32,136 nucleotides of DNA. It comes from Synechococcales cyanobacterium bin59.metabat.ball.084. GTDB lineage: Bacteria; Cyanobacteriota; Cyanobacteriia; Cyanobacteriales; Chamaesiphonaceae. Of the stretch, positions 1 to 32,136 are shown piece after piece. Under the pieces are notes generated by a model that saw only the letters and a list, made by a program, of their open reading frames with translations, was not told the DNA's origin and made no database searches. A program made the position numbers and the translations under genes. Position 1 is the stretch's first letter; each line of letters opens with the position of its first letter. The stretch spans positions 1-32,136 of the forward strand of contig JAAFHZ010000045.1 in the NCBI GenBank assembly GCA_013297675.1, written 5' to 3'.

Positions 1-126
1 TATCAAGGTTTATGGAACGCAATTTCTGACTAAGATTCATATCCGTTTATATTGTATTTTCCTCATCTTATCATTTTCTTTGCTCTTTTGGCGGGAAGGG
101 AGTAACAGCAAAATTCTAGTAACGAG

Positions 127-225
127 CTACTTCATATTGTGCCGAGTTCGATCGTATTTTGTTCCCGGATTCCCTAAACCCACAATCAGCCTAGGAAATA
201 CTTCTAATACTTCAGATTCAGCCAT
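127..225 (-). pseudogene. pth: truncated 5' fragment of pth (peptidyl-tRNA hydrolase)
   Basis: Read on the minus strand from an ATG at 225, the frame gives 32 residues and stops at a TAG (127-129). Residues 12-30 read RLIVGLGNPGTKYDRTRHN, the N-terminal signature of bacterial peptidyl-tRNA hydrolase, which frees peptides from stalled peptidyl-tRNA. The family's substrate-binding Asn (GLGNPG) and catalytic His (TRHN) are both present. The family then continues with a Gly-Phe helix and about 160 more residues; here it goes to Met-Lys-stop, and no frame down to position 1 resumes a Pth-like sequence. The break is therefore near 132-135, and the 1-126 DNA is something else, with no gene I can recognise. 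Pth is normally essential, so an intact copy must be elsewhere unless this is an assembly artefact. The rest of 226-305 holds no gene, only a small inverted repeat (atccta/taggat, 267-281) before the next gene. Confidence 0.72.
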
Positions 226-305
226 AACTCAATAATTTCTTGTGATCTAATGAGTAGTATTGTACCATCCTACGCTAGGATAAGGAACTTCAAAATTTAC
301 ACATC

Positions 306-887
306 ATGGAAACCAAAATTGGGACAGTCAGAATTGGGACAGTCAGAATTGGAACAGTGGCTGATATTCCTGGCATTATAACCCTCCAAGCCCAGAATCT
401 GTTGGCTAATTTGGCCACAGATCAGCTTGGTGACGGCTTTGTGACTACGCCTTTTACCCCAGAATTAATCACTGAGCTACTGGCGCAAGAGGGAGTATTT
501 GTGGCCGTTCAGGATGATCAAGTAATTGCTTATATTTTAGCCGGAGGCTGGGATTTCTATAGTCGCTGGCCAATTTTTCCCCAAATGGTAAGCCTGATGC
601 CCGGTTGGCAGTTTCAGGGGCAGCCCCTCAGCGCTGAGACATCCTTTCAATATGGCCCAGTCTGTGTAGACAAAAAATATCGTGGACAGCAAGTGTTGCC
701 CCGGTTGTTTGAAGTTCTGCGATCGAGCTTTGCCGATCGCTACTCAACTGGAGTTACCTTCATCAATCAACTGAACAATCGCTCCTACGCTGCCCACACC
801 AAAAAGCTCAACTGGCAATTAGTCGCAGAATTTGAGTTTAATAGTGGTCAGTTTTATGGGTTGGCTCATGATCTAAGACCAAGCTAA
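306..887 (+). CDS. GNAT-family N-acetyltransferase
   Basis: A 193-residue protein with the usual layout of a GCN5-related N-acetyltransferase: an N-terminal 'TVADIPGI' strand-helix start, a central region, and a core 'VCVDKKYRGQQVLPRLFEVLRS' segment (split here as VCVDKKYRGQQ, then VLPRLFEVLRS, about residues 118-139). This matches motif A, where a V-x-x-x-x-R/Q-G-x-G/Q loop binds the pyrophosphate of acetyl-CoA. It is followed by 'FINQLNNRSYAAHTKKLNW', as expected for the second substrate strand and helix. The substrate cannot be read from the sequence. The extreme N-terminus is odd: it is built from a 15-bp repeat coding for I-G-T-V-R, so some copies may be recent slippage products and a start further in is conceivable. 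Its stop overlaps by 4 bp the stop of the convergent downstream gene. Confidence 0.75.
   Translation: METKIGTVRIGTVRIGTVADIPGIITLQAQNLLANLATDQLGDGFVTTPFTPELITELLAQEGVFVAVQDDQVIAYILAGGWDFYSRWPIFPQMVSLMPGWQFQGQPLSAETSFQYGPVCVDKKYRGQQVLPRLFEVLRSSFADRYSTGVTFINQLNNRSYAAHTKKLNWQLVAEFEFNSGQFYGLAHDLRPS
318..359 (+). repeat. in-frame 15-bp tandem repeat at the start of the acetyltransferase
   Basis: The unit attgggacagtcaga occurs twice exactly (318-332 and 333-347). A third, partial and slightly changed copy follows (attggaacagtg, 348-359). Because the unit is a multiple of three it adds I-G-T-V-R blocks without breaking the frame. Slippage is the likely origin. Confidence 0.85.
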
Positions 888-2017
888 AAATCTACGCCTC
901 GGCGAAGATTAACTCCACTGTTGGCATAGTGCTTGTGGCAGACCATCTCGGAATGAATGCTGGCCAAATCAAAATATTTGGGTGTATTAAAACAGCGACC
1001 GGTAATAATTACCTGAGTTCCGGGGGGTTTATCTAACAGAGCTTCCACAATGATATCTACTGGCAACAGATCCAAATCCACCGTTGGATTCAGCTCATCC
1101 ATAATAATTGTCTTGTACAGCCCCGAAGTCAAAGCACTACTGGCGATTTCCCAGCCCCGCTCGGCCTCAATAAAGTCAATTTCTTGCTGTTTACCGCGCC
1201 ATACGATGGAATCTCCGCCACAGCGTTGATGATCGACCAACTGGGGATAACTTTTCTTCAGCGCGGCGATCGCCGCATCTTCGGTATAGCCATCGCCGCC
1301 TTTGAGCCACTGCATAATCAGTACTCGATGGGTGCGATCTTGGCTAATGCCTCGCCCGATCGCCTGCAAAGCTTTACCCAAGGCACTAGTAGACTTGCCC
1401 TTGCCATCGCCAGTATAAATTTCAATGCCTTCAATGCCTTGAGCCTTGGCTTCGGGGTGAAGGTGCGGCTTCATTTCAGAATGCAGATCAGCCAGCTCAA
1501 TCAATTCAGCCGGAGCATCACGACCAGTAATAATAATTTCGAGGTGATGAGCCTTGCGACCAATGGTGGTAACAATATCGGCCACATCTAGTAACCCTAA
1601 GTCAATCACCGGACTCAGTTCATCTAAAACGATCACGGTATATAGATCAGAGGCGATCGCTCCCTTGGCCACATCCCAGCCTCGTTGGGCTTCTGCTCGA
1701 TCAAAGTCGGTAATGCCATCGCGATCGAAAAACTCGGCTCGGCCACTGCGTACTTGGTCAATCAAATGGGGAAAAGCCTGTCGCAAAGCAGCGATCGCCG
1801 CATCTTCATCATATTCTCGCTCTGCTCCTTTCAGAAACTGCAACAGCAGCACCCGATGGTCGGTCTTGCTTTCGATACCTAGGCCGATCGACCTTAAAAC
1901 CACGCCTAAGGCAGCTTGAGACTTGCCTTTGCCTGCGCCATCATAAACATGGATCTGCCCAGCAGCACGCTCTTGTTTGGCGCTGGCGGTGCGGATACCA
2001 ATCCCTACTCTGCTCAT
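884..2017 (-). CDS. tandem-duplicated cob(I)yrinic acid a,c-diamide adenosyltransferase family protein (CobA/CobO/BtuR-like)
   Basis: About 377 residues made of two copies of the CobA/BtuR P-loop domain, which in single-domain relatives (about 190-200 residues) transfers the adenosyl group of ATP to a reduced corrinoid in cobalamin synthesis. Copy 1 has the P-loop GAGKGKS (about residue 27), LLLQFLKG, and the Walker-B-like VLDELSP. Copy 2 repeats these in order: GDGKGKS (about 202), LIMQWLKG, IMDELNP. Both copies end with an ITGR and an HSEM element, so neither looks decayed. Start: the ATG at 2017 is preferred over an in-frame TTG one codon upstream. Two-domain proteins of this kind are known in cyanobacteria, but whether both halves are adenosyltransferases is not known to me; one may be structural or serve another role. 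No cobalamin riboswitch or cobalamin genes are nearby. Confidence 0.8.
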   Translation of the reverse strand: MSRVGIGIRTASAKQERAAGQIHVYDGAGKGKSQAALGVVLRSIGLGIESKTDHRVLLLQFLKGAEREYDEDAAIAALRQAFPHLIDQVRSGRAEFFDRDGITDFDRAEAQRGWDVAKGAIASDLYTVIVLDELSPVIDLGLLDVADIVTTIGRKAHHLEIIITGRDAPAELIELADLHSEMKPHLHPEAKAQGIEGIEIYTGDGKGKSTSALGKALQAIGRGISQDRTHRVLIMQWLKGGDGYTEDAAIAALKKSYPQLVDHQRCGGDSIVWRGKQQEIDFIEAERGWEIASSALTSGLYKTIIMDELNPTVDLDLLPVDIIVEALLDKPPGTQVIITGRCFNTPKYFDLASIHSEMVCHKHYANSGVNLRRGVDF

Positions 2018-2248
2018 CAAAAATTACCACTGAATTAGCTGTGTTCGATCAACGCGATTGCGTCAAGATATATAGATTACCTTGGGAACGCTGACTTGGT
2101 GCAGTAATCTACCAAATACAGCTTTTTAGACGAAAGCAACGGGTTTTGCTGGCCTACTCATCAGATAAATAGCGGAATTGCTACCCACTGTTTTCTATGA
2201 ACATAAACCGGTAAAATCATATAGCCCCAATTAACTTGGATCAATACT

Positions 2249-3556
2249 ATGACTCATTTTGGTATCTTTTGTCCCGGCACGATCGGCCACCTGAACCCCA
2301 TGTGTAATCTTGGTCGGGAACTGATCCGCCGTGGCCATCAAGTCACCTTGTTTGGCGTGCCAGATGTCCAAGAAAAGGTCGCTCAGTCTGGGATAAACTT
2401 TTATGAAGTGGGAGCAGCAGATTTTCCTTTGGGCACAATGAATGCGACCATGCAGCAACTAGGAGAGTTAGATGGTTTACCCGGATTAAAATTTTCGGTA
2501 GCTTTTTTTCAGTCTGAAACCATCATGCTGCTGCGAGAAGCCCCGATCGCCATCCAAGCCTGTAAAGTAGACGCTCTGATCGTTGATCAAATCAGTTTGG
2601 CCGTGGGCACCGTGGCCGATCGCTTAAAAATTCCCTTTGTGAGTATCTCCAATGCTTTGCTGATCAACAGAGAACCTGGAGTGCCACCATATTTCACGAA
2701 TTGGGAGTATCAAGATAGTCTTGTCGCCAAGCTGCGTAATCGTTTGGGTAATGCCTTGGCCGATTATCTTACTGAAGCGTTGTGGCAGATTGTGGTAAAA
2801 CAGCGGCAACAATGGCAATTACCAGCTCACAATGGCCGAGAAATGGCTGGTTCACAGTTAGCGCAAATTTGCCAAATTCCGGCAGCTTTTGATTTTCCTC
2901 GCAAAAACTTACCGGCCTGCCTGCATTATGTTGGGCCATTGCAAGATCCCGAAAAGAAAGAGCCAGTTAATGCCAATCAAATGAATTTTCCTTGGGAGCA
3001 ATTAACTAATCAGCCCTTGATTTATGCTTCTTTAGGCACCTTGCAAAATCGTAATTGGCAGATTTTTGAATTAATTGCGGCCGCCTGTGTCGATTTAGAT
3101 GCTCAATTAGTAATTTCTTTGGGCAATCCCAGCCAAGATCTCAGTGCCGTAAAACTAGCTGGTAAGCCCATCTTAGTAGCTTATGCACCTCATCAGGCAT
3201 TAATCGATCGTTCAGCTTTAGTCATTACCCATGCTGGACTAAATACCACTATTGGCGCATTGAGTGCGGGGGTGCCGATCGTCGCCATTCCAATCACCAA
3301 TGAGCAGCCCGGTATTGCTTCACGAATGACTAGAGTAGGAGCCGGATTAGTCATACCAGTGAAAAAAGTCACAGTAGCCAAACTGCGATCGGCGATCGAA
3401 AAAGTTTTAGCCGATAAATCTTATCGAGAAAACGCCCAAAAGATGCAAGTAGCCATCAAAAATTCCGGCGGAGTCAAACAAGCCGCCGACATCATCGAAA
3501 AAGTAATCCGGCGGGTTCATCCAAAATTTTGGACACAGTACAAAATCAAAAAGTAA
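2249..3556 (+). CDS. GT1 (MGT/UGT-like) glycosyltransferase
   Basis: A 435-residue GT-B fold enzyme. The N-terminal half opens with FGIFCPGTIGHLNPMCNLG, the acceptor-domain start of the UDP-glucosyl/glucuronosyl transferase superfamily, where the His of G-H-L-N-P is the likely catalytic base. The C-terminal half has the donor-site signature, VITHAGLNTTIGALSAGVP followed by IVAIPITNEQPGIASRM (about residues 327-362), matching the H-x-G-x-x-T-x-x-x-x-x-x-G-x-P pattern that grips the nucleotide sugar. Bacterial relatives glycosylate macrolides, carotenoids and other lipophilic compounds; no neighbour points to an acceptor here. The upstream 230 bp, shared with the divergent adenosyltransferase gene, hold no recognisable regulatory site. 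The next gene is convergent. Confidence 0.85.
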   Translation: MTHFGIFCPGTIGHLNPMCNLGRELIRRGHQVTLFGVPDVQEKVAQSGINFYEVGAADFPLGTMNATMQQLGELDGLPGLKFSVAFFQSETIMLLREAPIAIQACKVDALIVDQISLAVGTVADRLKIPFVSISNALLINREPGVPPYFTNWEYQDSLVAKLRNRLGNALADYLTEALWQIVVKQRQQWQLPAHNGREMAGSQLAQICQIPAAFDFPRKNLPACLHYVGPLQDPEKKEPVNANQMNFPWEQLTNQPLIYASLGTLQNRNWQIFELIAAACVDLDAQLVISLGNPSQDLSAVKLAGKPILVAYAPHQALIDRSALVITHAGLNTTIGALSAGVPIVAIPITNEQPGIASRMTRVGAGLVIPVKKVTVAKLRSAIEKVLADKSYRENAQKMQVAIKNSGGVKQAADIIEKVIRRVHPKFWTQYKIKK

Positions 3557-3662
3557 AAACCCACCCCACCAGTCAACACCAGCCCAAAATCCGACAAAGA
3601 TCCAAAATCCAATAAAACAGTCAAGAGAATGGTAGATCAACGGAAGAACAGCCGAGTGATTC

Positions 3663-5483
3663 TCATTGATATCCAGCGGCCTGCAACCAAAACAGGTGGG
3701 CATAGCGTCCCTTGTCGGCCAATAACTGCTCATGGCTACCCTGCTCAATAATTTGCCCCCCGGCCATCACCACAATTTTGTCGGCCATACGCACCGTCGA
3801 AAAACGGTGCGAAATTAACACCACCATTTTGTCTTCAGTCAAAGCACCAAAATGATTAAAAATATTCATCTCGGCCTCCGCATCCATCGCCGCCGTTGGT
3901 TCATCTAAAATCAAAATATCTGCATCCGATCGCATAAAAGCCCGAGACAAGGCAATCTTTTGCCATTGCCCACCCGATAACTCCTGACCATCTTTAAACC
4001 ACTTCCCCAACTGGGTATCAAACCCCTGGGGCAAAGCATCAATAAAAGGCTTGGCCATCCCCTTATCTGCCGCTGCCTCCCACTCTGAATGATCATGCAA
4101 ATGCCCCACATCTCCCACTCCCACATTTTCGCCCGCCGTAAACTGATACTGCACAAAATTCTGAAAAATCACCCCAATCCTGCGTCGTAAAGCATCAATA
4201 TCCCAGTCGTTCAAATCTACTCCATCCAATAAAATTCTACCGCTACTAGGAATATATAGCCTGGTTAATAACTTAATTAAGGTAGTTTTTCCTGAGCCAT
4301 TCTCACCCACGATCGCGAGCTTTTCACCTAAGGGCAAATGCAGAGAAATATTATTGAGCACCGATCGCTGACTACCCGGATAACTAAAAGAAACCTGCTC
4401 AAACCTAATCCCCTCCCGAGATATCCCCTGAGTAACTTTCCCTTGGGACTGAGGCATGGGCTGTTCTAAGAACTCATACAGATTCGCCAAATATAAATTA
4501 TCTTCATACATGCCGCCGATCGAAGTTAGTGCTGCCGTAAAAGTAGATTGTCCCTGGCGAAACACCATCAAATACATCGTCATTTCGCCGAGAGTAATCG
4601 CCCCCCCGATCGCGGCAATCACCATCCAAGCATAGGCCGCATAAAATGCCCCTGTACTCAGCAAACCCAATAAATACCCCCAAATTCCTTTTTTAATCGT
4701 CAGGTTACGGTCTTCATCGTAGAGCCGATGAAAAATCTCTCGGTAGCGCTGTAACAGCATATCTCCGAGCTGATAGAGCTGCACTTCTTTGGCGTAATCT
4801 TCCCGCGCCAGCAAGGTTTCTAAATAATGCTGCTGCCGAGTTTCTGGCGATCTCCACCGAAATAATCTAAAAGCATGTGCCGAAAATCGGGTTTCGGCAA
4901 TAAAGGCAGGAATGGCTGCGGCAATTAAAACCAGCACCGCCCAACCAGAAAATTGCCAGAGCAAGCCACTAAAGGTCAAAAGAGTTAGAGCCGATTGACC
5001 CAAACCAAAGGTGCGGTTAATTAAAGACAAAGGACGACTAGAAGCCTGCGATCGGGCTTGGCTCATTTTGTCGTAAAACTCTGAGTCTTCAAAATGTGCC
5101 AGATCGAGGGTCAGGGCTTTTTCTAGAATTAGCTCGTTGACTCGTTGAGCAAGTAGAACGCGCAGCAGCGATTGACAGATTACTAAGCCTTTTTGGGTGG
5201 CGGCTAGCAAAATAATTTGGACTGCTTCGAGAGCTACGTAGCCCAAGGCGTTCTGGCGATCGATCATCAAGCCACTCCGGTTGGCTAAAACTACGCTATC
5301 TACAATTAATTTGCCGATGTAGGCGATCGATCCTGGCAACAATCCGCCAATTAAGGTTAAAGCCGCTAGCGTTATAGTTAATTGCTGATTGGTATTCCAA
5401 ACCAAATTTAAGGCTTTGCCACCATACCGAAATACCGATAAAGATTGCAATATATTTTTGCCAATTTTTTTCTTCTTATCCAT
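3663..5483 (-). CDS. ABC transporter, fused membrane and ATP-binding domains (exporter half-transporter)
   Basis: A 606-residue half-transporter, expected to dimerise. Residues 1 to about 330 are a hydrophobic membrane domain with several helices (for example LTITLAALTLIGGLLPG near 36-52). The C-terminal ATPase has every functional motif: Walker A GENGSGKTT (about 390), Q-loop in GVIFQNF, signature LSGGQWQK (about 498), Walker B ILILDEPTAA (about 521) and the H-loop VVLISHRFS. This is the type I exporter arrangement used for lipids, peptides and drugs; the substrate cannot be told. It is the last of three minus-strand genes, 40 bp after the AlkC-like gene, so it may be cotranscribed with the repair genes by read-through, though a functional link is not evident. 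Confidence 0.88.
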   Translation of the reverse strand: MDKKKKIGKNILQSLSVFRYGGKALNLVWNTNQQLTITLAALTLIGGLLPGSIAYIGKLIVDSVVLANRSGLMIDRQNALGYVALEAVQIILLAATQKGLVICQSLLRVLLAQRVNELILEKALTLDLAHFEDSEFYDKMSQARSQASSRPLSLINRTFGLGQSALTLLTFSGLLWQFSGWAVLVLIAAAIPAFIAETRFSAHAFRLFRWRSPETRQQHYLETLLAREDYAKEVQLYQLGDMLLQRYREIFHRLYDEDRNLTIKKGIWGYLLGLLSTGAFYAAYAWMVIAAIGGAITLGEMTMYLMVFRQGQSTFTAALTSIGGMYEDNLYLANLYEFLEQPMPQSQGKVTQGISREGIRFEQVSFSYPGSQRSVLNNISLHLPLGEKLAIVGENGSGKTTLIKLLTRLYIPSSGRILLDGVDLNDWDIDALRRRIGVIFQNFVQYQFTAGENVGVGDVGHLHDHSEWEAAADKGMAKPFIDALPQGFDTQLGKWFKDGQELSGGQWQKIALSRAFMRSDADILILDEPTAAMDAEAEMNIFNHFGALTEDKMVVLISHRFSTVRMADKIVVMAGGQIIEQGSHEQLLADKGRYAHLFWLQAAGYQ

Positions 5484-5523
5484 TGTTGTTTTTCAGCCAT
5501 GATGCAGCGCATCGATTGCTTGA

Positions 5524-6381
5524 CTATTGCGCTGCGGCTCTTAATTGTAGCGCTACTTGATCTCCTTGCTTGGCAGGGTGCCGCAGGGCGTGGCGAATGA
5601 GCCATTTGATGTCGGGAGTAGATATATTTAGCCATCGATCGCAGATTTCAAACGCTTTTTCTGGATGATCTTTAGCAATATCGCCCAAATGATTAGCTAC
5701 ACTACGGCGTACATAAAGGCTTTCATCGCATTTTAGCGCCTCCAAAATTGGCAACACTGGCTCTGGATTAGTAATAAAAGCAGGAATCCTCACGCCCCAA
5801 GGCAACCGCGATCTGGTACCTTCGCTGCAAAGTCTGCGCACATGAGGATTAGGATCAGCAGTCCAATCCATTAATCGAGCTAAAGTTCGCTGTTGCTGTT
5901 GGATCACAAATGGCCGAATCGAAAACTCGGCGCTGAATCGCTGGGTGATTTCATACTGTGCCTGCATCGATATTTCAAACGGGTCTTGCCCACCATTGTT
6001 TTGGGGATCTAGGCCAAACAGCGAAACAAAATAGCTATGTGTCAAATAAAAAAACACGGCCAAACCATTGTCATCAGTGCGAGTCAGTGGCTCGGTCAAT
6101 GAGGCTAAAATTATCTCGATCGCCGTTGAATATTGCCCCGGCAAAGCTTGACGTAGTGCTTTGGCTAAATGTTGGCCACGTTCCATGATTCCCAATGGTT
6201 CCAAATTATTTAGTGCCAACTGAAGAAACAAATTTTCATCAAACTGTGGATATACCAGCAAAATGTTATAGGCTAGACAATCGATCGCCTCTAACCCCAA
6301 CAGATTCTTGAGCGGCACACCCTTTTGAATAGCTTTGGGTGCTACTGGAATACGTGGTTTGTTATTGATACTACTGCTCAT
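5524..6381 (-). CDS. DNA alkylation repair protein, AlkC/AlkD-like HEAT-repeat DNA glycosylase
   Basis: A 285-residue all-helical protein. Its C-terminal half contains DPNPHVRRLCSEGTR, then RLPWG, then ESLYVRRSVANHLGDIAKDHP and WLIRHALR, which is the signature stretch of the AlkC-like HEAT-repeat family (COG4335) of DNA glycosylases. Characterised members excise positively charged N3-/N7-alkylated purines without flipping the base, leaving an abasic site. The N-terminal ~160 residues are less conserved. The start codon lies inside the end of the photolyase-family gene upstream (11-bp overlap, 6371-6381), so the two are almost certainly cotranscribed and translationally coupled. That places two direct-acting DNA repair functions, light-driven and glycosylase, in one unit. 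Specific substrate unproven. Confidence 0.82.
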   Translation of the reverse strand: MSSSINNKPRIPVAPKAIQKGVPLKNLLGLEAIDCLAYNILLVYPQFDENLFLQLALNNLEPLGIMERGQHLAKALRQALPGQYSTAIEIILASLTEPLTRTDDNGLAVFFYLTHSYFVSLFGLDPQNNGGQDPFEISMQAQYEITQRFSAEFSIRPFVIQQQQRTLARLMDWTADPNPHVRRLCSEGTRSRLPWGVRIPAFITNPEPVLPILEALKCDESLYVRRSVANHLGDIAKDHPEKAFEICDRWLNISTPDIKWLIRHALRHPAKQGDQVALQLRAAAQ

Positions 6382-7858
6382 GCAACCTTGCCAAAAAATC
6401 CTCTGCTGTCGCTAAATGCAACTGCTGTTTCTCTGGCAGCATTTTATCAAAAGTTTTCACCAGCATTCCTAAACGCGGATTACTCAAGAAAAAATCTCGG
6501 TGAACGTGCATAAAACGCCAAAATAGCCCATCCCAAACCGGCTGCCAGTCGCCTTTTTTAAAATCACTCATCTTCATCACATAATTGCTACCGCTAATAT
6601 AGGGCTTAGTACACATCCCGCCCCCATCAGCAAACTGGCTCATGGCATATACGTTAGGCACCATCACCCAATCATAGGCATCGATAAACATTTCCATAAA
6701 CCAGCGATACACCTCGTCCGGGTCGAACTCGCAAAGCAGCATAAAATTCCCCAGCACCATTAATCGATCGATGTGATGACAGTAGCCGCTTTTTAGGGTC
6801 TTTTGAATTGCCACATCCACCGGTAAAATTCCTGTAGTCCCCAGCCAAAAACTCTCGGGAATTGGCCGAGTAAAACCCCAGTAATTGCGACTGCGCTGAT
6901 CGCGTCCCCGGCGCTGGTAAGTAATGCGAATAAACTCCCGCCAGCCCATAATTTGGCGAATAAAGCCTTCCAGACTATTCAACGGAACTTGATCAACCAT
7001 TTCTAAAGCCCGATCGATCACCTGTCGTGGTGACAACAACCCAATATTTAGAAGCGGCGATAGCACCGAGTGATGCAAAACCGTCTCGGACTGCACCATA
7101 GCATCTTCGTAAGCGCCAAAATCAGCAAAGCGCACGGTCAAGAAATCTTGCAGCCAAGCATCAGACTCAGCGTAGGTTGTCGGATAAAACCCTGCGGCAA
7201 AAGGCTGTGCTACTGAGCCATAGTTATGAGGAAAGTTTTGGCGCACATAGGTTTGGGCTTCTTGCACATATTTATTTAAGCTAGGGAGCTGCAAAACAGG
7301 AGCCGATCGACCCTGCGGAAACTTTAATCTGTTGTCTACATCATAATTCCACTGCCCACCCACCGGCTTACCGTTATCTAATAAGATTTGGTGGTGCTTG
7401 CGTCGATCGACATAAAAATCTGTTTGCTTGTAGCTTTTACGCTGATCAAAAAACTCCGCTATTTCAGCAGGATCTTCTAAGAAATTAGGCGATCGATATT
7501 TTCGCAAACTAATTCCCTGCTGTTGCGCCCCCTTGGTTAGTCGCTGTTGTAACCAATCATCCACTACATCCACATAGTGTAGCTCTTTAATTCCAGCTTT
7601 ACTGATAGTCACCACTAATTGCCGTACATCACAGTCAGAATTAGTAGCAGGCACATAAGTTACCTCATAGCCCTGCTGCTGTAAATATTCTGCATACATC
7701 TGCATCGTGGCTCGATGCAGCAACAGCTTTTGCTGATGAAAACGATACTGATGAAAAAACAGCCACTCTTCCACCAAATAAACCACTTGTCCGGCAATCA
7801 AGGCCGGATGTGTTGGAAAAAGCTGGTGAGGGAAAATCAGAGAAGCCGACTTGTGCAT
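6371..7858 (-). CDS. cryptochrome/photolyase family protein (PhrB-like, prokaryotic 6-4 photolyase group), without the Fe-S cysteines
   Basis: A 495-residue FAD flavoprotein of the 'deoxyribodipyrimidine photolyase-related' group (COG3046), whose studied members repair (6-4) photoproducts or act as light receptors. Visible family elements: the N-terminal LIFPHQLF and VYLVEEWLFFHQYRFHQQK (antenna-domain start), then IMGWREFIR, YCHHIDRLMVLGNF, PNVYAMSQFADGGG and TKPYISGSNYV. PhrB-type enzymes bind a [4Fe-4S] cluster through four cysteines. The first equivalent is present (Cys near 358 in YCHHID), but the region that should hold the other three reads MSDFKKGDWQPVWDGLFWRF and has none. The cluster is therefore probably absent, while the FAD fold looks intact. 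The gene overlaps the downstream AlkC-like gene by 11 bp and is divergent from hemL. Confidence 0.85.
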   Translation of the reverse strand: MHKSASLIFPHQLFPTHPALIAGQVVYLVEEWLFFHQYRFHQQKLLLHRATMQMYAEYLQQQGYEVTYVPATNSDCDVRQLVVTISKAGIKELHYVDVVDDWLQQRLTKGAQQQGISLRKYRSPNFLEDPAEIAEFFDQRKSYKQTDFYVDRRKHHQILLDNGKPVGGQWNYDVDNRLKFPQGRSAPVLQLPSLNKYVQEAQTYVRQNFPHNYGSVAQPFAAGFYPTTYAESDAWLQDFLTVRFADFGAYEDAMVQSETVLHHSVLSPLLNIGLLSPRQVIDRALEMVDQVPLNSLEGFIRQIMGWREFIRITYQRRGRDQRSRNYWGFTRPIPESFWLGTTGILPVDVAIQKTLKSGYCHHIDRLMVLGNFMLLCEFDPDEVYRWFMEMFIDAYDWVMVPNVYAMSQFADGGGMCTKPYISGSNYVMKMSDFKKGDWQPVWDGLFWRFMHVHRDFFLSNPRLGMLVKTFDKMLPEKQQLHLATAEDFLARLHEQ

Positions 7859-8067
7859 AGGGTTGTGCAGGTGTTTAAGAAAGATTGTTACAAAAATTCA
7901 TCTCTACAACAACGTCAATACAAGAGCGGCCACCAGCCAATTGTAAGCATACCAACCGATGAAAGTGATCAATACTCTAGCGGTGACTGGCTTTCCGCGA
8001 TATCATCTTTAATTTGTTAGAGCAGTTATTTTTATTTTACTTTAGACAAATATCAGGAGATCGAGGT

Positions 8068-9369
8068 TTGGTTACTTCCAACACACTCAAAACTACCAAG
8101 TCAGAAGAGATTTTTGCCGCCGCCCAGCTTATGATGCCGGGTGGAGTTAGCTCCCCAGTTAGAGCCTTTAAATCTGTAGGTGGTCAGCCGATCGTGTTCG
8201 ATCGGGTCAAAGATGCCTATGTTTGGGATGTGGACGGCAACCAATACATCGATTACGTGGGCAGTTGGGGACCGGCTATCTGTGGCCATGCCCATCCTGA
8301 CGTAATCGCTGCCCTCCACTCCACCCTCGAAAAAGGCACTAGCTTTGGCGCACCCTGCTACCTCGAAAACGTCTTGGCCGAAATGGTGATCGATGCGGTA
8401 CCTAGCGTAGAAATGGTGCGCTTCGTAAACTCTGGCACCGAAGCCTGCATGGCTGTTTTGAGACTGATGCGCGCCTTCACTGGCCGCGATAAAATCATTA
8501 AGTTTGAAGGCTGCTACCATGGTCACGCCGATATGTTCTTGGTGAAAGCTGGTTCTGGGGTGGCTACTCTGGGTCTACCCGATTCCCCTGGGGTACCTAA
8601 AACCACCACCGCCGACACCCTCACGGCTCCTTACAACGACCTAGAAGCAGTTAAAGCTCTGTTTGCCCAATATCCCAACTCGATCGCTGGGGTTATCCTG
8701 GAACCAGTTGTCGGCAATGCTGGCTTTATTGTGCCCGATGCAGGCTTTCTCGAAGGGCTGCGTTTAATTACCCAAGAAAATAACGCCCTGTTGGTATTTG
8801 ATGAAGTAATGACCGGCTTCCGCATTGCTTACGGCGGTGCTCAGCAAAAATTTGGCATTACTCCTGACCTCACCACCATGGGTAAAGTAATTGGTGGGGG
8901 TCTACCAGTCGGAGCCTATGGTGGCCGCAAAGATATTATGTCGATGGTCGCTCCTGCCGGACCAATGTATCAAGCTGGAACCCTTTCAGGAAATCCTTTG
9001 GCCATGACTGCTGGGATCAAGACCTTAGAGCTGCTCCAAAGGCCCGGTGCCTATGAGCATCTCGATCGAGTTACCAAGCGTTTAGTCGTTGGCTTACAGG
9101 CTGCCGCCGAGGCAACTGGCCATGATTTCTGCACCGGACAGATCAGCGGGATGTTTGGCTTCTTTTTCTGTACAGGGCCAGTGCATAGCTTTGAGGATGC
9201 CAAAAAAGCCGACGTGGCTAAGTTTGGTCGCTTCCATCGCGGCATGTTGGAGCAGGGTATTTATCTGGCTCCTTCCCAATTTGAAGCGGGCTTTACTTCT
9301 CTAGCACACACCGAAGCTGATATCGATAAAACGATCGCGGCTGCTAAAACTGTGCTGGCTGGTTTGTAA
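8068..9369 (+). CDS. hemL: glutamate-1-semialdehyde 2,1-aminomutase
   Basis: Converts glutamate-1-semialdehyde to 5-aminolevulinate, the last step of the C5 route that feeds haem, chlorophyll, phycobilin and cobalamin synthesis; PLP-dependent and cytosolic. The sequence carries the family's [19 protein letters not shown] start, [24 protein letters not shown]-type and FDEVMTGFR elements, and the PLP lysine in [18 protein letters not shown]. No ATG suits the start: an upstream ATG (8014) adds 18 atypical residues, whereas a TTG at 8068 has an AGGAG at 8055-8059 and gives 433 residues beginning M-V-T-S-N-T-L-K. With that start the PLP lysine falls at residue 273, the number used for the Synechococcus enzyme, supporting the choice. 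purE follows after only 2 bp. Confidence 0.95.
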
Positions 9370-9371
9370 CC

Positions 9372-9887
9372 ATGGCATTGATTGGCATCATTATGGGCAG
9401 TGACTCTGACCTGCCCACCATGCAGGGCGCGATCCAAATCTGTGAGCGCTTCCAGGTTGCCCATGAAGCGGCGATCGTCTCGGCTCATCGTACCCCGGAG
9501 CGGATGGTGGAGTACGCCCAGTCTGCTCACGATCGGGGCTTAAAGGTGATTATTGCTGGGGCGGGTGGCGCGGCGCATTTGCCCGGTATGGTAGCGGCGC
9601 TGACTCCGCTGCCGGTGATCGGGGTGCCTGTCCAGTCCAAGACTCTGCAAGGGGTAGACTCTTTGTATTCGATCGTGCAAATGCCAGCGGGAATTCCGGT
9701 GGCGACGGTGGCGATCGGTAATGCCACCAATGCTGGCCTGCTGGCAGTGCAAATTCTAGCTAGTCATAATCCGGTGCTGCTCAAAGCGGTACAAGAATAT
9801 CGGGCTAGTCTGGCGGTGGCGGTGGCCGCTAAAGATCAGGAATTGCAGCAGTCTGGATATCGAAAATACCTGGAGCAGTATTTCTAG
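9372..9887 (+). CDS. purE: N5-carboxyaminoimidazole ribonucleotide mutase (PurE, class I)
   Basis: A 171-residue cytosolic enzyme of purine synthesis that moves the carboxyl group of N5-CAIR to give CAIR. Signature segments: [10 protein letters not shown] at residues 8-17 (substrate phosphate and ribose binding), SAHRTPERM from residue 37 with the conserved His39, then [20 protein letters not shown] and [20 protein letters not shown], and [21 protein letters not shown]. Length and motif set are normal for the bacterial class. The ATG lies 2 bp after the hemL stop, so expression is probably coupled to hemL: one of its pathways makes tetrapyrroles, the other purines. A weak hairpin follows at 9901-9924. 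Confidence 0.95.
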
Positions 9888-9900
9888 CTGGAGATTTTGC

Positions 9901-9924
9901 GGTGAACAGGATATTCTGCTCACC
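9901..9924. terminator. hairpin after purE, possible weak terminator
   Basis: ggtgaacag (9901-9909) can pair with ctgctcacc (9916-9924) around a 6-nt loop, nine pairs with one mismatch. No T tract follows, so it may be an RNA-stabilising or Rho-type end instead of an intrinsic terminator. Confidence 0.35.
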
Positions 9925-10007
9925 AAGTACACCTATGTTTTAGATACTACAAATGTTCTGAGCAGGAAAAGTAGAAAAAGAGGGTACCAATTTTACGCGG
10001 GACATTG

Positions 10008-10088
10008 TTGCACTTGCCCTCAGCGAGCGCCTGAGGTTGCCTCAGGCGAAACCCTCGCAGCACTAGAAGGGGCTGGGGGCAAGTGCAA
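10008..10088. repeat. 81-bp nested palindromic element (cruciform or structured RNA)
   Basis: The outer arms are ttgcacttgccctcagc (10008-10024) and gctgggggcaagtgcaa (10072-10088): 17 positions pair, with a single G-T wobble at 10020/10076. Inside is a second perfect hairpin, cgcctgagg (10028-10036) with cctcaggcg (10040-10048), around a 3-nt TTG loop. A further 5-bp helix gcgag/ctcgc (10023-10027 with 10054-10058) competes for the last two bases of the outer stem. It sits in the 270-bp gap between the convergent purE and ribulokinase genes. No T tract follows on either strand, so a simple terminator is unlikely; a REP/MITE-like dispersed repeat or transcript-end stabiliser fits better. No second copy was seen in this window. 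Confidence 0.75.
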
Positions 10089-10157
10089 TATTTCTGCTAT
10101 TCTGTCTCGATTAAAACGGCTACCCAATAAATTTTTAATACCGCCCAGCAACTGCAT

Positions 10158-11423
10158 CTATGGTGGCTTTGATTTTTGATCGCCAAATCCACCACTTAAA
10201 GCCAGCAAAGCAGCTCCATAAGCAGCATCTTGCTGAGAAGCTGGGCCAATCGGCACCCCAATTAAATTTTGACGAATAGTTTGCCAAGTAGAGTTTTGGG
10301 CACCACCACCAGCCGTATAGATCTGGGTCAAACGATCGGCTCCTAGCTCCTGTAAAAGTTGATAACCTTGAGCTTCAATGCGGGCAATGCCAGTCAACAG
10401 TCCCTGCAAGAAATCTTGATCTCGATCGGGGCGAGGTGTCAATCGAGGTAACAAATTAGGATCATTGATCGGGAATCGTTCACCGGGCTTCAGCAAAGGG
10501 TAATAGTCTAACTCCAAACTTACCTGCGGATCGATTTGCTGACTGAGATCCTGTAACTCTTCATTACTAAAAAACTGCCGCAACACAGCACCACCGGTAT
10601 TTGATGCTCCACCCGCCAACCAAAGATCACCCCAGCGGTGGCTGTATACCCCCTGGCTGGCGTTTTGGACTGGTTTATTACTCAATAGCTTTAATACCAA
10701 AGTAGAACCCAATGAAGTTACCGCTTGTCCGGGCTGATTGGCTCCTGCCGCTGCAAAAGCTGCAATGCTATCGGTAGTTCCTGCGCAAATCAGGCAGTTA
10801 GGGTTTATTTGATATTGGGCGGCGATCGCCGGTAATATTTGACCCACTACTTCACCAGGAGCCAGCACCTGGGGCAACAAATCAAACTCTGGGACAGCCT
10901 GTAGCCATCGAGGATACTCCAAATGCACCGGATCATAACCAAGCTTGAGAGCATTGTGGTAGTCGCTATAGCCCAATCGACCATGGAGCAACCAAGCTAG
11001 CCAATCTGCTTGGTGCAGCAAATGACGGCCAGCCGCAAAATAGGGCTGCTGAGCATACCAATAGAGTTTCGCCAAACCAGAAGTGGCGCTAATGGTGGCA
11101 TCTCCTGCCGGAGCACTCAGCTTTACCCTCTCCAGCGCCGATCGCGCCCGATCGTCGTTGTACATCAACGGCTCGGCCAATGGCTGCCCCCGATCATCAC
11201 AGAGCAATACCGTGCCAGAAGTCCCGTCCAAGGCAATGTGCATTATCTGCTTTTTGAGATCGATCGGCATTTTTGTGAATAATTCAAATAAGGCGATCGA
11301 CCAGTGGGCAGGCGTTTGAGCAACGTAGGTAGTGCTGTCAGACCAGCAGATATTACGATCATTGTCGATCGCTATTAATCGCGCACCAGATGTGCCAAAA
11401 TCTATTCCCAGGAATAACTTCAT
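10158..11423 (-). CDS. FGGY-family sugar kinase, D-ribulokinase type
   Basis: A 421-residue member of the FGGY carbohydrate kinase family (ASKHA fold). It opens FLGIDFGTSGARLIAID, with Asp8 and Thr11 in the first phosphate loop, followed by IALDGTSGTVLLCDDRG, the second-phosphate CAGTTDSIAAFAAAG (Asp218, the expected catalytic base) and the adenosine-site AGGGAQNSTWQ near the C-terminus. The short length (most xylulokinases are about 480-500) and the motif spacing match the plant/cyanobacterial group that includes a structurally studied Synechococcus elongatus kinase and Arabidopsis XK-1, reported to phosphorylate D-ribulose. The likely product is D-ribulose 5-phosphate, which would return free ribulose to the Calvin/pentose phosphate cycle. 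It is divergent from glnB; the exact NtcA box lies 7 bp before its start codon, and no Shine-Dalgarno is visible there. Confidence 0.82.
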   Translation of the reverse strand: MKLFLGIDFGTSGARLIAIDNDRNICWSDSTTYVAQTPAHWSIALFELFTKMPIDLKKQIMHIALDGTSGTVLLCDDRGQPLAEPLMYNDDRARSALERVKLSAPAGDATISATSGLAKLYWYAQQPYFAAGRHLLHQADWLAWLLHGRLGYSDYHNALKLGYDPVHLEYPRWLQAVPEFDLLPQVLAPGEVVGQILPAIAAQYQINPNCLICAGTTDSIAAFAAAGANQPGQAVTSLGSTLVLKLLSNKPVQNASQGVYSHRWGDLWLAGGASNTGGAVLRQFFSNEELQDLSQQIDPQVSLELDYYPLLKPGERFPINDPNLLPRLTPRPDRDQDFLQGLLTGIARIEAQGYQLLQELGADRLTQIYTAGGGAQNSTWQTIRQNLIGVPIGPASQQDAAYGAALLALSGGFGDQKSKPP

Positions 11424-11430
11424 GAATTTT

Positions 11431-11444
11431 GTATCTTAAGTTAC
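11431..11444 (+). promoter_or_regulatory. NtcA binding site upstream of glnB
   Basis: gtatcttaagttac is an exact match to the NtcA consensus GTA-N8-TAC. NtcA is the CRP-type activator of nitrogen genes in cyanobacteria, and glnB is a classic target. About 22 bp downstream (from 11466) is gataca, a plausible -10 element at the spacing usual for NtcA-activated promoters, leaving a leader of roughly 50 nt. The site is centred 14 bp from the divergent ribulokinase start, where bound NtcA would more likely repress. Confidence 0.75.
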
Positions 11445-11488
11445 AAAAATACTATTGATAGGAGTGATACAAGACTTCTAACCCCTAA

Positions 11489-11866
<378 letters not shown>

Positions 11867-11882
11867 CTAGTCGCTCAACCAG

Positions 11883-11917
11883 ACCGCCCGCTGCTGATGG
11901 GGGCGGTTTTAGTTTTT
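11883..11917 (+). terminator. intrinsic terminator after glnB
   Basis: accgccc (11883-11889) pairs with gggcggt (11901-11907) around an 11-nt loop, followed by ttttagttttt. It begins 17 bp after the glnB stop and overlaps the last codons' flank of the convergent membrane-protein gene, whose stop is at 11909-11911. Confidence 0.8.
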
Positions 11918-13513
11918 AGAGTTTTTACTGTTTTTACGAGCCATCTGCTGCAATTTTTTATTGCTGCCTGGAGCTTTAGCTCGATCCCACAAACCCGTAA
12001 CCAAAGCACTCAAGCCTGTTTTAAGTTTAGTTGGGGTAATTTCTTCAAAATCGTACTGTGGGTCAATAGGTGAATCAGAGTTAGGTGAAGTGTTCTCAGT
12101 AGTATTTGGCTGATTTTGCTGCTGAAACTTTTTCTTTCTGGCTCGCTGCTTCATCTCAATTTTGGCACGGCGCTGTCGGTTTTTGTTCGGAGAAAATAAG
12201 CCAGTCAGCATAGTAGTAACCCGCACCCCAAAACGATTGACCGAGTTTTCCTCGAAATCATAGGTACTAGATATCTCATGTTGAGCGCGGTACATCTGAG
12301 TGCGCATTAAACACAGCAGAAAAATCACCCACATTGATTTGTTATGCCAGTAGGTGGCTGCCCCGATCGCAATATACAAATAAGACATGTCTAACACTGC
12401 ATTTTCACGAGAGGTCAGATTTTTGCCATAATATTTCATAGCAAAAATAAAAGCCGCAAAAGCAACAAAGCCAGTAACTCCACTAGAATGCAGGTGCGTT
12501 AAATAAATATTGTGAGGATCAACGTCTAAAATGATTTCGATTCCATAGCCCCGCCCAATGATAATATTTTTCAGATCCGACAGCCAAATGCTGACGGCTG
12601 ACTCCAAACGGAATAGTCGATCATCGTTAGAAATTTCTCGTCCTTCGGTCAAGTTAGTGTAAATTTCAGATTTACTAATAAAGTCATTAATTTCTGGAGC
12701 ACTTATAATTAGAAAAAAGACTAAAACAGCAATTACTATCCAAAATCGATAATCACGAAAATAGCGGCGAATCAAATAAAATAAAATAGTCAGACTAAGG
12801 GCGATCGCCGTGGTGCGTGAAAACATTAACCCCAGCAAACCGAGCATCAAAATTCCAATGCCAAAAACTCCCATCTTGAGCGGTACGGCACTGGGTAATT
12901 TTTCACTGCTATAAAAACTAAAAATGGTGATTAGCCCATACATGAAGCCAAACAGCATGATATTAGGATCAAAGTTCAATCCTAATTCTGCTGGCAGACC
13001 CAAGGCTTTGCCCATATTATTATAATCGTAACGGTTGAAAGAAAAATTGTTCAATAGGGCGATCGAACAATAAATTCCTGCCAGAAAAACCGAAGCTGCA
13101 ATGATTGCTCCATTTAAGAATTTCAAATATTTATCTTTGGCAAAAATAATATGTGGCCAAAAAGCGTTATTTAAAAAGCAAAAAAGAGTAAAGACTCTAG
13201 AAAGGCAATGGTCTAAATGCTTTTCAGCAAAAACTGCGCTACCCAAGCAAATCACAAAATATATTACTGCAGAAATTACTAAATAAGGCTCTGTCTTCAG
13301 AGTCTGTTGCTTACTGCGCCGGTCTTGTTGCCACTGGAAAAATACACAAGCCAAAATCAGCAAGGTGGTCAATACGGTCAGAATATTGATGCCTTTTTGA
13401 AATAGTGGATCTTCACCGACTGCTGCGGCACTACTCGAAACCGGTACAGTGACAACATATAGAGTTAGCACAGCAAAGGTAAATCGCTTAAAATTTGCAA
13501 TGAATTTTGGCAT
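11909..13513 (-). CDS. O-antigen ligase/polymerase-like polytopic membrane protein
   Basis: A 534-residue protein. Residues 1 to about 390 contain roughly ten hydrophobic segments, so it sits in the inner membrane. Near residue 300-345 is a long periplasmic-type loop reading IIGRGYGIEIILDVDPHNIYL followed by THLHSSGVTGFVAF (split here). This G-x-G-x…P-H-N-x-x-L…G pattern is the signature of the Wzy_C family of O-antigen ligases and polymerases, which move undecaprenyl-linked glycans onto an acceptor. The last ~130 residues are a hydrophilic, very basic tail (RRAKIEMKQRARKKK), unusual for the family and probably cytoplasmic. The GT2 gene lies 27 bp upstream on the same strand, supporting a surface-polysaccharide role. 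Exact substrate unknown. Confidence 0.72.
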   Translation of the reverse strand: MPKFIANFKRFTFAVLTLYVVTVPVSSSAAAVGEDPLFQKGINILTVLTTLLILACVFFQWQQDRRSKQQTLKTEPYLVISAVIYFVICLGSAVFAEKHLDHCLSRVFTLFCFLNNAFWPHIIFAKDKYLKFLNGAIIAASVFLAGIYCSIALLNNFSFNRYDYNNMGKALGLPAELGLNFDPNIMLFGFMYGLITIFSFYSSEKLPSAVPLKMGVFGIGILMLGLLGLMFSRTTAIALSLTILFYLIRRYFRDYRFWIVIAVLVFFLIISAPEINDFISKSEIYTNLTEGREISNDDRLFRLESAVSIWLSDLKNIIIGRGYGIEIILDVDPHNIYLTHLHSSGVTGFVAFAAFIFAMKYYGKNLTSRENAVLDMSYLYIAIGAATYWHNKSMWVIFLLCLMRTQMYRAQHEISSTYDFEENSVNRFGVRVTTMLTGLFSPNKNRQRRAKIEMKQRARKKKFQQQNQPNTTENTSPNSDSPIDPQYDFEEITPTKLKTGLSALVTGLWDRAKAPGSNKKLQQMARKNSKNSKN

Positions 13514-13540
13514 GTCAACTAATATCGATTTGAGAAGTTA

Positions 13541-14422
13541 CTAAGGAGACTTGGTGGAAGAACTACTACTAGAAATAATCAGGCTAGCAGATTTCCTCAC
13601 ATACAATTGATGACGAATTTTTTCCCAGATTTGCCAAATTTGTAATTTTTCTAAGAGCAAATGGAAAAAGATTCTGACAATTTTTCCGCCCGTTGCCACC
13701 CGCGACAGTGTAGGAGAATAATTGTTGGCCAAACGAGCACGATGAGCTTCTAAAGTAGCGGCATAATAATCTCCAGAAACCCCAGCCGGAGAAGTCTGAG
13801 TGACAGTTTCACCCAAAAATATGATTGTAATCGAGGAATATATCCGCAAGATAAAATCATAGTCTCCAGCAATTAAGTAGGAGGTATCAAACAAGCCATA
13901 CTGCTCATAGATTGTTTTAGTTACAAACAAGCCCGGTTGATGTACAGAGAAATACAGTTTAGATCGTCCGGGTGCCGATCGATCTAAATGCAACCAACCA
14001 CTTTTTGTCATCATTTGTAGGTCGCCAGCAATCGCTAGCTCCGTTTGCTTAGACTTTTGATAAGCCGTAGCCACTAACTCTAGAGTTCGAGGTAAGTAAA
14101 AATCTCCTGCATTTAGAGTACCCACTATTTTACCAGTTGATCGAGCAATACCTTTATTCATCGCATCATAAATTCCTCGATCGGCTTCGCTTATCCAAGT
14201 AATCCGAGGATCAGGATAACGTTTGACTACCTCCAGAAAATCATCGGTAGATTCGCCATCGATAATAATGTATTCAAAATCTTGGCAAGTTTGACCAAGT
14301 AAGCTCTGAATCGTTTGCTCTAGCTGCACCGCATTATTTCTTACCACAGTCACAATGCTAAACAGCGGACATTTGGCATTAGGAGGCGGAACTGGGTAAT
14401 CACTAAGAAGAGGAAAGGGCAT
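13541..14422 (-). CDS. family 2 glycosyltransferase
   Basis: About 293 residues. The GT-A nucleotide-sugar domain starts at FSIVTVVRNNAVQLEQTIQS, followed by FEYIIIDGESTDDF (the first Asp contacts UDP), ITWISEADRGIYDAMNKGI and the metal-binding-type GTLNAGDFYLP. This order (ISEADxGIYDAMNKG, then NAGD) is typical of GT2 enzymes in exopolysaccharide and lipopolysaccharide clusters. No membrane segment is evident, so it is cytoplasmic or peripheral. Start: I use the ATG at 14422; an in-frame TTG at 14446 would add M-A-A-L-L-L-Y-F but neither has a clear ribosome binding site. It lies 27 bp before the O-antigen ligase-like gene, with which it probably works. Confidence 0.85.
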   Translation of the reverse strand: MPFPLLSDYPVPPPNAKCPLFSIVTVVRNNAVQLEQTIQSLLGQTCQDFEYIIIDGESTDDFLEVVKRYPDPRITWISEADRGIYDAMNKGIARSTGKIVGTLNAGDFYLPRTLELVATAYQKSKQTELAIAGDLQMMTKSGWLHLDRSAPGRSKLYFSVHQPGLFVTKTIYEQYGLFDTSYLIAGDYDFILRIYSSITIIFLGETVTQTSPAGVSGDYYAATLEAHRARLANNYSPTLSRVATGGKIVRIFFHLLLEKLQIWQIWEKIRHQLYVRKSASLIISSSSSSTKSP

Positions 14423-14528
14423 AAAGTACAACAAAAGAGCGGCCAATAAATAGCCTGCACCTTATTGTATTAGCGGCTTAATAGATATCTGTGAGCTATT
14501 TTGCCGACTTCTGGGGGATGAAATCACA

Positions 14529-16391
14529 CTAAACGGCAATTTTGGGCACAGCAGCTAAGAGCTTACGAGTATAATCTTTCACTGGGGCAGCATAAATCTG
14601 CTCAGCAGAGCCGATTTCTTCAATTTTTCCTTGATTCATCACCATAATTCGATCGCTCATAAACTTCACCACGCTCAAGTCATGAGAAATAAAGATATAG
14701 GTGAGATTTAGTTCAGCCTGTAATTCTTTGAGCAGGTTCAGCACCTGCGCCTGCACGGAGACATCTAAGGCCGACACCGATTCATCACAAATAATCAGGC
14801 GTGGGTTCAGAGTCAGAGCACGAGCAATACAGATCCGCTGACGCTGACCGCCCGAAAACTCGTGAGGATAGCGATTCATGCCGTCAGGCTTAATGCCAAC
14901 TCTGGTCAGCAAATCAGCGGCAATTTCTCGGCGGGCGCTTTTTTTCTTGGCTCTTTCGTGAATTAACAGCGGTTCCATCACCGCATCCCCGATCGACATG
15001 CGCGGATTGAGAGAGCTGAGCGGGTTTTGAAACACAATCTGCATATCTCGGCGCAGCTTTTGCAGCACGTTATTTTTCATGTGCAAAATATTTTGATTTT
15101 CAAACAGTAATTCTCCCTCCATTGGCTTGATCAACCGGAGCAGAGTTTTAGCCAGAGTGCTTTTGCCACAGCCCGATTCGCCCACTACTCCCAGAGTCTC
15201 GCCTGCAAATACCTGAAAAGAAACATCATTGACCGCCCAGTTGTAGGCCAACGCCGAACCCAAGAGGTTTTTGGTGGGGAAGCCCACTCGTAAATTATTG
15301 ACAGTTACTAAAGCATTGGCCTGTTGGTCTACCTGATGTATTTGGCGGCGATCGATTTCTCGGCCAATTTCGCGCTCATCTAAGGTATTGGGGTTCTGAG
15401 ATTTAATGGTTACACCGCCTACCGATCGACTGACATTGCCAGTGAATTCTTGGATGGTGGGTAAATAGGCTGGGGTGCTGTCGATCGACGGGCGGCAGGC
15501 CAGCAGACCAATAGTGTAAGGATGCTGAGGGTTATGAAAGATTTCTTTGACGGGCTGGAGTTCTAATATTTCACCGTTTTGCATCACAGCTACATGATCG
15601 GCCACTCCTGAGACTACCGCCAAATCATGAGAGACAAAAATCATCGACATTTGGCGCGTTTCTTTGAGCTGGCGCAGCAGAGCCAGAATTTCGGCTTGGA
15701 CTGTAACATCCAAAGCCGTAGTGGGTTCATCGGCGATTAACAATACTGGGTCACAGCTAATGGCCATCGCGATCGAAACCCGTTGCAGTTGACCACCAGA
15801 AAGTTGGTGAGGATAGCGGCTGAGGTAGTCGGTGTGAACTTTTGCGATGTAGCTGCGAATCGCGGCGGCGCTGGTATCGCTGGGTTCAGTCTCTAAATAC
15901 CGCTGCCGCAGAATGTCATCATTGGGTAAGAGCTGCACTTCTTGCAAACGGGCGATAACTTCGGCATTGGCAGCTTCAGGAGAGATTTTTTTGTGCTGAA
16001 GAATGGCTTCGTTGAGCTGAAAGCCGATCGGAAACACCGGGTTCAGGGCGCTCATGGGTTCTTGAAAAATTTGGGCAATCTGACTACCCCGATAGGTCTG
16101 CATTCCCCGTTCGCCCACTGTCCGCAGATTGACTGGGTAGGCATTGCTGGTACCAGTAAACCAAATTTCGCCGCTGACTTGGCAGTTGGCAGTTCTGGGT
16201 AGCAGCCCCATAATGGCCAGAGCTGTCACCGATTTACCCGAGCCAGATTCACCTACTAATCCTAGGGTTTCGCCCCGCTGAATGTCAAAAGAAATATCGC
16301 GCACTGCGGGAATGGCTAGGTCATCGTTGCCAAATTTCACCAGGAGGTTTCTGACGCTAAGTAAGGTCGATCGATCTACAGATTCTGCCAT
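14529..16391 (-). CDS. fused dipeptide/oligopeptide ABC transporter ATPase (DppD-DppF type, two ATP-binding domains)
   Basis: A 620-residue protein made of two complete ATPase domains, as in GsiA-like proteins. Domain 1: Walker A GESGSGKS at 47-54, Q-loop [11 protein letters not shown], signature LSGGQLQR (about 195), Walker [13 protein letters not shown]. Domain 2: Walker A GESGCGKS (about 400), [12 protein letters not shown], signature FSGGQRQR (about 508), Walker [13 protein letters not shown]. The MSALNPVF and SSLNPRM elements are specific to peptide/nickel importers; each domain also has the C-terminal P-x-x-x-Y-T extension ([22 protein letters not shown]). A single protein can thus supply both ATPases of an importer. 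The permease and binding protein genes are not in this window, so the transporter is completed from elsewhere. Divergent from the DNA methyltransferase gene. Confidence 0.9.
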
Positions 16392-16503
16392 ATCTCAAGT
16401 AAGTTAATGCTTGCAGACATTATACTTCGTCCTTAGTTCACAGTTTAAAGATCGGTGCCGGCTGAACATCATCTGAGCAGTAAAAACACCCGATCAAAGA
16501 TTC

Positions 16504-16532
16504 TTCAAAAACTCCAGAAAACATAGTACAAT
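16504..16532 (+). promoter_or_regulatory. possible promoter of the DNA methyltransferase gene
   Basis: tacaat (16527-16532) is a good -10 hexamer, with ttcaaa (16504-16509) 17 bp upstream as a weak -35. Transcription would start near 16539, only about 10 nt before the ATG, leaving a very short leader with no Shine-Dalgarno. A GTG at 16558 is an alternative start. Confidence 0.4.
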
Positions 16533-16548
16533 ACGCCTACCAAAATTT

Positions 16549-17868
16549 ATGAGGATTGTGAGTAGACCCATCGGAATCGATTTATTTGCTGGAGCTGGCG
16601 GCATGTCTCTGGGGTTTGAACAGGCTGGGTTTGACATTGCTGCTGCAATAGAGATCGATCCGATTCACTGCGCAACCCATGAATATAACTTCCCGCACAC
16701 CGCCACTATCTGCGCCAGCGTCATAGATTTGACTGGTCAAGAAATCCGCCGTCGATCGAACATCGGCAATCAAGATATCAACGTAGTTTTTGGGGGTGCG
16801 CCATGCCAAGGTTTTTCGCTGATGGGCAAAAGAGCTTTTGATGACCCCAGGAACCATCTGGTATTTCACTATGTGCGCATTGTCAAAGAGCTAAACCCCA
16901 AATACTGCGTATTTGAAAACGTCAAAGGCTTGACTCTGGGACAACATGCCCAGTTTTTAACCGAGTTGATCGAAGCTTTAAACGATGCTGGCTACAACAT
17001 ATTAACTCCATACCAAGTGCTAAATGCGGCTGATTATGGTGTGCCACAGGATCGCCGCCGCTTGTTTTTGGTTGGGGCAAGGAAAGGTTTGAAATTACCC
17101 AAATACCCAGAGGTAAATCCCAACAGAACCACCGTTTGGGAGGCGATCGGTGACTTACCTAACGCCGCTGATTTTGCGGCTCTCAATCATACCGGTGCAG
17201 TTCCGGCGCAATGGATAACCACTAGCTCTTATGGTAAAAGACTGCGCGGGTTAGAAGCTGACCCTCATAACTACGGCTATCAGCGCCAGTTTGATCCTAA
17301 TTTACTAACATGCAGTCCTCTTACTAAGCATACTAAGTTGTCTCAAGATCGATTTGCGGCCACTCTACAGGGTAAGACTGAGACAGTCAGCCGCTTTCGC
17401 AAATTAGAACCAGATGGACTTTGTAATACTCTTCGCGCAGGAACCGATAGTGCCAGAGGAGCACATACCTCACCCCGCCCGATTCACCCTCTTTTTCCTC
17501 GGGTAATCACGGTCAGAGAAGCGGCTAGATTGCATTCTTACCCCGACTGGTTCCGCCTTCATGCCACAAAATGGCATGGTTGTCGCCAAATTGGTAATAG
17601 CGTGCCGCCTCTGCTGGCTAGAGCAGTTGCCAGTGAAATCTTGAAAGCTCAAGGTATCAAGCCCACTAAGCCCCAAAAAATTTTGCTCCCAGGCCAGGAA
17701 AGTTTACTATCTCTCGATATGACCAGAGCCTCCAAATACTTTCAGGTGCCGCGAGATACCATCGCTCAGAGATCACCTAAAATTTCGGAGCCAGACATGA
17801 TGATTCTGACTTTGCCCAATAATGATGGTTTTGGTGATGCTTTAACGTCGCTGGTCGAAATTAGTTAA
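16549..17868 (+). CDS. orphan C5-cytosine DNA methyltransferase
   Basis: A 439-residue m5C methyltransferase with the conserved blocks in order: motif I GIDLFAGAGGMSLGFEQAGF (AdoMet), motif IV GGAPCQGFSLMGKRAFDDPR with catalytic Cys86, motif VI VFENVKG, motif VIII GVPQDRRRLFLVGAR, a target-recognition region (about 190-290), motif IX RVITVREAARLHSYPDWF and motif X GCRQIGNSVPPLLARAVA. A ~75-residue C-terminal extension follows. No restriction enzyme is adjacent, so it is an orphan. My recollection is that it resembles the cyanobacterial M.Ssp6803I/M.AvaVIII type, which methylates CGATCG, the core of HIP1; the abundance of CGATCG in this genome fits, but the specificity is inferred. Its stop overlaps by 4 bp the stop of the convergent NACHT gene. 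Confidence 0.92.
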   Translation: MRIVSRPIGIDLFAGAGGMSLGFEQAGFDIAAAIEIDPIHCATHEYNFPHTATICASVIDLTGQEIRRRSNIGNQDINVVFGGAPCQGFSLMGKRAFDDPRNHLVFHYVRIVKELNPKYCVFENVKGLTLGQHAQFLTELIEALNDAGYNILTPYQVLNAADYGVPQDRRRLFLVGARKGLKLPKYPEVNPNRTTVWEAIGDLPNAADFAALNHTGAVPAQWITTSSYGKRLRGLEADPHNYGYQRQFDPNLLTCSPLTKHTKLSQDRFAATLQGKTETVSRFRKLEPDGLCNTLRAGTDSARGAHTSPRPIHPLFPRVITVREAARLHSYPDWFRLHATKWHGCRQIGNSVPPLLARAVASEILKAQGIKPTKPQKILLPGQESLLSLDMTRASKYFQVPRDTIAQRSPKISEPDMMILTLPNNDGFGDALTSLVEIS

Positions 17869-19883
17869 TTTAGGGGCATTTTTGGAAGATTGATCGCCTT
17901 ACTTGAAGACATCTCTGCAAAATGTTCTAGCACCATTCGATGTACAAAAATATAGCCACCTCCAACTTTTTGAAGGAACAATTGCTCTGTAGCAGAATCT
18001 AAAAAACGAGCGTAGTTCCAAGGAGCATACTTGTTATAATATAGCATTATGCGAAGAACAAAATGTTGTAAGCAAGCATTTCCACCAAAAATCATTCCAA
18101 AAATTAATCCATTAAGTAACCCGAAAGTCAGGTCAGAATACGTACCAAAAATTGGCCTAGAAATGAGTCCAGAAATTATTCTGAAAATCAGAATCCCGAC
18201 GAATAGAATAGTTACTCCAATAATAGTGCTATTTTGAATAGAGCTAAAAATCCCTTGATTTGGTTGCTCTCTTTGCTGAATTTCAGAACCTCCAAACCCA
18301 TTAATTATCACAGAAATTATTCCAAAAAACAACCCGGAAGATATCCCGAAAACCAGTTCATTGTTTAGCCCTGAAAGCAGCCTGAAAATCAATCCAGAAA
18401 TTAGCCCCCCAGCTAGCCCAGTAAATAGACTGAAAAAGAAATTACTTCTGGCTTCTTGCCAAGACCACTTTAAAGTTTCAAAAGGTTGAATATCTGATAG
18501 AAATGATATGCATAGCCCGTTAATTAATCCAAGAACTGTCATGATTAATACCCCATCAACTAATCCAACACTCAGCCAATAAACTAGCCCACCAGATAGT
18601 ATGCCCGTCGCACCACAAGCAAAACCACTTCCCAGTCGATAGTAAATTTGTTGTTTATTCGTTGGCAGCCAACTGGATTGCAATCTCTCAATTAAAAATA
18701 TTGTTTGAGCTTTATCATTCATCTGCTGTGCCATCCAAATTAACCACATCTGAGCTTCTTCTTTGGAATATAGCTGTGTTGTTCTCCGCCGATCAAACAT
18801 TCGATCGACATAAGTTGTAAACAATCGTTTCCGATAATCTTCATCCATCTGGCTCGAAGCTAGCTGCTCCAGCGTGAAGTCTTGATAGGCTAAACTCATC
18901 ACACTCAACATTAATGGCGAAGTAGCTAATTCTTGTAAGATCTTATCCTGTAGCAAAACTGTTTTTAACGCGCTCAGTTGCTCCCCAGCTCGATCGAAGT
19001 ATTCATCAACCTGTTGAAGAGTCAATGGCTGAAGGCAAATAGCACTCCGTAACGTTAACCGGTCAGTCAACGCCTGATAATCTTGAATTCGGCAACAGAC
19101 CACAACCTCAGTAGTGCCATGGTTTTGCATAAATAGATTCAATGCCTGCACACAGTCATTGCGCTGATCTGCTTGAACTTCGTCTAACCCATCCAGCAAC
19201 AAAATCAGAGCCTCCGACCTTATCCAAGTTTCTCCAAGAGCCTTGGATACGTAATATTGTTCCTGTAGCTCCTGCACCAACCACTTTTCAATAGTTTGAA
19301 GCTTTCTTGCCCAAGAGGACAAATTAAACACTACCGGAATTTGCTGTCGTAAATCTGGCTTGGTACGAACAATTAAATCTTTGGCTAGTTTCAAGAGAGC
19401 AATAGTTTTACCAGATCCAGGCTCACCCAAAATCAACAGAGTGCGTCCCTCGCCCATCTGTTCAAAAACACCAGTAACGTAAGTACCATCAGGTAAAACT
19501 TGCCCAGGGATATCGGAAAATTCCGCAACACCGCTGAAAGGCTGCTTCACTAAATCCACACGTTCTTGCAGCCCCAGTTCAATTAGCGCTCTAGTGTGCA
19601 GAGAGTTCTTGAATACGCCTTCAACCCAAAATTTTTGCACCCTATCCAGTAACACTTGTCGCTGACGACACTCTTGCGGAGTGAGTGTCTGCATTACACT
19701 AATTGGCAACGGCATAGATGACGCAGGAAAATTTTCATAGATGTTCAGATTAGTAACATTGCCAAATGCTTTACCTCCCATCATGTGAGAAATTGCCTGA
19801 TTGTTACTACCCATAACATTTTGCTGAATCTGAAGACTTGGATCTAAATCAGAATTTAACGATGATGACATAAAATCTTCCAT
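17865..19883 (-). CDS. NACHT NTPase with N-terminal amyloid-like signalling motif and C-terminal polytopic membrane region
   Basis: A 672-residue NLR-like protein, the last of a three-gene row (10 bp after the PIN gene). Residues 17-50 hold a short motif with IQQNVMGSNNQAISHMMGG (19-37), which is nearly repeated in the first gene of the row (12 of 19 identical) and has a G-x-x-N-x-x-I core reminiscent of RHIM-like amyloid motifs. The NACHT domain has Walker A GEPGSGKT (153-160) and Walker B LILLLDGLDEV (226-236), plus the downstream CCRIQDY and SPLMLSVMSL elements. After about residue 410 there are no WD40/TPR/LRR sensor repeats; instead ~200 residues of glycine-spaced hydrophobic segments (GLVDGVLIMTVLGLINGL, GLAGGLISGLIF, FGLLNGLIFGMIFGG) predict several membrane helices, followed by a soluble tail (GGGYIFVHRMVLEHFAEM). 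An ATM at M5 could be the start instead (ATG at 19871). Role inferred: regulated switch for the neighbouring effector. Confidence 0.85.
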   Translation of the reverse strand: MEDFMSSSLNSDLDPSLQIQQNVMGSNNQAISHMMGGKAFGNVTNLNIYENFPASSMPLPISVMQTLTPQECRQRQVLLDRVQKFWVEGVFKNSLHTRALIELGLQERVDLVKQPFSGVAEFSDIPGQVLPDGTYVTGVFEQMGEGRTLLILGEPGSGKTIALLKLAKDLIVRTKPDLRQQIPVVFNLSSWARKLQTIEKWLVQELQEQYYVSKALGETWIRSEALILLLDGLDEVQADQRNDCVQALNLFMQNHGTTEVVVCCRIQDYQALTDRLTLRSAICLQPLTLQQVDEYFDRAGEQLSALKTVLLQDKILQELATSPLMLSVMSLAYQDFTLEQLASSQMDEDYRKRLFTTYVDRMFDRRRTTQLYSKEEAQMWLIWMAQQMNDKAQTIFLIERLQSSWLPTNKQQIYYRLGSGFACGATGILSGGLVYWLSVGLVDGVLIMTVLGLINGLCISFLSDIQPFETLKWSWQEARSNFFFSLFTGLAGGLISGLIFRLLSGLNNELVFGISSGLFFGIISVIINGFGGSEIQQREQPNQGIFSSIQNSTIIGVTILFVGILIFRIISGLISRPIFGTYSDLTFGLLNGLIFGMIFGGNACLQHFVLRIMLYYNKYAPWNYARFLDSATEQLFLQKVGGGYIFVHRMVLEHFAEMSSSKAINLPKMPLN

Positions 19884-19893
19884 ATCTAATCAA

Positions 19894-20373
19894 TTAAAGA
19901 TTAATATCTTGCCATCGAGCAGCAATGCAAAATCGAGACAAGTGTTTCAAATTAGTAGTAGCAACAATAACTTGCTGACCAGGATACTCATTTTTTAAAA
20001 TTTGGTACTGAGCAGAGATAATGATATCAACATCAATATTTTTATCATCTCTGGTAGTCAGTCCTTCGTTAGTAGCTTTTGCCCAAAGATTAGCAGCTAA
20101 GTCCAAACATTCTGTACTAATGGGCAAGAACTCCAAAAATCCATCAATTTTCAACAAATTCAGCAAATTGACACCCGGAGACAGCTTGCCAGATCGAATA
20201 AAAGAGCTAATCAATCCTCTTCTCACCTCATAATCACAAATATCAGAAGTAACAAAGCGAACACCTCTAATTGATAAATTCGCAAACCACCTGTCACATT
20301 GTTGACATTCTTCAAACGAAGTATTGGAATTAGAAATCAATCCCAGAATATTACTATCAAGGAAAACAATCAT
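19894..20373 (-). CDS. PIN-domain nuclease (VapC-like)
   Basis: A 159-residue PIN-fold protein. The acidic metal-binding residues are in place: Asp6 in IVFLDSNILG, Glu49 in ICDYEVRRGL, Asp114 and Asp116 in NIDVDIIISAQ, and the polar residue Asn141 in IVATTNLKHLSRF. PIN toxins are Mg2+-dependent RNases that cleave tRNA, rRNA or mRNA; their partner antitoxin is usually encoded just upstream. Here the upstream gene, 8 bp away, is the helical effector candidate with a charged C-terminal tail, not a recognisable VapB, and the NACHT gene starts 10 bp downstream. The placement says it belongs to the three-gene module; whether it is a toxin held by that tail or a nuclease arm of the NACHT system cannot be decided from sequence. 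It contains no CGATCG. Confidence 0.85.
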   Translation of the reverse strand: MIVFLDSNILGLISNSNTSFEECQQCDRWFANLSIRGVRFVTSDICDYEVRRGLISSFIRSGKLSPGVNLLNLLKIDGFLEFLPISTECLDLAANLWAKATNEGLTTRDDKNIDVDIIISAQYQILKNEYPGQQVIVATTNLKHLSRFCIAARWQDINL

Positions 20374-20381
20374 TTCTAAAT

Positions 20382-21017
20382 CTATCTCCTGGATTCGGCA
20401 AGAGATTTATATAACTCTTCAAACTGTTCATCACTTTCAACTTTTTCTGCTGGCGTTAAACTATCCCATAGTTGACGCTTGCTATCCACAAACCTCTCAA
20501 AAGCTGCAACTCTACGAGCTGTTTCTTCAGGAGAAAGTCTTGTCTGGTCATCATACTCAATGGGATCTGTAAGAGGATTTTCCACTGGGGCAGCTTTTCG
20601 ATCAATTACCATCATCACATTACCACCTGTTAAATGACCAATTATCTGATTTTGGCTCCCTGTCACATTTTGCACAATTTTGCTGTTAAGAGTGCCATCA
20701 CCCTCTTGAAAAATTTCAGCGATCAACTTTAACAACTCTGCATCCTGATCCAGCAACTTTTTTAATTGTAACCTTAAAACAATCTGCAAATCTTCATCAT
20801 TAGGATTGTTTGCCACATCCACAGCAGCTTCTCTAGCAGCTTCCTTAGCCTCGACTTTTGGACTTAGCTTTTCCCAAATTGCTTGGGCTTTTTTAAAAGC
20901 CGTTTCACCGAGCCTACCTGAAGCCGATTCGGTAGCTTTTTCCATCGCCTTTCCACCCAATTTCATCAAAAAAGGAAGAAACGGACTGATAAAAGCGGTG
21001 AGATTAACAACATCCAT
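20382..21017 (-). CDS. candidate Bell-like membrane effector with amyloid-like motif and antitoxin-like tail
   Basis: A 211-residue protein, first of the minus-strand module. Start: the ATG at 21017 has GGAGG 8 nt upstream; a GTG (21050) and an ATG (21041) further out lack this. Residues 1-103 are helical and begin with a hydrophobic stretch, AFISPFLPFLMKLGGKAMEK, then AFKKAQAIWEKLSPKVEAK and a segment rich in paired acidic and leucine residues. This arrangement matches my knowledge of the bacterial 'Bell' domain, proposed as an analogue of the HeLo/MLKL four-helix pore formers. Residues 114-132, IVQNVTGSQNQIIGHLTGG, repeat the NACHT N-terminal motif. The last ~50 residues (from LSPEETARRVAAFERFV to the end) form an acidic-basic amphipathic tail resembling antitoxin C-termini, and the PIN gene follows after 8 bp. 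Function is inferred; no enzyme motif is present. Confidence 0.7.
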   Translation of the reverse strand: MDVVNLTAFISPFLPFLMKLGGKAMEKATESASGRLGETAFKKAQAIWEKLSPKVEAKEAAREAAVDVANNPNDEDLQIVLRLQLKKLLDQDAELLKLIAEIFQEGDGTLNSKIVQNVTGSQNQIIGHLTGGNVMMVIDRKAAPVENPLTDPIEYDDQTRLSPEETARRVAAFERFVDSKRQLWDSLTPAEKVESDEQFEELYKSLAESRR

Positions 21018-21155
21018 GCTTTGAGCCTCCAATGCAAACATAATCTTCACAAGTAAAGTTTACCTGAAATGTTGGCCAAGAAGTGGTCAGGCAATAGTTT
21101 TTCTCCATTATGCACCAAAGATTAGAAGCCACCTGTCACAGTTGTTAAATCGATG

Positions 21156-21185
21156 GTTGACAGTTGATGATGGATAGTTGACAGT
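21156..21185. promoter_or_regulatory. 9-bp direct repeat spaced by two helical turns, candidate operator
   Basis: gttgacagt occurs at 21156-21164 and again at 21177-21185, 21 bp apart, in the 210-bp gap between the divergent module and mutS2. Same-face repeats at this spacing commonly bind regulator dimers. Each contains ttgaca, a -35-like hexamer toward mutS2, but no convincing -10 stands at 17 bp from either. Confidence 0.35.
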
Positions 21186-21227
21186 AAATAAAGTAACCAT
21201 CCAACGTAAACAGCATAACTAAACCCC

Positions 21228-23612
21228 TTGAATCCTTCCTATTCGATCGCTTCTGAAACTCTCACCCTCCTAGAATGGGCAAGGATCGGCCAGCATTTGG
21301 CCACTTTTACTGCCACCAAACTGGGGCTAGTTGCTGCGCGGCAATTACTGATTCCGGCCAAGATCGAGCAGAGTCAAGAACTGCTAAATCAGACCAAAGA
21401 AATCGATATTCTAGAACAGCAGCTTGGGGCGAGTCTGAGCTTTGAGGGCATCTGCGATATCCATCAACCTCTCCAGCGGGCGACTGTTCAGGGGATCTTG
21501 AATGGCCGTGAACTCTACGATGTGGCTACCACCTTGGCCGGAATGCGTCGGATGCGGAGATCGATCGATAGCAGCGAAGATATCCCCACCTTGCAAGAAC
21601 TGGTCATCAACGTTCGCACCTATCCCGAGCTAGAGCAAGAAATTTATCACTGTATCGATGACCATGGGGACGTGACCGATCGAGCCAGCGAAAAGCTGCG
21701 CTTGCTCAGAATCGAACTCAAATCCACCCGCGATCGCATTCAAAAGCTTTTACAAAACATTTTGCAGCGCCACAGCAACGCCATTCACCAGCCGGTGATT
21801 ACCCAACGCGGCGATCGGTTTGTAATTCAGGTGAAAGTCACCCATAAAGAAACCATCCCCGGCGTAGTTCACGATGTCTCCGCCAGCGGATCTACTCTTT
21901 ATGTAGAACCCCACGCGATCGTCAGCCTCGGCAACCAGCTTCGTCAGTTTCAACGCCAAGAACAGCGAGAAGTCGAGATCATCTGTCGAGCACTCAGCGC
22001 CAAAGTAGCCGAAGTTGGCGAAGATCTAGAAATGTTATTGGCAGTAGCGACGGCGATCGATCTAGCCACTGCCCGCTTCCGCTACAGCAACTGGCTGGGA
22101 GCCAACCCCCCCCGCCTAATTACCGATCGTCAGCAAATCACCCTGCGTCAGCTTCGCCATCCCCTGCTAGTGTGGCAGCAGCAGCACGAGCAGGGCGGCA
22201 ATGTGGTGCCCACAGAACTCGTGATTCAGCCCCATACCCAAGTTGTGACCATCACTGGCCCGAACACCGGGGGTAAGACAGTGACGCTAAAAACTCTGGC
22301 GATCGCTGCCCTCATGGCCAAGGTCGGACTTTATGTAGCCGCCAAAGAACCAGTCGAAATTCCTTGGTTTGATCAAGTGCTCGCCGATATTGGTGATGAA
22401 CAGTCTCTGCAACAAAGCCTTTCTACTTTCTCTAGCCACATTCGCCGCATCGGCCATATCTTAGCTGAGATTTCACCCAACTCTCTAGTCTTGCTAGATG
22501 AAGTCGGTGCCGGTACCGATCCCGCCGAAGGCAGCGCCCTGGCCCGTGCCCTGCTGCAATATCTAGCCGATCGAGCATACTTAACCATTGCCACCACCCA
22601 CTACGGCGAACTGAAAGCCCTCAAGTACGAAGACGAGCGGTTTGAAAATGCTTCAGTAGAGTTTGATGATGTGAGTTTATCTCCTACCTATCGGTTGCTG
22701 TGGGGCATTCCTGGTAGATCAAATGCCCTGTCGATCGCCCGTCGCCTCGGCTTAAACGAAGAAGTGATTGTAGCCGCCGAAAACCAAGTGGGCTTAGCGG
22801 GCAGCGAAGTCAACGAAATTATTGCAGGCTTAGAAGCCCAACGCCGCTTACAAGAAGAAAAAGCCCAGGCTGCCGCTGAATTATTACAGCAAGCCGAAGC
22901 CTTTTACCTCGAAGTCAGCCAGAAAGCCGCTGAACTGCAAGCCCGAGAACAACAGCTCAAAATCGCTCAAGATCAATCAATCCAGGCCGAAATCGATGCT
23001 GCTAAAGCGGAGATCGCCAAAACCATCCGTCAACTCCAACAGGGTACCCCCACCGGCCAAGATGCCCAGCAGGCTACCGCTGAACTGAATCGCATTATCC
23101 AAGAACGCGCCACTCCCCCTCCTCCGCCTCCCATCGGCTACCAGCCCAAAGTAGGCGAAAGAATCCGGGTGCCCCGGCTTGGCCAAACTGCTGAAGTGCT
23201 GACTGCTGCTGATGATCGGGGCAACCTGCAAGTGCGGCTGGGCTTAATGAGCGTCTCTGTCGCTTTGACCGACGTGGAATCTTTAACTGGCGAAAAACCC
23301 AAAATACCGCCCAAACCAGCCAAAACTTTTCAGCCCCCGGCCACTCCTAAGAAAGAAACCATTCTGATTCGCACATCTAATAACACCGTGGACGTGCGGG
23401 GGCAAAGAGTTGATACGGCGGTGATTGCTGTCGATCGAGCCATGAATGCCGCCTACGCCAGCGGCATCTTATGGGTGATTCATGGCAAAGGTACGGGTAA
23501 GCTACGGGAAGGTATCCACGACTTTTTGAGTACTCATGCCCAAGTAACTAAAGTAGAACTAGCCAGTAATCCTGATGGTGGCGCAGGTGTAAGCATCGTC
23601 TATCTCAAATAG
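21228..23612 (+). CDS. mutS2: endonuclease MutS2
   Basis: A 794-residue MutS2, a dimeric ATPase with a C-terminal nuclease that suppresses homologous recombination and, in some bacteria, acts on collided ribosomes. It lacks the MutS mismatch-recognition domain and has: an N-terminal core region to about 320, the ATPase with Walker A TGPNTGGKTVTLKTL (about 344), the Walker B region VLLDEVGAGTDPAEGSALA and ATTHYGELK, a coiled-coil glutamine/alanine-rich stretch (about 530-625), a proline run ATPPPPPPIGYQPKVGERI, and the Smr nuclease domain VDVRGQRVDTAV with WVIHGKGTGKLREGI near the end. Start: a TTG at 21228; an in-frame stop lies just upstream (21216-21218) and no ATG exists before conserved sequence. 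It is divergent from the NACHT module and carries CGATCG sites densely, so it looks native. Confidence 0.94.
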   Translation: MNPSYSIASETLTLLEWARIGQHLATFTATKLGLVAARQLLIPAKIEQSQELLNQTKEIDILEQQLGASLSFEGICDIHQPLQRATVQGILNGRELYDVATTLAGMRRMRRSIDSSEDIPTLQELVINVRTYPELEQEIYHCIDDHGDVTDRASEKLRLLRIELKSTRDRIQKLLQNILQRHSNAIHQPVITQRGDRFVIQVKVTHKETIPGVVHDVSASGSTLYVEPHAIVSLGNQLRQFQRQEQREVEIICRALSAKVAEVGEDLEMLLAVATAIDLATARFRYSNWLGANPPRLITDRQQITLRQLRHPLLVWQQQHEQGGNVVPTELVIQPHTQVVTITGPNTGGKTVTLKTLAIAALMAKVGLYVAAKEPVEIPWFDQVLADIGDEQSLQQSLSTFSSHIRRIGHILAEISPNSLVLLDEVGAGTDPAEGSALARALLQYLADRAYLTIATTHYGELKALKYEDERFENASVEFDDVSLSPTYRLLWGIPGRSNALSIARRLGLNEEVIVAAENQVGLAGSEVNEIIAGLEAQRRLQEEKAQAAAELLQQAEAFYLEVSQKAAELQAREQQLKIAQDQSIQAEIDAAKAEIAKTIRQLQQGTPTGQDAQQATAELNRIIQERATPPPPPPIGYQPKVGERIRVPRLGQTAEVLTAADDRGNLQVRLGLMSVSVALTDVESLTGEKPKIPPKPAKTFQPPATPKKETILIRTSNNTVDVRGQRVDTAVIAVDRAMNAAYASGILWVIHGKGTGKLREGIHDFLSTHAQVTKVELASNPDGGAGVSIVYLK

Positions 23613-23766
23613 CAAAATCCACCTGTGATAATTGGCTGAACTACTTATGCCTATTTGATCGGCTAATTTACCGCACCTAGTCGGCAACCTTGTCAGATAT
23701 AATCGAACTGTTGCAATACTGGTAACAACGCTTTGTTGGCTAGCTATTTCAACTAACTTAATCATT

Positions 23767-24360
23767 ATGTATTCCAGCACCAAGATGCCTGCATCCAATA
23801 TCAAGTTAGAAGAGCTAGCTTTGCAGCAATCTCTTGAGCTCCCGCAGCTAGACAACATGAAAACCCAATTAGACTTGGTGCTCCTCGGATTGGAAGCCAT
23901 TACTCGGTTGGGTTCAGAGTCTATGCTACAAGCAGCCAAAGAGTTAGGACTAGAAGCTGTAGTTGCCGATCGGGTCAGTCTGTGGCGCTTGCGTCAATCT
24001 AACCCCCAACGCAAAAGCTCTGGTGGCCGCAAAAAGCTCGATATTGAAGAAGGTCGCGCTCTGGTTTTGATTGCTTGCCATTTAGCCAAGCAAGAGCAAG
24101 CCAAAATCCGAGAAGCAGTTGGTGTGTTGGAAGACACCTGGCGGCGCGATCGACTGCCTCAACAGGAGCCTGTATTGGCAGACTATACCGATCGGTTCGT
24201 TGAACTCTATCAAGATCGGATGGAAGATGTGCCAACTTTTCCTCCGGAGCAGCTCAGCAAAGCTGCTTGTAAGCTATTAACCGACTTATTATTCTACAGC
24301 GGCCCCAACGGTCATCAATACTTGTGGTCGTCTCTACTCCACCGCTCTCTCTCCAACTAA
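23767..24360 (+). CDS. DUF3038 protein, cyanobacterial conserved
   Basis: A 197-residue soluble protein I recognise as the cyanobacteria-restricted DUF3038 family of unknown function. Visible features: a helical segment MKTQLDLVLLGLEAITRLGS, the conserved LEAVVADRVSLWRLRQSNP, a basic stretch NPQRKSSGGRKKLD, the helix ALVLIACHLAKQEQAKIREAV, and a C-terminal LSKAACKLLTDLLFYSGPNG followed by a short tail. No catalytic motif or membrane segment is seen. The DUF4335 gene starts 4 bp after its stop, an arrangement I believe recurs in cyanobacteria and one that suggests joint function. About 150 bp separate it from mutS2, with nothing recognisable in the gap. Confidence 0.8.
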   Translation: MYSSTKMPASNIKLEELALQQSLELPQLDNMKTQLDLVLLGLEAITRLGSESMLQAAKELGLEAVVADRVSLWRLRQSNPQRKSSGGRKKLDIEEGRALVLIACHLAKQEQAKIREAVGVLEDTWRRDRLPQQEPVLADYTDRFVELYQDRMEDVPTFPPEQLSKAACKLLTDLLFYSGPNGHQYLWSSLLHRSLSN

Positions 24361-24364
24361 GCTT

Positions 24365-26353
24365 ATGAACTCCCCCAACCTGCAACCCCGTCAATTTGTA
24401 CATAACACCTGCGAACTGTCGATCGACGATAAAAAGTCGCCGTTTCCGGCCTGGATGAAATTTAATAAGCCTAACCCCCTGCGGTTTACCTTAAAGGTTA
24501 GTGACCCAGACCGACCAGAGTTGGAGCCAATGCAAGTAGAAGGCGATCGCACCAAACTAGAGTCACTGCACCGCACCGTTGAAGACTACGTAAAAAACTT
24601 AGTATCTCATGCCCCTCTCCCCCAAATAAACGGCGAGGACATAGGCAAGCTGCCCCAATCTGCTATATTCGACGACACCATTAACAGCAGCGACTTACAA
24701 CATAGGCCGATCGATGCACTGAAAGTAAATGACGAAAAACCTCGCATCGAAGCAGACGGACTATCTCGACATCTGTTTTATTTGGGCAGTGGTGCCGATG
24801 CTAATACTACCACCATGTCCTTGAGCACTCTTCAGCTATTTGATCTATCCAGCGCTTTAAATGAAGGAATGACTCCGGTAGAGGAGCCAGTAACAGAGCC
24901 AGAACAACCAGCAGCTTCAGCAGCCGAAACCCTAGTTCAACCAGTCGTATTACCCCCAGAAGTCGTGACTAATAACAACAAGAACAGCTCCACCACCTCC
25001 CTCAAATCTGAAAAATCCGAAGTGGAAGAGCCGAGAGTGATCTTACCTTCCGCAAATGCTCCAAAACCAAGCTCATCGGAAGATTTATACGGATTGGAAA
25101 CAGAATCATCTATTCTAGAGCGTTCTAATACCAGCAAAGATCGCTTCAAAATGCCCAAACCTAGCTTGGGCAGCCTCAACTTACCCGAGTTACCAGACTT
25201 TTCTCGTTCCCCGCTCACTTCTATTCCTCTCTGGTTGGGTCTGGGCGGTATGGCAGCATTAATCGTAGCCTTTCCTTTCTTGAGCAGTCAATTTAAAGAC
25301 GGTAACTCAGTCGCTAAAAAGCCTGCCACTCCTACTACCCAAGTAGCCACGGCCTCTACCGATGCCCCTACTCCTTATCAACCTAGCGATCCAGTTGTCT
25401 CCAGTGGTGTAGGCACTCCTTCTGCTTCTGCGGGTTTACCAACTCCGAGCGCCACTTTGGGTGGTGTAGGTACCGGTGGTTTAAATCCTCCGCTGGGCGG
25501 GACTTCGATCAGTCCAAACCTCAACCCCAACTTGGGTGGAACCGGTAATACTATTCCTAAAACCAGTAATGCTGGCAGTGGCAACCCAATAAGCACTAAC
25601 CCCACCATCCGCTATCCCTTCAATAATGGTATTAACCAACAGACAGGATTAACAAATCAGCTTGATGGCAACAATTCTGCCCAGGCCAAAGCACAAGCCG
25701 CAGCTAAGGCTCAGCAGGCTCAAGCCCTTGCTGCTGCAAATGCTAACAAGCCCAAAAAAGGCTCATCAGATAGCAGCAGTTTAGCCACACCCTCCCGCAG
25801 CATCCAAAGCAATGTAGGAGATAATATTGCTGATGGTTATGACCCACGCCTCAAACCACTTACTGATGATAATAGCGCTCCTGAGAAGAGAGTCTCGCGG
25901 TCTCGCACAAGTCCAAAGCCACGGGTAGAGAGTCTCGAACCTAGCGACATTAATAGCAGCACAATAATCGGTCGAGACACTGATCTAAATGGTAGCGGTT
26001 CTGGCCTATTTAATACCCCAGTCGCAACACCCAAAGTTGAGAGCACTCAGAATCTTGAAGCACCTGTTAGCCCATCGGAATCCGTGCAAGCAAAAGGCTT
26101 ACAAGGATATTTTCAAGGGCGTTGGCGGGCTGACCCTAACTTTGATGAAAGCTTACAGTACAAGGTGAATATTGGCAGAAATGGTCGGGTGTTATCCATT
26201 GAAGGCCAAACTGAAAAGTCTCGGATTTACCTGAATAAAACTGGCTTTCTGAAGCCGGGTGAAGCAGTTTCTAAAAATGGTCAACAAGATCAGAACGTTT
26301 GGTTGATTCTTAATTCAACTGGTGAAGTCCAAACCTTGGCTAGTGGTGAATAG
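24365..26353 (+). CDS. DUF4335 protein, single-pass membrane protein
   Basis: A 662-residue protein whose N-terminal ~170 residues match the cyanobacterial DUF4335 family (LQPRQFVHNTCELSIDD, FTLKVSDPDRPE, then LFYLGSGA…STLQLFDLSSALNE). A long acidic/serine-rich linker follows, then one membrane helix near 286-309 (SIPLWLGLGGMAALIVAFPF). After it comes a ~260-residue low-complexity stretch of Gly, Pro, Thr, Asn and Ser, with an alanine/glutamine run (QAKAQAAAKAQQAQALAAAN), and finally a folded C-terminal domain from about 575 (LQGYFQGRWRADPNFDESLQ, RNGRVLSIEGQTEKSRIYLN). The likely topology is a cytoplasmic N-terminal domain, one crossing and a domain held across the periplasm or lumen by a spacer. 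Function unknown; pairs with the DUF3038 gene 4 bp upstream. Confidence 0.78.
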   Translation: MNSPNLQPRQFVHNTCELSIDDKKSPFPAWMKFNKPNPLRFTLKVSDPDRPELEPMQVEGDRTKLESLHRTVEDYVKNLVSHAPLPQINGEDIGKLPQSAIFDDTINSSDLQHRPIDALKVNDEKPRIEADGLSRHLFYLGSGADANTTTMSLSTLQLFDLSSALNEGMTPVEEPVTEPEQPAASAAETLVQPVVLPPEVVTNNNKNSSTTSLKSEKSEVEEPRVILPSANAPKPSSSEDLYGLETESSILERSNTSKDRFKMPKPSLGSLNLPELPDFSRSPLTSIPLWLGLGGMAALIVAFPFLSSQFKDGNSVAKKPATPTTQVATASTDAPTPYQPSDPVVSSGVGTPSASAGLPTPSATLGGVGTGGLNPPLGGTSISPNLNPNLGGTGNTIPKTSNAGSGNPISTNPTIRYPFNNGINQQTGLTNQLDGNNSAQAKAQAAAKAQQAQALAAANANKPKKGSSDSSSLATPSRSIQSNVGDNIADGYDPRLKPLTDDNSAPEKRVSRSRTSPKPRVESLEPSDINSSTIIGRDTDLNGSGSGLFNTPVATPKVESTQNLEAPVSPSESVQAKGLQGYFQGRWRADPNFDESLQYKVNIGRNGRVLSIEGQTEKSRIYLNKTGFLKPGEAVSKNGQQDQNVWLILNSTGEVQTLASGE

Positions 26354-26410
26354 CCCAGAGGTTGCTGACAGCAAAACTTACGGCTCTGCTCTGTAAACCT
26401 GATATCTTTA

Positions 26411-26923
26411 TTAACCTACAAAAATTGCCCCTTTGGTTAACAACATCTGTTGCTGCCCAGAGGGGATTCCTTGACTGTCAGATAAAAGGCAGTTAGTGAC
26501 GATCGAGTCTTGCCAGCACGTTTCATTCAAAGTACAGCCCCGTAAGTTGGCCTGGGTCAAGTTAGCACGGGTGAAGTTGCCAAAAATAATATCGGCTCCC
26601 TGCAAATTGCAGCTTTGCAAATTAGCCTCAGTAAAGTTGGCGCGAATCATATTGGTATTGCTCAAATCTAATCCCACCAGATCAGTGCCTTGCAGTTGCG
26701 GAAACTTCATTCGATCGGGCTGAGTAAAAAATTTCTCTAAACAGCGTAAATTGCCAGGGCTTGGTATCAACTGGCACAAGAGCTGGCCATAGCGCTCTAA
26801 GCCATATTGACGCAAAATTAAGACTTTTTGAGGAGATGATCGATCGCAAAAATCTTGGCAAAAAGTTTGTAACTCGGTGGCCGAAAATTTTGAAGGCAAC
26901 ACGTATCTCAGAGTAAACAACAT
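26411..26923 (-). CDS. pentapeptide-repeat protein
   Basis: About 170 residues. The N-terminal ~95 residues form a helical region (SATELQTFCQDFCDRSS and QYGLERYGQLLCQLIPSP). The C-terminal part is a run of A(D/N)LxX pentapeptides: LQGTDLVGLDLSNTNMIRAN, then FTEANLQSCNLQGAD, then FTRANLTQANLRGCTLNETC, which fold as a right-handed square beta-helix. Such proteins are abundant in cyanobacteria and serve as binding scaffolds; the role here is unknown. The ATG at 26923 is preferred; a TTG two codons upstream is in frame. The gene is convergent with the DUF4335 gene and divergent from the YrdC-like gene. Confidence 0.82.
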   Translation of the reverse strand: MLFTLRYVLPSKFSATELQTFCQDFCDRSSPQKVLILRQYGLERYGQLLCQLIPSPGNLRCLEKFFTQPDRMKFPQLQGTDLVGLDLSNTNMIRANFTEANLQSCNLQGADIIFGNFTRANLTQANLRGCTLNETCWQDSIVTNCLLSDSQGIPSGQQQMLLTKGAIFVG

Positions 26924-27016
26924 AAACAACAGTCCATAAGTTAACTTATACAGCGAAAGTTAGCTAGCTTATTACTACCAAGTAAAATGAACCTACATAT
27001 CTATTGGGTATCGGTC

Positions 27017-27673
27017 ATGGCTAAGCTTTACGAAATTCACCCCAGCAATCCTCAGGCCAGAAGCATTGAAGAGATCGTTAAAAAGCTGCGAGGTGGCGCA
27101 GTGGCGGTATATCCTACCGATACCTCTTACGCGATCGGTTGCGACCTGCAATCGAAAAGCGCGATCGAGCGGGTCAGACAAATCAAACAGTTTGCCAACA
27201 ATAAACCGCTGACTTTTTTGTGCTCTTCGTTATCTAACATTGCTACCTACGCGCTTGTTCGAGATGAAGCCTACCGACTTATGAAGCATTTTGTCCCAGG
27301 GCCTTACACTTTTATCTTGCCTGCCACCAAATTAGTGCCCAAAATCATCCAAGATCCCAAACGCAAAAGCACCGGTATTCGAGTACCAGACCACTCTGTT
27401 TGTCAAGCGTTAATGGCCGAATTAGGCAATCCCCTGATTTCAACTTCTGCCCACTTAAATATAGATGAAGAGGCTGACGGTGAAGAGGAGCTATTTATTG
27501 AACTAGACAAAGCCAAACTATTTGATTCTTTAGACAAACTAGTAGATATTTTGATCGACGACGGATCTGCTGCGACCACTAGTATTTCGACGGTATTAGA
27601 TGTGAGTGAGCACTCACCCACCGTATTACGGCAAGGAATGGGCTGGGCCGAAATTTCGAGCTGGGTATTATAG
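27017..27673 (+). CDS. Sua5/YciO/YrdC/YwlC family protein (threonylcarbamoyl-AMP synthase-like)
   Basis: About 218 residues. The YrdC fold is shown by GGAVAVYPTDTSYAIGCDLQ near the start, IKQFANNKPLTFLCSSLSNI with the K-P-L strand, FVPGPYTFILPAT, the GIRVPDHSVCQALMAELGNP segment, PLISTSAHL, and the C-terminal STVLDVSEHSPTVLRQGMGW. YrdC/Sua5 enzymes make threonylcarbamoyl-AMP for the t6A37 modification of ANN-decoding tRNAs. The short length and the sequence style MAKLYEIHPSNPQ at the start are nearer to the YciO branch, whose members may not replace TsaC, so the exact reaction is uncertain. Start: the ATG at 27017 gives the family's usual N-terminus; an ATG at 26987 would add ten residues (MNLHIYWVSV) not typical of the family. 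Confidence 0.82.
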   Translation: MAKLYEIHPSNPQARSIEEIVKKLRGGAVAVYPTDTSYAIGCDLQSKSAIERVRQIKQFANNKPLTFLCSSLSNIATYALVRDEAYRLMKHFVPGPYTFILPATKLVPKIIQDPKRKSTGIRVPDHSVCQALMAELGNPLISTSAHLNIDEEADGEEELFIELDKAKLFDSLDKLVDILIDDGSAATTSISTVLDVSEHSPTVLRQGMGWAEISSWVL

Positions 27674-27721
27674 CCTAAAATACTTATGGAAATTGGTGAT
27701 TAATTATGCCACTCTGCGAAC

Positions 27722-27733
27722 TGTCCATGGACA
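27722..27733. repeat. perfect 12-bp palindrome in the hetZ upstream region
   Basis: tgtccatggaca is its own reverse complement and lies in the 285-bp gap before hetZ, about 230 bp from the start codon. It could be an operator half-site pair, but a single 12-bp palindrome is weak evidence. Confidence 0.3.
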
Positions 27734-27911
27734 ACAGTTAAAAATGATGGTCGTATCATAGCAGCATATATCTAAATAAAACCCTGACTCTACAAAGCTT
27801 TTGGCGGACTAAAACAGTGTATCTACCATGTTCGAGCTAGCTGTGACGGTGGACACGTTGTTTTAGTGACACATTTCGCCCAGAGATCTGGCATTGGAAA
27901 GTTAGATTCGG

Positions 27912-27940
27912 TTATGTAAGCACATCGTCTGTTTACATAA
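27912..27940. promoter_or_regulatory. 8-bp inverted repeat in the hetZ leader, candidate operator
   Basis: ttatgtaa (27912-27919) and ttacataa (27933-27940) are exact inverted copies separated by 13 bp, ending 18 bp before the hetZ ATG and just before its AGGGA ribosome binding site. The dyad could bind a dimeric regulator or fold at the mRNA start region to limit translation. It is not a GTA-N8-TAC NtcA site. Confidence 0.45.
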
Positions 27941-27958
27941 ATTTATCAGGGACAAAAA

Positions 27959-29173
27959 ATGAACGTGGTGATCGCTGCATCGGAAAACCTGCCGCTCGAC
28001 AATTCGAGCAACACCAAAAACAAAAAACAACAGCTCAGTAATGTTGTCCTCAGCAGCAAAGAGCCTTTACGGGTCGCACTCTACCAAGCTTTAAGTGAAA
28101 ATACTCAGGGACAACCGCCCCATATTGAAGTCATTGCTAATCGCATCGCCAACGAAGTAGAACGAATTTGTCGCAAAAGCGATCGAATTCAAAACTCCGG
28201 TGAAAGCGATTCTTGGCTACTGGGCTTAGCCAAACACCGCCTGACTAAATGTATATCTTACTATGAGCTGGGTTCCCGGCGAGGTCGAGTGGAATTGCAT
28301 AGTCATTTAAGTGCCATTGTCTATCGCTACATTAGCCCACCCCATGCTCAGCTAAGTTTTCAAGGTCGTTACTCGTTAATCGAAGATTTTCTGCAAGATT
28401 TCTATGTAGAGTCAATCAAGGCTTTCCGGCGTGAAAATGAATTACCCGACGACTATCAGCCCCGCAGCCTGCTGCAATTAGCTGAATATATGGTGTTTAC
28501 CGAATGCTATGCCAAGCGCCGCATTCATTTACATTTCGGCAACAGCCAACAACTCATTATTCTACGCGCCCAGACCTTCAGTAAGCGCCAACCTGCTGAT
28601 GCCACTGTAGATATCGAACAGGCGTTTGATACTGCCAAAGAAGATGATGGTGAAGGCGGCGGCAACAGCCGTTTGCTACAACAGTTGCGATCGAAGATGG
28701 TGGCCGATAGCGGCGATATGAGCGAAAGTGCTCTGCGCGATCGGGTAATTGGCCAACTGATCGAACATCTGCGTGGCCAAGGCCAAGAACAATGTGTAGA
28801 TTATCTATTGTTGAAGCTCGAAGATCTATCAGCTCCAGAAATCGAAGAGATTTTAGGCATTAATTCTAGACAGCGCGATTATTTGCAACAGCGCTTTAAG
28901 TATCACATCGAAAAGTTTGCCCGAGTATCGAGCTGGGAACTGGTGCTGCAATGGCTAGGCGCAGAAATTGACCAGAAGCTAGGTTTGACTAAAGCACAGT
29001 GGGAAGTGTTCACTTCTAAGCTGAACCCCGACCAACTGACTATTTTGGATCTAAAGCAAAGCAAGCTTGACGATCGAGAGATCATGAAGGCGGTAAAGCT
29101 CACTGAGAAAAAGCTAGAAATGCGTTGGGCAGAGATTTTGGCGGTGGCATCTGAGCTACGCAACCAGAATTAA
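27959..29173 (+). CDS. hetZ: HetZ, heterocyst/cell-differentiation regulatory protein family
   Basis: A 404-residue protein I recognise as HetZ, a DNA-binding regulator needed for early heterocyst differentiation in Anabaena but also found in cyanobacteria that make no heterocysts. Family segments: NRIANEVERICRKSDRIQNS, LAKHRLTKCISYYELGSRRG, RVELHSHLSAIVYRYISPP, the IEDFLQDFYVESIKAFRREN helix, YAKRRIHLHFGNSQQLIILR and the FSKRQPADATVDIEQAFD stretch. The C-terminal part (LLKLEDLSAPEIEEILGINS, then QRDYLQQRFKYHIEKFA) reads like a sigma-region-4 type helix-turn-helix, fitting DNA binding. AGGGA precedes the ATG by 7-8 nt. A 285-bp noncoding upstream region with an inverted repeat and a strong terminator after the gene show a single-gene transcript. 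Its role in this strain is unknown. Confidence 0.88.
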   Translation: MNVVIAASENLPLDNSSNTKNKKQQLSNVVLSSKEPLRVALYQALSENTQGQPPHIEVIANRIANEVERICRKSDRIQNSGESDSWLLGLAKHRLTKCISYYELGSRRGRVELHSHLSAIVYRYISPPHAQLSFQGRYSLIEDFLQDFYVESIKAFRRENELPDDYQPRSLLQLAEYMVFTECYAKRRIHLHFGNSQQLIILRAQTFSKRQPADATVDIEQAFDTAKEDDGEGGGNSRLLQQLRSKMVADSGDMSESALRDRVIGQLIEHLRGQGQEQCVDYLLLKLEDLSAPEIEEILGINSRQRDYLQQRFKYHIEKFARVSSWELVLQWLGAEIDQKLGLTKAQWEVFTSKLNPDQLTILDLKQSKLDDREIMKAVKLTEKKLEMRWAEILAVASELRNQN

Positions 29174-29188
29174 TCTTTAAATTTTTTG

Positions 29189-29232
29189 AAAAAAGCTTCG
29201 ATACGATTGTGATATTGTGTCGAAGCTTTTTG
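29189..29232 (+). terminator. intrinsic terminator after hetZ
   Basis: aaaaagcttcga (29190-29201) pairs perfectly with tcgaagcttttt (29220-29231), and the helix can be extended inward with further pairs, leaving a loop of about 6 nt. A T tract forms the right edge. It lies 17 bp past the hetZ stop and isolates it from rpsB. Confidence 0.85.
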
Positions 29233-29421
29233 GCGTTAGTCTGAAATCTAGCTCGGGGTATCAACGTTTGGCCACAAGTCTCTATTCCGCTATTGTCTAA
29301 GATCACCACCTTTGGTATGCTGAGAAGGTTGTCTAAAAATTCACACATCTGAGAATTCGGGTGTTTCCAACATATTGGAGATGCACTCAGATGGAGGATA
29401 AACCCGGAAGGAATAAAAATA

Positions 29422-30192
29422 ATGGCTGTAGTATCTCTCGCGCAAATGATGGAGTCTGGCGTACACTTCGGGCACCAAACTCGTCGGTGGAACCCCAAAA
29501 TGGCTCCCTATATTTTTACCGCCCGCAATGGCGTACACATCATTGACCTGGTGCAAACAGCCCAGCTCATGGAAGATGCTTATGATTACATGCGTACTGC
29601 TTCCGAGCAGGGTAAACGCTTTTTGTTTGTAGGAACCAAACGCCAAGCAGCGGGCATCATTGCCCAAGAAGCAACTCGCTGTGGTGCTTCTTTCATCAAC
29701 CAGCGCTGGTTGGGTGGAATGCTCACCAACTGGACGACTATTAAGGGTCGGGTCGATCGCCTCAAAGATTTAGAGCGCCGGGAAGCCAGCGGTGCTTTGG
29801 ACATGCTGCCTAAAAAAGAAGCCTCGGTATTACGCCGGGAAATGTACAAGCTTCAAAAGTATCTTGGCGGCATCAAAAACATGCGCAAGGTGCCTGATGT
29901 AGTAATTGTGGTAGACCAGCGCCGCGAATATAACGCCATGTTGGAATGCCAGAAACTGAATATTCCGATCGTTTCTTTGCTAGATACCAACTGCGATCCA
30001 GACATTGTTGATGTGCCCATTCCGGCCAACGACGATGCCATTCGATCGGTTAAATTAATCTTAGGCAAACTAGCCGACGCGATCTATGAAGGTCGTCATG
30101 GTCAGCTCGATACCGAAGATGAATACGCCGACTACGCTGAAGAAGACTTCACTGACGAAGAAGTTTCTGGCGAAGAAGAAGACCAAGCATAG
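29422..30192 (+). CDS. rpsB: 30S ribosomal protein S2
   Basis: A 256-residue S2 protein, required for recruiting S1 to the small subunit and for initiation. The family start is exact: [40 protein letters not shown] and [10 protein letters not shown], with the later [14 protein letters not shown] and [20 protein letters not shown], then [19 protein letters not shown]. The C-terminus has an acidic tail ([17 protein letters not shown]), an extension common in cyanobacterial S2. GGAAGG stands 6 nt before the ATG. The upstream 250 bp contain the hetZ terminator and an unremarkable leader. tsf follows after 158 bp, the usual rpsB-tsf order. Confidence 0.98.
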
Positions 30193-30264
30193 GCAAGCTA
30201 CCTTATGCATAGTCGCCACAGGGCATTAGGAGACTCTAAACGAACGTCGAGACTGGGTAAGACT

Positions 30265-30320
30265 TGCTTGCAAGCATCGGTCAGTGAAGCGTTAACGAAT
30301 CCCCTCTCCTTTAAGGAGAG
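30265..30320 (+). promoter_or_regulatory. structured rpsB-tsf intergenic leader
   Basis: The gap between rpsB and tsf holds a perfect 12-bp palindrome, tgcttgcaagca (30265-30276), and a hairpin ctctcc/ggagag (30304-30309 with 30315-30320). The second hairpin's right arm is part of the strong Shine-Dalgarno run that serves the downstream four-codon minicistron, so folding would hide it. This could set the S2:EF-Ts ratio. No T tract follows, so it is not a plain terminator. Confidence 0.4.
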
Positions 30321-30325
30321 AAGGT

Positions 30326-30340
30326 ATGTCAAATCTATAA
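30326..30340 (+). CDS. four-codon minicistron upstream of tsf
   Basis: ATG TCA AAT CTA TAA encodes M-S-N-L. It is preceded by a purine run, aaggagagaagg (30313-30324), which is the only good Shine-Dalgarno in the region. The stop lies 10 nt before the tsf ATG, in a different frame. Ribosomes would load here, stop, and restart at tsf. Chance occurrence is possible because the ORF is so short; the placement of the ribosome binding site is the argument for it. Confidence 0.4.
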   Translation: MSNL

Positions 30341-30350
30341 CTAACTAACC

Positions 30351-31295
30351 ATGGCTGAAATTACTGCAAAAATGGTCCAAGAACTGCGCAAACAAACTGG
30401 CGCAGGTATGATGGACTGCAAAAAAGCCCTCGGTGAAACTGAAGGCGACTTAACTAAAGCATCAGAGTGGCTGCGCCAAAAAGGCATGGTCGCTGCTGGT
30501 AAAAAGAGCGATCGAGTAACTGCCGAAGGCTTGGTTGATCACTTTATTCAACCTGATGGAGCCTCGGGTGTGCTGCTAGAAGTCAACTGCCAAACTGACT
30601 TTGTTGCCCGCAACGAAGCTTTCAAGGAATTGGTAGTCAATTTAGCTGCTCAGGCTATCACTGCTAATACTGTTGAAGAGCTGATGGAGCAGTCATTTGC
30701 TCAAGACACCAGCATTAAGGTTTCTGAAGCAATGATCAATTCGATCGCCACTTTGGGTGAAAACCTAAATGTACGTCGTTTGGCTAACTATAAACTGGCC
30801 GCAGGCGAAGCTGGAGTGGTAGACTGCTATATTCACACTGGCGGTCGAGTAGGAGTCTTGCTTGAACTGGGTACTGACAGTGCCGCAGCCGCTGGTAACG
30901 ACGAGTTCAAGGCTTTGGCGCGTAACTTAGCAATGCAAATTGCCGCTTGCCCCAATGTGGAATACATTAATGTCTCCGAAATCCCTGGCGAAATTGCTAC
31001 CAAGGAAAAAGAGATTGAAATGGGTCGCGATGATATTGCTAATAAGCCCGATGCCATGAAGGAAAAAATCGTGCAAGGTCGCATCGACAAGCGCCTAAAA
31101 GAAATGACTCTGGTTGATCAGCCTTACATTAAGGATCAAAGCCTGACTGTAACTGAGTTGATGGCTCAAACTGCTAAGCAGTTGGGCGGAGCAATTACAG
31201 TGCGTCGTTTTACTCGGTTTATTCTGGGTGAGGGCATTGAAAAGCAAGAATCTAACTTTGCTGATGAAGTAGCTGCTCAAATGGGTCAGCTCTAA
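30351..31295 (+). CDS. tsf: translation elongation factor Ts
   Basis: A 314-residue EF-Ts, the guanine nucleotide exchange factor that recycles EF-Tu. The start [20 protein letters not shown] with [17 protein letters not shown] is the UBA-like N-terminal domain; [17 protein letters not shown] is the strictly conserved motif that wedges into the EF-Tu nucleotide site. The length is that of the long cyanobacterial form with a duplicated core; many cyanobacteria have a shorter one near 218 residues. The ATG is fixed by the family N-terminus but has no Shine-Dalgarno; a four-codon minicistron with a strong one ends 10 nt upstream. It follows rpsB and ends at an intrinsic terminator. Confidence 0.98.
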
Positions 31296-31298
31296 ATT

Positions 31299-31330
31299 GA
31301 AAAAAGCGGGCTAATCAGCCTGCTTTTTTT
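31299..31330 (+). terminator. intrinsic terminator after tsf
   Basis: aaaaagcgggct (31301-31312) pairs with agcctgcttttt (31317-31328) around a 4-nt loop, with one G-T pair, and runs into seven Ts. It lies 5 bp after the tsf stop and marks the end of the rpsB-tsf transcript. Confidence 0.88.
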
Positions 31331-31465
31331 GATCTAATACAGAAACATCAAGTGCAGTCTTCCTTTGATGGGAGAGGGGATCAATGAAATCCGCGTTAAC
31401 AGAAACCTTGTCGATCGATAGCTAAACCAACTAAAATAAGGGCGGTCCGCAGCCCCAAAACTATC

Positions 31466-31681
31466 ATGCTTATTCTTGTTGCTCTGTTATACCTGGCGAT
31501 CGGTGGTGCCTACTTGTTGGTCATTCCGGCTGGTATCTACTTCTATTTTCAAAAAAGATTCTACACCGCTAGCTCTTTAGAGCGGGGCTTCATGTATTTC
31601 ATGATGTTCTTCTTTTTCCCTGGCATGTTGGTGTTAGCACCTTTCATCAATTTACGTCCCCAACGTCGTCAAATTATCTAG
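31466..31681 (+). CDS. ndhL: NAD(P)H-quinone oxidoreductase subunit L
   Basis: A 71-residue membrane subunit specific to the cyanobacterial/plastid NDH-1 complex, which carries out respiration and cyclic electron flow around photosystem I in the thylakoid membrane. Two hydrophobic helices are visible, [20 protein letters not shown] and, after a short basic loop ([17 protein letters not shown]), [19 protein letters not shown], with a basic C-terminus [10 protein letters not shown]. Length and pattern match NdhL. No clear Shine-Dalgarno precedes the ATG. The DUF3007 gene follows after 22 bp, an order I recall in many cyanobacteria. The 170-bp gap before it holds only the tsf terminator. Confidence 0.9.
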
Positions 31682-31703
31682 CCGAATTATTTAGGCCGAA
31701 ACT

Positions 31704-32006
31704 ATGCGCCGGATCGATGCTCTGTTAATCACGTTGGTAGTCTTTGTCGGTGGTGGCTTAAGCTATGTCATCTTACAGGCGGTGGGTTTAGATAGCATCA
31801 ATGCTGGTATCTGGAGCCAGGTTGCTTTAATTTTGGTGGTCTTAGGCTGGTCAGCTACTTATATATTTCGGGTTTCTAATCGCAATATGACCTACGACCA
31901 GCAGCGAGCAGACTACGAAGACGCGGTGTTGCAGCAGCGTCTAGATGCTATGACTCCCGAAGAAATCGCTAAGCTTCAAGCCGAAATCGAGGCTGAGAAG
32001 AAATAA
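31704..32006 (+). CDS. DUF3007 membrane protein
   Basis: A 100-residue protein of the cyanobacterial/plant DUF3007 family. It has an N-terminal R-R-I-D start, two membrane helices (LLITLVVFVGGGLSYVILQA and, from about residue 31, IWSQVALILVVLGWSATYIF), a conserved FRVSNRNMTYDQQRADYEDA loop, and an acidic, coiled-coil-prone tail (MTPEEIAKLQAEIEAEKK). It lies 22 bp after ndhL, so the two are likely cotranscribed; a role in NDH-1 assembly or stability is inferred only from this pairing. Confidence 0.85.
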   Translation: MRRIDALLITLVVFVGGGLSYVILQAVGLDSINAGIWSQVALILVVLGWSATYIFRVSNRNMTYDQQRADYEDAVLQQRLDAMTPEEIAKLQAEIEAEKK

Positions 32007-32017
32007 GAAGCTTTATA

Positions 32018-32109
32018 GCAATTCCGATTCGCGTAAAGTGAATTACGCCAATAAGGCGGGTATTTAGGCGCATTGATTCTCTACTTCATTTTCAAAAGGT
32101 GAATCGCAA
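32018..32109. repeat. possible short inverted-repeat element at the right edge
   Basis: agcaattccgattc (from about 32018) resembles the reverse complement of gaatcgcaatagc (about 32101-32113), giving imperfect terminal inverted repeats around ~90 bp of noncoding DNA. Size and structure recall a MITE or solo repeat, but the arms contain mismatches and no target duplication could be confirmed. No gene is visible in 32007-32136. Confidence 0.25.
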
Positions 32110-32136
32110 TAGCATCCATGGGCAAACCAGTTTCGA

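What the first reader, a model, noticed from the sequence alone, without database searches (positions are those of the whole stretch)
19894..21017. Effector tail may double as an antitoxin for the PIN nuclease
Seen: the PIN gene has all acidic residues and lies 8 bp behind a gene that is not a recognisable VapB, yet whose last ~50 residues (LSPEETARRVAAFERFV onward, ending S-R-R) form a charged amphipathic tail with W and L at intervals. Known: type II antitoxins are usually upstream and wrap the PIN toxin with a C-terminal tail. Inference: a pore-former-like domain, an amyloid motif and an antitoxin tail fused in one polypeptide would tie NACHT activation to release of an RNase, giving two killing arms from one switch.
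Basis: inference. Interest (0 to 1): 0.65.

Follow-up and report, generated by a model that had tools for sequence, protein, structure and literature searches.

The report
Immune effector fused to toxin's antitoxin
A bacterial immune-receptor operon appears to have absorbed a toxin-antitoxin pair, so that the receptor's death-effector protein now ends in the antitoxin of an RNA-cutting toxin encoded between them; if confirmed, one alarm could trigger two ways of killing the infected cell.

Summary
Searching 60 related genomes with the 51-residue tail gave five places outside the window. In three, the tail ends a 145-150-aa protein 1-8 bp before the nearest homologues of this PIN gene (tail 67-71%, PIN 69% identical), with no BELL or homologous NACHT nearby; a fourth looks like such a pair split by contig ends; the fifth is a decayed copy without PIN. 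More widely, 124 of 127 distinct PIN-family genes follow an ORF ending within -12..+40 bp; the same test at shifted positions gives 3-18 of 122-126. These antitoxins have swappable N-termini, and tail divergence tracks PIN divergence (r=0.62). In the window the N-terminus is a BELL-like domain plus a BASS-like amyloid motif, matched in the NACHT protein. In 33 of 34 other BELL domains examined the protein ends 32-50 residues after BELL; none has this PIN nearby. Best reading: a PIN toxin-antitoxin module inserted into an NLR amyloid-signalling operon, the effector doubling as antitoxin. Unexpectedly, two further BELL domains of this genome are fused to partners of two other toxin families. Toxin gating by NACHT is inferred; no complex or activity was tested, and a wider tail profile does not recognise this tail.

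The parts
20385..21017 (-). Effector/antitoxin fusion, 211 aa: BELL-like domain + BASS-like motif + antitoxin-like tail
   Evidence: Residues 1-135 align with a stand-alone BELL-BASS protein (L088, score 473); residues 145-211 (L003) and 161-211 (L005) with stand-alone antitoxins
20703..21017 (-). BELL-like domain, about residues 1-105, hydrophobic N-terminus
   Evidence: 54 of 388 order genomes match the effector; outside the window and five tail-only places, no listed match passes residue 172; alignment A1
20613..20678 (-). BASS-like amyloid motif, about residues 114-135
   Evidence: Local score 62 against the NACHT N-terminus; best of 2000 shuffles 46
20385..20537 (-). Antitoxin-like tail, residues 161-211
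   Evidence: 67-71% identical to the C-termini of stand-alone proteins upstream of PIN homologues
19894..20373 (-). PIN-domain nuclease (toxin), 159 aa, acids D6/E49/D114/D116
   Evidence: Invariant acids in 33 of 33 rows; 15 of 33 members match Pfam PIN; family in 190 of 388 order genomes
17865..19883 (-). NACHT NTPase, 672 aa, hydrophobic C-terminal half as read from the sequence
   Evidence: PF05729 E=1.6e-10; homologues at E<=1e-20 in 84 of 148 relatives, many listed matches beginning past residue 50, i.e. past the BASS
19773..19832 (-). BASS-like motif of the NACHT protein, about residues 18-37
   Evidence: Matches the effector motif

Best explanation
A PIN-family type II toxin-antitoxin pair lies inside a BELL-BASS / BASS-NACHT amyloid-signalling operon, and the antitoxin's N-terminus has been replaced by BELL-BASS. 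At rest the tail binds and silences the PIN nuclease. When the NACHT receptor is triggered it oligomerises, its N-terminal BASS templates the BASS of the fusion protein, the fusion polymerises and BELL goes to the membrane; polymerisation or turnover of the fusion takes the antitoxin away from PIN, which then cuts RNA. Shown here: operon, domain make-up, tail-PIN pairing in other genomes, selection on the parts, matched motifs. Inferred: binding, neutralisation, amyloid templating, toxin release.
For: Tail homologues in three related genomes are C-termini of 145-150-aa proteins 1-8 bp before PIN homologues; the 3.6-8.5 kb around them hold no BELL and no homologue of this NACHT (best scores 40 and 47; one of six large ORFs there has a Walker-A pattern), and these genomes have no match to this NACHT at E<=1e-20. 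124 of 127 distinct PIN genes follow an ORF ending -12..+40 bp away; positional control 124 of 126 at the true site against 3-18 of 122-126 at offsets of 150-600 bp and 7 of 49 at 750 bp. Tail-PIN distances correlate, r=0.62 in 89 non-redundant pairs (500 permutations, maximum 0.09; r=0.37 among close PIN pairs only); in 64 antitoxins with a long N-part r(PIN,tail)=0.72 against r(PIN,N-part)=0.48. The window tail is under purifying selection like PIN and BELL (pN 0.18-0.22, pS 0.66-0.82) and no further from the stand-alone tails than their two groups are from each other. Elsewhere BELL-BASS stands alone: 33 of 34 copies end 32-50 aa after BELL, and 22 of 34 have an ORF with a Walker-A pattern within 300 bp downstream. 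Effector and NACHT motifs match.
Against: Only one locus with the full circuit was found (388 order genomes with the effector; 386 phylum genomes with the BELL profile; only the best candidates per genome are scored there). The one same-genus genome held has neither tail, effector, PIN nor NACHT match. A profile of the wider antitoxin tails does not recognise the window tail: 6.7 bits, best shuffle 15.7; with a narrower set 6.4 bits, 7 of 1000 shuffles at or above it. Only the close tails link it (the close homologue L003 scores 16.5 there, above the best shuffle of the window tail, 10.2), plus a profile-profile match of 28% probability. The window tail lacks the last ~8 residues of the wider family. 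No structural or biochemical proof of tail-PIN binding; models were poor.
Confidence: 0.5

Rival explanations
1. Antitoxin with a borrowed oligomerisation domain: the tail neutralises PIN and BELL-BASS merely replaces the usual swappable N-terminus; the NACHT gene is a neighbour but does not control the toxin.
For: Antitoxin N-parts of this family fall into 22 sequence clusters among 117, including an LRR-like one (L127). Two other BELL fusions in the same genome have no NACHT match in the 8-9.5 kb fetched around them.
Against: In the window the BASS motif is kept and matches the NACHT motif, and the three genes are 8 and 10 bp apart.
Confidence: 0.25
2. Addiction lock: the fused tail makes the immune effector indispensable; loss or attack of the effector frees PIN, so the module guards the NLR operon and is not its executioner.
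For: Same gene order and selection evidence as the best explanation; addiction is established behaviour of type II toxin-antitoxin pairs (general knowledge).
Against: Nothing specific; it does not need the BASS match, which is nonetheless present.
Confidence: 0.15
3. Tail as tether: it carries an active PIN nuclease into the amyloid assembly (PIN as recruited co-effector) and never inhibits it.
For: Would also produce tail-PIN co-divergence.
Against: In relatives the tail sits in small proteins without BELL, the usual toxin-antitoxin layout.
Confidence: 0.07
4. Fusion by decay: the tail is a relic, PIN is unregulated or dead.
For: A decayed tail copy without PIN exists in G003 (L006).
Against: Purifying selection on tail and PIN and intact catalytic acids.
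Confidence: 0.03

Closest known systems
BELL-BASS / NLR two-gene amyloid signalosomes (PMC7889193, passages seen; PMC8086366, passages seen)
   Same: Small helical domain with hydrophobic N-terminus, BASS-like motif, NACHT gene with the matching motif at its N-terminus
   Different: BASS is internal, followed by an antitoxin-like tail; a PIN toxin gene lies between the two; the word antitoxin occurs in the held main text of neither paper
VapBC-type type II toxin-antitoxin systems
   Same: PIN toxin directly downstream of a gene whose C-terminus pairs with it
   Different: No VapB model matches; the antitoxin N-terminus is an NLR effector domain; among 33 PIN members the only NCBIfam matches are two weak ones to YneK, and no solved structure matches by sequence at E<=0.01
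NTPase-centred conflict systems of PMC7159879 and PMC8195603 (passages seen)
   Same: Recruit toxin-antitoxin parts (DUF397 toxin genes with VMAP ternary systems); PIN domains combined with NACHT or with EAD10-TPR-GreA/B in one polypeptide
   Different: There the toxin occurs without its antitoxin, or PIN is a domain of the same protein; here the antitoxin-like tail is fused to the effector and the toxin is a separate gene
BELL-HTH_66-DUF433 / PIN_10 pair in the same genome (L091)
   Same: BELL at the N-terminus of an antitoxin-like protein, PIN-like toxin next
   Different: Other antitoxin and toxin families, BASS motif incomplete, no NACHT match nearby. Its likeness to VapBC45 is recalled, from no call

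Membership tests
Type II toxin-antitoxin (VapBC-like) | PIN toxin with the four catalytic acidic residues | tested here: met
   D6, E49, D114, D116 invariant in 33 of 33; 15 of 33 match Pfam PIN
Type II toxin-antitoxin (VapBC-like) | Antitoxin gene directly upstream, short gap or overlap | tested here: met
   Window gap 8 bp; 124 of 127 in the family, control
Type II toxin-antitoxin (VapBC-like) | Antitoxin recognised by a VapB or other antitoxin profile | tested here: not met
   No Pfam match above cut-off, no NCBIfam match
Type II toxin-antitoxin (VapBC-like) | Antitoxin C-terminus binds and neutralises the toxin | not testable with these tools
   Only indirect: co-divergence, stand-alone pairs
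Wider antitoxin-tail family of this PIN | Window tail recognised by the family profile | tested here: inconclusive
   6.4-6.7 bits, best shuffles 10.2 and 15.7; profile-profile 28% probability, full length, same register
BELL-BASS / NLR signalosome | BELL-like domain related to proteins beside NLR genes | tested here: met
   22 of 34 homologues have an ORF with a Walker-A pattern within 300 bp downstream; the published BELL profile was not available
BELL-BASS / NLR signalosome | Same amyloid-like motif in effector and NLR N-terminus | tested here: met
   Score 62, maximum of 2000 shuffles 46
BELL-BASS / NLR signalosome | Motif at the C-terminus of the BELL protein | tested here: not met
   Followed by 76 residues ending in the tail
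BELL-BASS / NLR signalosome | Motif forms amyloid and transmits the signal | not testable with these tools
   Needs experiment

The most novel reading that the evidence does not exclude
Toxin-antitoxin modules are a class of effectors wired to BELL amyloid signalling: the BELL domain has been grafted, separately, onto the antitoxin-like partners of three different toxins in one genome (PIN in the window, a PIN_10 protein with a DUF433 partner, and a PARP-like ADP-ribosyltransferase), so that an NLR can unlock a toxin by polymerising its antitoxin.
Probability: 0.3. Interest if true: 0.88.

Novelty: new variant of a known kind. Interest (0 to 1): 0.72.

Why it matters
Both halves are known separately. 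Eight searches of the held open-access library (titles and abstract starts seen, some lists capped) showed no paper on an NLR effector fused to an antitoxin; subscription papers and preprints are not covered. If true, it gives a concrete answer to how a chromosomal toxin-antitoxin pair can be triggered by immune sensing, and what a bacterial amyloid signal does downstream. It is directly testable: three small genes, a clear catalytic site, a separable tail.

Tried and rejected
A profile of 120 wider antitoxin tails, then of 49 with KLY-type endings, was tried against the window tail; neither is significant, so the link to the wider family rests on gene order and on the close tails. Pairwise scores against the 120 wider tails average z=1.07 (control segment from BELL 0.28); four of them exceed all 300 shuffles, by 1-2 points only. 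Amphipathicity of the tail: not above shuffles. Single-sequence structure models of effector (pLDDT 43) and PIN (pLDDT 44) are too poor to use; Foldseek of the PIN model gave nothing significant (VapC 3zvk at E=2.6, rank 7). PDB by sequence: no PIN-family match at E<=0.01; for BELL only weak matches, best E=0.012, mostly designed helical chains. Viral contigs: no PIN relative in two scans; phages none; plasmids: four PIN hits annotated PIN, nuclease or hypothetical and one BELL hit beside a gene annotated fxsT. One genome-contig scan with the effector found only a BELL of Nostoc carneum. Promoter and terminator scan at chance level. Complex prediction was not possible: the tool folds one chain and the tail and PIN are in different frames.

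Limits of the counts. Three PIN loci with truncated 5' ends were dropped (L020, L137, L031), and identical PIN sequences were counted once. The PIN survey is of the better matches: 78 regions were chosen from the shown part of a capped list, mostly avoiding places with internal stops. The 34 other BELL domains are likewise the better matches, not all BELL places; seven of them show no ORF of 90 aa or more starting within 300 bp, and one has only 236 bp of downstream DNA. The best score of any ORF in these 34 loci against the PIN is 48, against 820 for the window PIN itself. The Walker-A pattern has chance hits (it also matched one BELL ORF, L092). The Fisher value for three of four against 0 of 34 (p=0.0005) is post hoc, and the partners of the 34 were not scanned with Pfam. 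The CHAT-like label for L093 and L096, the LRR and HerA-like labels for L127 and L222 and the label Uma2-like for the N-part of the stand-alone antitoxins (my notes) are by eye.

Full report
Anatomy. Three genes lie head to tail on the minus strand: a 211-aa effector (21017-20382), a 159-aa PIN protein (20373-19894) and a 672-aa NACHT protein (19883-17865), with gaps of 8 and 10 bp. The last codons of the effector (..TCCAGGAGATAG) contain an AGGAG stretch that could serve PIN as ribosome-binding site (that role is inference), so part of the conserved ESRR ending may be kept for that reason. NACHT is clear by Pfam (1.6e-10). The PIN protein alone is weak (0.08) but its family is PIN (15 of 33 members, best 1.3e-6) and has four invariant acids (33 of 33).

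The effector is a fusion. Residues 1-135 align with a stand-alone protein of 146-148 aa in a genome of the same family (L088; 69% identity over the first 104 residues), which is followed 24 bp later by a 783-aa ORF with a Walker-A pattern and, by eye, a related motif at its N-terminus. Searching the effector in 388 genomes of the order gives 54 with a match; apart from the window and five tail-only places in G003, G004 and G010, no listed match passes residue 172. Among 38 distinct BELL domains examined, 34 come from other genomes; 33 of the 34 end 32-50 residues after BELL (one of these, L093, has an extra N-terminal part), one (L096) has 260 further residues, and 22 have an ORF with a Walker-A pattern within 300 bp downstream. 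None of the 34 loci holds a relative of this PIN (best score 48). This agrees with the published description of BELL proteins with a C-terminal BASS beside NLR genes (PMC7889193 section 9, passages seen). The motif of the window effector matches the NACHT N-terminus (score 62; best of 2000 shuffles 46).

The tail belongs with the PIN. The 51-residue tail was searched in 60 relatives: 4 of 60 genomes (the window's own included), six places. Besides the window: L002, L003 and L005 have it as the C-terminus of a 145-150-aa protein whose other part is unrelated to BELL, ending 7, 8 and 1 bp before a PIN 69% identical to the window's. The larger stretches around them (L039, L041, L042; 3.6-8.5 kb) hold no BELL and no homologue of this NACHT; one of six large ORFs there has a Walker-A pattern. 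L004/L040 has the same kind of protein at a contig end, and a PIN of the same genome lies at another contig end (L156), which looks like one split pair. L006 is a decayed 53-aa copy without PIN.

The wider family. A 33-row PIN alignment finds the family in 190 of 388 order genomes (single-sequence search in the phylum: 55 of 386). Of 127 distinct PIN genes with intact starts, 124 have an ORF of at least 40 aa ending -12..+40 bp from the start; the exceptions are a contig edge, a broken ORF and one ORF at +41. The same criterion at shifted positions gives 3 to 18 of 122-126, and 7 of 49 at the farthest. The antitoxin N-parts form 22 sequence clusters among 117, BELL being unique to the window, while the last ~50 residues co-vary with PIN: r=0.62 over 89 non-redundant pairs against a permutation maximum of 0.09 (0.37 among close PIN pairs); in 64 with a long N-part, 0.72 for the tail and 0.48 for the N-part. 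Against this, the window tail itself is not recognised by a profile of the wider tails and lacks their last residues; only a profile-profile comparison gives a full-length, in-register match (probability 28%).

Selection. Between the window and its relatives, synonymous sites are near saturation (pS 0.66-0.82) while pN is 0.18-0.22 in the tail, 0.19-0.20 in PIN and 0.17 in BELL. The window tail is 67-71% identical to the stand-alone tails, and the two groups of stand-alone tails are 67-69% identical to each other. The tail has therefore not decayed; when the fusion happened cannot be dated. The one same-genus genome held has none of the parts.

A recurrence in the same genome. The window's genome has four BELL domains at E<=1e-4. 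One is the window. One (C151) is BELL-BASS joined to an nSTAND1 receptor with a CHAT gene next. One (C46, L091) is BELL joined to HTH_66 and DUF433, followed with overlap by a PIN_10 protein (Pfam 5.4e-6, 1.7e-11, 8.6e-22); its likeness to VapBC45 is recalled. One (C54, L102) is a small protein joined to a partial BELL, directly after a PARP-like ADP-ribosyltransferase gene (PF00644 6e-4, below Pfam's cut-off). Searching the small protein in 148 relatives found it in 17 genomes, the own included; of the seven non-own loci fetched, four have a full-length transferase-like ORF directly upstream, one a partial one, and two none. So three of four BELL domains here are fused to partners of toxins, while in the 34 others no such fusion was seen (post hoc Fisher p=0.0005). 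The other two fusions lack a complete BASS and a NACHT match nearby, so only the window has a full putative circuit.

Mechanism. Best reading: the tail silences PIN; NACHT activation polymerises the fusion through BASS, sends BELL to the membrane and frees PIN. The first step is supported by gene order, co-divergence and selection; the rest follows from the published amyloid-signalling model and is inference. I put about 0.8 on the tail being the PIN antitoxin and about 0.5 on the whole circuit. Rivals: a borrowed N-domain without NACHT control, an addiction lock, a tether, decay.

Known and new. BELL-BASS/NLR pairs and PIN toxin-antitoxin pairs are known. The fusion of the two, with the toxin gene between effector and receptor, did not show in the listings of eight library searches. 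The nearest printed ideas seen are recruitment of DUF397 toxin genes, without their antitoxin, by VMAP ternary systems, and PIN domains joined to NACHT in one polypeptide (PMC7159879, passages).

Noticed in passing
L091:3557-5067 (own genome, contig C46): BELL domain fused to an HTH_66-DUF433 antitoxin-like protein, overlapping a PIN_10 toxin gene; BASS motif incomplete.
   Followed up: partly
L102:3689-4841 (own genome, contig C54): PARP-like ADP-ribosyltransferase gene followed by a small conserved protein fused to a partial BELL domain; in relatives the small protein stands alone, mostly after such a transferase.
   Followed up: partly
L098:3975-8207 (own genome, contig C151): BELL, BASS-like motif, nSTAND1 and periplasmic-binding-like domains in one 1131-aa protein, followed by a gene with a BASS-like N-terminus and a CHAT domain.
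   Followed up: no
L008-L056, L120-L222: Widespread PIN toxin-antitoxin family (190 of 388 order genomes) without an NCBIfam model of its own and with antitoxins of about 22 kinds of N-terminus.
   Followed up: partly
L127 (genome G493, contig C22): Antitoxin of the same family with a leucine-rich-repeat-like N-terminal part.
   Followed up: no
L222 (genome G544, contig C79): Antitoxin-like tail at the end of a 259-aa protein whose N-part looks like a HerA-type ATPase fragment.
   Followed up: no
window 16549-17868: C-5 cytosine DNA methylase gene (PF00145, 1e-67) convergent with and overlapping the NACHT gene by 4 bp.
   Followed up: no
L096 (genome G432, contig C152): BELL-BASS fused to a caspase/CHAT-like domain, with a NACHT gene carrying a BASS-like N-terminus nearby on the other strand: same receptor type, other effector.
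   Followed up: no
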